NCBI RefSeq assembly: GCF_001047375.1
Contig: NZ_LFVU01000024.1
Coordinates: 1-64,000, forward strand
Source: Clostridium cylindrosporum DSM 605
Lineage (GTDB): Bacteria; Bacillota; Clostridia; Clostridiales; Caloramatoraceae
Direction: 5' to 3'
Length of the DNA: 64,000 nucleotides
Under the pieces are notes generated by a model. That model had not been told where the DNA came from. It saw nothing but the letters and a program-made list of their open reading frames with translations, and did not search any database. Below are positions 1 to 64,000 of the stretch, piece by piece. The number at the start of each line of letters is the position of its first letter. Within the stretch, counting starts at the first letter, position 1. Made by a program: the position numbers and the translations under genes.

Positions 1-40
1 TCGCTATAGTTACTGTTTAGTTTTCAATGACCAAAGTACT
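1..40 (-). promoter_or_regulatory. 5' leader of an rRNA operon (off left edge)
   Basis: Read on the minus strand this holds CATTGAAAACTAAACAG, the type of leader sequence (TTTGAAAACTAAACA) that precedes rRNA genes in Bacillus and Clostridium and overlaps the boxA antitermination signal. It lies directly downstream of two strong promoters pointing left, so a 16S rRNA gene probably begins just outside the window. The rRNA itself is not visible. Confidence 0.7.
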
Positions 41-45
41 TGATT

Positions 46-74
46 AGTTTATCAGTAATTGACTTGCTTGTCAA
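46..74 (-). promoter_or_regulatory. rRNA operon promoter P2
   Basis: On the minus strand there is a perfect -35 TTGACA (74-69), a 17-base spacer and a -10 TAAACT (51-46). Transcription would start near position 40 and run left into the rRNA leader. Confidence 0.75.
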
Positions 75-141
75 CAGTTACTTTTAAACTTTTTAAATTT
101 GTTTTGTTTCAGTTGTCTTTGCTCTCGCTCCGACAAGATAT

Positions 142-170
142 ATCTTAACATGACATAATATTTTTTTTAA
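142..170 (-). promoter_or_regulatory. rRNA operon promoter P1 (upstream, weaker)
   Basis: On the minus strand there is a -35-like TTAAAA (170-165), a 17-base spacer and an extended -10 TGTTAAGAT (hexamer 147-142). The bases after the -10 (six bases, then TGTCGGAGCGAGAG) resemble those after the -10 of the tRNA promoter at 13297-13325 (six bases, then TGTCAGCGAGAG), which supports the call. Tandem promoters are usual for rRNA operons. From 171 to 330 I see only AT-rich DNA. Confidence 0.5.
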
Positions 171-330
171 TTACTTATATACTATTTATTAAGATTATAC
201 TGTAAATATATTAACCTTTCTTTATTTCTTACCCTTTTCCTATACTAGATACACTAGGAATAGTTGTACTTACTTTTCAATTTTTTACCTAGTTAAATCC
301 ATACCTTTCCCTAGCCTTTAGTATTTTTAT

Positions 331-377
331 ATAAATAAAGAAGGAATCCCACATAGGTAAATTCCTTCTTTATTTAT
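331..377. terminator. Free-standing bidirectional hairpin
   Basis: Perfect 17-bp inverted repeat (331-347 with 361-377, 13-base loop) with AT-rich ends. No gene ends at it directly. It lies between the tRNA-Met terminator and the rRNA promoters and may insulate them. Confidence 0.6.
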
Positions 378-417
378 ATATTATTTACTTTATAAAAAAT
401 GTAAGTATACATAAAAA

Positions 418-445
418 AAGACCGTGTCATTAGAAACACGGTCTT
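418..445 (-). terminator. Terminator of tRNA-Met
   Basis: Ten-bp stem (AAGACCGTGT with ACACGGTCTT) followed on the minus strand by a run of seven T. It begins at the last base of the tRNA-Met CCA end. Confidence 0.9.
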
Positions 446-521
446 GGTGGCGGCGGAGGGAGTCGAACCCCCGACCCTTCGGGTATGAACCGAATGCTCT
501 GGCCAGCTGAGCTACGCAGCC
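445..521 (-). tRNA. tRNA-Met(CAT), elongator, copy 1
   Basis: A 77-base cloverleaf with encoded CCA. The anticodon loop is TTCATAC between TTCGG and CCGAA, and the T loop is TTCGACT. It is the elongator type because it has a paired first base pair and lacks the three G-C pairs of an initiator anticodon stem. The acceptor stem GGCTGCG / CGCCGCC carries a U4-C69 mismatch. The identical sequence recurs at 12964-13040, so the mismatch is unlikely to be a sequencing error. Confidence 0.95.
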
Positions 522-550
522 ACGATTAACATAATCTTAATTTTTGGGAA

Positions 551-571
551 AATAAAAAGCCTTTAAGGCTT
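551..571 (-). terminator. Weak terminator of tRNA-Asn
   Basis: On the minus strand AAGCC-TTAAA-GGCTT is followed by TTTATTTT, a short 5-bp stem directly downstream of tRNA-Asn. Some read-through into tRNA-Met is plausible. Confidence 0.55.
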
Positions 572-578
572 AATAAAA

Positions 579-653
579 TGGCTCCGCGGAGAGGACTCGA
601 ACCTCCAACCTATCGGTTAACAGCCGAGTGCTCCACCATTGAGCTACCGCGGA
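579..653 (-). tRNA. tRNA-Asn(GTT)
   Basis: A 75-base cloverleaf with encoded CCA. Acceptor arms are TCCGCGG and CCGCGGA, the anticodon loop is CTGTTAA with anticodon GTT, and the T loop is TTCGAGT. It lies 57 bases upstream of tRNA-Met on the same strand, probably in one transcription unit. Confidence 0.96.
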
Positions 654-730
654 ACATCTTACAAGAATTATTATAGCATAATTAAAATATATTGCAAGTA
701 CTTTTTTAAAAATTTTAAGTTAATATTTTT

Positions 731-768
731 TAAAAAAGCTGCTTACAGTTTATGTTTGTAAGCAGCTT
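731..768 (-). terminator. Terminator of the lysS operon
   Basis: Eleven-bp stem (AAGCTGCTTAC with GTAAGCAGCTT, 736-746 and 758-768) followed on the minus strand by TTTTTTAAAAAA, directly after lysS. Confidence 0.9.
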
Positions 769-779
769 TAGATTCTATA

Positions 780-2309
780 TTATTGATTTTTTTGTATTGG
801 CTTCATTGTTGGGAAAAGCAATACGTCTCTAATTGAAGATGAATTAGTTAGGAACATTATAAGTCTATCTACACCTATTCCAAGTCCCCCTGTTGGAGGC
901 ATACCAATTTCAAGAGCATTTACAAAATCATCATCTGTTTGGAATGCTTCGTCATCTCCAAGTTCTTTTTCCTTAGCCTGTTGCTCAAACCTTCCCCTTT
1001 GATCTATTGGATCATTAAGCTCTGAATAAGCATTAGCTATTTCTCTTCCATATACAAAAGCCTCAAATCTTTCTGTTAAAGATGGATCATTTGGCTTTCT
1101 CTTTGCAAGAGGTGATATTTCAACTGGATAGTCTGTAATAAATGTTGGTTGAACTATATTCTTTTCACCAAATTCTTCAAAGGCAGCATTTAGTATATCC
1201 CCCCAAGTACAATCCTTAAGGTCCTTAACTAGTGATCCTTCTAAGTTAAGCTTAACTGCAGCTTCTCTAGCCTCTTCATCTGACTTAATAGCATTAAAGT
1301 CAACACCTGAGTGTTCCTTAACAATATCCGCCATTGAGATTCTATTCCATGGAGCCTTAAAATCAATTTCTGTTCCTTCATATTCAACCTTAGTTGTTCC
1401 AAGAACTTCCATACACACATATGAAATTAGATTCTCTGTAAGTTCCATCATATCGTTATAATCTGAATAAGCTTCGTAAATTTCTATAACATCAAACTCA
1501 GGGTTATGTCTTACACTTATACCTTCATTTCTAAAGTTCTTACCTAGTTCGTATACCTTTTCAAATCCACCTACTATAAGTCTCTTTAGGTATAGTTCTG
1601 TTGCTATTCTTAGGTACAGGTCAATATCTAATGCATTTGAATGTGTTTCAAATGGTCTTGCAGCTGCACCTGAAGCTATAGGTGATAGAATTGGTGTTTC
1701 TACTTCTAAGAAATCTCTATCATCTAGGAAACGTCTAATAGCTCTTATTATTTGAGTTCTTTTCATAAATGTATCTCTTACGTCTTTATTAACTATAAGA
1801 TCTACATATCTTTGTCTATATCTAAGGTCTGGGTCCTTAAGTCCATGCCACTTTTCAGGAAGTGGTCTTAAAGCCTTAGTAAGTAGTGAGAAATCAGTAA
1901 CTTCTAGAGAAGTTTCTCCTGTTTTTGTCTTAAATACTTTTCCCTCTACCCCTATAATATCACCAAGGTCTAGTGTCTTATAGAACTTTAACTTTTCTTC
2001 TCCAAGAATATCTAGCTTAGTGTATATTTGAATTTTTCCGCATCTATCATGAACATCTGAGAATCCTGCTTTACCATGAACTCTTTTAGACATAATTCTT
2101 CCAGCAACCTTAACAATCTTGCCTTCTAATTCATCAAAGTTTTCCTTAACTTCACTTGATGTATGTGTTCTGTCGTACTTCGTAATGTGAAATGGATCTT
2201 CTCCCTTTGCCTGAAGTTCTTCTAGCTTTTGTAGTCTTTGCTTCATATATTGATTGTATTCTTCTTCAAGCTTATTTAAATCCAATGAATTTAATTCTTC
2301 ATTTGACAT
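780..2309 (-). CDS. lysS: Lysyl-tRNA synthetase, class II
   Basis: Charges tRNA-Lys with lysine in the cytoplasm. The 509-residue protein has the class II LysRS layout: an N-terminal OB-fold anticodon-binding domain (about 55-160) and a catalytic core (about 175-505). Motif 2 is [14 protein letters not shown] (about 260-275) and motif 3 is [12 protein letters not shown] near the C terminus. The open frame extends 5 codons further up, but those bases (GGAGGTAAAGGG) form the ribosome-binding site, so I start at MSNEELN. It lies 17 bases behind greA and probably shares the strong promoter at 3041-3069. The family and full length are clear. Confidence 0.97.
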
Positions 2310-2326
2310 TCCCTTTACCTCCAAAT

Positions 2327-2809
2327 TTAGCGTCTTTTAATCTCTAGTACCTCGTATGTTATGCTTCCGTCTGGTATTTGGATTTCTACTACATCTCCAA
2401 CCTTTGCACCTACAAGTCCTCTACCTATAGGAGCTTCGTTTGAAATCTTCATTTCCATTGGATCAGCTTCTGCTGAACCTACTATAGTAATTTCAAGTTC
2501 ATCTCCAAATTCTTTATCTAGAACCTTAACTGCTGCACCAACTGAAACAACATCTGTTTTAATATCGTCGTCATCAATTATTTTAGCATTTTTCAGCATG
2601 TTTTCAAGTGTAGCAATTCTACCTTCTGTGAAAGCCTGCTCATTTTTAGCTTCATCGTATTCTGAGTTTTCACTAAGGTCTCCATAAGAAACTGCTACTT
2701 TTATCTTTTCAGTAACTTCTTTTCTCTTTACTGTTTTTAGATATTCAAGTTCACTTTCTATCTTTTTTACACCTTCGTAGGTTAAAACTACTTGCTTGTT
2801 TTCGCTCAT
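2327..2809 (-). CDS. greA: Transcription elongation factor GreA
   Basis: Stimulates transcript cleavage by stalled, backtracked RNA polymerase. The 160-residue protein has an N-terminal coiled coil (about 1-75) with the acidic tip segment [15 protein letters not shown], and a C-terminal FKBP-like domain with [15 protein letters not shown]. Both length and motifs are those of GreA. The frame is open for 23 more codons upstream, but GGGGAGATAACC-ATG fixes the start at MSENKQ. It is the first gene of a greA-lysS unit with its own promoter and a leader of about 225 bases containing two hairpins. Confidence 0.96.
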
Positions 2810-2890
2810 GGTTATCTCCCCTTTAATGTTCAAAGTATTTGGCTCCTTTGAAAGGACAAAATTTATGTAAGGTGCCATTTAATATCTTAC

Positions 2891-3023
2891 CCTCAATATA
2901 TGAGGGAATTACTTATCATAGAAATAAAAATCACCTATTATTCTTGAAATTAAGAATAAACAGGCTCAATTTACTTAGCTATTATATGTTAATGAGGGTA
3001 ATAAGCCGCCTTGCTTATCACCC
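2891..3023 (-). promoter_or_regulatory. Structured greA-lysS leader
   Basis: The RNA from the promoter at 3041-3069 would carry two hairpins before greA. The first is an 11-bp stem (2996-3006 with 3013-3023, one G-U pair, 6-base loop) starting about ten bases after the likely start site. The second is CCCTCA-TATAT-TGAGGG (2891-2907). Neither is followed by a T run on the minus strand, so they are not simple terminators. I recognise no known riboswitch or T-box motif. Confidence 0.5.
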
Positions 3024-3040
3024 CTTTTTCATTACGTCAT

Positions 3041-3069
3041 ATTATAAAACTCATACTGCATATTGTCAA
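3041..3069 (-). promoter_or_regulatory. Consensus sigma-A promoter of greA-lysS
   Basis: Minus strand: TTGACA (3069-3064), a 17-base spacer and TATAAT (3046-3041), both hexamers perfect. It starts just downstream of the dusB stop codon, so greA-lysS can be expressed apart from the coaX-dusB genes. Confidence 0.88.
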
Positions 3070-3090
3070 TATGTTTGCACCTTGCTTATT

Positions 3091-4059
3091 TTACAAAATT
3101 ATACTTTTTCTATAATCAAGAAGAAAGCTTTCCATCTCCTCTTTAGATGTCATCTTATTTACTGCATCTCGAACAGCTGCAGCATCCTTCATACCTTTTA
3201 TATACCAAGCAATATGTTTTCTCATTTCTATAACCCCTGTATGGCCTTTAAACTCCTCTGCAAGGCTTAAATGGTATAGTGCTGTATCTATTTTATCTCT
3301 CCCTGGTACATCATCTATTATTTCACCTGTTTTAAGGTAGTGTACTACTCTTTTAAATATAAATGGATTTCCCATTGCTGCTCTTCCAATCATAATACCA
3401 TCACAACCGGTATATTCAATTAACTTCTTAGCGCTTTCAGGAGATTTTACATCACCGTTACCAATTAAAGGTACACTTATAGCTTCTTTAACCTTTTTTA
3501 TGATATCCCAATCTGCTACCCCTTCATACATTTGAGCTCTTGTTCTCCCATGTATAGTAATAGCACTTGCCCCTGCAGCTTCTAGCATCTTAGCAAATTC
3601 TACAGCATTAATTAAGGAATCATCCCATCCCTTTCTTATTTTTACAGTTACAGGTTTCTTAGCCTTTTCAACAACCTTTTTAACAACTTTCTCTGCTGTC
3701 TTTGGATCCTTCATTAAAGCTGATCCATCACAATTTTTTACTATTTTAGGTGCAGGACATCCCATGTTTATATCTATAATAGATACTTTTTCATTATCTC
3801 CTATAGTTTCAGCCATGAATCCCATTATATCAGGATCTGATCCAAATATCTGAACAGCTGTTGCTCCTTCCCGTGGGTCTATATCAAGCATAAGTCCTGT
3901 TCTTTTACTTCCATAGTACATTCCCTTAGAACTTATCATTTCAGTATAAACCATTCCACAGTCTTGGCTTTTGCATATTATTCTATATGACTTATCTGTT
4001 ACACCTGCCATAGGTGCTAAAAATACATTATTATCTGGTACAAAATTTCCTATTTTCAT
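3091..4059 (-). CDS. dusB: tRNA-dihydrouridine synthase, DusB family
   Basis: FMN-dependent reductase that converts uridine to dihydrouridine in the D loop of tRNA. The protein is a TIM barrel of 322 residues. Visible motifs are LAPMAGVTD at the N terminus, the catalytic-cysteine segment DINMGCPAPKIVKNCDGSAL, VTVKIRKGWDD, IHGRTRAQMY and the phosphate-binding GCDGIMIGRAAMGNP. AAGGTG six bases before the ATG of MKIGNF sets the start; a GTG three codons earlier would overlap that site. It follows coaX by 10 bases, so the two are probably cotranscribed. Assignment to DusB rather than another Dus paralogue rests on overall similarity and on conserved neighbourhood. Confidence 0.93.
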   Translation of the reverse strand: MKIGNFVPDNNVFLAPMAGVTDKSYRIICKSQDCGMVYTEMISSKGMYYGSKRTGLMLDIDPREGATAVQIFGSDPDIMGFMAETIGDNEKVSIIDINMGCPAPKIVKNCDGSALMKDPKTAEKVVKKVVEKAKKPVTVKIRKGWDDSLINAVEFAKMLEAAGASAITIHGRTRAQMYEGVADWDIIKKVKEAISVPLIGNGDVKSPESAKKLIEYTGCDGIMIGRAAMGNPFIFKRVVHYLKTGEIIDDVPGRDKIDTALYHLSLAEEFKGHTGVIEMRKHIAWYIKGMKDAAAVRDAVNKMTSKEEMESFLLDYRKSIIL

Positions 4060-4069
4060 GCTTATCACC

Positions 4070-4846
4070 TTATTTATTTTTTTCGTATATTACTCTTAAC
4101 CCTTCCAATGTTAGATTTGAATTAAACTCATTTATTGTTTTACTATGTGGAAGAATAAGCTTTGATAGCCCACCTGTTGATACAACAAATATATCATCTT
4201 CTCCAAGTGACATCATTTCTTTTTTCATATTATCAACTATATAATCAACACTTCCAACATATCCATATACAATTCCTGCTTGCATACTTTGAACTGTATT
4301 TTTACATATTATATTAGAAGGCGATGTAAGTTCTACTCTTGGAAGCTTAGCTGCCTTTGAAAATAATGCATCTGAAGATATTTTTATTCCAGGAGTTATA
4401 GCTCCTCCATAGTAGTTTCCATTTTTCCCTACAGCACAAAATGTTGTTGCAGTTCCAAAGTCTACAATAATAAGAGATTTTTTATAGATTTCAATTGCTC
4501 CTACTGCATTAACTATTCTGTCTGCCCCAACCTCTTTGGGATTGTCGTATTTTATGTTAATACCTGTTTTAACTCCTGGTCCTACAACGATTGGCTCTAC
4601 ATTAAAATATCTTCTTATCCCTCTCTCTAGGGAATACATTATATTAGGTACTACTGATGATACTATCACAGCTTCAATGTCCTTGTAGTTAATTCCTGAC
4701 CTTTCAAATAAATTAATTATCATAACTCCATATTCATCTGCTGTTCGCTCTTCAGTAGTCGATAATCTCCAGTGTGTTAACAAGGTTTCCCCTTTATACA
4801 CTCCAATTACAACATTAGTATTTCCAACATCAAATACAAGTAACAT
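4070..4846 (-). CDS. coaX: Type III pantothenate kinase
   Basis: Phosphorylates pantothenate in the first step of coenzyme A synthesis. The 258-residue protein has the actin-like ASKHA fold: phosphate-binding [11 protein letters not shown] at the N terminus, the [11 protein letters not shown] segment (about 105) and VDFGTATTF (about 130). Type III enzymes typically need a monovalent cation and escape CoA feedback, as known for the family. ATG is preceded by AGAGGG. The same gene neighbours ftsH and hpt in Bacillus, which supports the call. Confidence 0.96.
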
Positions 4847-4890
4847 AGTATTCCCTCTCTGCTTAAAAATTTATATAAATAATTAGTATT

Positions 4891-5871
4891 CTAAGGTAAG
4901 TATGAATTACATCCTCTTATAGATATATCTCCTCCAACTATACTTTGAAGATTTCCATCTTCATCCTCAACAACTAAATATCCTTCACTATCTATATCAA
5001 CTACCTTACCATTAAATGTTTTAAATGGGTTTGATATTAAAACATCCTTACCTATAAGTGCTGAGTATTTTTTTAGTTCACCTATAAAAGGTGCTATGCC
5101 ATCTTCCTTAAAAACCTTATAGTTTTTTTCAAATTCATTTAATATATTTGAAACTATAATTTTTCTTTCTATATGTTTTGAAAGCTCAACTTTAAGTGAT
5201 GTAGCCTTATGACTTATCTCATCTGGAATCTCAGCTTGATTTACGTTAATCCCGATTCCAACTATTATATAGTTTAAGCTATCTATTTCTCCATCCATCT
5301 CGGTAAGTATTCCACATACCTTTTTACCATTTAGTATTATATCATTAGGCCATTTTATACTAAATTTCAGATCTGTGGATAAATGAAGCCCCGCTGCAAC
5401 TGATAAAGCTACAACCTGGGTAATTCCTGGAGCCATAAATGGTGGAATTTCTGGCCTTAAAAGTATAGACATAGCTATGGCTTCCCCTTTACTACTAACC
5501 CAGTTTCTTTGTAGTCTCCCTCTTCCCTTTGTTTGAAAACTTGAAAGTACTACAAGCCCTTCCTTAGCTCCCTTTTTAGCAAGAAGAGTCGCCTCATCAT
5601 TAGTTGAGCCTATTTCTTCATAATATACAATTTCTCTACCTATATAATTAGTATTAAGAAGTGGCGCTATTTCCCCTTCAGTTAATATATCTGGACTTTC
5701 AAGTAATCTATAGCCTTTTTTAGATGAGGACTCTATATTATAACCTAATTCCTTAAGTTTTTTTATATTTTTCCATATAGCTGTCCTTGAAACCCCAAGC
5801 TCTCGGCTCATATCCTCACCTGATACATAGTTCATTGACTCTTTAAGATATTCTAACACTATATTCTTCAT
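4891..5871 (-). CDS. birA: Biotin-protein ligase / biotin operon repressor
   Basis: Activates biotin to biotinyl-AMP and attaches it to carboxylase carrier proteins. The N-terminal winged helix (residues 1-65, helix MSRELGVSRTAIWKNIKKL) indicates a group II, DNA-binding BirA that can also repress biotin genes. The catalytic core has the biotin loop GRGRLQRNW (about 115) and IKWPNDIILNGKKVCGIL, followed by a C-terminal SH3-like domain. Start: AAAAGGTG then ATG of MKNIVLEY; the longer frame would begin with TTG six codons earlier. I see no obvious operator near its own start. Confidence 0.95.
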   Translation of the reverse strand: MKNIVLEYLKESMNYVSGEDMSRELGVSRTAIWKNIKKLKELGYNIESSSKKGYRLLESPDILTEGEIAPLLNTNYIGREIVYYEEIGSTNDEATLLAKKGAKEGLVVLSSFQTKGRGRLQRNWVSSKGEAIAMSILLRPEIPPFMAPGITQVVALSVAAGLHLSTDLKFSIKWPNDIILNGKKVCGILTEMDGEIDSLNYIIVGIGINVNQAEIPDEISHKATSLKVELSKHIERKIIVSNILNEFEKNYKVFKEDGIAPFIGELKKYSALIGKDVLISNPFKTFNGKVVDIDSEGYLVVEDEDGNLQSIVGGDISIRGCNSYLP

Positions 5872-5980
5872 ATATTTCACCTTTTTCAAAGAAATTACAA
5901 CATAATAATACCCTAGATTATAGGGATTCTTTTATTATATATTGTTTAAGGATTATTTTCAAAAATATATCCTAAATAGA

Positions 5981-6018
5981 TTTTTAAAAAGGCTCTATAC
6001 CATAAGATATAGAGCCTT
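5981..6018 (-). terminator. Terminator of ftsH
   Basis: Eleven-bp stem AAGGCTCTATA / TATAGAGCCTT (5989-5999 with 6008-6018), followed on the minus strand by TTTTTAAAAA, directly after the ftsH stop codon. Confidence 0.88.
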
Positions 6019-6026
6019 AAAACTAA

Positions 6027-8090
6027 TTAGTTTTCAGATTTATTATTGTTTATTTGTGAATCATTTTTTTCATTAGAATCATCAGATTCATTAAGATTTG
6101 AAACTTGTTTATCCTCTTCATTCTTAACTTCTCCTGAATTATCTTCTGTTAAGTTTTCATCACTTTCTTCTATAGACTTTTTAGCTTCTTCAGCCTTTCT
6201 AGCCTCTGCAGCTTCCTTCTCAGCTTTTTTAGCAGCTGCTTGTTCAGCTTCCTTTTTCTTGATATCCTCAACAGTTTGACCGTTAAAAATAGCTTCAAAT
6301 TCGTCAGCTTCAAGCTTTTCTCTCTCAAGTAAAGCCTCTGAAACTCTATGAAGAGTATCTATATTTTCACGAAGAAGTTTTTCAGCTGTTTCATAGCCTT
6401 CAAGTACAAAGCCTTTAATCTCAGCATCTACTGCTGAAGCTACCTCTTCACTATAATTTCTTGATTTATTAAAATCTCTTCCCATAAATACTTCGCCATG
6501 TTCTTCACCAAACTCAATTGGTCCTAAAACATCACTCATACCGTATTTTGTTACCATTTGTCTTGCAATTTGAGTTGCTCTATGAATATCATTACTTGCT
6601 CCTGTACTTATATCATCAAGAACAATTTTTTCAGCAACTCTTCCTCCAAGTAGCCCAGCTATTTGATCCTTAAGATCTCCCTTAGTAGCATAATTTCTGT
6701 CTTCCTGTGGAAGTGATAAAGTGTATCCTCCAGCTCTTCCTCTTGGAATTATGCTAATTTCATGAACTGGGTCACAATTAGGTAAAAGTCTCATTACTAT
6801 ACCATGACCTGCTTCGTGATATGCAGTAAGCTTTCTTTCCTTCTCACTCATAACTCTACTCTTCTTTTCGGGTCCTGCTATAACTCTAGTAATAGCCTCT
6901 TCTAATTCTCTCATACCAATTTTTTTCTTATTTTTTCTAACTGATAGAAGAGCTGCCTCATTCATTAGATTTTCAAGATCAGCCCCAGTAAATCCCGGTG
7001 TTCTCCTAGCAAGAACAGCAAGGTCAACCTTACTTGATAATGGTTTGTTTCTAGAATGAACTTTTAGAATTTCTTCTCTTCCCTTAACATCAGGAGCATT
7101 AACAGTAACTTGTCTGTCGAATCTACCTGGTCTAAGTAGCGCTGGATCAAGTATATCTGGTCTGTTAGTTGCAGCAATCATAATGATTCCTTCATTAACT
7201 CCAAATCCATCCATCTCTACAAGAAGCTGATTAAGAGTTTGTTCTCTTTCATCATGTCCTCCGCCAAGACCTGCTCCTCTTTGTCTACCAACGGCGTCAA
7301 TTTCATCTATAAATATTATACATGGGGCATTTTTCTTAGCGTTTTCGAATAAATCTCTAACTCTAGATGCTCCAACCCCAACAAACATCTCAACAAAATC
7401 TGAACCACTTATACTAAAGAAAGGAACTCCTGCTTCCCCTGCAACTGCCTTTGCAAGTAAAGTCTTTCCTGTCCCTGGAGGACCAACAAGTAGTACTCCC
7501 TTTGGTATTCTAGCACCAAGTTCTATGTATTTTTTAGGTTGCTTTAAGAAATCTACTATTTCTTGAAGTTCTACCTTCTCCTCATCTGCTCCGGCAACGT
7601 CATTAAAAGTTACTTTCTTCTTATCACCTGTAGCAAGTTTTGCCCTGCTTTTACCGAAGTTCATAACTCCCTTTCCACCGCCACCTTGTGATTGCTGCAT
7701 AAAGAAAAACAAGAATCCTATCATCATTACAATAAGTAATAAGTTAGGTAGAAGTGATAACCATATTGGGTATTTCGTTGGTGCTATAAATTCTACACTT
7801 ATTTTCTCATTATGTGTTCTATTGTAATCTGTCATAAGCTTTTGGAATTCTGTAGGTGACCCTAAAGTTACCATAAACTTAGTTCCGTTTTTAAGCTGTC
7901 CTGTTGCCTGTAAGTCCTCAAGACTTACAACTAATTTGCTAACCTCACCTTTATCAAGCTTCGTTACCAATGTAGAATAAACTAATTTTTCTTTCTTTGG
8001 AGCTGCGTTTGAATATAAAGTTACAGCTATAACTAAGGCAGTAATAATAAAAAACCAGGCCATTAAGCTTTTAAATAAGGACTTCTTCAT
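6027..8090 (-). CDS. ftsH: ATP-dependent zinc metalloprotease FtsH
   Basis: Membrane-bound AAA+ protease that degrades misfolded membrane proteins and regulators. The 687-residue protein has two N-terminal transmembrane segments (about 8-28 and 108-130) flanking a small external domain. The AAA module follows with Walker A GPPGTGKT and Walker [10 protein letters not shown], then the second region of homology ([19 protein letters not shown]) and the zinc site HEAGH. After about residue 600 a long, charged, low-complexity tail rich in Glu, Lys, Ala, Ser and Asn is added. FtsH tails vary widely, and this one is at the long end. ATG is preceded by AAAGGGGGG. Confidence 0.97.
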
Positions 8091-8210
8091 TCTGGCCCCC
8101 CTTTCTAATTATAAGCCATACTATTTAGTAGGCTATTGCTTTATAGCTTTACCTATTATTATATCACAAAGTAGGATTATCATTCCACAAATAAGAAATT
8201 TTTCTGTTAA

Positions 8211-8753
8211 TTACTTATCTGAGTATACTTCTTCTTTAGGTACACCTATATAAGGAAGTTGTCTAAATCTATCCGCATAGTCAATTCCATAACCTACTAT
8301 AAAATAATCAGGTATTACAAATCCAGTATAGTCAGACTTTATATCAGCATTTCTTCTTTCTGGTTTGTCTAATAAGCAACATACCTTTAATGTTTTTGGC
8401 TTTCTTCCTTTTAAGTACTCACATAGGTATTTAAGTGTCGTACCTGTATCTATTATATCTTCTATAATAAGCACGTCTTTTCCTTCTATATCATAGTTAA
8501 GATCTTTAAGAATTCTAACAACACCTGATGATTTTGTTGAGTGTCCATAGCTTGAAACAGCCATAAAGTCAATTTCAACCTCTACATCCATTTCTCTTAT
8601 TATATCTGATAGAAATACAACTGATCCCTTAAGTATCCCTATACAAAGAACTTTTTTCCCCTCGTAATCCTTTGAGATTTGCTTAGCAAGTTCTCTAACC
8701 TTTTCTTTAATTTGATCCTCAGTATATAGTACCTCTTTAATTAAATTATCCAT
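8211..8753 (-). CDS. hpt: Hypoxanthine phosphoribosyltransferase
   Basis: Salvages hypoxanthine and guanine to IMP and GMP using PRPP. The 180-residue protein has the type I PRTase fold with the PRPP loop VLIIEDIIDTGTTLKY (about 100-115) and the C-terminal purine-specificity region DYFIVGYGIDYADRFRQLPY. Its ATG overlaps the tilS stop codon (TAATG), with the ribosome-binding site AAGGAG inside tilS, so the two are translationally coupled. The tilS-hpt-ftsH order is conserved in Firmicutes. Confidence 0.96.
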   Translation of the reverse strand: MDNLIKEVLYTEDQIKEKVRELAKQISKDYEGKKVLCIGILKGSVVFLSDIIREMDVEVEIDFMAVSSYGHSTKSSGVVRILKDLNYDIEGKDVLIIEDIIDTGTTLKYLCEYLKGRKPKTLKVCCLLDKPERRNADIKSDYTGFVIPDYFIVGYGIDYADRFRQLPYIGVPKEEVYSDK

Positions 8754-10117
8754 TACTTGCACTCCTTAACTTTTACTTTAAGTATTTTATTTGTTGAATT
8801 ATCTATTTTATATGATTTAGATTCTTTTATAAATGGTATAACAAGAACTTCGCTACCTACTGCAATAATAGGAATTGAATCTCGAACTTCTCTTTGAATC
8901 TTCATATCAATAAATATATCCTTCAATTTTTTCTTTCCATTTAGGCCCTTTAAGTACATATAGTCACCATTTTGTCTTAGACGCACTACTACTTCACCAC
9001 TAATCTTATCTAAATCAAAATACTTTGTAGTAGAATCCGCTAAGTCCATTTCCTCTCTATTAATTATAGAAGAATCTATAGAGTAACCATTAATAATTAT
9101 TCTTCCTTTCAAAATGTTATGACTTATAAAGTCAACTTCTTTTGATTTTTTTTCCTCAAGTATAATATTAAAGACTCCATAATTAATTCTTAAAACTAAT
9201 CCCTTTTTAATATCTAGTTTCTTTCCAGATTCTCCTTTATTAATTAGATTTATGATTAGATCTATATGCTTTGACTCTATCCCCTTAAGACTTTTAAATG
9301 TAGATTCAATAATGCACCTTAAAACTCTTCTTTTCATTGCTATATGCAGTTTATTAAATTCTTCTAAGCTATATCCATTTTCTCTTTTTATATTCTTAAC
9401 CATTTCTCTAGCTAAGGAAGTTATCATATCTTCTTCGTCTCTTGCTATGTGAGAATTAGCATGTAAATTCTCTAAAATATTCTTATTAAAGTTTTCTTTT
9501 ATATATGGAATAACCTTAAGTCTTATTTTATTTCTCGTATATATTTCCTCTAAATTAGTACTATCTATAACTGGATTTAAATTATTATCTATGCAGTACT
9601 TCTCTATTTCTTCTCTCCTGCAATTTATAATAGGTCTTATAATATTTTCACGAACTGGAGATATACCTCCCATTCCAGATATAGAAGTTCCTCTTAGGAT
9701 TCTCATAATAATAGTTTCAGCGTTATCATTTAAATTGTGAGCTAGGGCTATTTTCCCTCCTCCAATCGAATCTAAAATATCATTAAAAAATTCATAGCGA
9801 ACCTTTCGCCCTGCCTCTTCAGATGATATTTTATTTTTCTTAGCTAAGGAATTTACATCTACCCTTAGAAGATGAAAGGTAATGTTATTTTCCCTACTGA
9901 ATAACCTTGAAAACTCCTCATCACGAGTTGCTTCTTCTCCCCTTATCATATGATTAACATGAGCCGCATGGATTGATAAATTATATTCATCCTTTAAGCT
10001 TAATAATATATGAAGTAGACTTAGTGAATCTGGTCCACCTGAAAATCCAACTACTATATTATCGCCATGGCTTATCATATTGTTAATTTCTATAGTATTC
10101 TTTACCTTACATAACAT
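8753..10117 (-). CDS. tilS: tRNA(Ile)-lysidine synthetase
   Basis: Modifies C34 of the CAU-anticodon tRNA-Ile to lysidine, an essential step for reading AUA codons. The N-terminal N-type ATP pyrophosphatase domain carries the PP-loop SGGPDS (about 28-33) and AHNLNDNAET. The middle region is helical, and the C-terminal TilS_C domain includes RLRQNGDYMYLKGLNGKKKLKDIF. I start at ATG of MLCKVKN; the frame is open four codons further with GTG codons. It overlaps hpt by one base. The gene sits behind spoIIE but is separated from it by a clear terminator. Confidence 0.95.
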   Translation of the reverse strand: MLCKVKNTIEINNMISHGDNIVVGFSGGPDSLSLLHILLSLKDEYNLSIHAAHVNHMIRGEEATRDEEFSRLFSRENNITFHLLRVDVNSLAKKNKISSEEAGRKVRYEFFNDILDSIGGGKIALAHNLNDNAETIIMRILRGTSISGMGGISPVRENIIRPIINCRREEIEKYCIDNNLNPVIDSTNLEEIYTRNKIRLKVIPYIKENFNKNILENLHANSHIARDEEDMITSLAREMVKNIKRENGYSLEEFNKLHIAMKRRVLRCIIESTFKSLKGIESKHIDLIINLINKGESGKKLDIKKGLVLRINYGVFNIILEEKKSKEVDFISHNILKGRIIINGYSIDSSIINREEMDLADSTTKYFDLDKISGEVVVRLRQNGDYMYLKGLNGKKKLKDIFIDMKIQREVRDSIPIIAVGSEVLVIPFIKESKSYKIDNSTNKILKVKVKECK

Positions 10118-10201
10118 TTTTATCACCACTTATTCCTTTAGTAGTTACATTATTATAATAGAGTTTTTCACGTAAAAACTCAATATATAATTTAACAAAT
10201 T

Positions 10202-10250
10202 AAAAAACACAGAGATATTACGTATTATACCTTAATATCTCTGTGTTTTA
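10202..10250 (-). terminator. Terminator of spoIIE
   Basis: Long stem (about 17 bp, 10204-10220 with 10233-10250), ACACAGAGATATTA paired with TAATATCTCTGTGT, followed on the minus strand by a T run. Confidence 0.88.
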
Positions 10251-10255
10251 TTTCG

Positions 10256-12646
10256 CTATATTACCTTCCAAACCTTACTTACTATAACAGTCATATCATC
10301 TGCGTCATATTCATTAACGTAGGATTTGGCTTTCTTTAGAATATAATCAGCTACATCCTTTGGATTCCCACTATCATATTCTGATAAAGCCTTGGTAACC
10401 CAATCATTTTTCATATCCTCCTTAGCATCAGAAACCCCATCTGAAACCATAATTATCATATCTCCATTTCTAACTTCTAAAATGTTTGTTTCAAAATCAA
10501 CATTGTCTAAAATTCCAACAGGTATACTTGAACTTTTTAAAACTTCAACTCCTCTTGATGTTTTAATATATGTAGGCGCTGCCCCTATTTTTACAAACTC
10601 ACCTATTCCGTTATATAAGTCTAAAATAGCCATATCTATTGTTGCAAATCTTTCATCACTATCACCAAGTATTAATACTGAGTTTATTGCCTTTATAGCA
10701 GTATCTCTATCAAAACCCGCCTCCATAAATTTTTCCAGAAGTGAAATTGTCGCTTTACTTTCATTAGATGCTATAGCTCCACTTCCCATTCCGTCACTAA
10801 GTCCTACAAGATACCTTCCACTTCCTATATCCCCAAATGTATAACTATCTCCTGAAACCTCATCTCTAGATAATTTTGCAATTGCTGTTTTAACAGTGTA
10901 TTTTTCCTCTTCAACTAATTTTATTTGATGTATATTATTATCTACCATTGCCCCTGAAAGATTAGATGTACATAATCTTCTATCTAAAACTTTACTGATA
11001 ACCGAGGTATAGTTACAAACATTAACATCATTTCCATCATTTGCATCTATATAAACTATTACCTCAAAACGTCCCTTTTGGCTTTTAACTGCAAAAACCT
11101 CACTAAACTTTAGACCCTCTGACCTTAATGCATCCTCAATATCTATTTCCTTTTCATTTTTAATCTCTATTACATTAGTTGCTTCTTCAACCATAGTATT
11201 TACTACAGAGGATACACCCCTTATTTGTTCCGCTAGTACCATACGAGAATTCGCAAGCTTATTTCTCCACCTACTGTTTATTCTAAAAACCTCAAATACA
11301 TTATTTGTTTGTCTTGTTAGCTCATGTGGTCTTAAACATTTTTTCTGAAGAGAGTCTGGAATATCTTGAACAGAAATCTTTCCTCTTTTCTCAACTTTGC
11401 TTAAAAGCTGTATAAATGAATTACTTGTATGATATATCTCACTATCCCAGCATGTATTTCTATTTTCACATGTAAAACAAACTTTATCTGCTAATTGTTC
11501 TACCATAGCATTTATGTCTGTTTTATTAGAAAGTTGATTAGTAAAGCTTTGTTCTAACACATTCGAAAGTCCTCCAAGGGCTCCTGATACCATACTAAGT
11601 CTTGATGCCATAACATCATTTACCCTCTGGAGATATAAATCACTCCGAGTTTCAGCTTTTTCATATTCTACTTTATTATTAAATACAACTAATTTTTCTA
11701 ATTTTCTTTTTGGAGATATTAGAAAAATTACGGTACCTACAACAGAATCTATTAATAGCGGCTGCATATCTGCAAATGTAGATGTATAAAATGATAGTAT
11801 AGCAGCAGAAAGTATAAATGCTACAGATGCAAGTATTTTTCCAAAGTCCTTAAAAACTCCTGCGATTAATCCACAAAAGCCAAATACACCTATTGTAAAT
11901 GGCATAGTAGTATCAGCTATTCCTGATACAAGTCCAAGGGTTATACCCATGGCGGCTCCAAGTGTTGCCCCTTCTAGAAATCCACATGTTAATGCAAGTG
12001 TAAATGCTACAATATTTTTCAAGGATAATCCCATATAACTTATATCAAATGTTCCTGCAACTGCAATGGCAATAATAAGTGCCATACATACTAACTCTTC
12101 AGTAGTAAGTTCTTTTTTATTCTTTTTAAAAAAACATACTGGAACACCATATGAGAATATAAACCCAAAAGCAACTACTATAACACTTTCAAACAAAGTT
12201 ATAAGTATATCATATGGAATCATACTTCCTGAAATAAATTTATAATATACAAATATATTAACTAATGAATTTATAATGAAGGTGCAGGCACTTATTCTAA
12301 ATATATTAAACTTATCATCTTTCTTAATCATAAGTCCTATTGCCATTATAAGCATTAAGGAAACAGCGTGGGAAAACCCTAAATAACCGTTAAACGTGCT
12401 TATATATCCAATAGCAGTAATAAATCCCGTCGCTACTGCTGCTCTAATTCCTAAGAGCCCATAGGCTGATATAAAGAAAGCTAGTCCAAATGGCATAAAC
12501 ATTTTCAACATTATAACCCTTGATGCAAAAAAAGCACATGTATAAAAAAGCAACGCGTTAACTGATATTAATTCCCCAACAATACCTTTTTCTCTAGATA
12601 ATTTTGTGGTAACCCTTTTGTATGTCATTAACTCTTCCTTGTACAT
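10256..12646 (-). CDS. spoIIE: Stage II sporulation protein E
   Basis: Polytopic membrane phosphatase that dephosphorylates SpoIIAA in the forespore and so releases sigma F. It also acts at the asymmetric septum. The 796-residue protein has about ten transmembrane helices in its first 310 residues, a central regulatory region with a Cys cluster (KVCFTCENRNTCW), and a C-terminal PP2C domain with LSDGMGSGAIASNESK and MVSDGVSDA. I start at MYKEELM, which has GAGGGGG eight bases upstream; an in-frame ATG 63 bases earlier (12709) lacks a good site. A Spo0A-box-like heptamer lies upstream at 12808-12814. Confidence 0.95.
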   Translation of the reverse strand: MYKEELMTYKRVTTKLSREKGIVGELISVNALLFYTCAFFASRVIMLKMFMPFGLAFFISAYGLLGIRAAVATGFITAIGYISTFNGYLGFSHAVSLMLIMAIGLMIKKDDKFNIFRISACTFIINSLVNIFVYYKFISGSMIPYDILITLFESVIVVAFGFIFSYGVPVCFFKKNKKELTTEELVCMALIIAIAVAGTFDISYMGLSLKNIVAFTLALTCGFLEGATLGAAMGITLGLVSGIADTTMPFTIGVFGFCGLIAGVFKDFGKILASVAFILSAAILSFYTSTFADMQPLLIDSVVGTVIFLISPKRKLEKLVVFNNKVEYEKAETRSDLYLQRVNDVMASRLSMVSGALGGLSNVLEQSFTNQLSNKTDINAMVEQLADKVCFTCENRNTCWDSEIYHTSNSFIQLLSKVEKRGKISVQDIPDSLQKKCLRPHELTRQTNNVFEVFRINSRWRNKLANSRMVLAEQIRGVSSVVNTMVEEATNVIEIKNEKEIDIEDALRSEGLKFSEVFAVKSQKGRFEVIVYIDANDGNDVNVCNYTSVISKVLDRRLCTSNLSGAMVDNNIHQIKLVEEEKYTVKTAIAKLSRDEVSGDSYTFGDIGSGRYLVGLSDGMGSGAIASNESKATISLLEKFMEAGFDRDTAIKAINSVLILGDSDERFATIDMAILDLYNGIGEFVKIGAAPTYIKTSRGVEVLKSSSIPVGILDNVDFETNILEVRNGDMIIMVSDGVSDAKEDMKNDWVTKALSEYDSGNPKDVADYILKKAKSYVNEYDADDMTVIVSKVWKVI

Positions 12647-12934
12647 TCTCGTAACCCCCTCATTTATTCCATACACATATATCTCAAATCTCTTTAATCG
12701 TGATTTCATTTTATCAATAAGGTGTCCATTATTTTGTCATTAAAACTCCCTAGACTTGAAAAACTTTCTGACATAAAGTAAATGTTTTTTATTATGAGAA
12801 TATACACTTCGACTAAAAAAATTCTTTATTGATATAATATTTTTAGTTATGCTAGGAAAAAACCGTGAATTGTAAATGAATTTAATCCGAATATATTTTA
12901 GAAATGATTCATAGAATATAGATAATCAAAAAAT
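12647..12934 (-). promoter_or_regulatory. spoIIE upstream region with possible 0A box
   Basis: AT-rich gap between spoIIE and the tRNA cluster. On the minus strand AGTCGAA (12814-12808) matches the Spo0A box TGTCGAA at six of seven positions, and spoIIE is a classic Spo0A target in Bacillus. I could not place a convincing -35/-10 pair. Position and single mismatch make this only suggestive. Confidence 0.35.
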
Positions 12935-12963
12935 AAAAAAAGCACTGATTAATCAGTGCTTTT
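12935..12963 (-). terminator. Terminator of the tRNA-Met/fMet/Leu cluster
   Basis: Perfect palindrome (AAAGCACTGATT / AATCAGTGCTTT, 12938-12962) followed on the minus strand by a long T run, one base past tRNA-Met. Confidence 0.92.
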
Positions 12964-13040
12964 TGGTGGCGGCGGAGGGAGTCGAACCCCCGACCCTTCG
13001 GGTATGAACCGAATGCTCTGGCCAGCTGAGCTACGCAGCC
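12964..13040 (-). tRNA. tRNA-Met(CAT), elongator, copy 2
   Basis: Identical over all 77 bases to the tRNA at 445-521, including the U4-C69 acceptor mismatch. It is the last gene of a three-tRNA transcription unit. Confidence 0.95.
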
Positions 13041-13052
13041 ACGTTATAAAGT

Positions 13053-13128
<76 letters not shown>

Positions 13129-13137
13129 ATATTAAAG

Positions 13138-13226
13138 TGGTGCCGGAGACCGGGGTCGAACCGGTACGGTCGATGAGGACCGCAGGATTTTAAGTCCTGT
13201 GCGTCTGCCTGTTCCGCCACTCCGGC
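13138..13226 (-). tRNA. tRNA-Leu(TAA)
   Basis: An 89-base class II tRNA with encoded CCA, acceptor GCCGGAG / CTCCGGC, anticodon loop with TAA and a long variable arm (GGTCCTCATCGACC). First tRNA downstream of the promoter at 13297-13325. Confidence 0.96.
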
Positions 13227-13296
13227 GAGTTACTTTAGCGACTTATCACCTTTCAGTGTTTCTCGCTTTCGTTAATGTCTCTCGCTGACATGATTA

Positions 13297-13325
13297 ATTA
13301 TATAACGTCTTTAAAAAATAGTCAA
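13297..13325 (-). promoter_or_regulatory. Promoter of the tRNA-Leu/fMet/Met cluster
   Basis: Minus strand: GTG-TTGACT (hexamer 13325-13320), a 17-base spacer and perfect TATAAT (13302-13297). A GCGAGAG motif lies in the initial transcript, like that after rRNA P1. Confidence 0.88.
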
Positions 13326-13396
13326 CACTTTTTCAAAACTTTTTTTAATTTTTTTTCAAAAGGGCTTGTAGCAAGGGTTTAGATGACTTTTTACAA

Positions 13397-13422
13397 ATAA
13401 AAAAAGGCATATAATATGCCTT
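13397..13422 (-). terminator. Terminator of the S1-domain gene
   Basis: Eight-bp stem AAGGCATA / TATGCCTT (13404-13411 with 13415-13422) and a T run on the minus strand, directly after the stop codon. Confidence 0.88.
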
Positions 13423-13425
13423 ATG

Positions 13426-13830
13426 TTACCTTTTTGAATATCCGCCTTTTCTTTTTGAATCTTGTCCTCTTTTAAGATCTTGCATCTTCTCTTCGCTTTC
13501 CTTAGTAAACTTAGACATCATATCTTCAAATGAAAGTGATGAAGTCTTTCTTTTTTCTTTATCCCAGTCGATTTCAACAGGCTTTTGACTAACTTTATCA
13601 GCTGGTACCTGTCTAATTGATAAACTCATTCTTCCATTGTCATCTACACCGATAACCTTCACCTTAACTTTATCTTGCTCCTTAAGGTGCTTCTTTATAT
13701 CTTTTATATAAGCATTAGAGATTTCTGAGATATGAACAAGACCTGTTTTTCCACCTACTTCAACGAATGCTCCGAAGTTTGTAATGTTCACCACTGTGCC
13801 TTCTAAAATGCTTCCAACCTGTAGGGTCAT
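13426..13830 (-). CDS. S1 RNA-binding domain protein, YabR-like
   Basis: A 134-residue protein of one S1/OB-fold domain (residues 1-75: GSILEGTVVNITNFGAFVEV, then GLVHISEIS and VKVKVIGVDDNGRMSLSIR) and a basic, Lys/Arg/Ser-rich C-terminal tail. S1 domains bind RNA, but the target of the YabR family is not established. Its place beside divIC and spoIIE matches yabR of Bacillus. The site GGGAGG lies about 12 bases before the ATG, a little far, but no better start is visible. Confidence 0.9.
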   Translation of the reverse strand: MTLQVGSILEGTVVNITNFGAFVEVGGKTGLVHISEISNAYIKDIKKHLKEQDKVKVKVIGVDDNGRMSLSIRQVPADKVSQKPVEIDWDKEKRKTSSLSFEDMMSKFTKESEEKMQDLKRGQDSKRKGGYSKR

Positions 13831-13913
13831 ACTAAAAAACTTCCTCCCTTAACTGTTATAATTGATTTTAATTATATCCGAATTTAAACACCTAGTCAAT
13901 TTATATTAGGGTT

Positions 13914-14213
13914 TTATTTAGCCTTATTTTGATCTATAAAAAGAATCTCTCCTTCTTTGATCATACCAAGCTTTTCCCTAGCTAAAATTTCACTATAGTC
14001 TTCTGATTTGGATTTTGCAAGTCTCTCCTTTAGTTGCTGATTTTGTACTTTGAGATTTTGTTTTTGTTTCTCATATGATTCATAATCATTGCTTAATCTA
14101 TTAATAATACTTTGCTGTTTTGTAAGTAATACTCCAAAGAAAATAATTACAACTAGCCAAAATAACTTAAATCCCTTTTTCTTTCTTTTCTTCACTTTAA
14201 TCCCCTTCTTCAT
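13914..14213 (-). CDS. divIC: Septum formation initiator, DivIC/FtsB family
   Basis: Small bitopic division protein that works with FtsL and DivIB at the septum. Layout: short basic cytoplasmic tail (KKRKKK), one transmembrane helix (about 16-31), a periplasmic-side coiled coil with heptads rich in Gln/Lys/Leu (about 35-72), and a conserved C-terminal segment ILAREKLGMIKEGEILF. Total 99 residues. The ATG has only a distant AAAAGGG; a GTG six codons later (14195) has AAGGGG at ideal spacing and may be the true start. It belongs to the yabP-yabQ-divIC run. Confidence 0.92.
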   Translation of the reverse strand: MKKGIKVKKRKKKGFKLFWLVVIIFFGVLLTKQQSIINRLSNDYESYEKQKQNLKVQNQQLKERLAKSKSEDYSEILAREKLGMIKEGEILFIDQNKAK

Positions 14214-14245
14214 AAATTGTATTCAAGCCCTTTTATGTAGTTTCC

Positions 14246-14806
14246 TTATTTCTTAATCTTTTCCTGTCTATTCTTATTCAGGAATCTTCTCTCTTTTTTA
14301 TTCTTCTTAAGGGCGCTTTTTTCCTTCTTTTGCATATCTTTTTCAGTAGTATCAATATGGGCCTTATTTTCTATCCTTCTTTTATGTATGTCGCCACTTG
14401 CCACCTTAATGTTAACCCATAAAAAACTAAAAGCATGACCAAGTAATTTAAATGGTATCAATAATACATTTTTTATTATACTAAATACATTAGATATAAT
14501 AAGTAAAATTCTTATTAAGATAATCTTAAATATTTTTGATATAAACTTAAAATAAAATAAAAGTCCCACTATTATTCCTACAAAAGTATAGTATCTCAGT
14601 TCCCCATTATTTGTAGCCATTAAAAATACAAACACTACTATTGATTGAAGTATCCAAAATAGTATGTCTGAAAATGCAGCCATTATCTTATTTGGCGGAC
14701 TTATTCCTCGAATAATTCTGTATATATCAAACATTACTCCTACTAATACTCCTGCTATAATTGTGGAAAAAAAGTATCCTAACTGAGTTTCTATGCTTAA
14801 TATCAT
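14246..14806 (-). CDS. yabQ: Spore cortex biosynthesis protein YabQ
   Basis: Membrane protein needed for spore cortex formation in Bacillus; its biochemical role is unknown. The 186-residue protein has about four hydrophobic segments in its first 120 residues and the YabQ-type core VGVMFDIYRIIRG. A strongly basic cytoplasmic tail ends in many Lys and Arg. GGAGG lies seven bases before the ATG. It directly follows yabP (15 bases) and precedes divIC. Expression under sigma E is expected by analogy. Confidence 0.93.
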   Translation of the reverse strand: MILSIETQLGYFFSTIIAGVLVGVMFDIYRIIRGISPPNKIMAAFSDILFWILQSIVVFVFLMATNNGELRYYTFVGIIVGLLFYFKFISKIFKIILIRILLIISNVFSIIKNVLLIPFKLLGHAFSFLWVNIKVASGDIHKRRIENKAHIDTTEKDMQKKEKSALKKNKKERRFLNKNRQEKIKK

Positions 14807-14821
14807 AAAAAACCTCCAGGG

Positions 14822-15109
14822 TTATTTAAACATCTTTTTTAAGATGCTCTCTTTTTTCGTTTTATCCTTTGATACATATGCTAAAGAATTTATAAAACCA
14901 TCTATGCACATATCCCCATTTTCCACATTTAGCACACTAACCTTCATATTACTCCCTTTTATTAAAAGCCCACCCATACAGGTTTCAAGTGTTACACTTT
15001 CTTCACTAAAGCTTATAACTTCAACAACTCCTGTAAGTTCAAGCTTTTTTCTAGCATCTAACTTTATGCTATGCTTATCGAATCTATTTATATTTTTTTC
15101 ACCTTCCAT
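14822..15109 (-). CDS. yabP: Sporulation protein YabP
   Basis: A 95-residue soluble protein of the YabP/YqfC family. The middle LTGVVEVISFSEESVTLET and GLLIKGSNMKVSVLNVENGDMCIDG are family-typical. Mother-cell protein required for spore coat/cortex maturation; mechanism unknown. GGAGG lies six bases before the ATG. A sigma-E-like -10 (CATATTAT, 15138-15131) is placed suitably upstream, but its -35 is poor. Further up, at 15201-15234, lie two perfect DnaA boxes. Confidence 0.92.
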   Translation of the reverse strand: MEGEKNINRFDKHSIKLDARKKLELTGVVEVISFSEESVTLETCMGGLLIKGSNMKVSVLNVENGDMCIDGFINSLAYVSKDKTKKESILKKMFK

Positions 15110-15200
15110 ACTATCCCTCCTATTCTCTAAATAATATGAAATTAAATAATAAATTATTACTTTTTAGATATATTAACAGTAAACCACAAAATTCCCACAT

Positions 15201-15234
15201 TCTTTCCACAGACTTATCCACAATCTGTGTATAA
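15201..15234. promoter_or_regulatory. DnaA-box cluster upstream of yabP
   Basis: TTATCCACA (15214-15222, plus strand) and TTATACACA (15234-15226, minus strand) both match the DnaA box TTATNCACA perfectly. They face each other three bases apart. A weaker TCTTTCCACA (15201-15210) and CCCACA (15194-15199) lie alongside. The cluster lies in the 191-base gap between yabP and the S4 gene, upstream of the yabP start. Confidence 0.6.
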
Positions 15235-15252
15235 ATTAACTATAGATAGTAA

Positions 15253-15292
15253 AATGCCCTAGAATTTAACATATACTAAATTCTAGGGCATT
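15253..15292 (-). terminator. Terminator of the S4-domain gene
   Basis: Sixteen-bp stem (15253-15268 with 15277-15292; CCCTAGAATTTA / TAAATTCTAGGG), followed on the minus strand by TTTTAC. Confidence 0.82.
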
Positions 15293-15300
15293 ATTTCTAA

Positions 15301-15558
15301 CTATTCTATTTCACTACCACTTATTATTCTATAAAGGTCTCTCGCTCCATCCTTTGTCACATGATCCTTAAGGTCTATAACCTCTGCTTTTATACTTCCC
15401 CTTGCGTATCCAATTTCAATAATATCAGATATCTTAAGAGAAGTACCAGCCTTCGCTGCCTTACCATTAACAAGAACTCTTCCAGTATCACAAACTTCCT
15501 TAGCTACTGTTCTTCTTTTTATAATTCTAGATACCTTTAAAAACTTATCAAGCCTCAT
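15301..15558 (-). CDS. RNA-binding S4 domain protein (YabO/RqcP/Hsp15 type)
   Basis: An 85-residue protein made almost wholly of an S4 domain: MRLDKFLKVSRIIKRRTVAKEV, then GRVLVNGKAAKAGTSLKISD. In Bacillus the protein at this locus (YabO, RqcP) takes part in ribosome-associated quality control on stalled 50S subunits with RqcH. That role is inferred here from family and position only. AAAGGATG precedes the ATG. It has its own strong terminator and follows the hup terminator. Confidence 0.92.
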   Translation of the reverse strand: MRLDKFLKVSRIIKRRTVAKEVCDTGRVLVNGKAAKAGTSLKISDIIEIGYARGSIKAEVIDLKDHVTKDGARDLYRIISGSEIE

Positions 15559-15596
15559 GATTCATCATCCTTTCTATAAATTATATAAAAAGTATA

Positions 15597-15623
15597 AAAA
15601 AATCAGGCCAATGACCTGATTTT
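15597..15623 (-). terminator. Terminator of hup
   Basis: AAAATCAGG paired with CCTGATTTT around a small internal loop, followed on the minus strand by TTTTTTATAC, directly after the hup stop. Confidence 0.85.
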
Positions 15624-15627
15624 ATAA

Positions 15628-15903
15628 TTAGTTGTTTACTTTTTCCTTAAGCTCTTTTCCTGCCTTAAAAGCTGGAACCTTTGAAGCTGGAATAGTTATC
15701 TCTTCCTTAGTCTTAGGGTTTCTTCCCTTTCTTTCTGCTCTTTCCTTAACTTCAAAAGTACCGAATCCAACTAGTTGAACCTTGTCACCTGAAGTTAGAG
15801 CTTCCTCTATACTTTCGATAAAAGATTTAAGAGCCTTCTCTGCATCCTTCTTTGTTAGACCACTTTTGTTAGCCATTGATGTTACTAGATCTGCTTTATT
15901 CAC
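15628..15903 (-). CDS. hup: DNA-binding protein HU
   Basis: Histone-like dimer that bends and compacts DNA. The 91-residue protein has all family marks: N-terminal NKADLVTSMANKSGLTKKDA, VQLVGFGTFEV, and the beta-arm segment ERKGRNPKTKEEITIPASKVPAFKAGKELK. The start is GTG: AAGGAGG six bases upstream (GGAAAAATA-GTG) fits it, and HU proteins begin with M-NK. The frame stays open seven codons further, but these encode the ribosome-binding site. The gene is monocistronic. Confidence 0.95.
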   Translation of the reverse strand: MNKADLVTSMANKSGLTKKDAEKALKSFIESIEEALTSGDKVQLVGFGTFEVKERAERKGRNPKTKEEITIPASKVPAFKAGKELKEKVNN

Positions 15904-15994
15904 TATTTTTCCCTCCTTAGTCAATTACCAAGTACACTATCGTAAATTATTCTCCAAAAATAGATATATTCCTTCTTGACACAATAAAAAACTT

Positions 15995-17443
15995 TTAAAT
16001 TCCTTCTTTAATGCCCTTGGCTTCATTCCAAAGTCTATCCATTTCACCTAGTGTTGCCTCATTAAGAGTTTTACCACTTTCTAAGACCTTGTTTTCAATA
16101 TACTCAAATCTTTTTATAAACTTTTCTATGGTGTTTGTCAAGCAAATTTCAGGATTTATGCTTAAAAAACGCGAAAAATTAACAACTGAAAATAGTAAAT
16201 CCCCAATTTCTTCTTCCAATTCTTTATTATTACCATTTTTATGGGCTTTTAATACTTCTTCAAATTCCTCTTGAATCTTTGATATTGTATCCTCTATATG
16301 TGGGAATTCAAAGCCAACTTTTTTAACTTTTTCTTGTAGTTTTAGTGCCCTCATTAAAGATGGGAAACTTAAAGGTATATCCTTTAAAACTTGTGTATAA
16401 GTTTCTTGGCTTTTCTCTTTCATTTTTATCTTATCCCAATTAGATAATACTTCACCTGAAGTTTCGCATTTGTCCTCTCCAAATATATGGGTATGTCTGT
16501 CAATCATTTTTTTAGTTATACCATGGACAACATCTCTTATATTAAATCCGTCGTATTCTCTCGCTATCTCACTGTGAAAAACAACTTGAAGTAATACATC
16601 TCCAAGCTCCTCGGATAAATTATCTATATCATCCTTTCTTATAGCATCTAGAACCTCATAACACTCCTCTACAAGGTATCTCTCAAGACTTTTGTGAGTT
16701 TGCTCCCTATCCCATGGACAACCCTCTTCACTTCTAAGGGTTTTCATAACAGAAACTAAATCATTAAAGTTATATTTTCTATTTTTGGTACAAGGTGGTA
16801 TATATAAGCTCGTTAGATAATCTACCCAATCTGCTCTATCAATTTCATATAGGAACATTTTTTCTATTTTTTCAAGTCCCTCAACTCCAGCAGCCCTAAT
16901 TAGGTATACTTCTTGTTCATCATCATAGTAATCCATAAGCTTAATTTTAATATCACATGCTATAAATGGACTATAAACCTGAGTTACTATATTTGATACA
17001 TTTATATCTGGTTCTTGGGTATCTAGTTGAAGACCATCTATAATCTTAAGCCCTGTAATCGGGTCTATTTTAATAGCTGAAACCACAGCATCAATAAAGC
17101 TTAATGCTGTAACTATTTCATATTCTTTCCCATTTTCTTCACAGATTTTTATAATATGTTGAACTGACTTTTCTGCAACTAATGGATGACCTGGAACAGC
17201 ATAAACTACGTTATCCTCACTTGCTACCTTAGTCGCTATTTCTAAATACAAGGCGTCAAAGTCCTCTGCTGAATCATACATATCATCAAATGTTTCAAAT
17301 TCAATCCCTGAATTTCTTATGTACTCTACATTAGGATGCTTAAATGTTCTAATATAAACCTTTTTTGCACTTTTCATAATATCTAGAGTTTTTAGTGTTA
17401 AATCCCCAGAAGAACCTGGTCCGAGTCCTACTATTTTTATCAT
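15995..17443 (-). CDS. mazG: YabN: tetrapyrrole-methylase-like plus MazG fusion
   Basis: A 482-residue fusion. The N-terminal half (1-220) is a tetrapyrrole (corrin/porphyrin) methylase-like domain with GLGPGSSGDLT and VYAVPGHPLVAEKSV. The C-terminal half (about 235-480) is MazG, a nucleoside triphosphate pyrophosphohydrolase, with SEEGCPWDREQTHKSLERYL, EECYEV and repeated EEIGDLLFSVVN. MazG removes aberrant NTPs; the methylase-like half has no proven substrate. This fusion is standard in Firmicutes. It starts 17 bases after the flippase gene with GGGAG before ATG. Confidence 0.94.
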   Translation of the reverse strand: MIKIVGLGPGSSGDLTLKTLDIMKSAKKVYIRTFKHPNVEYIRNSGIEFETFDDMYDSAEDFDALYLEIATKVASEDNVVYAVPGHPLVAEKSVQHIIKICEENGKEYEIVTALSFIDAVVSAIKIDPITGLKIIDGLQLDTQEPDINVSNIVTQVYSPFIACDIKIKLMDYYDDEQEVYLIRAAGVEGLEKIEKMFLYEIDRADWVDYLTSLYIPPCTKNRKYNFNDLVSVMKTLRSEEGCPWDREQTHKSLERYLVEECYEVLDAIRKDDIDNLSEELGDVLLQVVFHSEIAREYDGFNIRDVVHGITKKMIDRHTHIFGEDKCETSGEVLSNWDKIKMKEKSQETYTQVLKDIPLSFPSLMRALKLQEKVKKVGFEFPHIEDTISKIQEEFEEVLKAHKNGNNKELEEEIGDLLFSVVNFSRFLSINPEICLTNTIEKFIKRFEYIENKVLESGKTLNEATLGEMDRLWNEAKGIKEGI

Positions 17444-17460
17444 AAGCTAAATCTCCCTTT

Positions 17461-18993
17461 TTAACCTTTAATCATACTCTTAAGTTCTTTAACCGTAAGG
17501 GTTTTTGTTAATAATAGTGCTATAGCATAAACTCCTCCACCAAACACTATTGAAATAAGAGTCGCTAAAGAATTCTTACCTATTATTCCAAATATATAGG
17601 AATATGATGCCATAACCGAAACTGCCATTATAAGGCTACAAATAAGTGGCATTACAAAGCTTTCTGTTAGACGTGTATATACTCTAGTATATTTTATTAC
17701 AAGAATAAAATCTATTAAAGATATTACTATATAAGAAATCAATGTAGAAATTGCTGCAGCCTTTATATTAAGGTCTGGATTCGGTATTAACATTATTCCT
17801 ATAACCACTTTTATTATACATCCTATAATTATAGCAAAAAGTGGTGCAAATGTTTTTCCTATTCCATTAAGAATACTTGTAGATACCTGTGCTGCAATAA
17901 TAAATATACAAGCAATAGATAATATTTGCATTAAATCATATCCATCACTATTATTCATAAATACAAGTGATAGTATAGGCTTTGCAAGTGTAAAAAGACC
18001 AAGTGCACATGGAAGTGCAAAAATAAATGCCATCTTATATGCTATGTTTATATTTTTAGATAAACCAGCTTTAATCCCCCTTGCAAATGACTCTGATATT
18101 GCAGGAACTGTGCTTTGTGCAAGGGCAATTGAAAGTGTTAATGGCACATTAATTAAAACCTGTGCCTTTCCTGTTAACTGTCCATATAGAGAAGTGGCAA
18201 TCTCTCTTGAATACCCAGAATCCTTAAGAAGACTAGGTACCATAAATGAATCTATTAATGCCATAATAGAACCTATAGTCTGTGCCATTGATATAGGAAT
18301 TGCTATTTTTAATATCTCTATAAGAACTTTTGTGTATCCTGGAAGCTTTTCATTTGATGAAGCCTTCTTTTTAATTTTAGAGTACTTGTACATCATAAAT
18401 GTAAGTGCTACAAATGACCCTACACTAGCTCCAAATGATGCTCCTCCAGCTGCAAGTGGGATACCGTACTTAAATAATATGTAACAAAGAGAAACCCCTA
18501 CAACAACCCTTGTAAGCTGTTCTAGAATTTGTGATATACCTGGGTATGCCATATACTGTATACCTTGAAAATAGCCTCTGTAGGCAGACAATATACATGT
18601 TAAAAAGGGTGCAAAGCTTATCCCTATAAGAGAATAATATGCCTCTGGTGGCCAATCAAAAATTACAATTAACTGTTTTCCAAAAACAAGCATTACACAA
18701 GTTGATATAAATCCAAATAATGCAAGAAATCTAAAAGCTACCTTGAATATAAGATTAGCTTCTCCTATCTTTGATAATGCCATCCTTTCAGATATCATTT
18801 TAGATACAGCAATTGGTATTCCAGCCGCCATAGCAAGAAGAAATGAGTACAATGGATAGGTTAACTGATAAAGTCCTATTCCTTCCTCCCCAATCATATT
18901 GATTATAGGTATTCGAAAGAATAGTCCTAAAAACTTAGATATAAATCCTGCCGCTGCAAGTATAATGGTACCTTTTATTAAACTACTTCTCAT
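17461..18993 (-). CDS. Polysaccharide/lipid II flippase, SpoVB/MurJ-like
   Basis: A 510-residue membrane protein with about 14 hydrophobic segments of the MOP (MATE/PST/MVF) superfamily. The N-terminal IKGTIILAAAGFISKFLGLFFR and GLYQLTYPLYSFLLAMAAGIPIAVSK are typical of SpoVB and YabM. Such proteins move lipid-linked wall precursors; SpoVB is needed for spore cortex. I cannot decide between SpoVB and a vegetative paralogue, although spoVT next door favours a sporulation link. AGGGGG before the ATG of MRSSLIK sets the start, seven codons inside the open frame. Confidence 0.9.
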   Translation of the reverse strand: MRSSLIKGTIILAAAGFISKFLGLFFRIPIINMIGEEGIGLYQLTYPLYSFLLAMAAGIPIAVSKMISERMALSKIGEANLIFKVAFRFLALFGFISTCVMLVFGKQLIVIFDWPPEAYYSLIGISFAPFLTCILSAYRGYFQGIQYMAYPGISQILEQLTRVVVGVSLCYILFKYGIPLAAGGASFGASVGSFVALTFMMYKYSKIKKKASSNEKLPGYTKVLIEILKIAIPISMAQTIGSIMALIDSFMVPSLLKDSGYSREIATSLYGQLTGKAQVLINVPLTLSIALAQSTVPAISESFARGIKAGLSKNINIAYKMAFIFALPCALGLFTLAKPILSLVFMNNSDGYDLMQILSIACIFIIAAQVSTSILNGIGKTFAPLFAIIIGCIIKVVIGIMLIPNPDLNIKAAAISTLISYIVISLIDFILVIKYTRVYTRLTESFVMPLICSLIMAVSVMASYSYIFGIIGKNSLATLISIVFGGGVYAIALLLTKTLTVKELKSMIKG

Positions 18994-19057
18994 AGAAAAT
19001 CCCCCTAGTTTCATCTAATAAAGAATATTAAAACTAGAGGGTTTATATGCTAAAAAT

Positions 19058-19609
19058 TTATTCCATTTGACGCCCTATGAAAATAGCAGCTGCTTCAGCT
19101 AACTTCTTTTCAACGTCTGTAGGTACATTTCCTTCTTCCTTGGAGATTATAGCAATAGCTCCTATTGCATCTCCTTCAGAAATAATAGGAGATATAACTT
19201 CGAATGAATACTCTGATCCATCATCTTCTTCTACAGTTAGTGGATAAGGCTTAGATGTTTCCTTAGATAGAAGTATAGTCTTTCTTTCTGTTAGAATCTT
19301 CTCAACATCTTCACTTATTCTTCTATCAATATATTCCTTCTTAGAAAGCCCTGCAACTGAGATAATAACATCTCTGTCGCAAATTAAAACTCCATAACCA
19401 GATGACTGATTTAGAGCCTCTGCGTAGTCCTTAGCAAACTCCGTAAGCTCACCTATAGGAGAATATTTCTTAAGAATAACTCCACCATCTCTATCTGTAA
19501 ATATTTCTAAAGGATCTCCTTCTCTAATTCTTAGAGTTCTTCTAATTTCTTTTGGTATAACAACTCTTCCTAAGTCGTCAATTCTTCTTACTATTCCAGT
19601 TGCCTTCAA
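19058..19609 (-). CDS. spoVT: Stage V sporulation protein T
   Basis: Forespore transcription regulator that adjusts sigma-G genes. The 183-residue protein has an N-terminal AbrB-type swapped-hairpin DNA-binding domain (residues 1-50, RRIDDLGRVVIPKEIRRTLRI) and a C-terminal GAF-like domain (about 60-180) with ICDRDVIISVAGLSKKEYIDRRIS. The start codon is TTG, with AGGAGGG eight bases before. No clear sigma-G promoter could be read in the AT-rich 199 bases upstream (19610-19808). Confidence 0.95.
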   Translation of the reverse strand: MKATGIVRRIDDLGRVVIPKEIRRTLRIREGDPLEIFTDRDGGVILKKYSPIGELTEFAKDYAEALNQSSGYGVLICDRDVIISVAGLSKKEYIDRRISEDVEKILTERKTILLSKETSKPYPLTVEEDDGSEYSFEVISPIISEGDAIGAIAIISKEEGNVPTDVEKKLAEAAAIFIGRQME

Positions 19610-19808
19610 AATAATCCCTCCTAAAAGCTTAAAAATTACATATGTATAACTTCTATACTATTAATTTCCCTAATTTTTTAAAAAATATACCCAAAAATAG
19701 TTAATACAAGTTAAAATTTTAAAAAATATTATCTTTTTGTTAATAAACAATTAATTGAGTGTAGTTAATAAGTAATGGTTAATAAGGCAAAAGTATAAAA
19801 AATAACTT

Positions 19809-19985
19809 CTACAAATGTCCTGAATCTTTCATAAGGGTAAAACTACAAACCTTACAATCTGAAGAACCTGATGCACCTGAAGTTTTATACTTACAATGAA
19901 CACATCCTGAGGGCATATTTCTATAATTACTTCTCATAATTGCCCTTGCATCGTTAATATTTTCATATGAACGTCCTCTTACCAC
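19809..19985 (-). CDS. Small zinc-ribbon protein, 58 residues, unknown function
   Basis: Short gene with a GTG start and an excellent AGGAGG site eight bases upstream. The product begins MVRGRSYENINDARAIMRSN and carries CVHC (28-31) and CKVC (44-47), a CxxC-x12-CxxC pattern typical of a single zinc ribbon. It lies alone between spoVT and argF, on the same strand as both. No promoter or terminator stands out. I do not recognise the family. Small treble-clef or ribbon proteins are often regulators or adaptors, but nothing here shows which. Confidence 0.75.
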   Translation of the reverse strand: MVRGRSYENINDARAIMRSNYRNMPSGCVHCKYKTSGASGSSDCKVCSFTLMKDSGHL

Positions 19986-20106
19986 GACTCTCTCCTCCTA
20001 ACACTTTTAGTTAGTATTTATATATTTTGGGAAGATTATTCATAAATTATTAAAATATAAATTATTTACTGATGTAGGCATGTAGCTAAGCACCACACAT
20101 TCATAT

Positions 20107-20142
20107 AAAAAAGGCACAAGTTAAATATAACTCATGCCTTTT
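20107..20142 (-). terminator. Terminator of argF
   Basis: Eleven-plus-bp stem with two G-U pairs (GGCATGAGTTA with TAACTTGTGCC), followed on the minus strand by TTTTTTATA. Confidence 0.85.
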
Positions 20143-20150
20143 AAAAAATT

Positions 20151-21140
20151 CTATAACGTTGCAACAAGTATTGATTTAATACTATGCATTCTATTTTCAG
20201 CTTCATCGAAAACTATAGAGTATTTACTTCTAAATACTTCATCAGTAACTTCTCTTACATCAAGTCCATGGTTTTCCTTAGCATCCTTTGCAAACTTTGT
20301 TTCAAAGTCGTGATATGCAGGTAAACAATGCATAAACTTTACATCTTCATTTTCTGTCTTTTTAATCATGTTCATGTCAACTCTGTATCCTTCAAGAAGT
20401 TTAACTCTTTCTTCTAGTTGGTCTTCTTCTCCCATTGATACCCATACATCTGTATATATAACATCTGCACCTTTAACATCATCAATGTTATCTGTTATTG
20501 TTATACTTCCGCCGCTTTCAGCACATAATTCATTTAGTGAGTTTACTATATTCATATCTGGCCAAAGTTCCTTTGGTCCAAGAGCTACAAAGTCAACACC
20601 CATTTTAACTGAACCATACATAAGTGCATAGCTCATATTATTTCTAATATCACCTACAAAAACAAGCTTAACCTTATTTAACTTCTTATCAATGTGCTCC
20701 TCGATTGTCATAAAGTCAGCTAGAATTTGTGTTGGGTGATCTATATCCGTAAGTCCATTATATACAGGTACTCCTGAAAACTTCGCTAAAGCCTCAACAG
20801 TTTCCTGTGAATATCCTCTATATTCTATTCCATCATAAAGTCTTCCAAGAACCTTTGCACTATCTTCAATTGATTCCTTCTTACCAACTTGAGAGCTATT
20901 AGGATCTAAAAAGGTTACATGTGCTCCCTCATCAATAGCTGCAACTTCAAATGAACATCTTGTTCTCGTTGAAGTCTTTTCAAATAATAATACTATATTC
21001 TTACCCCTTAGGTTTTCTCCACGAACTCCTGATCTTTTCTTAGCCTTTAAATCATGAGCTAAATCAAGCATATATCTTATTTCTTCCTTAGTAAAATCCA
21101 TTAAAGTTAAAAAACTTCTTCCCTTTAAATTAACTGGCAT
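20151..21140 (-). CDS. argF: Ornithine carbamoyltransferase
   Basis: Joins ornithine and carbamoyl phosphate to citrulline. The 329-residue protein has the carbamoyl-phosphate motif STRTRCSFE (about 56-64), [11 protein letters not shown] (about 135) and HCLPAYH (about 268), all features of catalytic OTCases. It stands alone, with no arc or other arg genes in the window. From sequence alone it could serve arginine synthesis or run backwards in the deiminase pathway. Its promoter is back to back with that of the small membrane protein gene, and TGAATAT repeats downstream of the start site may be an ArgR operator. Confidence 0.95.
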
Positions 21141-21190
21141 AAACCCTCATTCCCTTCTAAATCCAATTCTATTTATATTAAAATGTCCTT

Positions 21191-21211
21191 ATATTCAAGC
21201 AAATATTCATA
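21191..21211 (-). promoter_or_regulatory. Possible ArgR operator in argF leader
   Basis: On the minus strand TATGAATATTTGC is followed by TTGAATAT: two TGAATAT half-sites in tandem 13 bases apart. They resemble ArgR/AhrC box halves (TGAATA) and lie just past the predicted argF start site. The canonical inverted arrangement is not present, so this is tentative. Confidence 0.3.
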
Positions 21212-21229
21212 TACTATGTATATTTATTT

Positions 21230-21258
21230 ATTATATGCGTATATTTATAATTTTGCAA
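21230..21258 (-). promoter_or_regulatory. Promoter of argF
   Basis: Minus strand: TTGCAA (21258-21253), a 17-base spacer and perfect TATAAT (21235-21230). Predicted leader is about 80 bases. Confidence 0.75.
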
Positions 21259-21269
21259 CCTTATTTTTA

Positions 21270-21298
21270 TTGAAATAGCTAATACATTTTGTTATAAT
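21270..21298 (+). promoter_or_regulatory. Promoter of the small membrane protein gene
   Basis: TTGAAA (21270-21275), a 17-base spacer and perfect TATAAT (21293-21298). The -35 lies only 11 bases from that of the divergent argF promoter. Confidence 0.82.
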
Positions 21299-21324
21299 GT
21301 GGAAAATGAAAAGTGAGGATATTT

Positions 21325-21573
21325 ATGAAAGTAAATAAATTATTAAGAAATATTTTCTTAGTTTTGCAATTAGTTAATTTTTCACTATTTTTACTTGGAT
21401 TAATTACTGGGAAAGTAACTATAGCTACACTATTTCTTATTAACGGACTATATCTTTTTGCACTTTCTATAGATCTATTTAAATCAAATAAGATTTCTGA
21501 AGGATTACTTAATATTGCTTGTGGTATTTTTTCTATTATATTTTCCTTCATGAAAATATTTTATTTCGACTGA
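21325..21573 (+). CDS. Small membrane protein, unknown function
   Basis: An 82-residue protein, almost entirely three hydrophobic segments (about 9-27, 31-50 and 60-80) separated by short polar turns (ITGKV, FKSNKISEG). It has a strong promoter 27 bases upstream and GTGAGG seven bases before the ATG, so it is very probably expressed. I recognise no family. It stands alone, divergent from argF, with the palindromic element at 21695 downstream. Confidence 0.7.
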   Translation: MKVNKLLRNIFLVLQLVNFSLFLLGLITGKVTIATLFLINGLYLFALSIDLFKSNKISEGLLNIACGIFSIIFSFMKIFYFD

Positions 21574-21694
21574 TTCTAAAAATTACCACACTCACTTCTT
21601 ACAATCTATTCCATTCATATATACACAATTATAATAAACTAAAAACTCTCCTTCTTCCAGTATACTTTCTTTATCTAGTAATAGCCTCTTTGCC

Positions 21695-21886
21695 AGTAGT
21701 AGAGCATTTAGCTAAAACAATAGAATCAAAAACTAGAGATTCTTATCTGCTAAAATTGGGCTCCCCTTAGAGATAAGTCGTGAAGCGCAGCGATTTTTCC
21801 AGACTTAGCTGTTAGGGTAGTCCAATTTACGTAGATTAGAATCTCTGTTTGAAGATTTCGTCGTTTTAGTTAAATTCTCTACTACT
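21695..21886. repeat. Palindromic structured element, copy 1 (192 bp)
   Basis: Long imperfect inverted repeat filling most of the 387-base gap between two converging genes. The ends are AGTAGTAGAG and CTCTACTACT (10 bp perfect). Inner arms then pair in blocks: ATTTA, CTAAAAC, AGAGATTCTNATCT, AAATTGG, and near the tip AAGTC with GACTT. The tip holds GAAGCGCAGCG. It shares ends, length and offset-conserved motifs with the element at 43495-43687. No ORF, transposase or target duplication is visible. It could be a structured RNA or a non-autonomous palindromic element. Confidence 0.75.
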
Positions 21887-21904
21887 GCAACACACCAAAC
21901 CCAC

Positions 21905-21941
21905 ATAAAAAAGGTCACCTACAATTATGTAAGTAACCTTT
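21905..21941 (-). terminator. Terminator of prsA
   Basis: Thirteen-bp stem with G-U pairs (21911-21923 with 21928-21940; AAGGTTACTTACA / TGTAGGTGACCTT) followed by TTTTTTATG on the minus strand. Confidence 0.88.
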
Positions 21942-21960
21942 TATCTTAATAACTATTTAA

Positions 21961-23022
21961 TTATAAATTTTCTGGGTATGTTTTAACCTTAGCTGGTTTT
22001 TCCCAAGAAGCTGTTTCTGTTTGAACAACTGTCATTTGCTTAGTTTGAAGAAGTGTTTGTTCAATCTCTTCCTTTACTTTATCAAATGGTTTCTTAGGGT
22101 ATTCTTCTTTCTTATGAAGCTTTATAATATAATATCCGTATTGACCCTTAACAGGTGCACTTATTTGTTCTGGCTTTAATTTTAATGCAGCCTCAAGGAA
22201 TGCTGGGTCTAGATTTGAATATTCAAGTCCTTCTTTATATTCTCCACCCTTATCCTTTGATCCTGGATCAGTTGAATATTTTTTCGCAAGATCTGCCATG
22301 TTTCCACCGGCATCTAGCTGCTTTTTAATCTTATCTGCATCTTCTTTCTTCTCTACTAGTATATGGGCAAAGTAAATTTTATTAGGCTTTTCTGTGTATT
22401 TATATGGGTTCTTGTCGTACTCATCCTTAGCTTCTTTATCAGTTACCTTGGCTGTTTTTGCAATTGCTTCTTGAAGCTTTTGTTGTGTTAATTGAATCTT
22501 AAGACTATCTTTTACAAATGATTCATATTCTTTATATGTAAGTCCTGTTTCTTCAAGTACCTTAGCTTCAAATTTTTCCTTTGAACCATACTGCTTGATA
22601 CCATTATCAACCATAGCCTTAAGTTCTTTGTTTATTTCATCGCTTTTTACTTCTATTTTCTTTTTCTTAGCATTATAGAAGTAAATCTTTTCTTGAGTTA
22701 GATCCTTTAGATATTGATCTTTTTGAGTCTTTATAAAATTTGCTTTATCTGCTGGAAGTCTATTTTGGTCAGCTGTATCTACTTTCTTACCTTCTTTTTT
22801 AAGCTTTGCATCTGAATCTGCTTGCTTCTTATATTGGTGCTCAATATTCTTTAATATAGGAGCGAATCTTTTATCAAACTCACCCTTTGTTATATCTTCT
22901 CCATAAACAGTTGCAACTGCACTTTTATTTTTACCCTGCTCTGTTTTAGTTAATTGTGCACATCCTGTAAAAGCAAACATAGCTGCTACTACAAGGCCCA
23001 CTGCTACCTTAAGTTTTTTCAT
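21961..23022 (-). CDS. prsA: Foldase lipoprotein PrsA (peptidyl-prolyl isomerase)
   Basis: Helps exported proteins fold at the outer face of the membrane. The 353-residue protein has a lipoprotein signal (MKKLKVAVGLVVAAMFAFTG, then Cys21), a long helical SurA-like N domain rich in Lys and Glu, and a parvulin PPIC domain (about 215-315) with YFAHILVEKKEDA and KGQYGYYIIKLHK. The gene lies 47 bases behind mfd, so it may be read from that operon as well as alone. Clostridia can carry several PrsA paralogues. Confidence 0.93.
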   Translation of the reverse strand: MKKLKVAVGLVVAAMFAFTGCAQLTKTEQGKNKSAVATVYGEDITKGEFDKRFAPILKNIEHQYKKQADSDAKLKKEGKKVDTADQNRLPADKANFIKTQKDQYLKDLTQEKIYFYNAKKKKIEVKSDEINKELKAMVDNGIKQYGSKEKFEAKVLEETGLTYKEYESFVKDSLKIQLTQQKLQEAIAKTAKVTDKEAKDEYDKNPYKYTEKPNKIYFAHILVEKKEDADKIKKQLDAGGNMADLAKKYSTDPGSKDKGGEYKEGLEYSNLDPAFLEAALKLKPEQISAPVKGQYGYYIIKLHKKEEYPKKPFDKVKEEIEQTLLQTKQMTVVQTETASWEKPAKVKTYPENL

Positions 23023-23069
23023 TTAATACCCTCTCTTTCTTTTTTTCCATAACCAGTTTAAAAACTTTA

Positions 23070-26000
23070 TTATGAAGTTTTTGAAGCCTCATATATATCA
23101 TAAAGCTTTTGAAGAACTTCTCTAATACTAATTATAATGCCTTTTTCTGAAACCTCCCTAAATTTAAGTGCTAGTATCGGTTTCTTTATATCCGGATAAG
23201 AGGCTATTACTTCTATTTCACTAGTTAACTTTCTTATAGCCTCAGGCATAATATACTCTCCCTGTGTGAAGTTGATGTGTACTTCTTTGCCTACTTTTTT
23301 AATTAAACTAACTCCAATTGACTTTGCTATAACCTTTAAATAAGCTATGTCTATTAAGTTTTCAGCTGACTTTGGAATATCTCCAAATCTATCTATAAGC
23401 TCATCTTGAACTTCCATCTTATCCTCTTCACTTGATATAGATGCTATCTTTTTATAAATTTCAATTTTAAGTACTTCATTATCAATATAGCTATCTGGTA
23501 TATAAGCATTTACAGGAATCTCAACTGATGTTTCTACAAATTCACGGCTTTCTTCTCCCTTAAGATTAGTTACCTCATCCCTTAGCATCTTACAATATAG
23601 ATCATAACCAACTGAAGCCATATGTCCATGCTGTTGTGTTCCAAGTAAGTTTCCTGCTCCTCTTATTTCAAGATCTCTCATTGCTATTTTAAACCCTGAG
23701 CCAAATTCTGTAAACTCCTTAATTGCCTTTAATCTCTTCTCTGAATCTTCAGTTAGAACTTTGTCCTTTCTATATGTTAGATATGCATAGGCAAGTTTAC
23801 TACTTCTTCCAACTCTCCCACGTAATTGATATAACTGGGATAGACCCATTCTATCTGCATCATATACAATAAGAGTGTTTGCATTTTGTATATCCATACC
23901 TGTTTCTATTATAGTTGTACATAAAAGTATATCTGAATTACCTGCCATAAAGGAAAGTATAACATCTTCAAGCTCTTTTTCAGACATCTTTCCATGAGCC
24001 ATGCTTATTTCAGCATCTGGAAGTATTCCCTTTAGATAGCTATACATCTCTTGCATTGTTTCTACTCTATTATAAACAAAATACACCTGTCCACCTCTAG
24101 ATATTTCCCTACTTATAGCATCCGCTATTATATGGTCATTATATTCAAGTACATAGGTTTGAACAGGATATCTCTCCTCAGGGGGAGTTTCTATAACACT
24201 CATATCCCTGGCACCAATAAATGACATATGAAGGGTTCTAGGAATTGGAGTTGCTGTTAATGTCAGTACATCTACATTTTTCTTAAGTGCCTTAATCTTT
24301 TCCTTATGACTTACACCAAATCTTTGCTCCTCATCTATTATAAGTAGTCCAAGGTCCTTATACTTTATATCCTTTTGAAGTAATCTATGTGTACCTATAA
24401 CTATATCAACATTTCCCTCATTAATATTTTTCTTAGTTTCTTTTTGTTGAGTAGTAGTTCTAAATCTACTTATCATGTCTATATTAACAGGGAAATCCTT
24501 AAATCTTTCCTTAAAGTTATTATAATGCTGTTCTGCAAGGATTGTTGTTGGCACTAAAAAAGCCACCTGCTTTTGATCCATAACCGCTTTAAATGCAGCT
24601 CTCATAGCAACTTCTGTTTTACCGTATCCAACGTCACCACACAGAAGCCTATCCATAGGCAGGTCTGATTCCATATCCTTTTTAATTTCTTCTATCGCAG
24701 TTAATTGATCAGGAGTTTCATCATATGGAAAATCCTCTTCAAACTCCCCTTGCCATGCTGTATCCTCAGAGAAAGCATATCCTTTAACTGTACTTCTCTC
24801 TGCATATAGCTTTAGAAGCTCATCTGCCATTTCCTTTAATGATTCTCTAACCTTACCCTTTGTTTTTGCCCACTCAGATCCACCAAGCTTATTCATCTTA
24901 GGTATCTTTTCTTCTGAACCTATATATTTTTGGACCATATCAAGCTGGTCAACAGGAACATAAAGGGTGTCTCCCCCCTTATAGCTAAGAACAAGAAAAT
25001 CTCTTTTAATCCCTTCAACTTTAAGTTCGTTTATTCCTTCAAACTTACCTATTCCATGATTAATATGTACAACAAAGTCTCCTACTTTAAGATCTGTAAA
25101 ACTTTGTATCTTACCTTCTTTTTTCGTGAACTTTCTCTTTGGTTTTGTGTCCTTATAAACTTCTTTATCTGAAATAATCAGAAACTTCCCTGATGGAAAA
25201 TCCATCCCTTTTCTAAGGGACCCTGATGTTATAGTCACAACACCTTCATCAATAGAATTTACAAATTCACTATAAACCGCTTTTATTTCTTCTGAAACCA
25301 GAGCATCCCTAAGTCTTTTCCCTCTACTTTCGCTACCTGAAAAAATTATTATCCTATAACTTCTCTTAAGTTTCTCCCTAATTTCAGATAGTATGTACTC
25401 AATACCACCTACTGAATTTAATGAAATTCCATTAAATTGAACACTATTTACTACTTCAAATTCTTCAATTGTTCTTGGGAGCATATTAAATGGTACAAAT
25501 TTGCTTTGTTTAATACTATCTAAAATTTCTTCCTTTGAGTAAATATACTCTCCTTGAAGTGGAAGAACCTCCCCTTTTTCAAGGAGTGATTTGAAACTTT
25601 CACTAAATTCATAATATACACTATCTATTTTTTGAATTATCTTAGTTACTTCATCTAAAATAATAACTTTATTATCAAAGTAATCTAAAAAGCTTTCTGT
25701 AGTATCATAAAAATAAGGAATATAGCTATCCATTCCCTCAAAACTTCTAAGGTTACTAAGTCTTTCTAGATTAGATTTTATTCTACTTTTTATATTATTT
25801 ACGTTTTCCTTACCCTTTAGAGACTTAGTTCTTTTTTCAAGATCATTTAAAACAATATTATTAGCTCTATCTATGTCCTCACTAGTAAGTATTATTTCCT
25901 TTGCTGGGTGAATTGTTATAGCATCTATAGGTTCTATACTTCTTTGAGTTATAGAGTCAAAACTTCTAATGGTATCTACTTCATCACCAAAAAACTCCAC

Positions 26001-26573
26001 TCTAACAGGGAAAGAAGAGTTCACAGGATAAAGATCTATAATCCCACCTCGTTTTGCAAACTGCCCCTTTCCTTCTACAGACTCTACCCTTTCATATCCT
26101 AAATTTAAAAGACTCGCCATAATAGATAATATATCTATTTCCCGAGACTTTTCTATAGTAAAGGAATACTTTGTGTGTAGTTCACTTGGAGGCATTTTAT
26201 AAAATATAGTTTCAACAGAGGCTACAACTACTATATTTTCTTTTTCAAGTACTCGTCTTATAACCTCTAGTCTTTCACACTTTATGTCAAAGGATGATAC
26301 ATCTATATTAAACACCATTTCCTTTGAAGGCATATAGTAACAATTATCTATTAAGGCTCTTAAATCGTTGTATATCTTTTTTGCTTCCATGTCATTATGG
26401 GTTAGCAGTAACACTTGTCCTCCTGTATCCTTAAAAATACCACATGTTATAAGTGCCCTTTGAGACTCTGAAAGTCCATGTACCATACATGGCTCTCCAC
26501 TAGCTATGCTTTTCTTTAAGGTATTATACTCATTCATTCCTTCTAATATAGTAGGAACTATGTTTAGTCTCAA
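23070..26573 (-). CDS. mfd: Transcription-repair coupling factor
   Basis: Removes RNA polymerase stalled at DNA lesions and recruits UvrA. The 1167-residue protein has the full domain set: a UvrB-like N-terminal region, the RNA polymerase-interacting domain (LKVGDFVVHINHGIGKFEGI, about 490-560), the RecG-like motor with Walker A GDVGYGKTEVAMRAAF, the Walker B variant LLIIDEEQRFGV and TATPIPRTLHMS, plus the C-terminal TRCF domain. Start: TTG with AAAGGAGG eight bases before it; the frame runs 15 codons further but encodes that site. It lies 22 bases behind pth, the conserved Firmicute order. Confidence 0.96.
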   Translation of the reverse strand: MRLNIVPTILEGMNEYNTLKKSIASGEPCMVHGLSESQRALITCGIFKDTGGQVLLLTHNDMEAKKIYNDLRALIDNCYYMPSKEMVFNIDVSSFDIKCERLEVIRRVLEKENIVVVASVETIFYKMPPSELHTKYSFTIEKSREIDILSIMASLLNLGYERVESVEGKGQFAKRGGIIDLYPVNSSFPVRVEFFGDEVDTIRSFDSITQRSIEPIDAITIHPAKEIILTSEDIDRANNIVLNDLEKRTKSLKGKENVNNIKSRIKSNLERLSNLRSFEGMDSYIPYFYDTTESFLDYFDNKVIILDEVTKIIQKIDSVYYEFSESFKSLLEKGEVLPLQGEYIYSKEEILDSIKQSKFVPFNMLPRTIEEFEVVNSVQFNGISLNSVGGIEYILSEIREKLKRSYRIIIFSGSESRGKRLRDALVSEEIKAVYSEFVNSIDEGVVTITSGSLRKGMDFPSGKFLIISDKEVYKDTKPKRKFTKKEGKIQSFTDLKVGDFVVHINHGIGKFEGINELKVEGIKRDFLVLSYKGGDTLYVPVDQLDMVQKYIGSEEKIPKMNKLGGSEWAKTKGKVRESLKEMADELLKLYAERSTVKGYAFSEDTAWQGEFEEDFPYDETPDQLTAIEEIKKDMESDLPMDRLLCGDVGYGKTEVAMRAAFKAVMDQKQVAFLVPTTILAEQHYNNFKERFKDFPVNIDMISRFRTTTQQKETKKNINEGNVDIVIGTHRLLQKDIKYKDLGLLIIDEEQRFGVSHKEKIKALKKNVDVLTLTATPIPRTLHMSFIGARDMSVIETPPEERYPVQTYVLEYNDHIIADAISREISRGGQVYFVYNRVETMQEMYSYLKGILPDAEISMAHGKMSEKELEDVILSFMAGNSDILLCTTIIETGMDIQNANTLIVYDADRMGLSQLYQLRGRVGRSSKLAYAYLTYRKDKVLTEDSEKRLKAIKEFTEFGSGFKIAMRDLEIRGAGNLLGTQQHGHMASVGYDLYCKMLRDEVTNLKGEESREFVETSVEIPVNAYIPDSYIDNEVLKIEIYKKIASISSEEDKMEVQDELIDRFGDIPKSAENLIDIAYLKVIAKSIGVSLIKKVGKEVHINFTQGEYIMPEAIRKLTSEIEVIASYPDIKKPILALKFREVSEKGIIISIREVLQKLYDIYEASKTS

Positions 26574-26595
26574 AAATGCCACCTCCTTTAATGTT

Positions 26596-27174
26596 CTATT
26601 CTGAGTCTTGACACGCATTAAAGGTATTATACTTATTCATGGCGTTTTGTATTCCATCTTGAATAATCGACATAACCCCTTCTCCTGCTGCTTCAACTGA
26701 TTTATCAATTAATTTTCTTTCTTCATTTGTAAATTTTCCAAGTACATAATCAACAATACTTCTAGGAGCCTTACCAATTCCTACCCTAATTCTTTTAAAC
26801 TCCTTACTTTGAAGATGTGCTATGATATTTTTCATACCATTATGTCCACCATCACTTCCTGATGGTCTAAGTCTTATTTTTCCGGTTTCAATTGCCATAT
26901 CGTCATACACAACAATAATATTCTCAGCTTCTATCTTATAAAATGAAGCTGCCTCAATTAGTGATTCACCACTTAGGTTCATATATGTTAATGGTTTCAA
27001 AAATATTATTTTTTCTCCAGCATATATATATTCTCCAAAATTTCCTCCAAACCTTTCCCTAGAGGTATCAAAGCCTAGTTTATTTGATAAATAATCTATA
27101 ACCTCAAACCCAACATTATGTCTAGTATTTTCATATTCCTTTCCTGGGTTACCTAGTCCTACAACAAGATACAT
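26596..27174 (-). CDS. pth: Peptidyl-tRNA hydrolase
   Basis: Releases peptides from prematurely dropped peptidyl-tRNA. The 192-residue protein has the family motifs LVVGLGNPGKEYENTRHNVG (catalytic His in RHNVG), FLKPLTYMNLSGES, VVYDDM (catalytic Asp) and GGHNGMKNI. Start is ATG of MYLVVG, with GGAGGAAG four bases away; the 15 upstream codons are not conserved in type. First gene of the pth-mfd-(prsA) run. Confidence 0.96.
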   Translation of the reverse strand: MYLVVGLGNPGKEYENTRHNVGFEVIDYLSNKLGFDTSRERFGGNFGEYIYAGEKIIFLKPLTYMNLSGESLIEAASFYKIEAENIIVVYDDMAIETGKIRLRPSGSDGGHNGMKNIIAHLQSKEFKRIRVGIGKAPRSIVDYVLGKFTNEERKLIDKSVEAAGEGVMSIIQDGIQNAMNKYNTFNACQDSE

Positions 27175-27421
27175 TTTTTCTTCCTCCATATGTAAAATTA
27201 TAATTAATAGTATAATCAAATTCCTACAAAATAAAAAGCTTATGTCATGTAAATTATTCTTTTATCTAAAAACACCTACCAATCTAGAATATATTTACAT
27301 TTTATCCTTTTAAAAAACCTATAAGTATAGTAGAATTATAATTAATTTTTCAATAATATGCTGAAGGGTGAACAAACTAACTTATATATAATTTATTAAT
27401 CTATTTTAGGAGGATGTTATA

Positions 27422-28858
27422 TTGAATACATTTGCATATATTACGTCACCTTACTTTTACATATTTAATGTCATTGTACTTTCTGTTCTCATATTACTTG
27501 AAAGAAAACGCCCAGAAAAAACTATAGCATGGATTATGATTTTTGTTATTTTCCCACCTCTTGGGATAATACTTTATATATTCCTAGGCCGTAACTGGAA
27601 AAAGTATAAACTTAAAGAGGAAATGTCACCTCATATTAAAGACTTAATTACTAGAGTTATCGGAAGAGTTGATAGAGACGAATACTATTCTTTAATAACT
27701 TTACTTGCCAGAAATAGTGAGTCTCCTTTATTTGTTGATAATGACATTACACTTTTTAGAGATGGAACAGAAAAATTTGAAACCTTAAAAAAAGAGCTTT
27801 TAAAGGCTAAACACCATATACACCTAGAATATTATATTGTAAAACATGATAATATAGGTAATGAGATTAAAAATATTCTTATTAAAAAGGCTAGTGAAGG
27901 TGTAAAGATACGCTTTATAATTGATAAAGTAGGCTCTGGAAGCCTTTCTAGACGATATAAAAATGATTTAAAAAAAGCTGGAATTGAAGTAGTTGAATAC
28001 TCTTACTTCCTTGCACCACTTCTTAGGTTTATTAATACACAAATCAACTATAGAAATCATAGAAAAATTGTTGTAATAGATGGAACAGTTGGATTCCTAG
28101 GTGGAAATAATGTAGGTGATGAGTACTTAGGAAAAGGAGAGCTTGGTTATTGGAGAGATAGTCATATTATGATTCAAGGAGATTTTGTTCTTGGACTTCA
28201 AGGGGTTTTTCTTGATGATTATTTTACTATTAAAAAGGCAAATGAAGAGGAGCTCCTCTACGAAAGTGAATTTGAAAAATACTTTCCAAAACCTAAAAAG
28301 GCTAAAAATCAAATCATTCAACTTGTAAAAAGTGGTCCGAATTCTGAATTTCCAAGTATAATGCATGCAATGCTTAAAATGATTAATATGGCTGAGGAGC
28401 ACATTAATATTATTACACCATACTTTGTTCCTCCAGAGCCTATTATTGAAGCCTTAAAGGTTGCTGCACTTTCAGGCATAGACGTTAAAATATTATTTCC
28501 TGGACAGTATGATCATTTTATTGTTTATTTTGCTTCAAGGTCATATCTTGCTGAACTTATAAAATGCGGAGTTAAGGTTTATCTATACAATCCAAAGGCA
28601 TTTGTTCATGCTAAGGTTATATCAGTCGATGGAAAAATTAGTACCCTTGGAACAGCAAACATAGATATGAGAAGCTTTGACTTAAATTATGAAATAAATG
28701 CTGTTATATATGATGATGACTTAACTGAAGAGATAGATAATATGTTTATCGAAGACCTTAAGTATAGTAAAGAATTAACCTTAGAGGAATACGAAAAAAC
28801 ACCTATTGTTATTAAATTTCTCGAGGCATTTACAAGACTTTTCTCTTCACTACTATAG
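27422..28858 (+). CDS. cls: Cardiolipin synthase
   Basis: Membrane enzyme joining two phosphatidylglycerols to cardiolipin. The 478-residue protein has two N-terminal transmembrane helices (about 10-30 and 36-55) and two phospholipase-D motifs: HRKIVVIDGTVGFLGGNN (about 220) and HAKVISVDGKISTLGTANID (about 395). Both HxK cores are intact. The start codon is TTG with AGGAGG eight bases upstream. It is followed 35 bases later by dedA on the same strand. Sporulating clostridia often carry more than one Cls. Confidence 0.94.
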   Translation: MNTFAYITSPYFYIFNVIVLSVLILLERKRPEKTIAWIMIFVIFPPLGIILYIFLGRNWKKYKLKEEMSPHIKDLITRVIGRVDRDEYYSLITLLARNSESPLFVDNDITLFRDGTEKFETLKKELLKAKHHIHLEYYIVKHDNIGNEIKNILIKKASEGVKIRFIIDKVGSGSLSRRYKNDLKKAGIEVVEYSYFLAPLLRFINTQINYRNHRKIVVIDGTVGFLGGNNVGDEYLGKGELGYWRDSHIMIQGDFVLGLQGVFLDDYFTIKKANEEELLYESEFEKYFPKPKKAKNQIIQLVKSGPNSEFPSIMHAMLKMINMAEEHINIITPYFVPPEPIIEALKVAALSGIDVKILFPGQYDHFIVYFASRSYLAELIKCGVKVYLYNPKAFVHAKVISVDGKISTLGTANIDMRSFDLNYEINAVIYDDDLTEEIDNMFIEDLKYSKELTLEEYEKTPIVIKFLEAFTRLFSSLL

Positions 28859-28893
28859 TTAAGTACCCTTATATTAAAATTTTGAGGTGAATT

Positions 28894-29538
28894 ATGGAAT
28901 CTAGTTTATTTAGCGGAGTATTTGAATATCTAGTAAATCTAATTTCAAGCGTAGGATACCTTGGAGTCTTTGCTGCTACTTCACTTGAATACGCTTGCTT
29001 TCCACTTCCTAGTGAAATAATACTTCCCTTTATAGGATATTTAGCAAGTATAAAAAGTATAGGACTGATTGGAGGAATAATAGTTTCTTCAATAGCAGGT
29101 ATAGTAGGCTCTTTAGTATGCTACTTTATAGGCTACTTTGGTGGAAAGCCTGTACTTGACTTTATAGGAGATAAATTCAAAAGCTCGAAAAAGCCTATTA
29201 GGTCCGCAAGAAATTGGTTTGATAGATATGATAAGATGTCTGTACTTTTAGCAAGACTTCTTCCACTTGCAAGAACCTATATATCAATACCAGCAGGTAT
29301 ATCTAAAATGAATCTATTTATATTTATTTTTTATTCTTCTATAGGTATAATCATATGGAATACTGCATTGATTTCCCTTGGATATTATCTAAGATCAAAT
29401 TGGAAAATGGTTGAGTATTTTATTGAGGAATATACAATAGCTGCTGGAATTATTGTGCTTCTCGGAGCTTTTAGTGTTATTTATCTTAAAATAAAAAGAA
29501 AAAAAACATCAAAATCAAAAATGACTAAGAAGCTATAA
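28894..29538 (+). CDS. DedA family membrane protein
   Basis: A 214-residue integral membrane protein of the DedA/SNARE-associated (VTT) family, with about five hydrophobic segments. The signature block contains FDRYDKMSVLLARLLPLARTY and SIPAGISKMN. Family members act as scramblases or flippases for lipid carriers (undecaprenyl phosphate, phosphatidylethanolamine); the substrate here is unknown. GAGGTG precedes the ATG. Its neighbour cls also concerns lipids, and the two probably share a transcript. The last codons lie inside the terminator stem. Confidence 0.92.
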   Translation: MESSLFSGVFEYLVNLISSVGYLGVFAATSLEYACFPLPSEIILPFIGYLASIKSIGLIGGIIVSSIAGIVGSLVCYFIGYFGGKPVLDFIGDKFKSSKKPIRSARNWFDRYDKMSVLLARLLPLARTYISIPAGISKMNLFIFIFYSSIGIIIWNTALISLGYYLRSNWKMVEYFIEEYTIAAGIIVLLGAFSVIYLKIKRKKTSKSKMTKKL

Positions 29539-29557
29539 AACTTCTTAGTCATTTTTT
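29521..29557. terminator. Bidirectional terminator between dedA and htrA
   Basis: Twelve-bp stem ATGACTAAGAAG / CTTCTTAGTCAT (29521-29532 with 29541-29552), T-rich on both sides. The dedA stop codon lies in the loop, and the htrA stop is just outside. Confidence 0.9.
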
Positions 29558-30710
29558 ATGTATTTCTTCTTTTAATTAAAGTAGTATTTATATCCATTTC
29601 TTTCTCGTCTCTATAAACTCTAACTTTTATCTTATCCCCAGGCTTTTTTTCTTCTAAAAGATCTTTTATATCAGTTGTTTTACTTATTCTACTGTCATCA
29701 ATGGAAAGTATTATATCTCCTCTTTGAATGCCAAACTTTTCTGCTGTTGTACCCTCAACAACTTCAACTACACCAAGACCAGTTGGTACCTTATAGCTTT
29801 TAGCTCTTTCCTCATCTATTAGTATAGTTCTAACTCCTAAAAAAGGTGTTTCAAGTTTTCCATGTTTTACAAGAGCATCAATAATAGGTTTTGCGTCATT
29901 AATAGGCATAAAGAAAGAACCACCTTCCGATGTACTTAATTTATTATTTATGATTCCTATTACATTTCCAGCATCATTAATAACAGCACCACCACTATTC
30001 CCCTTTGTAAATGCCATATCTGTTTGATATATTCTAAAAGATCTATAATCAACTTTAATTAGCTTATTTGTTGCACTTATCACTCCAACTGTTAAGGAAC
30101 CTGCAAATTCTTCTCCTAGAGGATTTCCCATTCCTATTACTGTTTCTCCAGCTTTCATAAGATCTGAGTTTCCAAAATCCGCTGCCTTTAAGTTATCTAC
30201 ATCAATTTTTAATACGGCTATATCACTTTTATAATCTTCTCCAACAATTGTTGCATCAACTCTTTTTTCTCCTGATAAAATCACAGTAATATCCTTTAAT
30301 CCATCTACAATATGCTGATTAGTTACTATGTAACCTCTTTCATCAAAGATAATACCTGAACCAAGACTACCTCCTGAGGCCTCCATCATCCAATTAGTGT
30401 GCTTTTTACTTATTCCAACTATTGAAGGTCCAACAGCCTGAGCAACCTTTGTTATATTTCCTTTTAAAGATGTAGCTACAACTTGTTCATTCCTTCTTGG
30501 TGCCTCATTATAAGAATTTATTATATGTGAATACTTAGTCAATACAGATTGAGATCCTATAAAACCTCCTACTAAGGATGATAAAACTGATAAAAAAACT
30601 ATTATACCTATTTTCAAAAGTTTACTTTGGTTTTTTTCTTCAATATATCTAATACCACTTTGCCAACTTGTAGAGTTATTGTCCCTATTTTCATTTTCTT
30701 TTATGGTCAA
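29556..30710 (-). CDS. htrA: HtrA-type serine protease with PDZ domain
   Basis: Membrane-anchored quality-control protease facing outward. The 384-residue protein has a cytoplasmic N tail, one transmembrane helix (about 33-55), a trypsin-like domain with the triad His (TNQHIVDG), Asp (KSDIAVLKID) and Ser (TKGNSGGAVIN), and one C-terminal PDZ domain (about 280-375). Start: TTG with AGGAGG seven bases before; the longer frame would read through this site. It lies 138 bases downstream of a sensor kinase on the same strand, an arrangement reminiscent of CssRS control of htrA in Bacillus. Confidence 0.94.
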   Translation of the reverse strand: MTIKENENRDNNSTSWQSGIRYIEEKNQSKLLKIGIIVFLSVLSSLVGGFIGSQSVLTKYSHIINSYNEAPRRNEQVVATSLKGNITKVAQAVGPSIVGISKKHTNWMMEASGGSLGSGIIFDERGYIVTNQHIVDGLKDITVILSGEKRVDATIVGEDYKSDIAVLKIDVDNLKAADFGNSDLMKAGETVIGMGNPLGEEFAGSLTVGVISATNKLIKVDYRSFRIYQTDMAFTKGNSGGAVINDAGNVIGIINNKLSTSEGGSFFMPINDAKPIIDALVKHGKLETPFLGVRTILIDEERAKSYKVPTGLGVVEVVEGTTAEKFGIQRGDIILSIDDSRISKTTDIKDLLEEKKPGDKIKVRVYRDEKEMDINTTLIKRRNT

Positions 30711-30848
30711 GTTTAGTCCTCCTAACTCTATTTTTATCACTGTTAAAATTATAATCAAGTAATACCATACAAAGCCACATATTAAAATTATATCGATTTT
30801 TAGTTAACAAAATATGAATAATTATTAAACATAAATATAACTTAAAAG

Positions 30849-32267
30849 TTATTTTAAAACACCTAGGGTAAATCTAAATGTATTCCCACTAGGGTCTGAT
30901 TCCACCCAAATAGTTTGATTATGCTGATTTAATATCTGTCTTGCTATAGAAAGTCCAAGTCCCACACCACCGCCGGACCTTACTCTAGCTTTATCTACCT
31001 TATGAAATCTCTCCCATATATATTTAATATCTTCCTTAGGTATAGGCTCACCTGTATTAAATACACTAACAAGTATTCTATCCTCTCTTCGAACAGCACT
31101 TACCTCAATTGTTCCACCCTCTGGAACAAACTTAATGGCATTATCAACAAGATTCGTTAAAACCTGATTAAGCCTATCCTTGTCTCCCTTTACTGTAACA
31201 CCATTTTTCATCAGTATTACATTCATATTTATATTTTTTTGATATATCCTATCTTCAAATTTAATTATGCTATCGCTTATAAATTCATTTAGTTCAAAAC
31301 TTCCCATTCTCATTGAAAACTCACCTGACTCAAGCCTTGCAAGGTCTAGTAAGTCATTTATAATTCTAATAAGTCTTTTACTTTCTCCATCAACTACCTT
31401 TAGATACCTTTCCCACTTTTCTATTGGAATGGTTCCATCTATCATCCCTTCAACAAAACCATTAATTGATGTCATTGGTGACCTTAGTTCATGGGATACA
31501 TTAGCAATAAAACTTCTTCTCATATTTTCTAAATCTTCAAGGGAATCTGCCATATAGTTAAATGAAACAGCAAGATCACCTATTTCATCATTTGAAACTA
31601 TATCAACCCTGTTATTAAATTCTCCCTTAGCAATTTGCTTTGCCGTGTTATTTATATTACTTAAAGGTATAATAAGAATCTTCTCCGAAAAGTAATATAC
31701 TATAAATGCTGAAATCATTATAGCAAAAAATGCTACAACCCATATTACACAAAAAACATTTATAATTGTCCTCTCAACCTCATCAAATGGAGAATGCATA
31801 AATACAGAGTATGATACATTATCACTAATTTTAACTGGAAGCCCTACAGTTAAAACATCTGAATTAAAAACATCCTCAAAATCTCCTGTTTTAATTATTT
31901 CCTTTCCATCCATTACAGTTAATAAGTCCTTTTTGCTAATTTTTGAACTTATATTATTTTTACTCTCTGGATAATCTAGTGGTTTTCCTATTTCATAACC
32001 ATAACTATCAAAAACAGTAATCTCACAGTTTAGAAGTCTTTCTATTACAAGAAGCTGAAGCTGCATATCAGTTCTATTTATTTCTCTATTTGCACAATCA
32101 ATAACAAGACTCTTTATATGATTAGCCTCATTCAAAAGATTAGACTTTTTCTCCTCGTAATAATACTTATAAAACCATATAGATAAAAATACAGAAACTA
32201 AAATATATGAAATAACTATGATAATAAAGTATGTACTCATAAGCTTTGAGAAAAGACTTTTCTTCAT
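30849..32267 (-). CDS. Sensor histidine kinase
   Basis: A 472-residue two-component kinase. Domains in order: transmembrane helix (about 10-32), extracytoplasmic sensor (about 35-170), second helix (about 170-195), HAMP (about 196-248), HisKA with the phospho-acceptor in NVSHELRSPMTSINGFVEGM (about 255), and HATPase with NLVDNAIKF (N box) and GVGLGLSIA (G2 box). It is probably cotranscribed with the regulator: the stop codon TAA is followed by T and then ATG, with GAGGTG inside the regulator gene. The signal is unknown; htrA downstream suggests an envelope or secretion-stress role. Confidence 0.94.
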   Translation of the reverse strand: MKKSLFSKLMSTYFIIIVISYILVSVFLSIWFYKYYYEEKKSNLLNEANHIKSLVIDCANREINRTDMQLQLLVIERLLNCEITVFDSYGYEIGKPLDYPESKNNISSKISKKDLLTVMDGKEIIKTGDFEDVFNSDVLTVGLPVKISDNVSYSVFMHSPFDEVERTIINVFCVIWVVAFFAIMISAFIVYYFSEKILIIPLSNINNTAKQIAKGEFNNRVDIVSNDEIGDLAVSFNYMADSLEDLENMRRSFIANVSHELRSPMTSINGFVEGMIDGTIPIEKWERYLKVVDGESKRLIRIINDLLDLARLESGEFSMRMGSFELNEFISDSIIKFEDRIYQKNINMNVILMKNGVTVKGDKDRLNQVLTNLVDNAIKFVPEGGTIEVSAVRREDRILVSVFNTGEPIPKEDIKYIWERFHKVDKARVRSGGGVGLGLSIARQILNQHNQTIWVESDPSGNTFRFTLGVLK

Positions 32268-32268
32268 A

Positions 32269-32946
32269 TTATTTCACCTCAAATTTATAACCTACACCCC
32301 AAACTGTTTTAATACCCCACTCTTCATTTTCCTTAAGCTTCTCTCTTATTCTTTTAACGTGAACATCTACAGTTCTTGAATCACCTGGGTAGTCATACCC
32401 CCAAACTTTATAAAGAAGCTGATCCCTTGTAAATACTTTATTAGAATTAGATGATAAAAAGTGAACAAGATCAAATTCCTTAGGTGGCATTTCAACTGGA
32501 TTTCCCTTATATACAACTGTATATGAGTCAGGATCAATTGATAAATCCTTAAACTCAATTGTTCTACTTTGTGCCTGTGGCTTATAACGTCTTAGAACTG
32601 CACGAACTCTAGCAACAAGCTCTTTAGTATCAAATGGCTTTACTATATAATCATCTGCACCAAGTTCAAGTCCAAGTACCCTATCAAATGTTTCTCCCTT
32701 TGCAGTTAACATAATAACCGGGGTTTGTGAATTTTTTCTAATTTCCTTTAAAACTTCATAACCATCCATCTCAGGCATCATTATATCTAAAATTAAAATA
32801 TCAGGATTCTTATCCTTAAACATTTCAACAGCATCACGACCATTATGAGCCTTATAAACCTTATACCCTTCCTTTTCAAAGTAAAGTTCTATAAGATCGC
32901 AAATATTAATATCATCATCAACAAGTAGTATTTTAGTATCTAGCAT
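32269..32946 (-). CDS. Response regulator, OmpR/PhoP family
   Basis: A 225-residue regulator. The N-terminal receiver has the acidic pair DD (11-12), the phospho-Asp in DILILDIMMPEMDGYE (about 54), MLTAKGE and the Lys of DDYIVKPF (about 103). The C-terminal winged helix has VFTRDQLLYKVWGYDYPGDS and RTVDVHVKRIREKL. GGGGG precedes the ATG. A duplicated TTGTTATTT(T)CCCATTT motif lies just upstream and may be its own binding site. Confidence 0.95.
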   Translation of the reverse strand: MLDTKILLVDDDINICDLIELYFEKEGYKVYKAHNGRDAVEMFKDKNPDILILDIMMPEMDGYEVLKEIRKNSQTPVIMLTAKGETFDRVLGLELGADDYIVKPFDTKELVARVRAVLRRYKPQAQSRTIEFKDLSIDPDSYTVVYKGNPVEMPPKEFDLVHFLSSNSNKVFTRDQLLYKVWGYDYPGDSRTVDVHVKRIREKLKENEEWGIKTVWGVGYKFEVK

Positions 32947-34635
<1,689 letters not shown>

Positions 34636-34654
34636 TTCCTGTAATAGAATTTTT

Positions 34655-34690
34655 AAATGCTGCTTACGAATGTAGGCAGCATTTTTTATT
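34655..34690 (+). terminator. Terminator of gdhA
   Basis: Stem ATGCTGCTTAC / GTAGGCAGCAT around a GAAT loop, followed by TTTTTTATTT. Confidence 0.9.
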
Positions 34691-34728
34691 TGGATTTAAT
34701 ATTATAATACTAATCTATGGAGGTATTT

Positions 34729-35259
34729 ATGGACAATAAAATAGCTGTTATTTATAAATCAAAATATGGAAGTACTAAAAAGTATGCTAAGTGGATAGCC
34801 GAGAAGTTAAATGCTGATTTACTTAAATCTGATAATATAAAACCTAATGAACTACTAAAATATAATACATTGATTTACGGTGGGTCACTTCATGCTGTTG
34901 GAATTAAAGGGGTAAAGTTAATAACTAAAAATATAAATTTATTAAAGGATAAGAAAATTGCAGTATTTGCAGTAGGCTGTGGACCGGAAAAGCAAGAAAG
35001 CATTAAAGCTATATATAATAATAACTTTAAAGACCCATCTACAAAGCAAATCAAACTATTCTACCTAAGAGGATCATTTAACTTTCAAAAACTAGGATTC
35101 ATAGATAAAATTATGATGAATATGCTTAAATCAAATATCCAAAAGAAAAAAGAACCTTTATCTGAAGAGGAAAAAAACCTAATCGCATGCTACACAAGTC
35201 CTAAGGACTGGACAAGTATAGATGCAATAGAACCTATAATTAACTATGTTAATAGTTAA
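34729..35259 (+). CDS. Flavodoxin-domain protein, HemG-like
   Basis: A 176-residue FMN-binding protein. The N terminus KIAVIYKSKYGSTKKYAKWIAE is the phosphate-binding loop of a flavodoxin fold, and LIYGGSLHAVGIKG fits the flavin-ring loop. Overall it resembles the Flavodoxin_5 group (protoporphyrinogen oxidase HemG and relatives). No haem genes are near, so a general electron-transfer role is as likely. GGAGG before ATG of MDNKIAV fixes the start. Single gene with its own upstream gdhA terminator. Confidence 0.88.
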   Translation: MDNKIAVIYKSKYGSTKKYAKWIAEKLNADLLKSDNIKPNELLKYNTLIYGGSLHAVGIKGVKLITKNINLLKDKKIAVFAVGCGPEKQESIKAIYNNNFKDPSTKQIKLFYLRGSFNFQKLGFIDKIMMNMLKSNIQKKKEPLSEEEKNLIACYTSPKDWTSIDAIEPIINYVNS

Positions 35260-35386
35260 TTATTAATGCGATAAGGAATTTATATCTAAAAACTACCAAC
35301 TAAAAAATTTACCAGTTCTACATCCCTTTACTTAAAATATAATTTATAATACAATATAAGTTATATTTTAATAAGGGGGAAGCTAT

Positions 35387-36295
35387 ATGGTTAAATTTTT
35401 CTATAAAGCTATTGTCTTCGTTGCCATTGTCTTTGGCCTAATTTACTTCCTTCCAAAATTTGTTCAAGAGGAACTAAATCCTATACTCTTAAGCCAGGAA
35501 ACAAAGGGCTCTACGACCTATGAAGTTTCAAACTATAAGGAGTATTACGAAGCGATAAGGTTATCAATCAAAAACTTAGAACCTACAATTAATATTGTTT
35601 TCAAAGATAATTATCTTAAAAATAATAGAGATAAAGTTATATCAGAGGCTAATGAACTTATAAGAACTCTCGGTCCTGGTAATTACATAAGAAAATATTC
35701 TATAATACATAAAAAATCTAATCTATATGAGTTCTACACCATAACCTATAACTATGAAAAAACTATAAGTGAAATCAAGGAACAATCTCAAAAGGTAGAT
35801 AAGATAACTAAAAATGTAATAAATAAAATAACAAGAGATAATATGAGTGACTATGAAAAGGAGAAGGTAATTCATAATTATATTGTAAAACACACTAGAT
35901 ATGATAACGAGAACTTTCAAAAAAATACAACTCCTATAGAATCTCATACTGCCTATGGTGTTTTTGTTAATAAAAGTGCAGTTTGTGAAGGATATGCTAT
36001 AGCAATGAAAAAGATGCTAGATGCTGCGAATATCGAATCACTTATTGTTATAGGAAAGGCTGATGGATACGATCATGCTTGGAATCTTGTTAAACTTGAT
36101 GATGAATGGTATCATGTAGACCCTACTTGGGATGATCCTGTATATACAGTAAACGGTAAAATAGTTGATATATTATCCTATGAATACTTTAACTTAACAG
36201 ATAAGGAAATGTCAAAAACACACAAATGGGATAAAAAGAATTACCCAAAAGCAACTGCTAAAAAATATAGCATAAAAAACAAAAAGGCTAGCTAA
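35387..36295 (+). CDS. Exported transglutaminase-like protein
   Basis: A 302-residue protein with an N-terminal transmembrane anchor or signal (about 5-23) and a C-terminal transglutaminase/protease-like domain. The putative catalytic triad is visible as Cys in SAVCEGYAIAMKKML (about 205), His in YDHAWNLVKLDDEWYHVDPT (about 230) and Asp in the same block, as in bacterial Cyk3/TgpA-type proteins. Function in clostridia is not known; wall or protein cross-linking or proteolysis are possibilities. GGGGGA precedes the ATG. The stop codon is the loop of a perfect terminator hairpin. Confidence 0.85.
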   Translation: MVKFFYKAIVFVAIVFGLIYFLPKFVQEELNPILLSQETKGSTTYEVSNYKEYYEAIRLSIKNLEPTINIVFKDNYLKNNRDKVISEANELIRTLGPGNYIRKYSIIHKKSNLYEFYTITYNYEKTISEIKEQSQKVDKITKNVINKITRDNMSDYEKEKVIHNYIVKHTRYDNENFQKNTTPIESHTAYGVFVNKSAVCEGYAIAMKKMLDAANIESLIVIGKADGYDHAWNLVKLDDEWYHVDPTWDDPVYTVNGKIVDILSYEYFNLTDKEMSKTHKWDKKNYPKATAKKYSIKNKKAS

Positions 36296-36308
36296 GCTAG
36301 CCTTTTTT
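36281..36308. terminator. Bidirectional terminator between tgl-like gene and prs
   Basis: AAAAAGGCTAGC-TAA-GCTAGCCTTTTTT: a perfect stem whose 3-base loop is the stop codon of the plus-strand gene. It serves prs in the other direction. Confidence 0.93.
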
Positions 36309-37259
36309 CTATTGGAATAATGAACTTACTCCAGTGTTTTCATGAATTCTCTTTATTACCTCTGCAAATAATGGTGCAACTGATAAAGACTTAATTTTAT
36401 CTATTTTCTTTCCATCAGGTAATTCAATAGTATTAAGAACAAGTAGTTCTTTAATAGCTGATTCACTAATTCTATCTATAGCAGGTCCTGAAAGAACTGC
36501 ATGTGAGCAGCACGCATATACGTCCTTTGCTCCAAGTTCCTTAAGTGCATTAGCAGCATTTGTAATTGTTCCTGCTGTATCTATCATATCGTCTATAAGT
36601 ATAACGTTTTTATCCTTAACGTCACCTATTACGTTCATAACCTCACAAACATTTGCACGAGGTCTTCTCTTGTCAATTATAGCAATTGACGCATGAAGTT
36701 GATCTGCAAACTTTCTAGCTCTTGTAACTGAACCAAGATCAGGTGATACAACAACTACATCATCTTCTACAAGTCCCTTTTCTTCAAATGATTTAGCAAG
36801 TATTGGTGCTCCAAGTAGGTGATCTAGTGGAATATCGAAGTATCCTTGTATTTGAGAAGCATGTAAATCCATTGTAAGTACTCTATCTGCTCCTGCTGCT
36901 GATATTAAGTTAGCTACAAGCTTTGCTGTAATTGGATCTCTAGCCTTCGCCTTTCTATCTTGTCTTGCATATCCATAGTATGGAATAACTGCTGTTACTC
37001 TTCCTGCTGATGCTCTTTTAAATGCATCAATCATAATAAGTAGTTCCATAAGATTGTTATTCACTGGTTCACAAGTTGATTGAACAACAAATACGTCTTT
37101 CCCTCTTACAGTTTCATTAATGTTTACACATATTTCTCCATCACTAAAAGTAGCAACTTCAGAATCTCCTAATTTTACTCCTAGAATTTCTGCTATTTCC
37201 TTTGCTAATTCAGGGTTTGAATTACCTGAAAATAATTTAATATCTCCACCGTGCGCCAT
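36309..37259 (-). CDS. prs: Ribose-phosphate pyrophosphokinase
   Basis: Makes PRPP for purine, pyrimidine, histidine and NAD synthesis. The 316-residue class I enzyme has [12 protein letters not shown] (ATP loop), [20 protein letters not shown] (about 128-145), [16 protein letters not shown] and the PRPP loop [14 protein letters not shown] (about 218). It follows glmU by 20 bases in the conserved purR-spoVG-glmU-prs order. Confidence 0.97.
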
Positions 37260-37279
37260 AATATATAATTCCTCCTAAG

Positions 37280-38653
37280 TTATTTTTTCTTAATTCCTCT
37301 TTTTTGTACCCAGCCTTTTTTAATTACGTCTTTGCTACGTCCTATAGCTAAAGCACCATCTGGAACATCCTTTGTTATTGTTGATCCAGCAGCTGTATAG
37401 GCATTTTCTCCTATAGTTACTGGTGCAACTAGGTTTGTATTACATCCTATAAAGGCATTATCCTTTACAATTGTTTTATATTTATTTTTTCCATCATAGT
37501 TAACAGTTACTGTTCCACAGCCAAAATTACATCCTTCTCCAACCTCTGAATCTCCTACATATGTTAGATGGGATATTTTTGTTCCATTTCCTATTGTAGA
37601 TTTCTTAATTTCAACGAAATCTCCAATCTTAACATTTTCTCCAATAACACTATCAGGTCTAATATATGCAAATGGTCCAATTTTCGTAGAATCCTTAACT
37701 TCACTACTTATTATAACTGAAGATTGTACTTCAACACCATTTCCTATTTTTGCATCTACTATTCTTGTGTTATGTCCTATTATACAGTCTTCACCTATTG
37801 TTGTGTTTCCTTCAATAAATGCTCCTGGATAAACTATGGTATCACTTCCAATAGTTACATCTGATTCTATATAAGTTGATAAAGGATCAATTATAGTTAC
37901 GCCATCAGCCATAAGCTTTTCTAGTATTCTTTCCTTCATCGCAGCACTTGCTGTTGCAAGTTGGTCCCTAGAGTTAACAGCCATAAATTCCTTAAAGCTT
38001 GTTTTATATGCTGAAACCTTTTTACCTTCTCCTTTTAGTATTTCAATAACATCAGTTAAATAATACTCTCCCTGTGCATTATTATTATTTATTTTTCTAA
38101 GCGCAGAGATTAATTCTTTTATTTCAAAGCAGTAGTTTGAGGAGTTAACTTCAGTGATTTCTCTTTCCTTTTCCGTTGCATCCTTATGCTCTACTATTTT
38201 TTCTATTTCACCGTTTTCATTTCTAACTATTCTTCCAAGACCTGTTGGATCAATTGCGTCAGCAGTTAATATTGTAGCTGATGACCCACTTTCAATGTGA
38301 TATTCAAATACCTTTGAAATAGTTTCCTTAGTTATAAGTGGTCCATCTCCAGCAAGAACTATAACTATTCCATCCTTATCCTTTAGGAATTCTTCACAGC
38401 ACATTACAGCATGACCTGTTCCAAGCTGTTTATCTTGGAATGCAGTACTAACTTTATTCCCTAGGTGCCCCTTAACAATATCAGCCTTGTGTCCTACAAC
38501 AACAACTGTATCCTTGGCATTTGCCCCCTTAACAGCATCTATTATGTAATCTATCATAGATTTTCCACAAACTTTATGTAGAACCTTTGGCAGCTTTGAC
38601 TTCATTCTTTTTCCTTCGCCAGCTGCAAGTATTAAACCATAGCAAGCCTTCAT
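37280..38653 (-). CDS. glmU: Bifunctional GlmU (uridyltransferase/acetyltransferase)
   Basis: Acetylates glucosamine-1-phosphate and couples it to UTP, giving UDP-GlcNAc for the wall. The 457-residue protein has an N-terminal nucleotidyltransferase (LAAGEGKRMKSKLPKVLH at 11-28, AGDGPLI) and a C-terminal left-handed beta-helix of hexapeptide repeats (about 255-445), including FVEIKKSTIGNGTKISHLTY. Full length. A possible -10 (TATAAT at about 38699-38704) lies 50 bases upstream; the -35 is weak. Confidence 0.96.
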   Translation of the reverse strand: MKACYGLILAAGEGKRMKSKLPKVLHKVCGKSMIDYIIDAVKGANAKDTVVVVGHKADIVKGHLGNKVSTAFQDKQLGTGHAVMCCEEFLKDKDGIVIVLAGDGPLITKETISKVFEYHIESGSSATILTADAIDPTGLGRIVRNENGEIEKIVEHKDATEKEREITEVNSSNYCFEIKELISALRKINNNNAQGEYYLTDVIEILKGEGKKVSAYKTSFKEFMAVNSRDQLATASAAMKERILEKLMADGVTIIDPLSTYIESDVTIGSDTIVYPGAFIEGNTTIGEDCIIGHNTRIVDAKIGNGVEVQSSVIISSEVKDSTKIGPFAYIRPDSVIGENVKIGDFVEIKKSTIGNGTKISHLTYVGDSEVGEGCNFGCGTVTVNYDGKNKYKTIVKDNAFIGCNTNLVAPVTIGENAYTAAGSTITKDVPDGALAIGRSKDVIKKGWVQKRGIKKK

Positions 38654-38883
38654 ATAAATTGCACCTATCCTTTCAAACTTAAATTATGTAAAACTTTATT
38701 ATAAACAAATTACCCTAATACTAATAATTCTATAAAAATATGTACTAGAGTATGCTACTCAAATGGATAATTTACCTAATATTTATAGGTTATTACAAAC
38801 ATATAAAATTAATTTCATTAACCTACTTTATTATATTGCATTAGATATTTTAATTCAATGCAAAATGCGGAAAATAGCAAAAA

Positions 38884-38912
38884 ATAAAAAAGGAAGTCTA
38901 AGCTTCCTTTTT
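38884..38912. terminator. Terminator of spoVG
   Basis: Stem AAGGAAG / CTTCCTT with a 6-base loop (38890-38909) and T runs on both sides, so it may work both ways. The 230 bases from here to glmU hold no gene. Confidence 0.88.
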
Positions 38913-38913
38913 T

Positions 38914-39198
38914 TTACTCTTCTACTTGTTCACTATCTGAAGATATTTTTGCCTTTTCATATTCTTCAAGAATAGAATTTTGTATTTTTTCTCTTGTGTC
39001 AGTGTTTATAGGATGGGCTATGTCCTTGAATTCTCCCTCTGGAGTCTTTCTACTAGGCATAGCGATAAATAGACCGTTTTGTCCATCAATAACTTTGATA
39101 TCGTGTACCACGAATTCATTATCAAACGTTACAGAAACTATTGCCTTCATTTTTCCTTCATTTGATATCTTTCTGATTCTAACATCGGTAATTTGCAT
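38914..39198 (-). CDS. spoVG: Septation/regulatory protein SpoVG
   Basis: Small site-specific nucleic-acid-binding protein affecting septation and many developmental genes. The 94-residue protein has the highly conserved [40 protein letters not shown] and the DNA-contact segment [20 protein letters not shown], with a short acidic tail. GGAGG lies ten bases before the ATG. Immediately upstream is a promoter matching the sigma-H consensus at every defined position. Confidence 0.97.
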
Positions 39199-39231
39199 AC
39201 CTTAACCACCTCCAAGTCACTTATATATACT

Positions 39232-39258
39232 ATTCTGCATATATGACAAAATTCCTTC
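39232..39258 (-). promoter_or_regulatory. Sigma-H promoter of spoVG
   Basis: On the minus strand GAAGGAATT (39258-39250), 11 bases, then GCAGAAT (39238-39232) fit RNAGGAWWW-N11/12-RNNGAAT fully. In Bacillus spoVG is the textbook sigma-H gene. Confidence 0.8.
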
Positions 39259-39286
39259 TTGAATATTTGTAAAATTTCAAAATATT

Positions 39287-40111
39287 TTATTTTTCTTTAA
39301 ACTTCTCTGAAGGTATTATGTTTAGTACACCCTCTTCACCATTTATCTCCTCTAAAGATATCAGTGAAACATATTCATTTAGAACCTTTTTCCCTTCTGG
39401 TTGGGCCTCAATTAGGAATCCGACACCTTCTACTGTACAATCAAACTCTTTTAAAAGGTCGATTATTCCAACAGCAGTTCCCCCTGCTTTTATAAAGTCA
39501 TCTATAAATATACACTTACTCTTAGGCTTAATTGAACGCTTAGAAAGGCTCATTGTTTGAATTGTCTTTGATGACCCTGTTACATAATTGATACTTACTG
39601 TAGAACCTTCCGTAACTTCACCGTTTCTTCTTACTATAACAAGTGGCACATTAAGAGCTGTTGCAACAGCCATGGCTATTGGAATCCCCTTCGTTTCAAC
39701 AGTTATAACATAATCCGCTTCCTTAGATATAAATTTATTTGCAAGTATCACTCCAACCTTATTAACTATCTCAGGTGAGTATATTATGTCATTTATATAT
39801 AAAAATCCCCCTGGCATAACCCTCGAAGGATCGTTTATTTTTTCACAAACCCCTTTTATAAATTCTATCTCAAAATCCTTAGACATACCAGGAATGTATC
39901 TAACCCCTCCTGCTGCTCCAGGTATAGTTTCTATTTTCCCACATTGAAGCATTTCAACAACTTTTTTAACTATTGTAATATCTTCACTTAATGTAGAACG
40001 AGCTGCTCCAAAGATTTCTGAAAAATGTCCAAGACTAATTACTGTATTTGGCTTGTCGGAAAGAATTTTAAATATAGCCGCTACTCTTTCCTTACGATGT
40101 AATCGTTCCAA
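39287..40111 (-). CDS. purR: Purine operon repressor PurR
   Basis: PRPP-responsive repressor of purine genes. The 274-residue protein joins an N-terminal winged helix (1-75; LGHFSEIFGAARSTLSEDITIVKKVVE) to a type I phosphoribosyltransferase-like domain with the PRPP loop KCIFIDDFIKAGGTAVGIID (about 200), as in all Firmicute PurR. The start is TTG behind AGGAAGTG. Unlike Bacillus, no yabJ (RidA) gene lies between purR and spoVG. No PurBox was recognised near its own promoter. Confidence 0.95.
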   Translation of the reverse strand: MERLHRKERVAAIFKILSDKPNTVISLGHFSEIFGAARSTLSEDITIVKKVVEMLQCGKIETIPGAAGGVRYIPGMSKDFEIEFIKGVCEKINDPSRVMPGGFLYINDIIYSPEIVNKVGVILANKFISKEADYVITVETKGIPIAMAVATALNVPLVIVRRNGEVTEGSTVSINYVTGSSKTIQTMSLSKRSIKPKSKCIFIDDFIKAGGTAVGIIDLLKEFDCTVEGVGFLIEAQPEGKKVLNEYVSLISLEEINGEEGVLNIIPSEKFKEK

Positions 40112-40419
40112 AAAATCACTTCCTATTCATAGAATTTAGTATAAAGAAATATGGCAATTAAAAATTCCGTAAATTCAACAGAACTTTTATTAAAATCATA
40201 CACCTACATTCTAATTTTAAATTATTTATTAATTTTTTTCAAATGCTTTTAAATTATTTATGTGCAAATCTATGCCTATCATCATATATTAATATAATGG
40301 CAGCAATATCTATACACTATTTCTTACCCTTAAACATTATATAAATTAATGGTATATTATGATATAATTTCACTAGTTAATTTTTATAATTAAAATAATC
40401 AACTTTTAGGAGTGATCTT
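40112..40419. promoter_or_regulatory. Divergent purR / murC region with murC promoter
   Basis: 308 AT-rich bases with no gene. An extended -10, TGATATAAT (hexamer 40363-40368), sits 51 bases before murC; no good -35 accompanies it. I see no promoter of equal quality for purR. Confidence 0.5.
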
Positions 40420-41793
40420 ATGTTTAACTTATATAAAGATGTTAATAAACATGTTCATTTTATTGGAATAGGTGGAATAAGCATGAGTGGTCTTGCTGAA
40501 GTTCTACTTTCTAATGGATATAAAGTTTCTGGTTCAGATAGAGATTCATCTACTCTTACAGATAAGCTTGAATCACAAGGTGCCAAGGTATACATAGGGC
40601 ATAGTGCAGATAATGTAATAGGCTCTGACCTTGTAGTTTACACAGCAGCTATAGCTGAATCTAATCCAGAACTTCAAAAAGCACGTGAATTATCAATCCC
40701 TCTAATGGATAGAGCCGAGTTTTTAGGTAGTATCATGAAGGGGTATGAACGAGGCATTGCAGTATCAGGAACACATGGAAAAACAACTGTAACTTCTATG
40801 GTTTCTATGGTGCTTCTACATGCAAAGGTAGATCCGACAATTATGGTTGGTGGTGTTTTAGATGCTATAGATGGCAATGTTAAAGTTGGTAAAAGTGATT
40901 ACTTTGTAACTGAAGCCTGTGAATATAAAAGAAGTTTCTTAAAGTTTAATCCTAATGTTGGGATTATTCTAAACATAGACGCGGACCATCTTGACTATTA
41001 TAAAGATATTACTGAAATAGAGGATACATTTGTTGACTTTACAAAACTTATTCCATCAAATGGTCTTTTAATAGGATGTGGTGATGACGAGAGAGTAGTT
41101 TCTGTTGTAAATCGTGCAAACTGTCCTAAGATTCTTTATGGAATAGATAATGGAAATATTTTAGCTTCAAATATAGAATTTGATGAACTAGGGCTTCCTT
41201 CATTTGATGTTCATAAAGATGGAGTTTTCCTAGATAGATTTACATTATCTGTTCCAGGTAAGCACAACGTACTTAACTCTCTATCAGCTATAGCACTTGG
41301 AATCTTCCTTGGAATAGATATAAATGTAATTAAAGAAGGTTTAACTCTTTTCCATGGAACACATAGAAGATTCGAGAAAAAGGGAGTTAAAGATGGTGTA
41401 GAAGTAATAGACGATTATGCTCATCATCCAGCAGAAATTAAGGCAACTATTGAAGCTGTTAAAAATTATCCACACAAAAAGGTGTATTGTATATTCCAAC
41501 CTCATACCTATACTAGAACAATAACTCTATTTGATGAGTTTGCAGAGTCTTTCAATGGACTTGATAACCTTGTTCTAACAGACATCTATGCTGCACGTGA
41601 AAAAGATACAGGCATAGTTAGTTCTAAAATGCTTTCTGAAGCTGTTAAAAACAATGGGGTTAATTGCACATACATTAAGGACTTTAGTGATATACTTTCA
41701 TATCTTAAAGGTGAACTTAAAGAAGGTGATCTTCTTGTAACTATGGGTGCAGGAGATGTGTATAAAATAGGTGAAAATTTCTTAAATCTATAA
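40420..41793 (+). CDS. murC: UDP-N-acetylmuramate--L-alanine ligase
   Basis: Adds the first amino acid of the peptidoglycan stem peptide. The 457-residue protein has an N-terminal Rossmann domain (IGIGGISMSGLAEVLLSNGY, 16-35), a central ATPase with SGTHGKTTVTSMVS (about 115) and DADHLDYY, and a C-terminal ligase domain with VIDDYAHHPAEIKA. AGGAGTG precedes the ATG. Confidence 0.97.
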   Translation: MFNLYKDVNKHVHFIGIGGISMSGLAEVLLSNGYKVSGSDRDSSTLTDKLESQGAKVYIGHSADNVIGSDLVVYTAAIAESNPELQKARELSIPLMDRAEFLGSIMKGYERGIAVSGTHGKTTVTSMVSMVLLHAKVDPTIMVGGVLDAIDGNVKVGKSDYFVTEACEYKRSFLKFNPNVGIILNIDADHLDYYKDITEIEDTFVDFTKLIPSNGLLIGCGDDERVVSVVNRANCPKILYGIDNGNILASNIEFDELGLPSFDVHKDGVFLDRFTLSVPGKHNVLNSLSAIALGIFLGIDINVIKEGLTLFHGTHRRFEKKGVKDGVEVIDDYAHHPAEIKATIEAVKNYPHKKVYCIFQPHTYTRTITLFDEFAESFNGLDNLVLTDIYAAREKDTGIVSSKMLSEAVKNNGVNCTYIKDFSDILSYLKGELKEGDLLVTMGAGDVYKIGENFLNL

Positions 41794-41801
41794 ATAAAAT
41801 T

Positions 41802-41834
41802 AAAGCTTTAGCCTTCACTTAAAGTGAGGGCTTT
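41802..41834 (+). terminator. Imperfect hairpin after murC
   Basis: AAAGC-CCTTCACTT paired with AAGTGAGG-GCTTT, interrupted by a 5-base bulge and followed by ATACAT rather than a T run. Partial termination or a translational spacer before lgt is possible. Confidence 0.5.
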
Positions 41835-41853
41835 ATACATAGGAGGTATGTTT

Positions 41854-42615
41854 ATGAATCCAGTTGCTTTTACAATTTTGGGACTTGAAGTTAGATGGTA
41901 CGGTATTCTTATATCATTTGGCATGATTCTTGGTCTTTTAATTGCTGTATATACAGCAAAGGTAAGAAAGGTTAACTATGATAATATACTTGATGGCCTT
42001 ATTATTGCAATTCCAGTAGGAATTCTTGGAGCAAGGCTTTATTATGTTCTTTTTAATTTATCATATTATCTTGATAACCCAGGTGACATAATAAATATTA
42101 GACAAGGTGGACTTGCAATACACGGTGGTATTATATTCGGACTTTTAGCTGCATATATATTCTGCAGATATAAAAAATACGATTTTCTAGCTCTACTTGA
42201 TGTAGTTGCACCATCAATAATAATTGCACAGGCACTTGGTCGTTGGGGAAACTTTTTCAACATGGAGGCTCACGGAGGCCCTGTAACTAAGGAGTTTATA
42301 TCACAATTTCCAGAGTTTATCCAAAGAGGGATGTACATTGGAGGAACTTATTACCACCCAACATTTCTATATGAATCAATCTGGAACATACTTGTATTCT
42401 GTATACTAATGTACTTAATTCATAGAGTTCATACTAAGGGAGTTATATTCTTTACATACTTTGGATTATACTCCATAGGAAGATTCTTTATAGAAGGACT
42501 TAGAACAGATTCACTAATGGTTATGGGACTTCGAACAGCTCAGATGGTAAGTCTTATAGGAATTATATTATGGATCGGGTATTTAGTTTATGCTTATAAA
42601 GTAAATAGACGTTAA
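41854..42615 (+). CDS. lgt: Prolipoprotein diacylglyceryl transferase
   Basis: Transfers diacylglycerol from phosphatidylglycerol to the lipobox Cys of prolipoproteins. The 253-residue polytopic protein (seven hydrophobic segments) has the Lgt signature [14 protein letters not shown] (about 133-146), an early [10 protein letters not shown] and the conserved [17 protein letters not shown] lies before ATG of MNPVAFT; the longer frame starts inside the murC hairpin. Substrates in this window include PrsA and the lipoprotein at 45389. Confidence 0.95.
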
Positions 42616-42632
42616 ATCAAAGTTTTGTGTAT

Positions 42633-42695
42633 AGCAAGGGTGGATAATGTAGATGAATCGACGAGACCTTTCATCTACATTATCCACCCTTTGCT
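42633..42695. repeat. Long hairpin downstream of lgt
   Basis: Perfect 19-bp stem (42638-42656 with 42671-42689; GGGTGGATAATGTAGATGA), extended by AGCAA / TTTGCT, with a 14-base loop. It is longer and more GC-rich than ordinary terminators and lacks a T run on either side. Confidence 0.7.
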
Positions 42696-42772
42696 TATGA
42701 AACCTTTCCGTCTATTCACAATATAGACATAATACGCATTAAATTCTCATTATAATTTTAATTTATTATTGA

Positions 42773-43348
42773 TTAACCACATTGTTTACCATCAAAGAAT
42801 CTATTTACATCATTATTTTTATTATCCTTGAAATTTACCTCTGGATAGACAATGTTAGTATAGATATATAAAAAATATTCTTCCTTAGATATATTTTGAG
42901 TTATCCACTTACCATCATTTGTTGACTTAACACTAAAAGTATTAGCTTTAAGCCCCTTATTATAACCATACACAGCAACAAAACTATCCTCTGTGCCATC
43001 ATTTATAAAGTTTAGTACTGCTCCATATAATGGTTTGCTCTCTCCTTGTCTAGCTCCATAAGCTCCTTTATAAAAAGTGCCATTTAGTAATTCTTCAAAG
43101 CATTGTAAATACAATTCATCTTTTTTATTCTTTGGAGTACTAAGTATAATTCTATAATTTCGTCCTTTATATGAAAAATTCTTATCTTCCTTTATGCTAA
43201 TAGGTTGTTGATATGTTTTTTCAAGATATTTATTTATATTAGAGTGCCATATTAAATTACTTCTAAAAAAAGCAATTGTAAGCATAATAAATAAAAATAA
43301 TATAGCGATTAAGACAGAATGCTTCTTATTACTTACACCTTTATTCAT
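42773..43348 (-). CDS. Exported or membrane-anchored protein, unknown function
   Basis: A 191-residue protein with a basic N tail and a single hydrophobic helix (about 11-30), then a soluble outward-facing domain of mixed alpha/beta character (about 50-190). It contains no lipobox; the only Cys residues are in the middle and at the C terminus (KQCG). GGTGATTAA precedes the ATG. The gene stands between two palindromic structures (42633-42695 and 43495-43687). I recognise no family. Confidence 0.75.
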   Translation of the reverse strand: MNKGVSNKKHSVLIAILFLFIMLTIAFFRSNLIWHSNINKYLEKTYQQPISIKEDKNFSYKGRNYRIILSTPKNKKDELYLQCFEELLNGTFYKGAYGARQGESKPLYGAVLNFINDGTEDSFVAVYGYNKGLKANTFSVKSTNDGKWITQNISKEEYFLYIYTNIVYPEVNFKDNKNNDVNRFFDGKQCG

Positions 43349-43494
43349 TTAATCACCTCTCCCTTAAGAGTTTTTATTGATTCATAAAATAAAACTATTG
43401 TGTATTAATATAAATATAGCATCAAGCAATCATACATATCTTTTAAAAATTCTTTCTCTCTACAACTATGCTATATAAGATAAGTATCACTGCA

Positions 43495-43687
43495 AGTAGT
43501 GTAGCCTCCAGTTAAACCAATAGAGGCAATCGGTAGAAATTCTTATCTCCATAAATGTCATTAGCCTTAGTAAAGAAGCATGTTTGAGCCTTTAGGCGAG
43601 TTTGCGCTGCACTTAGGCTAATGGCATTTATGGGGATTAGAAGTTCTTCGGATTGATCTCGCTGGTTTATCTGGAGGCTACACTACT
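43495..43687. repeat. Palindromic structured element, copy 2 (193 bp)
   Basis: Perfect 17-bp terminal inverted repeat AGTAGTGTAGCCTCCAG / CTGGAGGCTACACTACT, then TAAACCA blocks, a partly paired zone, an 18-base inner stem with one mismatch (CATAAATGTCATTAGCCT) and a small tip hairpin GCC-TTTA-GGC. Pairing continues outward (TAAGATAAGT, 43476-43485, with 43696-43705) up to the base before the helicase stop codon. It is related to copy 1 at 21695-21886. As part of the helicase 3' UTR it might act in termination or RNA stability. Confidence 0.78.
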
Positions 43688-43705
43688 GCAAAAGCACCTA
43701 TCTTA

Positions 43706-44839
43706 CTAATTTAACTTCCCATGACTTAAATTCTTTTTCTCTATGTTTATATTAAATTCTCTCTCATATATTCTAATAGCTGCCATTTCCTTAGATGTAA
43801 CTAATGAAATAGTCTTACCTGTGGCTCCTGCTCTAGCTGTTCTTCCTGCTCTATGTAGATATTCACTAGCATTTGTTGGAAAGTCTAGGTTTATTACATG
43901 TGTTATATCCTGTATATCTAGACCTCTAGCAGATACGTCTGATGATACTAGAACCTTAATCTTTCCACTTCTAAAGCTTTCTATAGCCTTTTGTCTTTGC
44001 TCCTTAGTAACCTTTTTATGGATACTTAAAGAAGGGATACTATGATAGTTTAGCTTTTCTGTTGCAAGATCTACTTCATATCCTCTATTTACAAATACTA
44101 ATGCTTTTTTCGGTTCTACTGCTGAAATTAACTTTCTTAGTGTTTCAACCTTATCCCTAGGATCAACTTCAATATACATATGCTTAATATTAGGATTAAG
44201 TGCTGCTTTCTTCTCGTTTTTTATAATTTCAGGCTCTTTCATTAATTCTCTTGCTGTAAATAATACCTTAGGGCTTATTGTAGCTGAGAATACTAAAAGA
44301 CATCTATCTCTCATAGTACACTTAATTATATCCTTTACGGTACCAGAGTTTGTGTTATCAAGTAGATTATCCCCTTCATCAATAACTATTGTTTTTATTG
44401 TATGTGCAGTTATCTTCTTTTTCTTCATTAAATCTAAGGCTCTACCTGGAGTTGCAACAATTATATGTGGTTTTATTTCCTTAAGCTTTTTTATTTGCTT
44501 CTCAATATTAACATCACCAATTATAGGTAATGAAGTTATAGGTAGATTCCCGTTACTTGCTAAAAGCTTTGCCTGGGCTTCTATTTGCATAACAAGTTCA
44601 TGGGTTGGAGCAAGCACTAATACTTGCATTTCTCTTTTTTCACTATTAACTTTTTGAAAAATAGGGCATAAAAATGCAAGTGTTTTCCCACTACCTGTGT
44701 AGCTCTCTGCTATTACATCTTTATTTTCTAATATTTTTTCAATAGTTAAGTGTTGAATTTCTGTTGGTTCTGTAATTCCTTGTTTTTCTAGTGCATCTAC
44801 TATATTGGAATCTAAACCAAGTTCTATAAATGACTTCAT
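43706..44839 (-). CDS. DEAD-box-family ATP-dependent RNA helicase (DEGD variant)
   Basis: A 377-residue RNA helicase core without long tails. Motifs: FIELGLDSNIVDALEKQGI and the Q motif PTEIQ, Walker A AESYTGSGKT, PTHELVMQ (Ia), TPGR (Ib), Walker B VIDEGD, SAT (III), and HRAGRTARAG (VI). Motif II reads DEGD instead of DEAD; the catalytic D-E and last D are kept, so activity is likely. Probably aids ribosome assembly or mRNA turnover, perhaps in the cold. The stop codon abuts the palindromic element at 43476-43705. Confidence 0.93.
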   Translation of the reverse strand: MKSFIELGLDSNIVDALEKQGITEPTEIQHLTIEKILENKDVIAESYTGSGKTLAFLCPIFQKVNSEKREMQVLVLAPTHELVMQIEAQAKLLASNGNLPITSLPIIGDVNIEKQIKKLKEIKPHIIVATPGRALDLMKKKKITAHTIKTIVIDEGDNLLDNTNSGTVKDIIKCTMRDRCLLVFSATISPKVLFTARELMKEPEIIKNEKKAALNPNIKHMYIEVDPRDKVETLRKLISAVEPKKALVFVNRGYEVDLATEKLNYHSIPSLSIHKKVTKEQRQKAIESFRSGKIKVLVSSDVSARGLDIQDITHVINLDFPTNASEYLHRAGRTARAGATGKTISLVTSKEMAAIRIYEREFNINIEKKNLSHGKLN

Positions 44840-44975
44840 AATTTTCTCCCTTAAGTTTATTCTAGTTAAATTCTATTATATATGTGTTTAAGATTAGATT
44901 CTATCCTATTGTTATATTATTCTAAGTTTCAACAGATTTTATTACATAATTGATTCTTAGCCTAAAAATGGGTAT

Positions 44976-45004
44976 AAAAAAAGAAGCTTTATTCAAGCTT
45001 CTTT
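44976..45004 (-). terminator. Terminator of tRNA-Pro
   Basis: AAGAAGCTT / AAGCTTCTT stem (44981-44989 with 44995-45003) followed on the minus strand by TTTTTTATA. Confidence 0.9.
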
Positions 45005-45006
45005 CC

Positions 45007-45082
45007 TGGTCGGGGTGACAGGTCTCGAACCTGCGACCTCATGGTCCCAAACCATGCGCGCTACCATCTGCGCCACACCCCG
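45007..45082 (-). tRNA. tRNA-Pro(TGG)
   Basis: A 76-base cloverleaf with encoded CCA, acceptor CGGGGTG / CACCCCG, anticodon loop TTTGGGA with TGG, T loop TTCGAGA. It has its own promoter and terminator. Confidence 0.96.
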
Positions 45083-45096
45083 TTGCTACAATAGTA

Positions 45097-45125
45097 ATTA
45101 TATATGACTATATTATATAAGTCAA
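45097..45125 (-). promoter_or_regulatory. Promoter of tRNA-Pro
   Basis: Minus strand: GTG-TTGACT (hexamer 45125-45120), a 17-base spacer and TATAAT (45102-45097). It is the same GTGTTGACT/TATAAT design as the promoter at 13297-13325. Confidence 0.88.
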
Positions 45126-45159
45126 CACTTTTAATAAAAAAAATTTAATTTTTTTTAAA

Positions 45160-45189
45160 ATAAGAAATAGAAGCCTAAGGCTTCTATTT
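45160..45189 (-). terminator. Terminator of the small basic protein gene
   Basis: Twelve-bp perfect stem (45165-45176 with 45178-45189; AAATAGAAGCCT) and a T-rich run on the minus strand. It overlaps the stop codon. Confidence 0.8.
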
Positions 45190-45342
45190 ACTCATTTTTG
45201 TTTGTAGGGAATTCTTTGCTTTTTTTGATTTTGGACTTCTTTTAAAAATTGAAAGGAATTTAGCATACAATTCAAACCATTTTCTGTACCTTTTAAATTT
45301 TCTTCTCTGATTTAGATCGATAATTTTTGCACTGTTTTCCAT
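45184..45342 (-). CDS. Small basic protein, 52 residues, unknown function
   Basis: Begins MENSAKIIDLNQRRKFKRYR and is rich in Lys and Arg (about one third of residues), with an amphipathic helix WFELYAKFLSIFKR. GGAGG seven bases before the ATG makes it a credible gene; the frame is open 11 codons further, through that site. It follows the lipoprotein gene by 46 bases, probably on the same transcript. I recognise no family; a membrane- or nucleic-acid-associated role would fit the charge pattern. Confidence 0.65.
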   Translation of the reverse strand: MENSAKIIDLNQRRKFKRYRKWFELYAKFLSIFKRSPKSKKAKNSLQTKMSK

Positions 45343-45388
45343 AAGTGTAACCTCCTTAGGGATTAGTTTGAACATATTATGTCTTTCC

Positions 45389-46495
45389 TTATCTGCCTTG
45401 TTTTCTAGCTACATCATTTTTAATATCTAAAATGTAATTTTCTACCTTATTCTCCTTTAGGTTCTTTGCACTAACTAATAATGTATCTTCATTATTAAAG
45501 TAAGCATTTATTATATTATATTCAGGTGAATTGAATTTCTCCATTAACTTAGGGCTTAAAATTTTTAATGAGTATGTAGAATAAAGTGATAATCCTACCT
45601 TATCCCCTTTTCTTGTTTGAATATATATACAGTCTCCACTTGGAGAAAATGTTACGTATTCTACGGTTGCACCTTCAAAGTAGTCTAGGGGTACTACGTC
45701 TACTCTCTGAGCTTCTCCTGATGAAGCACCTTCTTCTTTTTCTGTTCCTCCGCCGCCACCTGTACCTGCTGCTTCAGCAACCTTTTTATCCTTACTATTA
45801 AATGCTCTAACTACCCTTTCAACTGCTAAGGCTATGGTATTTTTCCCATCTACGGAGCATAATATCATCTTCTTACCATCATTTGAAATTGCTGCAGACC
45901 CATATTTTTCTCTATTAATCCTAACCTTTTTTAGGGGTTGAAAGGCAATATCATTTGCTATATAGTCTGGAAGTTCAAATGCTTTTAAAACTGGAATAGC
46001 CTCAGTATGTGTATCTTCTCTTAATAAAAGTGACTTTTCCCCTTGAACCATCGCTTCAAAAAATACTAGGTTACTTTTTACCTGTATATTTTCAATAACC
46101 ATATCTCCATCTGACTTCTTACCTATTGTATAGTCTGCTATATCTATGGTATAGTATGCTTTCCCTTTAACGCCTTGTGAAAGCTTAACGCTTGCAATAA
46201 GCTTATTTCCTATCTTTTCTATTCTATTTATACTATATCCTAAGGGCTTAAGGGGGAATTCGGTTTTAATATCCTTCTTATTACTACTTGGTGCTATATA
46301 TTTTCGAGCTTCATCGCGCTTTCCCTGCATAACAAGTTCCATATAAAGTTTAATTAGATTTTGTGCATCCTTATAATCTTGTTTTCTTTCTTCAAGTCTT
46401 TTCTTATCTACTTTACTAAGCTCTTTCTTAGAGGTACACCCAGCTGGTAAAATCAATAAAGTCAAAATTAGAAAGATTGAAATAAATTTCTTCAC
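45389..46495 (-). CDS. Lipoprotein, unknown function
   Basis: A 368-residue lipoprotein: signal MKKFISIFLILTLLILPAG and Cys20. A helical, Lys/Glu-rich region follows (25-65), then a mixed domain (70-150). From about 195 there are strand-rich repeats (SAAISNDGKKMILCSVDGKN; YVTFSPSGDCIYIQTRKGD) that resemble WD40/TolB-like propeller blades. Between them lies a low-complexity insert with five Gly in a row and many Glu and Ser (about 243-262). Possible envelope or sporulation lipoprotein; I cannot name a family. Confidence 0.8.
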   Translation of the reverse strand: MKKFISIFLILTLLILPAGCTSKKELSKVDKKRLEERKQDYKDAQNLIKLYMELVMQGKRDEARKYIAPSSNKKDIKTEFPLKPLGYSINRIEKIGNKLIASVKLSQGVKGKAYYTIDIADYTIGKKSDGDMVIENIQVKSNLVFFEAMVQGEKSLLLREDTHTEAIPVLKAFELPDYIANDIAFQPLKKVRINREKYGSAAISNDGKKMILCSVDGKNTIALAVERVVRAFNSKDKKVAEAAGTGGGGGTEKEEGASSGEAQRVDVVPLDYFEGATVEYVTFSPSGDCIYIQTRKGDKVGLSLYSTYSLKILSPKLMEKFNSPEYNIINAYFNNEDTLLVSAKNLKENKVENYILDIKNDVARKQGR

Positions 46496-46634
46496 TTAAT
46501 TCACCTACCTTTAATTATCAATATATAGTTTGGTAAGTAAATCACTTTTTAATACATCATAAATATAAAAACCTTCATTTTTTTATATGATGTTGAATAG
46601 TAATTATATTGAGTAGTATTTAGGAGGTATTTAT

Positions 46635-47684
46635 TTGGGTGATGTACTAAAAATCAGTGCTGTATTTATCGGTACAATTATAGGCGCAGGTCTTGCATCT
46701 GGACAAGAAATTCTTCAATTTTTCTCTTTGTATGGTAGGAAAAGTTTTATTGGAATTACAATTTGCTGTATTATCTATGTAGTATTTTCATGTATTATTG
46801 TATATCTTTGCTATAAACATAAATTTAGATCTTATAATGATATGGTTATATTTGTCTTAGGTAAAAAATTCGGAAGAGTTACAGATATATTTTTAACCTT
46901 CTTCATATTTGCAGGAAATACAATTATGATTTCAGGTGGAGGCGCCATGCTAAATGAATTCTTTGGACTTAATAAAGCCGTAGGAATTTTTTTAATGGCA
47001 GCACTTTGTTTTATTGTAACTTCATTATCAACTAAGGGATTGATTGCAACTAATATGATAGTTGTTCCACTTTCTACTGTAATGATACTACTAGTAGGTA
47101 TTTTTACACTAAAACAAAATCCTGATTCTATTAACTATATTATAACCTCTAATTCACCACAAAGCAAAGATGGATTTTTACTATCTGCACTTCTTTATGC
47201 TTCTTTTAACCTTATACTAGCAACAGGAGTTATCTGTCCTATGACAAGGGAAATTAAGAGCAGAAAAAAGTTTATTGCAGGTTGCTTATTAGGAGGTATT
47301 GTTCTAACAATACTTGCAGTATCAGTAAACTTCTCAATACTTACATACTATCCTGGTAGCTTTTATAGTGAAATACCAACATTACATATAAGTAAAGAGT
47401 TTGGTGCGTTATTTATGTTTTTATTAACAGGTATTATATGGCTAGAAATGTTTTCAACAGAAATATCTAACCTTTATAGTTTAGGAAAAAGAATGGAACA
47501 CTCATTTAAAATTTCATATACAACATCAGTACTAATTATTATTCTAGTTTCAATTCCTATATCCTTTGCAGGTTTTTCTAATCTTATAAGAATATTATAT
47601 CCACCATTTGGTGCAGTTAGCCTTATATTTATATTCGGCTGTTTAATAAAGACTATGAGAGTGAAAAAAAAGGTTACAAAATAG
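46635..47684 (+). CDS. YkvI-type membrane carrier
   Basis: A 349-residue membrane protein with about ten hydrophobic helices. The N terminus KISAVFIGTIIGAGLASGQE has the G-rich unwound first helix typical of the LeuT/APC superfamily, and the whole resembles the uncharacterised YkvI family. The substrate is unknown; amino acids or amines would be usual for the fold. The start codon is TTG with GGAGG six bases upstream. It lies divergent from the lipoprotein gene and 99 bases ahead of the SpoIID-like gene. Confidence 0.85.
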   Translation: MGDVLKISAVFIGTIIGAGLASGQEILQFFSLYGRKSFIGITICCIIYVVFSCIIVYLCYKHKFRSYNDMVIFVLGKKFGRVTDIFLTFFIFAGNTIMISGGGAMLNEFFGLNKAVGIFLMAALCFIVTSLSTKGLIATNMIVVPLSTVMILLVGIFTLKQNPDSINYIITSNSPQSKDGFLLSALLYASFNLILATGVICPMTREIKSRKKFIAGCLLGGIVLTILAVSVNFSILTYYPGSFYSEIPTLHISKEFGALFMFLLTGIIWLEMFSTEISNLYSLGKRMEHSFKISYTTSVLIIILVSIPISFAGFSNLIRILYPPFGAVSLIFIFGCLIKTMRVKKKVTK

Positions 47685-47783
47685 TAAAAATTATACTTTA
47701 TGATAAATAATAACGAAAATATAGATGAATATATTCGTGAAATATTATAAAATACTAATGTAATATACTTTGAGGTGATAATT

Positions 47784-49652
47784 TTGAAGAAAAATATAAT
47801 ATACATAACTATATCTTTAGTATTTTTCATTTTATTTTCTGGAATTTACTATATATTTTTAGGTACACAAAGCCTAAATTATTCAATAATACTTGATAAA
47901 AAGAAAGTAACAGATGGACAGGAATTAAGGATATACCAAAACGGAGATGAAAAAACACTTATAGTTCCTAATACATTAACTATTAAACCATCCCCTTCAT
48001 ACAATATAAAGTTAAGGGGAAAAAAAGTTATTTCTATAGAACCTGTTAAATATTATTCAGGTAAAGTTATATCCATTAAAGGTTCTGAAGTTCATCTTGT
48101 GGATAGTGTAATCAAGACTACTAGCAAAACCAAATACTACAAAGTTGAGGGAAAATCTATATCGGAAATATCTGATAAAAGTTTAATGGTAGGATATCAA
48201 GGATATAGATTTATTATGGATAAAAATAATAATGTAAAAATTGTCCTATGTAGTATTCCAAAGGTTAATAGAATAAGAACTCTTATATCTAACTCTGATT
48301 TTTCAACTAGAAATCATAAGGAGATTAAATTTTTCTTTAATAGTGAAGCAGAATTAAAATCTAAGGATTTAAATTATAAATTCGCTCCAAATGATAGTCT
48401 AATTGTAACTAAAGAAGGGGCTAAAATGAATCTTTCACTTGTAAAGGGTTCAAGTACAACTAGTATTGGAAATACATCCTCTAGAATAGAGATTATCCAA
48501 GGGGATTCTACCAGAATATCTATTCCTTCTAACACTAGAAAAAACGGATATATTCCATCATATTATGGTAGTTTTGAACTTTCATTAGATAATAGTGGTA
48601 TTAAACTTATTAATGAGGCATATATTAACAACTATCTTAAGGGGGTTGTGCCTTCTGAAATGCCATCCTCTGGTGGAGTTGAAGGATATAAGATTCAATC
48701 TATAGTTTCAAGAACTGCTGCTATTTACAGTATTTTATCAAAGGAATATGCAAGTCTTGGGGTTCATGCTATAGACTGTGAGCCTTCACAGCTTTATGAA
48801 GCTTCACCTGGTAGTCCTCAGTCTGATGAAGCAATAGAATCAACTTCTGGTGAAGTAGTAACTAAGGATGGCGATGTTATAGATGCTAAGTATTATTCAA
48901 CTTCACCTGGATTCGGTGCATCCTATGATGATGTATTTGGAAAGGTTACTCCATCTAAAGATTATTTAACAGCTTCATCATTTAATCAATCAGGTAATAA
49001 GATAAATGTGCATAGTGAGGATGATATAACACAGTATCTAAAAGATTGGACAGTTAAGGCACATGATTCTAACTCTCCACTTTTTAGATGGAAGTATTCA
49101 ATAGATTATACTGTTCTTACTAAATTAATTAATAATAACTTATATGATTTATACGTTAAAAATCCTAATCATTTTAAAGAGAAATGGCACTTTTTCTTAT
49201 ATAAGGAAGCTAAAATACCTCGAGATGGTATAGGAAAGATAAAAGATATTAATATAACAGATAGAACTTCATCTGGTATAGTTTCTGAAATTAAAATAGA
49301 AAGTGAAAATAATATCTATAAGATAACAGGTAATGATATCCTTAGAAAACTCCTTATACCAAAGGAAGGATTTGAGCTTACAACTATATATGGTAAGCCA
49401 CTTCAGAACTTAACTATACTACCTTCCCCATTCTTTACTATAGAAAAAAACATGTCAGGTGATAAGTTTAAATCTATAACTATTTATGGTGGTGGAGAAG
49501 GACACGGAGTTGGACTTAGTAAATATGGTGCAATAGGTCTTTCTAGACACGGACTTAACTATAAAAAAGTAATTACTAGCTTCTATCCTAGTACTGAGAC
49601 TTTAAATATTGATAAGGACTTTAGACTTGAAGTTGAAAATAGAAACCAATAA
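47784..49652 (+). CDS. SpoIID/LytB-domain protein
   Basis: A 622-residue protein with an N-terminal signal anchor (about 3-24), a large unassigned region and a C-terminal SpoIID domain (about 260-610). Family motifs are LKGVVPSEMPSSGG, IVSRTAAIYSI, AKYYSTSPGFGASYDDVFG and GHGVGLSKYGAIGLSRHGLNY. SpoIID is a lytic transglycosylase in spore engulfment. This protein is much longer than classical SpoIID (about 340 residues) and lacks its spoIIIAC-type neighbourhood, so it is a paralogue with a wall-processing role. Start: TTG with GAGGTG six bases away. Confidence 0.88.
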   Translation: MKKNIIYITISLVFFILFSGIYYIFLGTQSLNYSIILDKKKVTDGQELRIYQNGDEKTLIVPNTLTIKPSPSYNIKLRGKKVISIEPVKYYSGKVISIKGSEVHLVDSVIKTTSKTKYYKVEGKSISEISDKSLMVGYQGYRFIMDKNNNVKIVLCSIPKVNRIRTLISNSDFSTRNHKEIKFFFNSEAELKSKDLNYKFAPNDSLIVTKEGAKMNLSLVKGSSTTSIGNTSSRIEIIQGDSTRISIPSNTRKNGYIPSYYGSFELSLDNSGIKLINEAYINNYLKGVVPSEMPSSGGVEGYKIQSIVSRTAAIYSILSKEYASLGVHAIDCEPSQLYEASPGSPQSDEAIESTSGEVVTKDGDVIDAKYYSTSPGFGASYDDVFGKVTPSKDYLTASSFNQSGNKINVHSEDDITQYLKDWTVKAHDSNSPLFRWKYSIDYTVLTKLINNNLYDLYVKNPNHFKEKWHFFLYKEAKIPRDGIGKIKDINITDRTSSGIVSEIKIESENNIYKITGNDILRKLLIPKEGFELTTIYGKPLQNLTILPSPFFTIEKNMSGDKFKSITIYGGGEGHGVGLSKYGAIGLSRHGLNYKKVITSFYPSTETLNIDKDFRLEVENRNQ

Positions 49653-49666
49653 ATATATTAATAAAT

Positions 49667-49700
49667 ATAAAATCCCTAGGATTAATCCTAGGGATTTTTA
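49667..49700. terminator. Bidirectional terminator (SpoIID-like / xdhC)
   Basis: Perfect 15-bp palindrome AAAATCCCTAGGATT / AATCCTAGGGATTTT (49669-49698) between two convergent stop codons. Confidence 0.93.
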
Positions 49701-50513
49701 TTAAATCAAGTTAGAAATACTTTTCATATGACCTGCAGTGCCACCATTTTTAACTAAAACTACCTCTGCCATTATTCCAAGAACTATTTCTTTTATTTCT
49801 TTACCACCTATTGCGATTCCAATCGGTGAGTAAACCTTGTTTAAAAGGTCATCTGAAACTCCATCTTTTCTAAGGTTATTAAATATATTTTCAACCTTTA
49901 ATTTACTACCTATCATTCCTATATACTTAGCATCACTAGATATTACTTCCTTTAGTGCATTCTCGTCATATATATGTCCTCTAGATACCATAATAACATA
50001 ACAATTATTGTCTACTTTATAGTTTCTAAGAGATTCTACTACATCACCTAAAATAAGTTCATCTGCATCTGGAAACCTTTCTTTATTACAAAAAGCCTCC
50101 CTGTCTTCAAATATGCCAACGGAGAAACCCATGTACTTTCCAAACTTATATAGCTCATGTGATACATGACCTCCACCTACTAATAAAAGTTTTGGCTTCT
50201 CATTAAATACTCTTATAAATACTTCTGTCTTACCTTGAGATGTATTATGAAGGTCTCCATCTATTTCACTACTTGATGCTTCAAATTCAAAGGATTTACT
50301 TACACCTTCCTTTAGGCATACTAGGGCTTTTTCTATAACCTTAGCCTCAAGGCTTCCTCCTCCTACTGTTCCTATAATACCTCCGTCTTCATAAACTCCC
50401 ATAGTCGCCCCTGGGGCCCCAGGAGAAAATTTAGCAAGCTTTGTAACTATTGCCATAGCTATTTTCTTATTTGCATCTACTTCCTCTGCTATCTTAGCTA
50501 ATACACTTTTCAC
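49701..50513 (-). CDS. xdhC: XdhC/CoxI-family Mo-hydroxylase maturation factor
   Basis: XdhC proteins bind molybdenum cofactor, aid its sulfuration and insert it into xanthine dehydrogenase-type enzymes. The 270-residue protein has the N-terminal XdhC_CoxI part (GAPGATMGVYEDGGIIGTVG, about 32-51) and a C-terminal Rossmann domain (KLLLVGGGHVSHELYKFGKY, about 108; IGMIGSKLKVENIF). The start is GTG, lying inside the last codons of yqeB with AGGAG eight bases upstream (20-base overlap), so translation is coupled. Last gene of a four-gene cofactor operon. Confidence 0.9.
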   Translation of the reverse strand: MKSVLAKIAEEVDANKKIAMAIVTKLAKFSPGAPGATMGVYEDGGIIGTVGGGSLEAKVIEKALVCLKEGVSKSFEFEASSSEIDGDLHNTSQGKTEVFIRVFNEKPKLLLVGGGHVSHELYKFGKYMGFSVGIFEDREAFCNKERFPDADELILGDVVESLRNYKVDNNCYVIMVSRGHIYDENALKEVISSDAKYIGMIGSKLKVENIFNNLRKDGVSDDLLNKVYSPIGIAIGGKEIKEIVLGIMAEVVLVKNGGTAGHMKSISNLI

Positions 50514-51312
50514 TATTTTCTCTCCTATAACTTAAATGAAGTATAGCTTCAAGTACTCCACCACCTATAGCTCTAGCCTTTTCTGATATTTCATAGCAGT
50601 AATCCACTTTTCCTCTTGGGTCTGTGTCGGCTATTTTTAACCCTTGCTTAACAAATGTACCTTCACGAATAAGACCTCTTAAAGCCCCATCAAGTTTACT
50701 TCTTACAGGAGTCCCATCAATTGTTGCTATAACCTCATCTTTTTTAACTACATCTCCTATATTCTTATTATGATGTATTCTTCCAGTTGCAGGAGCATTT
50801 ATTACTCTTTCTAGTGTATATCCCATTATATTTCCAGGAGCTCCTGTATTCGGTTCAGCACTTCCATTTAAAATTAACTTACCAAGATAATGTCCCCTAT
50901 TAGTTTCTACTACAGCATCTACATCTTCTCCAGCTGTAAACCCTGGACCTAATCCTATTACAATAGGAGCCATACCTTTGAAAGTTCCAATATTTCTCTT
51001 CGCGAGAATAGCATCTACTAATGCATCCACTTTAAACTTTTTAACTATTTGGCATTTTTCATCTATTATTACAGCTATTTTACGATCTTTAAATGCTTTT
51101 TCTATATCTTCGATACTTTCACAAAGAACTCCAGTTACTCCCTCTACCGTAGCGGTTCCGTTAAATATAGCATCAGCAAAAGCCACTGTTCTTCTTATAA
51201 CAAGAGGCTCCTTAATATCTAACATTAGTACGTTAAATCCACATGAATAAAGTCTATGTGCTATTCCACTAGCAAGATCTCCAGCTCCTCTTATAACTAC
51301 TGTCTTATTCAT
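50494..51312 (-). CDS. yqeB: Selenium-dependent molybdenum hydroxylase accessory protein YqeB
   Basis: A 272-residue protein of the EF2563/YqeB family, which by phylogenetic profile tracks with selD and selenium-dependent molybdenum hydroxylases. The N terminus TVVIRGAGDLASGIAHRLYS is a Rossmann-type loop. The middle has IGLGPGFTAGEDVDAVVETNRG and EPNTGAPGNIMGYTLERV, and a C-terminal biotinyl/lipoyl-like hairpin (GDVVKKDEVIATIDGTPVRS) follows. It overlaps both neighbours by a few bases. The exact reaction is unknown. Confidence 0.9.
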   Translation of the reverse strand: MNKTVVIRGAGDLASGIAHRLYSCGFNVLMLDIKEPLVIRRTVAFADAIFNGTATVEGVTGVLCESIEDIEKAFKDRKIAVIIDEKCQIVKKFKVDALVDAILAKRNIGTFKGMAPIVIGLGPGFTAGEDVDAVVETNRGHYLGKLILNGSAEPNTGAPGNIMGYTLERVINAPATGRIHHNKNIGDVVKKDEVIATIDGTPVRSKLDGALRGLIREGTFVKQGLKIADTDPRGKVDYCYEISEKARAIGGGVLEAILHLSYRRENSEKCIS

Positions 51313-52636
51313 TATTCAACCTCCTTAGTGAATCATATACCTCTGGTGTATCTACATCCATTCCAAGCCTTGCATTTTCGATTTTTAATTTAGTAACCTT
51401 TTGTGAGTTTCTAATTATCTCTCTGCCTCCATTATCCCCATCTAATGATTTAAATTCTTCTCTCAAATAGGATGGAAATACTACTGGAGTACCATTTTTC
51501 CCATTGTAAATAGGAATTACAATATTATCTACTTTCTCCACAAATTCAGATAGAATTTTATTTATAAGAGTTGATGTTATAAATGGTTGATCAGAAACAA
51601 AAAACATAAATCCTATATAATCTTCTTTATCAGACTCATTTAAACCAAGTTTTACTGATATGCTTTGTCCTGTCTCTGGAGAAGGATTATATATACAATC
51701 CACATGATAGTTTTTAATAATATTCAATACCTCATCCTTATTATAAACAACTATCACCTTTTTAAGATGTGAAAGTGTTGCCTCTTTAATCACCGTTTCA
51801 ACCATAGGCTCATCATTAACCTTCATAATAAGTTTATTACTTCCCATTCGTCTTGATAAACCTGAAGCCATAACTATTCCACATACATCTATACATATTC
51901 TTTTAAACTTACCTTCGAATATAGATGAGATAAAAACTCTATCAACGTCCTCAGTTTTCATAACCTTTTTCAAAAGCACAATTGCTCTATTTTCACTTAA
52001 ATTAGTATCACACTTACTAACTATAAAAAACCTTTTACACTTATTGGGTGTATTCTTAAACAATCCAAATTTATTATTAATAAGAGATAAAATTGAATCA
52101 TCATCTACTAATTCTTTACCAGATTTACCTGTAATAGATGTAAAAATATCATCTCTAAAACATACATCCTCTACCTTTTTATCTAGTGCATCAAAGCCTA
52201 TGATTCCTATATTAATATTAGTTTTAGATGGTATTATAGGCTCACCTTCTTTAGGTGCCTTAAGTGGCTTGCATTTTGCTCCATCTGCTTCTACTAATAT
52301 AAACTTGTATAAGCCTTTTATATATATATCATCTAAAATAGTTTTATCTACTCCGACAACTTTATTCTCAGAATTTATTTCCTTTGCAAGTAATGTTATC
52401 CCATCTATGCTTTCATTAAAAATTTCATTACTTTCATTATCTAAAACAATTAAATTATCATATTCATCCTTGCTTGGAAGAAATATTTTAGTAGTTGTTG
52501 TTACAAGAACTCTTCCAAAATTCTTAAGTTCCTTTGCAAGTGTGAACATATGACTTGTTTTACCTCCACCTCCTACAAAAGAAATCATACATGATTTTTT
52601 AGTATTTATTCCAAGTTCTTTATACATACTTTCCAT
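51305..52636 (-). CDS. Fusion of YqeC and MocA-like cytidylyltransferase
   Basis: A 443-residue fusion. The N-terminal half (about 1-235) is YqeC, a P-loop-like protein (CMISFVGGGGKTSHMFTLAK, VLVTTTTKIF, VEADGAKCKPLKAP) linked with selenium-dependent Mo hydroxylases. The C-terminal half (about 250-443) is a MobA/MocA nucleotidyltransferase (GIVMASGLSRRMGSNKLIMK, FFVSDQPFI, GKNGTPVVFPSYLREEF) that would add CMP to molybdopterin. Starts with GAGGTAATG before the ATG and overlaps yqeB by 8 bases. The fusion ties both steps to one hydroxylase pathway. Confidence 0.9.
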   Translation of the reverse strand: MESMYKELGINTKKSCMISFVGGGGKTSHMFTLAKELKNFGRVLVTTTTKIFLPSKDEYDNLIVLDNESNEIFNESIDGITLLAKEINSENKVVGVDKTILDDIYIKGLYKFILVEADGAKCKPLKAPKEGEPIIPSKTNINIGIIGFDALDKKVEDVCFRDDIFTSITGKSGKELVDDDSILSLINNKFGLFKNTPNKCKRFFIVSKCDTNLSENRAIVLLKKVMKTEDVDRVFISSIFEGKFKRICIDVCGIVMASGLSRRMGSNKLIMKVNDEPMVETVIKEATLSHLKKVIVVYNKDEVLNIIKNYHVDCIYNPSPETGQSISVKLGLNESDKEDYIGFMFFVSDQPFITSTLINKILSEFVEKVDNIVIPIYNGKNGTPVVFPSYLREEFKSLDGDNGGREIIRNSQKVTKLKIENARLGMDVDTPEVYDSLRRLNNE

Positions 52637-52666
52637 ATTTCATTACCTCATTTAATGAATATTAGC

Positions 52667-53689
52667 TTAGTTACCAAATGGACATATTGGATAATGACAT
52701 ACTTCACACTCCTGACATAGTCCTCCATGTGCTAAAGTAGCCATATCTTTTTTTGTTATTTTATCTCCTGCTATAAGCCTTTTAAAAACAAGATCAAATA
52801 CTGTAACCTTAAAGAACATTCCACATGCTGGTAGTCCAAGTATAGGAATATTCCCTCTATAAGCAATCATAAACATAGCTCCAGGTATAACTGGTGAACC
52901 ATAGGTTACTACCTCATTTGAAACGCTTTTTATAACACTTGGAGTTAAATCATCAGGGTCAACAGACATTCCACCTGATGTTACAATTATTTCACAGCCT
53001 CTATTTAGTAAGTCTTCTATACATCCTCTTATCATATTCTCATCATCTTTTGCATATAAAACATCTAAAACTGTACAACCATAATAGGAGGCCTTTTCTC
53101 TTAACAGTGGACCAAATTTATCTTTAATAATTCCCTCATAAACTTCTGTCCCTGTTACTACAACTCCTACTTTATAATTTTTCACTTCTTTAATTGATAC
53201 AACATTACCTAGTTCCCTACAAATTTCCTCTACAGTTTCAATTCTTTCTCTCTCTGTTACTAAGGGAATTAATTTCGCAGCAGCAACTACCTTTCCCTTC
53301 TCAACTAAAGTATTAGTGTGAAGAGTTGCAAGTACAACTCCCTCTATTTCATTTATTTTCTCAAGGGCTTTTGTATTAATTTTTAATAGACCTTTATTAC
53401 TTGCTATGAATTTAACTTTACCTTCACTTGGACCTTCAAGTATTATTTCACTTGTAGCAGCTGCCTTTGATATTCTAATTGCAGCTTCATCTTCATGTAT
53501 TGTATTTTTATCTAGTTCTAATATGTAAATATGGTTTTTTCCCATACTTTTAAGTTCGTCAATGTCTTCCTCAGCTATTATATGACCTTTCTTAAAAGCA
53601 GCTCCTTTAAAGTCCCCAGGAACAACTTTTGTCATATCATGGGCTAAAATCATTCCTATGGCATCTTCAACCTTTACTTTTTTTATCAT
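52667..53689 (-). CDS. Molybdopterin-binding (MoeA/MoCF-like) protein with Cys-rich tail
   Basis: A 340-residue protein. Residues about 175-310 form a MoCF_biosynth domain (VVTGTEVYEG, LNRGCEIIVTSGGMSVDPDD), as in MoeA, MogA and CinA. The first part (MIKKVKVEDAIGMILAHDMT) resembles the start of MoeA, but the protein is shorter than MoeA (about 400). The last residues hold four Cys, CQECEVCHYPICPFG, which could bind a metal or Fe-S cluster. First gene of the cofactor operon; start set by GGAGG before ATG of MIKKVK. May activate or store molybdopterin for the hydroxylases. Confidence 0.82.
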   Translation of the reverse strand: MIKKVKVEDAIGMILAHDMTKVVPGDFKGAAFKKGHIIAEEDIDELKSMGKNHIYILELDKNTIHEDEAAIRISKAAATSEIILEGPSEGKVKFIASNKGLLKINTKALEKINEIEGVVLATLHTNTLVEKGKVVAAAKLIPLVTERERIETVEEICRELGNVVSIKEVKNYKVGVVVTGTEVYEGIIKDKFGPLLREKASYYGCTVLDVLYAKDDENMIRGCIEDLLNRGCEIIVTSGGMSVDPDDLTPSVIKSVSNEVVTYGSPVIPGAMFMIAYRGNIPILGLPACGMFFKVTVFDLVFKRLIAGDKITKKDMATLAHGGLCQECEVCHYPICPFGN

Positions 53690-54001
53690 AATTCCTCCAC
53701 TGTGGTAACTGATAGTATTCCTCAATTTCATACATTTTTATAATAATTATATCAATAATAAACCGTTATATCAAATATAGTATTTCCCTATTCCTGTTAT
53801 TTCTATAGTTTTCAGGTGAATTTATAATAAATAAGATAAAAAACAAATACTTAGATTTGTGATTTAATATAACTTACTATTTGACAATATACAAAATAAC
53901 TCTTGTTAAAAAAACATCATTTTTTTCACTTCATGATTATTTTGGTATACTTGTACTTAATTCCGGAATAATTCTAACTATAATATTAGGAGGACTTATA
54001 A
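53690..54001. promoter_or_regulatory. Divergent region of the moeA-like operon and ECF gene
   Basis: 312 bases without a gene. It carries the moeA-like promoter (53746-53774). Facing right, a weaker candidate has TTTTCA, 17 bases and TATACT (about 53943-53950). A 10-bp palindrome ATTCCGGAAT (53960-53969) lies at the expected start of the ECF transcript and could be an operator. Confidence 0.4.
53746..53774 (-). promoter_or_regulatory. Promoter of the Mo-cofactor operon
   Basis: Minus strand: TTGATA (53774-53769), 17 bases, extended -10 TGATATAAT (hexamer 53751-53746). Predicted leader is about 50 bases; I see no Moco riboswitch in it. Confidence 0.82.
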
Positions 54002-54517
54002 ATGAAAATAAAAAAGATGGTTCTAACAGGTCTTTTAATGTCACTTGCAATTGTTATACCAGTTATGTTTGGAGGCTTTTTAAGAATTACTATACCACCA
54101 TTTAGCGCAACACTTGCTTCACATGTTCCAATATTTTTATCAATGTTTTTAGGGCCTTTAGCGGCTGCTGTTGTTGCTATTGGAAGTGCGATTGGATTCC
54201 TTATAACATCACCTGCAGTTATTGCAGCAAGAGCATTTATGCATCTTGGAGTATCAGTAATCGGATCATATATGCTAAAGTCAGGAAAAAGCTATTGGAC
54301 TACAATGATTGTTATAGCACCTATACATGGGCTACTTGAATGTCTAGTTGTAGTTCCATTTGGATTCGACCTATATAAAGCCTTTATAGTTGTTGGAATA
54401 GGAACTATTCTACACCACTTTGTAGATGCAGTTATTACTAAAGCTATACTTCCTCTTATGAAGATAGCATCACCTGCATTTGAAGAAGAAATGAAAGATA
54501 ATACTAAAATCGCTTAG
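54002..54517 (+). CDS. ECF transporter S component, substrate unknown
   Basis: A 171-residue membrane protein with five or six hydrophobic helices. The N terminus MKIKKMVLTGLLMSLAIVIP resembles S components of energy-coupling-factor importers; IPPFSATLASHVPIFLSMFLGP matches the substrate-binding loop after the first helix. Such proteins capture a vitamin or metal and pair with shared EcfA/A'/T modules, which are not in this window. AGGAGG lies eight bases before the ATG. The Mo-cofactor operon next door makes a purine- or cofactor-related ligand conceivable, but nothing proves it. Confidence 0.8.
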   Translation: MKIKKMVLTGLLMSLAIVIPVMFGGFLRITIPPFSATLASHVPIFLSMFLGPLAAAVVAIGSAIGFLITSPAVIAARAFMHLGVSVIGSYMLKSGKSYWTTMIVIAPIHGLLECLVVVPFGFDLYKAFIVVGIGTILHHFVDAVITKAILPLMKIASPAFEEEMKDNTKIA

Positions 54518-54532
54518 AGATATTACACCAGA

Positions 54533-54567
54533 AAGGGGATGTGAGGCTTACTAGCTCACATCCCCTT
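54533..54567 (+). terminator. Hairpin after the ECF gene
   Basis: Thirteen-bp perfect stem AAGGGGATGTGAG / CTCACATCCCCTT with a 9-base loop, but followed by AATCACAC instead of a T run. It may block 3' exonucleases or terminate imperfectly. Confidence 0.6.
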
Positions 54568-54647
54568 AATCACACAATTTCCCCTTCTTGTAAAAACAAA
54601 TTATAAATTTTAATCATTTTTAATCAAATATATAAATAATAATATTT

Positions 54648-54683
54648 AAAACGTAAAAGCTATATATATAACTTTTACGTTTT
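54648..54683 (+). terminator. Terminator-like hairpin in the DUF3793 leader
   Basis: Twelve-bp stem AAAACGTAAAAG / CTTTTACGTTTT (54648-54659 with 54672-54683) followed by TTATTTTTC: a full intrinsic terminator, 36 bases before the DUF3793 start codon. The ECF gene already has a hairpin upstream, so this may attenuate DUF3793 expression. Confidence 0.6.
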
Positions 54684-54719
54684 TTATTTTTCTTGATTTA
54701 TTTAATAGGAGGGTTTGTA

Positions 54720-55286
54720 ATGAATACTTTTAAAAACTTCGAGAAAATTTTAGCCTTGCATTGCTCTCCAACACTTGTTGGTATTAAGCCTTCTAATTTA
54801 ATATCCTGCTATAAAAAGCATTATTCTAATATACCTTACCTGATAAAGACATATAACACTGTTTTAAATAAGAAAAATATATTCTTAGAGATATTATGTG
54901 AGTATAAATCATATTATTTGATTCTTGTTTATAACAAAAATTTATTAAATAGCATTTTAATGAATCCTAGTTGTCAAGGTTTTCTAAAGTTAAATGGGTA
55001 TCCTGATATAAACATATTAGATGCCATAAATACTTTAAAACACAAAGTCTTAAATATAAATAATTTTCCCCATGAGATTGGACTTTTTCTAGGTTATCCC
55101 CTTGATGATATTATTGGGTTTATTGAAAATAAAGGACAAAGCTATAAGTTCTATGGATATTGGAAGGTATACTCTAATGAGGAGTATGCAAAATCACTTT
55201 TTAATCAATATGATAAATGTAGAGAGTCTTTTGTAAGTAAGCTTCTTTTGGGAAACTCTATAATGGACATTATAAATGTTATCTAA
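54720..55286 (+). CDS. DUF3793 family protein
   Basis: A 188-residue soluble protein resembling DUF3793, a clostridial family of unknown role. Typical features are the start with LALHCSPTLVGIKPSNLISC, the central HEIGLFLGYPLDDIIGFIEN (about 120-138), YWKVY and FVSKLLLGNS at the end. Cys residues at 15 and 30 may matter, since family members are often found near iron and flavodoxin genes; that is recalled knowledge, not shown here. GGAGG before ATG of MNTFKNF sets the start. Confidence 0.82.
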   Translation: MNTFKNFEKILALHCSPTLVGIKPSNLISCYKKHYSNIPYLIKTYNTVLNKKNIFLEILCEYKSYYLILVYNKNLLNSILMNPSCQGFLKLNGYPDINILDAINTLKHKVLNINNFPHEIGLFLGYPLDDIIGFIENKGQSYKFYGYWKVYSNEEYAKSLFNQYDKCRESFVSKLLLGNSIMDIINVI

Positions 55287-55291
55287 TGCAT

Positions 55292-55328
55292 AATACCCAC
55301 AGGAAGATAAAACTCCCCTGTGGGTATT
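55292..55328. terminator. Bidirectional terminator (DUF3793 / guaD)
   Basis: AATACCCACAG / CTGTGGGTATT stem with a 15-base loop between convergent genes, with TGTTATT on the plus side. Confidence 0.8.
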
Positions 55329-55332
55329 GTTA

Positions 55333-56637
55333 TTAATCAAATTTTGGTTCTTCAATTTTTCTTCCTGCAACGTATCTATGAAGAATTTGTCTGTCATCTC
55401 CAATATAAATATATCTTTGAATCCTTTCTTCAATTGATCTTTCATTTAAGTCTGAAAGTTCAGTATCATCTATAACAAGGGCATCAAACTCATAATCTTT
55501 TTCAAAGCTTCCTACATTACCAAAGAACTTTCCTCCACCCTTTGTAGCAAGATAAAATACCTCTGGAGTTGATAGAAAATCCTCAAATTCACTATACTCA
55601 GGATTTTCTACCCATTTAAGCTTTGACACTTGAACAGCCTGAACCATAACACTTGCTATTGATGCATTATGTCCACCTGATATATCACTTGAAAGTCCTA
55701 CTGGAACGCCAGCCTTAAGAAGTTTTCTTATAGGTGCAATACCGCTAATTAAATTGCTGTTTGAATGAGGAGAGTGTGCAACAAATACATTATTCCTCGC
55801 CATTAACTTGATTTCCTCATCGCTTAGATATATACAGTGAGCCATAACTGTTGGAGTTTTCCCAAACATTCTAAACTGATTATAAACTTCACTATAGCTT
55901 GAAGCTTCAGGATGAAGCTTTGATACCCATTCTACTTCTCCTCGATTTTCAGATAAGTGTGACTGTACAGGGACGTTAAACTTACTTGCAAGTTCTGATA
56001 GTCCATCCATTAAAACCCCTGTACATGTAGGTATAAACCTTGGTGTTATAATAGGTTTTACTAAGTCGTATTTATTAATTGTTTCAGTTAAAAAATCCTC
56101 AGTATCATTAATGGAATCTTCGGTATTTTCTATATAAAACTCTGGAGAATTTCTATCCATGTTCACCTTACCAACATAGGCTGAAAGCCCTGATTTATCA
56201 ATTAAATCCATAAGAATTTTTGTTGCTTCTTTATGAATAGTACCAAAAAGTACTGCTCTTGTTGTTCCCTGTTTCCATAATTCATGAACAACCTTTTTAT
56301 ATGCTTTTAGGGCATATTCTGTATCTATATACTTCGCTTCCTCTGGAAATGTGTATGTTTCTAGCCAAGGAAGAAGCTCCATATCTATTCCAAGTCCCCT
56401 GTTTACAAATTGAGGAGCATGGAAGTGTAGATCAACAAATCCCGGAACTATTAATTTTCCTGTGTAATCAACAACAACTGTATCCTTTAATTCTTCAGGA
56501 AGAGTCTTATATACTCCCTGTACAAGTCTATCATTAACTACTATATATCCATTTTCAACAATCTCATATTTACCAAATTCAGGGGTAAATATAATATTAC
56601 CTTTATAAGCCTTTAGTATAGAGTTTATAACAATCAA
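55333..56637 (-). CDS. guaD: Guanine deaminase
   Basis: Hydrolyses guanine to xanthine plus ammonia. The 434-residue metal-dependent amidohydrolase has the zinc motif PGFVDLHFHAPQFVNRG (about 66-82), SHLSENRGEVEWV (about 230), MAHCIYLSDEEI and the metal Asp in SSDISGGHNAS (about 320). These are GuaD rather than SsnA/TrzA features. It fits the hydroxylase genes that would use xanthine. The start is uncertain: the frame begins at TTG, but AAGGAG abuts it with no spacer, while the next in-frame codons at normal distance are ATT, GTT and ATA. Confidence 0.92.
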   Translation of the reverse strand: MIVINSILKAYKGNIIFTPEFGKYEIVENGYIVVNDRLVQGVYKTLPEELKDTVVVDYTGKLIVPGFVDLHFHAPQFVNRGLGIDMELLPWLETYTFPEEAKYIDTEYALKAYKKVVHELWKQGTTRAVLFGTIHKEATKILMDLIDKSGLSAYVGKVNMDRNSPEFYIENTEDSINDTEDFLTETINKYDLVKPIITPRFIPTCTGVLMDGLSELASKFNVPVQSHLSENRGEVEWVSKLHPEASSYSEVYNQFRMFGKTPTVMAHCIYLSDEEIKLMARNNVFVAHSPHSNSNLISGIAPIRKLLKAGVPVGLSSDISGGHNASIASVMVQAVQVSKLKWVENPEYSEFEDFLSTPEVFYLATKGGGKFFGNVGSFEKDYEFDALVIDDTELSDLNERSIEERIQRYIYIGDDRQILHRYVAGRKIEEPKFD

Positions 56638-56663
56638 CTCCTTAATAACATTTTTTTGTAATT

Positions 56664-56692
56664 ATTATATCTTTTTGTAAGTTTTTATTCAA
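56664..56692 (-). promoter_or_regulatory. Promoter of guaD
   Basis: Minus strand: TTGAAT (56692-56687), 17 bases, TATAAT (56669-56664). The leader would be only about 20 bases, leaving no room for a purine riboswitch. Confidence 0.75.
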
Positions 56693-56750
56693 TATACACA
56701 TTAATAAATTAACAAAATAGTTGTACTCATTATTATAAATATTTGAATTC

Positions 56751-56779
56751 TTTACTCAAAAATGTTATCATAGTATTAT
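56751..56779 (+). promoter_or_regulatory. Promoter of the cation/proton antiporter gene
   Basis: TTTACT (56751-56756), 17 bases, TATTAT (56774-56779). Start codon 38 bases downstream. Confidence 0.55.
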
Positions 56780-56816
56780 ACTAGTATACAAAACAATTTA
56801 AGAAAGGTGGTATTTT

Positions 56817-58259
56817 TTGAGTGTATTAAATTCTCCTGAAAAATTAATATTATTATTTTCTACAATTCTTATCCTAGGTGTTTTTTCAACTAAGTTTTCT
56901 AATAAGCTTGGTGTTCCCTCTCTTGTTTTCTATATAGGTGTAGGAATGCTTTTAAACCTTTTTATCTTCTTCAATAATGCAAAATTAACTCAACTTATTT
57001 CAACTATAGCTTTAGTTATTATTCTCTTTGATGGAGGATTTAAAACTAAATGGTCTAAAATAAAAAAAATCATTCCATCCTCAACATCCCTCGCAACTCT
57101 TGGTGTACTTGTAACTACATTAATTACTGCTATTTTCTCAAAATTAATTCTAGGATTTGACTGGCTTAACTCATTGCTGCTTGGTTCAATTGTAAGTTCA
57201 ACAGATGCAGCTGCAGTTTTTGCTGTACTAGGAGATAAAAATATAAAACCAAAGGTTAGTTCAACACTTGAAATAGAGTCAGGTAGCAACGACCCTATGG
57301 CTATTTTCTTAACTATTTCATTTATCTCTCTTATTAAAGGGGATATGTCTTCTATTTCATCACTTATATTTTTCTTCTTTTGGCAAATGGGTATAGGCAC
57401 CCTACTTGGCCTTTTATTCGGAAAGATATCTTTATATATTATTAATAAGATTGATATAGATTCATCTGGACTTGCTTGTGTACTTGCACTTTCACTTGGC
57501 TTTTTAACATTTAGTGCTACTACATCTATTAATGCAAGTGGATTCCTAGCTGTATACATAATGGCAATTTATCTTGGGAATAATGGAATCTCCTATGGAT
57601 ATTCCGTTGAGAAATTTCATGATGGCTTAGCTTGGGTTATGCAAATATCTATGTTTGTTATACTTGGACATTTAGTATTTCCAAAGGACCTTTTGCAGTA
57701 TACTACTCCTGCACTATTACTATCATTAGTTCTAATGTTAATTGCCAGACCTATTGGTGTTTTCATTTCTACTATATTTTCAGATTTTACTTTAAAGGAG
57801 AAAGTATTTATTTCATGGGCGGGACTTAAAGGCGCTGTTCCAATTGTTCTTGGAACCTACCCAATGGTTAGTAATCTGCCAAATAGTTCAGTTATTTTTA
57901 ATGTTGTTTTCTTTACTGTATTAACCTCTGCACTTATTCAAGGGTATACCCTAAACCCATTCGCTAAAAAGCTAGGGCTGCTAGGTGAAGACATACCTGA
58001 AGTGCATAATTCATTAGAACTTATATCTACAGGAAAATCTAAAAAGGATATGATTCAGGTTTACATCGGAAAAGATTCAGCATCCATTGGAAAAACTCTA
58101 ATGGAGATTGAACTTCCAGAGAAAACATTAGTCTCTGCAATTATTAGAAATGACGACATTATAACCCCTGTTGGTAGTACTACTATTGAATATCGCGACG
58201 TACTATTTATATTAACACCTAAGGAATATCGAGAATCTACTAAGTCACTACTTGCATAA
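56817..58259 (+). CDS. Potassium/proton (CPA1-type) antiporter with RCK C domain
   Basis: A 480-residue protein with about twelve transmembrane helices (1-385) of the NhaP/CvrA family: LFDGGFKTKW, SSTDAAAVFAVLGDKN and the ion-binding LEIESGSNDPMAIF, which has the CPA1 ND pair. A C-terminal TrkA-C/RCK_C domain (about 405-480) suggests gating by a nucleotide ligand; in other Firmicutes such domains bind c-di-AMP, which would be inference here. The start codon is TTG behind AAAGGTGG. The neighbours do not explain its role. Confidence 0.9.
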   Translation: MSVLNSPEKLILLFSTILILGVFSTKFSNKLGVPSLVFYIGVGMLLNLFIFFNNAKLTQLISTIALVIILFDGGFKTKWSKIKKIIPSSTSLATLGVLVTTLITAIFSKLILGFDWLNSLLLGSIVSSTDAAAVFAVLGDKNIKPKVSSTLEIESGSNDPMAIFLTISFISLIKGDMSSISSLIFFFFWQMGIGTLLGLLFGKISLYIINKIDIDSSGLACVLALSLGFLTFSATTSINASGFLAVYIMAIYLGNNGISYGYSVEKFHDGLAWVMQISMFVILGHLVFPKDLLQYTTPALLLSLVLMLIARPIGVFISTIFSDFTLKEKVFISWAGLKGAVPIVLGTYPMVSNLPNSSVIFNVVFFTVLTSALIQGYTLNPFAKKLGLLGEDIPEVHNSLELISTGKSKKDMIQVYIGKDSASIGKTLMEIELPEKTLVSAIIRNDDIITPVGSTTIEYRDVLFILTPKEYRESTKSLLA

Positions 58260-58270
58260 TTCTAAATATA

Positions 58271-58304
58271 AAAAAAGAACCTCTTAATTAAGAGGTTCTT
58301 TTAT
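58271..58304. terminator. Bidirectional terminator (antiporter / fchA)
   Basis: Perfect 15-bp palindrome AAAAGAACCTCTTAA / TTAAGAGGTTCTTTT between convergent genes. Confidence 0.92.
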
Positions 58305-58319
58305 TAGTTAAACCAAAAA

Positions 58320-58946
58320 TTATAGGTTAACCTTTGAAAGGATTGAAGCTTCTACTTCATTAACCTTTGATTCGATTTCCTTAACCTTAGCTGATAGTTC
58401 AGCAACCTTAGCTTCATCCTTGATTGATCCAAGGTTGATCTTTACGTTGTAAAGAGCTGATATAACTGCTGTTCTAGCCATCATAGCTGCAACTGCTCCG
58501 TCAGTAACTGCGTTTTGGTTACCCTTAACTACTACTGCTTCAGTGTACTTCATGAAATCAAAAGCTGCTTGAGCTACTGAAAGTGGAACTTCAGCTGCTT
58601 CAACTATAGCTGATTGCATAGCTGCGCTTCTTGCTGCCTTTTCTTCGTCTGTTTCCTTTGGCATCTTCATAGCCTTCATGAATAGATCGAATGAATCAGC
58701 ATCCTTATCGATAGCTGTAACGAAGTCTTGAGTAGCCTTAGCAGCTATTCCTTGAAGATCCTTCATTTCAGCTTCTGCTGATTCGTAACCCTTCTTACCT
58801 ATAGTAAGTCCTGCTACCATTTCAACTAGAGCTGCTGAAATACTTGCGCTTAGAGCTGCTATACTTCCACCACCTGGTACTGGTGCATCTGAAGCTGTTG
58901 CTTCTAAAAATCCCTTGATACTAAGATCTGCTAACTTTCCTGACAT
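58320..58946 (-). CDS. fchA: Methenyltetrahydrofolate cyclohydrolase / formimino-THF cyclodeaminase
   Basis: All-helical FTCD_C-family enzyme of 208 residues acting on methenyl- or formimino-tetrahydrofolate, as FchA of purine-fermenting and acetogenic clostridia. Motifs: FLEATASDAPVPGGGSIAAL (14-33), the family's folate-binding block, and NQNAVTDGAVAAMMARTAV (about 143). Codon use is strongly biased to preferred codons, like gdhA, so the protein is probably abundant. GGAGG lies eight bases before the ATG. A good promoter is 77 bases upstream. Cyclodeaminase and cyclohydrolase cannot be told apart by eye. Confidence 0.92.
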   Translation of the reverse strand: MSGKLADLSIKGFLEATASDAPVPGGGSIAALSASISAALVEMVAGLTIGKKGYESAEAEMKDLQGIAAKATQDFVTAIDKDADSFDLFMKAMKMPKETDEEKAARSAAMQSAIVEAAEVPLSVAQAAFDFMKYTEAVVVKGNQNAVTDGAVAAMMARTAVISALYNVKINLGSIKDEAKVAELSAKVKEIESKVNEVEASILSKVNL

Positions 58947-59022
58947 TTGGAAATCCTCCTTATATGTAAAAAATATTTTTTTGACAGTGTAAATATTAGT
59001 TTAATGAACACTTTCAATATAC

Positions 59023-59051
59023 ATTATATTACTCTATACTACTTCTTTCAA
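59023..59051 (-). promoter_or_regulatory. Promoter of fchA
   Basis: Minus strand: TTGAAA (59051-59046), 17 bases, TATAAT (59028-59023). The region between it and the hydroxylase stop (59052-59167) shows no terminator, so read-through is possible. Confidence 0.8.
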
Positions 59052-59167
59052 GAACTTATTTTCAGGAATGTACAAGTATATAGAATATTTTTAGACTTTT
59101 ATTAAATTGTCATTCGTAGTTTCATCTTTCTAGCCTATAATTGAATACATTTTAAGGAGAATTTTGC

Positions 59168-61474
59168 CTAACTATTTTTATCTTTTTCTTTTAGTGCTTT
59201 AAGTATTTTATCTGGGGTTGCAGGAATATCAGTTATTCTAACTCCTACTGCATCATATATAGCATTAAGAATTGCACCTGGTACTGCAAGCATAGTAGGC
59301 TCTCCAATTCCCTTTGCCCCAAATGGTGCTGTATTTTCAGGATCCTCTATAATAACATTTTTTACCCTTGGTACATCAGTTGAACTCGGAATAACATAAT
59401 TAGTAAATCTATTATTTACTATGGATCCCTCTTTAAGAATTATCTCTTCAAACAAAGCATATCCTAGACCCATAGCAAAGCCACCGTCCATTTGTCCTTC
59501 TATAAGTCTCGGATTTAAAGCACGACCTACATCCTGTGCGTGGGTTGCATCAACCACTTTTATATTTCCTGTTTCTGTGTCTACTTCAACTTCAACAGAG
59601 CACGCACTAAAAGTATATGGCCAATATGGTACACCTTGACCATCTTCATCCATTTCAACAGTTTGAGCTGTAAATTTACCACCTGCTCTAATCTTACCTC
59701 TTTTTTCAGCTATTTCTTTAAAGGTTATTTGCTTACTTGGGAATACCTTAAGGAATATACTACTATTCTTAAAGCCATATCCAACATCACTATTAAGTTT
59801 TAATTCTTCCTTTGCAATTTCTATTAATTCTTTTTTTAGATTTTCAGCTGCTCTTTTAACTGCATTACCTGTATTGTATGTTTGTCTACTTGCTGCTGCT
59901 GTACCTGAATCTACTGTAAGACTTGTATCTTCACTAATTATTATAGTATCCTCGAAATCAACTCCTAGAACCTCAGCTGCTATTTGACTCATAACAGTTT
60001 TAGCCCCTTGACCTACCTCAGCTGCAGCTACAAATATAGTTATCTTTCCATCTTCACCAAGTTCAACGTGAGCCTCTGAAACATCTGGGAACCCATTTCC
60101 ATATCCTGTTCCATAATATGCACATGAGATTCCTTTTCCTCTTTTTATATTACACTTTTGTTTGGACTGAGTGGAGGCAACCTCATTTATAACTTCCTTA
60201 GGATATTGAATAGCTGAAAAGTCTATATCCTTTATAACACCTTCAAGGCAAGGTACTATAGGGACACTTTCAGTTAACACTTGTCCTGTTGCTGTTATAG
60301 AGCCTTCTTTAAATAGGTTTTTCATTCTTATATCTACAGTGCTAATACCAAGCTTTTCTGCTAATATGTCCATTTGCTGTTCATATGCAACTGTAACCTG
60401 AATAGCTCCAAAGCCTCTCATCGCTCCTGCAAATGGGTTATTTGTAGAAACCGCCATGCTATCTACTTTAACATTTGGTACAACATAAGGTCCTGTAGCA
60501 TGAACTCCAGACTTTCTAAGTACATTAAATGCCCAGGATACATATGCTCCACTATCACCAATTATCCTAGCTTCAACAGCATGAAGTGTACCATCCTTTA
60601 ATGCTCCAGTTTTCATATAAATCTTTTCAGCATGTCTTTTAGAGTGAGCTATAAATGATTCTTTTCTTGAATAAACAGTTTTAACCGGTCTTTTAAGTAT
60701 GTGTGCTGCAAGTGAAATATGAATCTGTGCAGTAGCATCTTCACGACCACCAAATGCCCCACCTATTGCACAGTTAATAAGTTTTATCTTCTCCATAGGT
60801 ACTCCTAGTACCTCTGCAATCTCCATTTTATCAAAGTGTTGATATTGGGTAGCATATGCAACAACAAGTGTCCCATCATCTTCAACATAAGCTACTCCTG
60901 CCTCTGGCTGAAGAAAAGCATGATCAATTTGAGGTACAGTGTATGTATTTTCTGCAATAACCTCACATTCTTCAAAGGCCTTGTTTATATCTTCCTTTCC
61001 AAGTCCTTTTCTAAGTTTAAAGTGATATAGAAGATTATCCATATCATCATGAATCCTTGGTGCATCTTTTTCTAATGCCTTTTCCGGATCAAATACAGCT
61101 GGCAAAACATCATATTCAACTTCAACATGTTTTAGTGCCTCTATAGCTATCTCTTCAGTTTCTGCTACTACAAATGCAATAGGATCTCCTATTCTTCTAA
61201 CTTTCTTGCTACAAAACACTTCATGATCCTTAAGCATAACACCATGACCATTTAACCCTGGTATATCCTTTGCAGTAAATACCTTTACAACTCCCTTGAT
61301 ATTCTCTGCCTTAGTTACATCAACCTTTATGTATGCATGGGGTTTTGTTGAACGAAGAGTTTTTCCATATAGCATTCCATCCATATATATATCTTGAGGG
61401 TATATAGCTTGCCCTGTAACCTTGGCCTTACCATCTACTCTTAATATGCTTTTTCCAACAACATCAAAATTCAT
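59168..61474 (-). CDS. Xanthine dehydrogenase-family molybdenum subunit
   Basis: Catalytic subunit of a purine or aldehyde hydroxylase; 768 residues. N-terminal Ald_Xan_dh_C domain with GKAKVTGQAIYPQDI, then the Mo-pterin domains: GGAFGGREDA (about 250), GAMRGFGAIQV (about 370), EVGQGAKTVMSQ (about 500), and the base-catalyst Glu in GAKGIGEPTML (about 725). All key motifs are present. It begins one base after the Fe-S gene stop with GGAGG before ATG of MNFDVVG. Accessory genes yqeB and yqeC nearby suggest a labile-selenium enzyme. No FAD subunit gene is adjacent. Confidence 0.93.
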   Translation of the reverse strand: MNFDVVGKSILRVDGKAKVTGQAIYPQDIYMDGMLYGKTLRSTKPHAYIKVDVTKAENIKGVVKVFTAKDIPGLNGHGVMLKDHEVFCSKKVRRIGDPIAFVVAETEEIAIEALKHVEVEYDVLPAVFDPEKALEKDAPRIHDDMDNLLYHFKLRKGLGKEDINKAFEECEVIAENTYTVPQIDHAFLQPEAGVAYVEDDGTLVVAYATQYQHFDKMEIAEVLGVPMEKIKLINCAIGGAFGGREDATAQIHISLAAHILKRPVKTVYSRKESFIAHSKRHAEKIYMKTGALKDGTLHAVEARIIGDSGAYVSWAFNVLRKSGVHATGPYVVPNVKVDSMAVSTNNPFAGAMRGFGAIQVTVAYEQQMDILAEKLGISTVDIRMKNLFKEGSITATGQVLTESVPIVPCLEGVIKDIDFSAIQYPKEVINEVASTQSKQKCNIKRGKGISCAYYGTGYGNGFPDVSEAHVELGEDGKITIFVAAAEVGQGAKTVMSQIAAEVLGVDFEDTIIISEDTSLTVDSGTAAASRQTYNTGNAVKRAAENLKKELIEIAKEELKLNSDVGYGFKNSSIFLKVFPSKQITFKEIAEKRGKIRAGGKFTAQTVEMDEDGQGVPYWPYTFSACSVEVEVDTETGNIKVVDATHAQDVGRALNPRLIEGQMDGGFAMGLGYALFEEIILKEGSIVNNRFTNYVIPSSTDVPRVKNVIIEDPENTAPFGAKGIGEPTMLAVPGAILNAIYDAVGVRITDIPATPDKILKALKEKDKNS

Positions 61475-61475
61475 A

Positions 61476-61952
61476 CTACTTCTCCTCCTCTTTAATATAC
61501 CTTGAGGCAATTTGTACAGCGTCAACTATCTTTGTGTAGCCTGTGCATCTACATAGATTTCCTGCTAATCCTTTTCTTATTTCTTCTTCACTTGGTTCTT
61601 CATTTTTATCTAGTATTACCTTTGTTGCAAGAACCATTCCTGGTATACAAAAACCACATTGAACTGCTCCTGCATCAAGATATGCTTTTTGAATAGGATG
61701 TAGCTGTTCACCATTTTGCATTCCCTCTATAGTAAGAATTTCCTTGCCCTCTGCCTGCATAGCAGTAACTAGGCAAGAGTTTATAAGCTCTCCATCCATT
61801 ATAATTGAGCATGAACCACACTCACCTTCTCCGCAACCTTCCTTAGTTCCTACAAGGTGAAGTTTATCTCTTAAAAGATCTATTAGTCTTAAACCTTCTT
61901 CTATTTCAACTGAAACGTCTTTTCCATTTACTTTTAGGTTAATTGTTCTCAT
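61476..61952 (-). CDS. Xanthine dehydrogenase-family [2Fe-2S] subunit
   Basis: A 158-residue electron-transfer subunit with two [2Fe-2S] clusters. The N-terminal plant-ferredoxin-like domain has CGEGECGSC and a fourth Cys in NSCLV (about 40-60). The C-terminal helical domain has CGFCIPGM and LCRCTGY (about 98-136). All eight ligands are present. First gene of the pair; an AT-rich leader of about 95 bases separates it from a promoter with an operator-like inverted repeat. Confidence 0.95.
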   Translation of the reverse strand: MRTINLKVNGKDVSVEIEEGLRLIDLLRDKLHLVGTKEGCGEGECGSCSIIMDGELINSCLVTAMQAEGKEILTIEGMQNGEQLHPIQKAYLDAGAVQCGFCIPGMVLATKVILDKNEEPSEEEIRKGLAGNLCRCTGYTKIVDAVQIASRYIKEEEK

Positions 61953-62220
61953 ATATTACCCTCCTATTAAATTTATAAATCACTACTTATATAGGAATTA
62001 ATCATAAAAAACTCTTTATATTTTATAAAATATTACTTATTATGGCGAAGTTATTATACTTGCACCCTTATTGGTGTTTAAATCTCATATATAATAGTAT
62101 TCGTATATAAATCAGTATATCTTACTGTTTCAGCTATTTCTACAAAATCTGCAAAATTCATATACAATAAGTATACCTCTTAAAGTTAAAATGTATTTAT
62201 CAAATTTTTAGTAATTTAAA
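61953..62220. promoter_or_regulatory. Upstream region of the hydroxylase genes
   Basis: 268 bases without a gene. It includes the promoter at 62053-62081, a perfect 16-bp AT palindrome (62018-62033) in the leader, and further TATAAT-like runs upstream. I found no purine-riboswitch core. Confidence 0.4.
62053..62081 (-). promoter_or_regulatory. Promoter with operator-like repeat for the hydroxylase genes
   Basis: Minus strand: TTAAAC (62081-62076), 17 bases, perfect TATAAT (62058-62053). The spacer contains CACC-N6-GGTG (62063-62076), an inverted repeat centred between the two hexamers, suited to a repressor. Confidence 0.55.
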
Positions 62221-62260
62221 TAACAAAACTACCTATGCACATTAGTATATAGGTAGTTTT
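62221..62260 (-). terminator. Terminator of the TPR gene
   Basis: AAAACTACCTAT / ATAGGTAGTTTT stem (62225-62236 with 62249-62260), followed on the minus strand by TTTTGTTATTT. Confidence 0.85.
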
Positions 62261-62270
62261 ATAAAATCTT

Positions 62271-64000
62271 TTAGTTTAAATGTTTATATAAAATTTCTAG
62301 CATTTCTTTTACTTTAGATGATGTCCTCTCATTACTAGTTTTTTCTATAACATTATTTAAGATCTTTTCTATATCGCTCATTTTTTCTCTAATGTTTTCT
62401 AGTGTATAATTAGATTTTACTAATAAGTTTTCTATGTCATTAACAGCCTCTTCGTATTCCCCATTTTTCTCAAGTTCCTCTGCTCTTTTTAGGTATGCCA
62501 TATAATTTTTAAAATTCATTCCTATAGACTTATTATAGTAGTACATAGCCTTTTTTGATTCCTCTGTTTCGGAGTAAATTATCCCTATATTGCAATATGC
62601 TCCTGACTTATATTTATTATTAATCTCACCTGATTTTCTATAATCCTTTATGGCATTTTCATACATTTTCAATTTTTTAAAGGCGTCTGCTCTACAGGAA
62701 TAGGTTTCTGCATCATTATTATCAATTTCAATTGCTGAATTATAATCGTCAATTGCACTTTGAAGTTCACCTATGAAATAAAATGCCATACCTCTGTAAG
62801 TATAATAAACTGCCTCTTCTTCTCTACTAATAAGATATGAAAAATCGTCAATTGCAAGTAAATATTTCTTACTCTCTAGATAGCATCTACCTCGAAGTAG
62901 TATGGAAGTGCTTGTCTCCTCAAGATTAATAGAAGCATTCAAATCATCAATTGCCTCCTCAAAGTAATCATGGAAGTAGTTTATATATCCTCTATAGTAA
63001 AATGCCTCTTCAAGATTTGGATTCACATTAATAGCTAATGTGAAATAATCCTTTGCCTCTTTATATTTCCGAATTTCTAAATAAAGCGTTGCTATAGAAT
63101 AATATATATTTTCATCATTACTATCTATTTTAATAATATTTTCATAGCACTCTATGGCCTTCTCTATATCATTTTCCGCTTTATAGGCTAGTGCAAGATT
63201 ACCATATGCATCCTTAGAACTCGGACTTATATTTATAGCCTCTTTAAAGTCAATAATGGCATTTTCATAGTCCTTCATATATCCATAACAACACCCTCTT
63301 GAATTATAGTAAACCTCTTTCATACTATCCTTAGAATTTTCTATAGCTAGAGAATAATACTCAATTGCCTTGTCCATATTTTCCATTGCTTCATAACTTA
63401 TAGCCTTTCTAAAGTAAGCAGAAGCATTTTTAGAATCTATTTCAAGTGCAAAATCAAAATCCTTAATTGATAATTCATACTCATTTTTATCCTGATAGCA
63501 CCTTCCCCTTTGAATATATGCATAGGCAGTAGGGGAAAGATCTATAGACTTTGTATAGTTTTCTATGGAATCATCTAAATTATGTTTCTTATTATAATAA
63601 ATATCACCTTTTAATGTATATGCAAAGGTTTTATATGGCCAATTGGGATTACTTTTCTCAGCTCTATCAAGTGTCTCTAAAACCTTATCAAAGTCACCTT
63701 TATCAAAATATACACGGGTAAGTTCGTAGTAAAACGCATCATATTTAGGGTTTATTTCTAAGGCCTTTTCATAGTCCACTATTGCCTTTTCATAATCTCC
63801 AAGTTGTTTATAACAAAAAGCTCTATCATAAAATGCACCTTGAAAGCTTTCATCTTCTTCTATAACCTTATTAAGACAAAGAATTGCTTCGCTATACATA
63901 TTCATATTAAGATAGGCTGTAGCCTTATTATAGTAGGCACTTTTTGTATTAACTCCAAGTTCAATTAATTTATCAAAATCTCTTATAGCGTTTTCGTATT
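62271..64000 (-). CDS. Tetratricopeptide-repeat protein (5' end beyond the window)
   Basis: At least 575 residues, made almost entirely of 34-residue TPR units (for example GDYEKAIVDYEKALEINPKY). The reading frame runs unbroken to the right edge: the codons before the first Met at 63905 also encode a TPR helix pair (YENAIRDFDKLIEL, then AYYNKATAYLN), so the gene is cut by the window. The last 60 residues leave the repeat pattern and look helical and charged (EKMSDIEKILNNV). TPR arrays are protein-binding scaffolds; no enzymatic domain is visible and no specific partner can be named. Confidence 0.88.
   Translation of the reverse strand, partial: YENAIRDFDKLIELGVNTKSAYYNKATAYLNMNMYSEAILCLNKVIEEDESFQGAFYDRAFCYKQLGDYEKAIVDYEKALEINPKYDAFYYELTRVYFDKGDFDKVLETLDRAEKSNPNWPYKTFAYTLKGDIYYNKKHNLDDSIENYTKSIDLSPTAYAYIQRGRCYQDKNEYELSIKDFDFALEIDSKNASAYFRKAISYEAMENMDKAIEYYSLAIENSKDSMKEVYYNSRGCCYGYMKDYENAIIDFKEAINISPSSKDAYGNLALAYKAENDIEKAIECYENIIKIDSNDENIYYSIATLYLEIRKYKEAKDYFTLAINVNPNLEEAFYYRGYINYFHDYFEEAIDDLNASINLEETSTSILLRGRCYLESKKYLLAIDDFSYLISREEEAVYYTYRGMAFYFIGELQSAIDDYNSAIEIDNNDAETYSCRADAFKKLKMYENAIKDYRKSGEINNKYKSGAYCNIGIIYSETEESKKAMYYYNKSIGMNFKNYMAYLKRAEELEKNGEYEEAVNDIENLLVKSNYTLENIREKMSDIEKILNNVIEKTSNERTSSKVKEMLEILYKHLN

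Follow-up and report, generated by a model that had tools for sequence, protein, structure and literature searches.

Beside the stop codon of a DEAD-box helicase gene in Clostridium cylindrosporum lies a long hairpin that is probably a resident member of a family of dispersed, mobile palindromic repeats of Clostridia. These repeats fold strongly, sit at gene 3' ends in C. cylindrosporum and several relatives, and are probably closest in function to an oversized REP/ERIC-type repeat. What we observed for the family as a whole is that its copies are numerous, that their structure is conserved through compensatory changes, that one strand is preferred, that relatives move, and that unrelated genes have the repeat at their stop codons. 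A literature search limited to open papers turned up no description of this clostridial repeat family, and a widespread repeat family with a conserved folded core has apparently gone undescribed in the Clostridia.

The copy lies in the window, the 64,000-nucleotide stretch of C. cylindrosporum DSM 605 DNA that we analyzed. Aligned with 36 other C. cylindrosporum copies, the element extends over 43471..43710 (+), the plus strand being the better-folding one. Within it, the fold named in the earlier note (43476-43705) is one long continuous hairpin that includes the outer pairs: the perfect 17-bp ends described there are present as a left arm (AGTAGTGTAGCCTCCAG, 43495..43511, +) and its perfect inverted copy on the right (43671..43687, -), and the TAAGATA/TATCTTA pairs said to extend these arms outward do form. 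The 17-mer itself is confined to the helicase-side copy. Folded as minus-strand RNA, 43476-43705 has a minimum free energy of -109.6 kcal/mol (z -14.7; 0 of 200 shuffles were equally stable), and as plus-strand DNA it reaches a z of -12.4; the palindrome is far above chance level. Its conserved core (43512..43669, +) scores 158.6 bits (E 5.5e-35) against our covariance model R1, which includes this core by construction. Rfam gave nothing above gathering score at the helicase-side element or at the loci of ten relatives, and a known RNA family was rejected for lack of such a match; no DNA similarity pointed to a plasmid or phage origin. No terminator-like site of the intrinsic kind (a GC-rich hairpin followed by a U-run) was called at the element on either strand.

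The helicase gene is a minus-strand open reading frame (43706..44839, 377 aa) with PF00270 and PF00271 above cut-off; its best NCBIfam match, CshA, falls below cut-off. The claim that the fold ends exactly at the helicase stop is right for the hairpin, since 43476-43705 directly adjoins the TAG at 43708-43706, but not for the family-aligned element, whose end overlaps the stop codon and places it 3 nt inside a degenerate terminal repeat (+3 relative to the element boundary). The next minus-strand gene (42773..43348, 191 aa) is an open reading frame with no family match, and a consensus scan agreed with the earlier note that no ordinary terminator lies between it and the helicase stop. The further proposal, that the hairpin is a helicase-specific 3' UTR substrate through which an RNA helicase regulates its own mRNA, takes its appeal from the hairpin adjoining the stop codon of just such a gene, and we give it next to no probability: some 40 copies stand beside unrelated genes, no second helicase or helicase relative occurs among the neighbors of the 37 aligned copies (the helicase itself aside), and among the relatives sampled the only clear orthologue (G010, 53% identity) has no such element. 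Counting against it, too, are the better folding, with G:U tolerated, of the strand antisense to the helicase mRNA and the mobility of the family in other genomes. Helicase autoregulation by the element is unsupported. Elsewhere in the window, two identical 81-nt stretches (444-524 and 12963-13043), each with a tRNA gene, lie about 12.5 kb apart.

Within the C. cylindrosporum genome, a DNA search returned 24 matches, and R1 (a model of the conserved core, built from 21 copies) located about 40 distinct places. One of these is a second family member in the window, of approximate extent 21671..21908 (+; core 21712-21868), a diverged relative that was recovered with the covariance model and that immediately follows the T-run in the terminator of a convergent gene. 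The copies have the build of a MITE: short (about 235 bp), non-coding, bounded by terminal inverted repeats (TTATGTAGG/CCTACATAA) and present about 40 times per C. cylindrosporum genome. They are alike in motifs rather than in overall sequence, sharing the TTATGTAGG ends, CATTGCAAGTAGTG, ATAGAG..CTAGA.ATTCTTATC on one side and TTAGAA..TCT..GTCTCGTCG on the other, and their apical loop is one of two main types. The distribution of the copies is uneven: one contig, C4 (214 kb, only 8% of the assembly), holds 17 of the approximately 40. Seven pairs of copies are arranged head to head (C4:64506/64875, C4:80549/81020, C4:196527/197217, C4:206475/206951, C26:20332/20702, C26:135357/136854 and C1:72284/72614), reminiscent of the two-ended units of Clostridium sp. 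KNHs214 described below.

The stems differ freely from copy to copy yet remain paired. Across 69 consensus pairs, 95% of cells are paired and both sides have changed in 42 of the pairs; stem covariation is 0.493, whereas shuffling gives 0.17 and sliding the partners no more than 0.11. Simple arm-to-arm copying, as opposed to selection, could account for part of this covariation, but the mismatched internal loops kept from genus to genus speak against it as the sole cause. The two strands are not equivalent: the plus strand gives the more stable fold in 33 of 37 C. cylindrosporum copies, and where a pair is predicted on both strands, G:U is more frequent than A:C (83 to 37; Wilcoxon p 4e-4). 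The strand favored by both measures is thus antisense to the helicase mRNA. This asymmetry, together with the loops kept across genera, could reflect a multi-copy small RNA gene on the plus strand, convergent with the neighboring gene and with its structure selected as RNA. We consider that quite unlikely: no conserved promoter was found upstream and none was called at the helicase-side copy, copies elsewhere behave as mobile DNA, and selection as single-stranded DNA would yield an asymmetry of the same sign, so that strand bias is no proof of RNA.

The position at stop codons is a rule in C. cylindrosporum and several of its relatives. Of 37 C. cylindrosporum copies, 28 have a convergent gene on their 3' side, and for 21 of the 37 the stop of that gene falls within 13 nt of the element's 3' end; the 5' end has such a stop in 1/37, and randomly chosen intergenic sites have one in 6.7% of cases (p about 1e-15). 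Copies so placed lie just downstream of the stop codon, as REPs do. Of the suggestion in the earlier note, the 3' UTR part fits this placement, which is far above chance, and the helicase-specific part fails. Five or six more copies lie directly after the T-run of the convergent gene's terminator. In KNHs214, a stop codon is found at or near 37 of 50 element ends, and 30 of these 37 sit at one offset to within one base. The stops at these ends (29 TAA, 7 TAG, 1 TGA) are used much as in other long open reading frames of the same loci (132:44:11), so the stop appears to be the gene's own; moreover, of 10 neighboring genes tested, 7 had a family-model match that extends to the C-terminal end of the model or close to it, and these 7 therefore appear complete. 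In other species, mostly Clostridium, 29 of 55 copies have a stop no more than 45 nt from the 3' end of the core, versus 8 of 55 on the 5' side. Repeat starts in KNHs214 keep one fixed offset from the TAA, TAG or TGA of apparently intact genes, and those in C. cylindrosporum lie either at stops or right behind terminator T-runs.

Relatives of the repeat are mobile. R1 detects members in further genera within the family-level group to which C. cylindrosporum belongs, and a motif scan of species genomes located them in Clostridium, Hathewaya, Fonticella, Hungatella, Blautia, uncultured Lachnospiraceae and other Clostridia. The copies of Fonticella tunisiensis have terminal repeats AAnnCGTTGTGCTAG and are flanked by a copy-specific target duplication of 5-6 bp (121/132 matches; 0 of 20000 permutations as good), and the same genome carries a 1158-bp insertion sequence of the IS982 family that has its ends in common with the repeat copies and an AATTTA duplication. 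The palindromes of KNHs214 stand in inverted orientation at both ends of units of 0.9-3.1 kb, and many copies at different sites are 93-99% identical. Since the stop-codon rule does not hold for the Fonticella copies, the species that demonstrate mobility and those that demonstrate stop-codon position are partly different. No target duplication was detectable in the C. cylindrosporum copies, and none was seen by eye in those of KNHs214. With neither a duplication nor a mobilizing enzyme found in C. cylindrosporum, mobility is established for relatives only, and the C. cylindrosporum copies look old.

Several candidate mobilizers were considered. IS982 has no match in the C. cylindrosporum genome and none above cut-off in KNHs214, and was rejected on these grounds as the mobilizer in C. 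cylindrosporum. Mobilization by a RAYT, as for REPs, is likewise unsupported: of the four Y1 matches in C. cylindrosporum, the top two are interrupted by internal stops and the remaining pair are pieces of a single locus, no Y1 protein of the 300-aa size class was matched there, and in related genomes an element lies near only 2 of 14 loci that encode 300-aa Y1 proteins, one of them weak. Four repeat-carrying species (G009, G017, G018 and G019; loci L246-L259) do encode several Y1 transposase-domain proteins per genome, about 300 aa long and RAYT-like. An IS4-family transposase in three KNHs214 units (L141, L204 and L121) is unlikely to be the autonomous form, as its gene orientation differs among them and other units hold an unrelated transposase-like remnant; the IS4-family genes are more likely passengers. 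The IS4 and other family names in these units come from reading the translations, and one stop-masked frame profile search gave no match. The interior of another unit (L197:3258-6326) holds apparent passenger genes that read in translation as acetyltransferase-, methyltransferase- and kinase-like.

DNA carries no mark of the reading frame, so such precise placement at stop codons, if it arose at insertion, would point to targeting at the level of RNA or the ribosome. The element may thus aim its insertion at stop codons, for instance by joining to mRNA 3' ends or through reverse transcription primed there, though we think this unlikely. Selection acting after the fact is doubtful too, if slightly less so: copies would land widely and be retained only as the 3' ends of mRNAs that have no terminator of their own, or as separators of convergent genes, which would make the repeat a domesticated 3'-end-forming element. 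This agrees with the 21 of 37 copies that have no terminator between stop and element and with some copies that span the space between two convergent genes; the element, however, has no U-run for transcription termination, and the recent KNHs214 copies already share their single offset, a precision that selection for a mere 3' UTR hairpin would not need. Selection after random insertion may account for old copies but fits recent ones poorly. It is very improbable that the palindrome is an attC-like recombination site, with gene and palindrome together making up a cassette of an integron-like system. A long imperfect palindrome at a stop codon, folding better on the strand opposite the gene, speaks for such a site, but the copies are solitary and lie beside resident genes, no cassette arrays were seen at the loci examined, inspection of the alignments by eye revealed no attC boxes, and in KNHs214 it is the repeats that are repeated and not the genes.

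Taking the helicase-side hairpin as a mobile repeat of the REP/ERIC kind, we suggest that it arrived by transposition at the end of the helicase gene, with the element's own 3' end placed at the stop codon of this convergent gene, and that it is now an old, fixed copy. Given how far above chance the stop-codon position is, the helicase transcript would be expected to continue into the hairpin if it does not stop beforehand, giving an mRNA with a giant hairpin abutting its stop codon. By analogy with the REPs of Escherichia coli, such a hairpin should hinder terminating ribosomes, protect or define the mRNA 3' end, or both, and any effect on the helicase would be a by-product of where the repeat lies rather than control by the helicase. 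If the hairpins do act like REPs, translation termination and mRNA 3' ends would be affected for dozens of genes per genome. The near-exact register also raises a testable question, namely how a mobile element finds the ends of reading frames.

The clostridial family shares features with several known systems. ERIC and YPAL are interspersed palindromic repeats comparable to it. Repeats of the 100-400 bp class to which bcr1 belongs occur in tens of copies per genome and are presumed mobile, and the bcr elements have TTTAT motifs and occur only in the B. cereus group (PMC6542083). The clostridial family, by contrast, crosses genera and keeps register with stop codons (ERIC, YPAL and bcr1 were compared by description, not by sequence). 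Like MITEs of the IS982 family, the Fonticella copies have ends and target duplication in common with an IS982 insertion sequence; unlike them, C. cylindrosporum has no IS982 and different ends, and the folded core is absent from the sequenced Fonticella insertion sequence copy, as judged by length and gene layout. The MRSC-65-2 motif, a mobile/repeat sequence candidate, likewise consists of one long stem that covaries, occurs dozens of times per genome and is presumed mobile, but it carries a UYCCGG repeat, and no stop-codon rule was seen in its description (PMC11109978). The REPs of E. coli are high-copy palindromes of 20-40 bp (PMC3733652), many of them immediately downstream of stop codons, where those within 15 nt stall ribosomes and lower translation (PMC12306157). 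The clostridial repeat differs from these RAYT-associated REP/BIME elements in its size of about 235 bp, in its covarying stems and conserved internal loops, and in that no link to a RAYT was found for it; it resembles them in being a high-copy palindrome just after stop codons and, given how REPs so placed hinder ribosomes, it is best likened in function to a REP whose body is far bigger.
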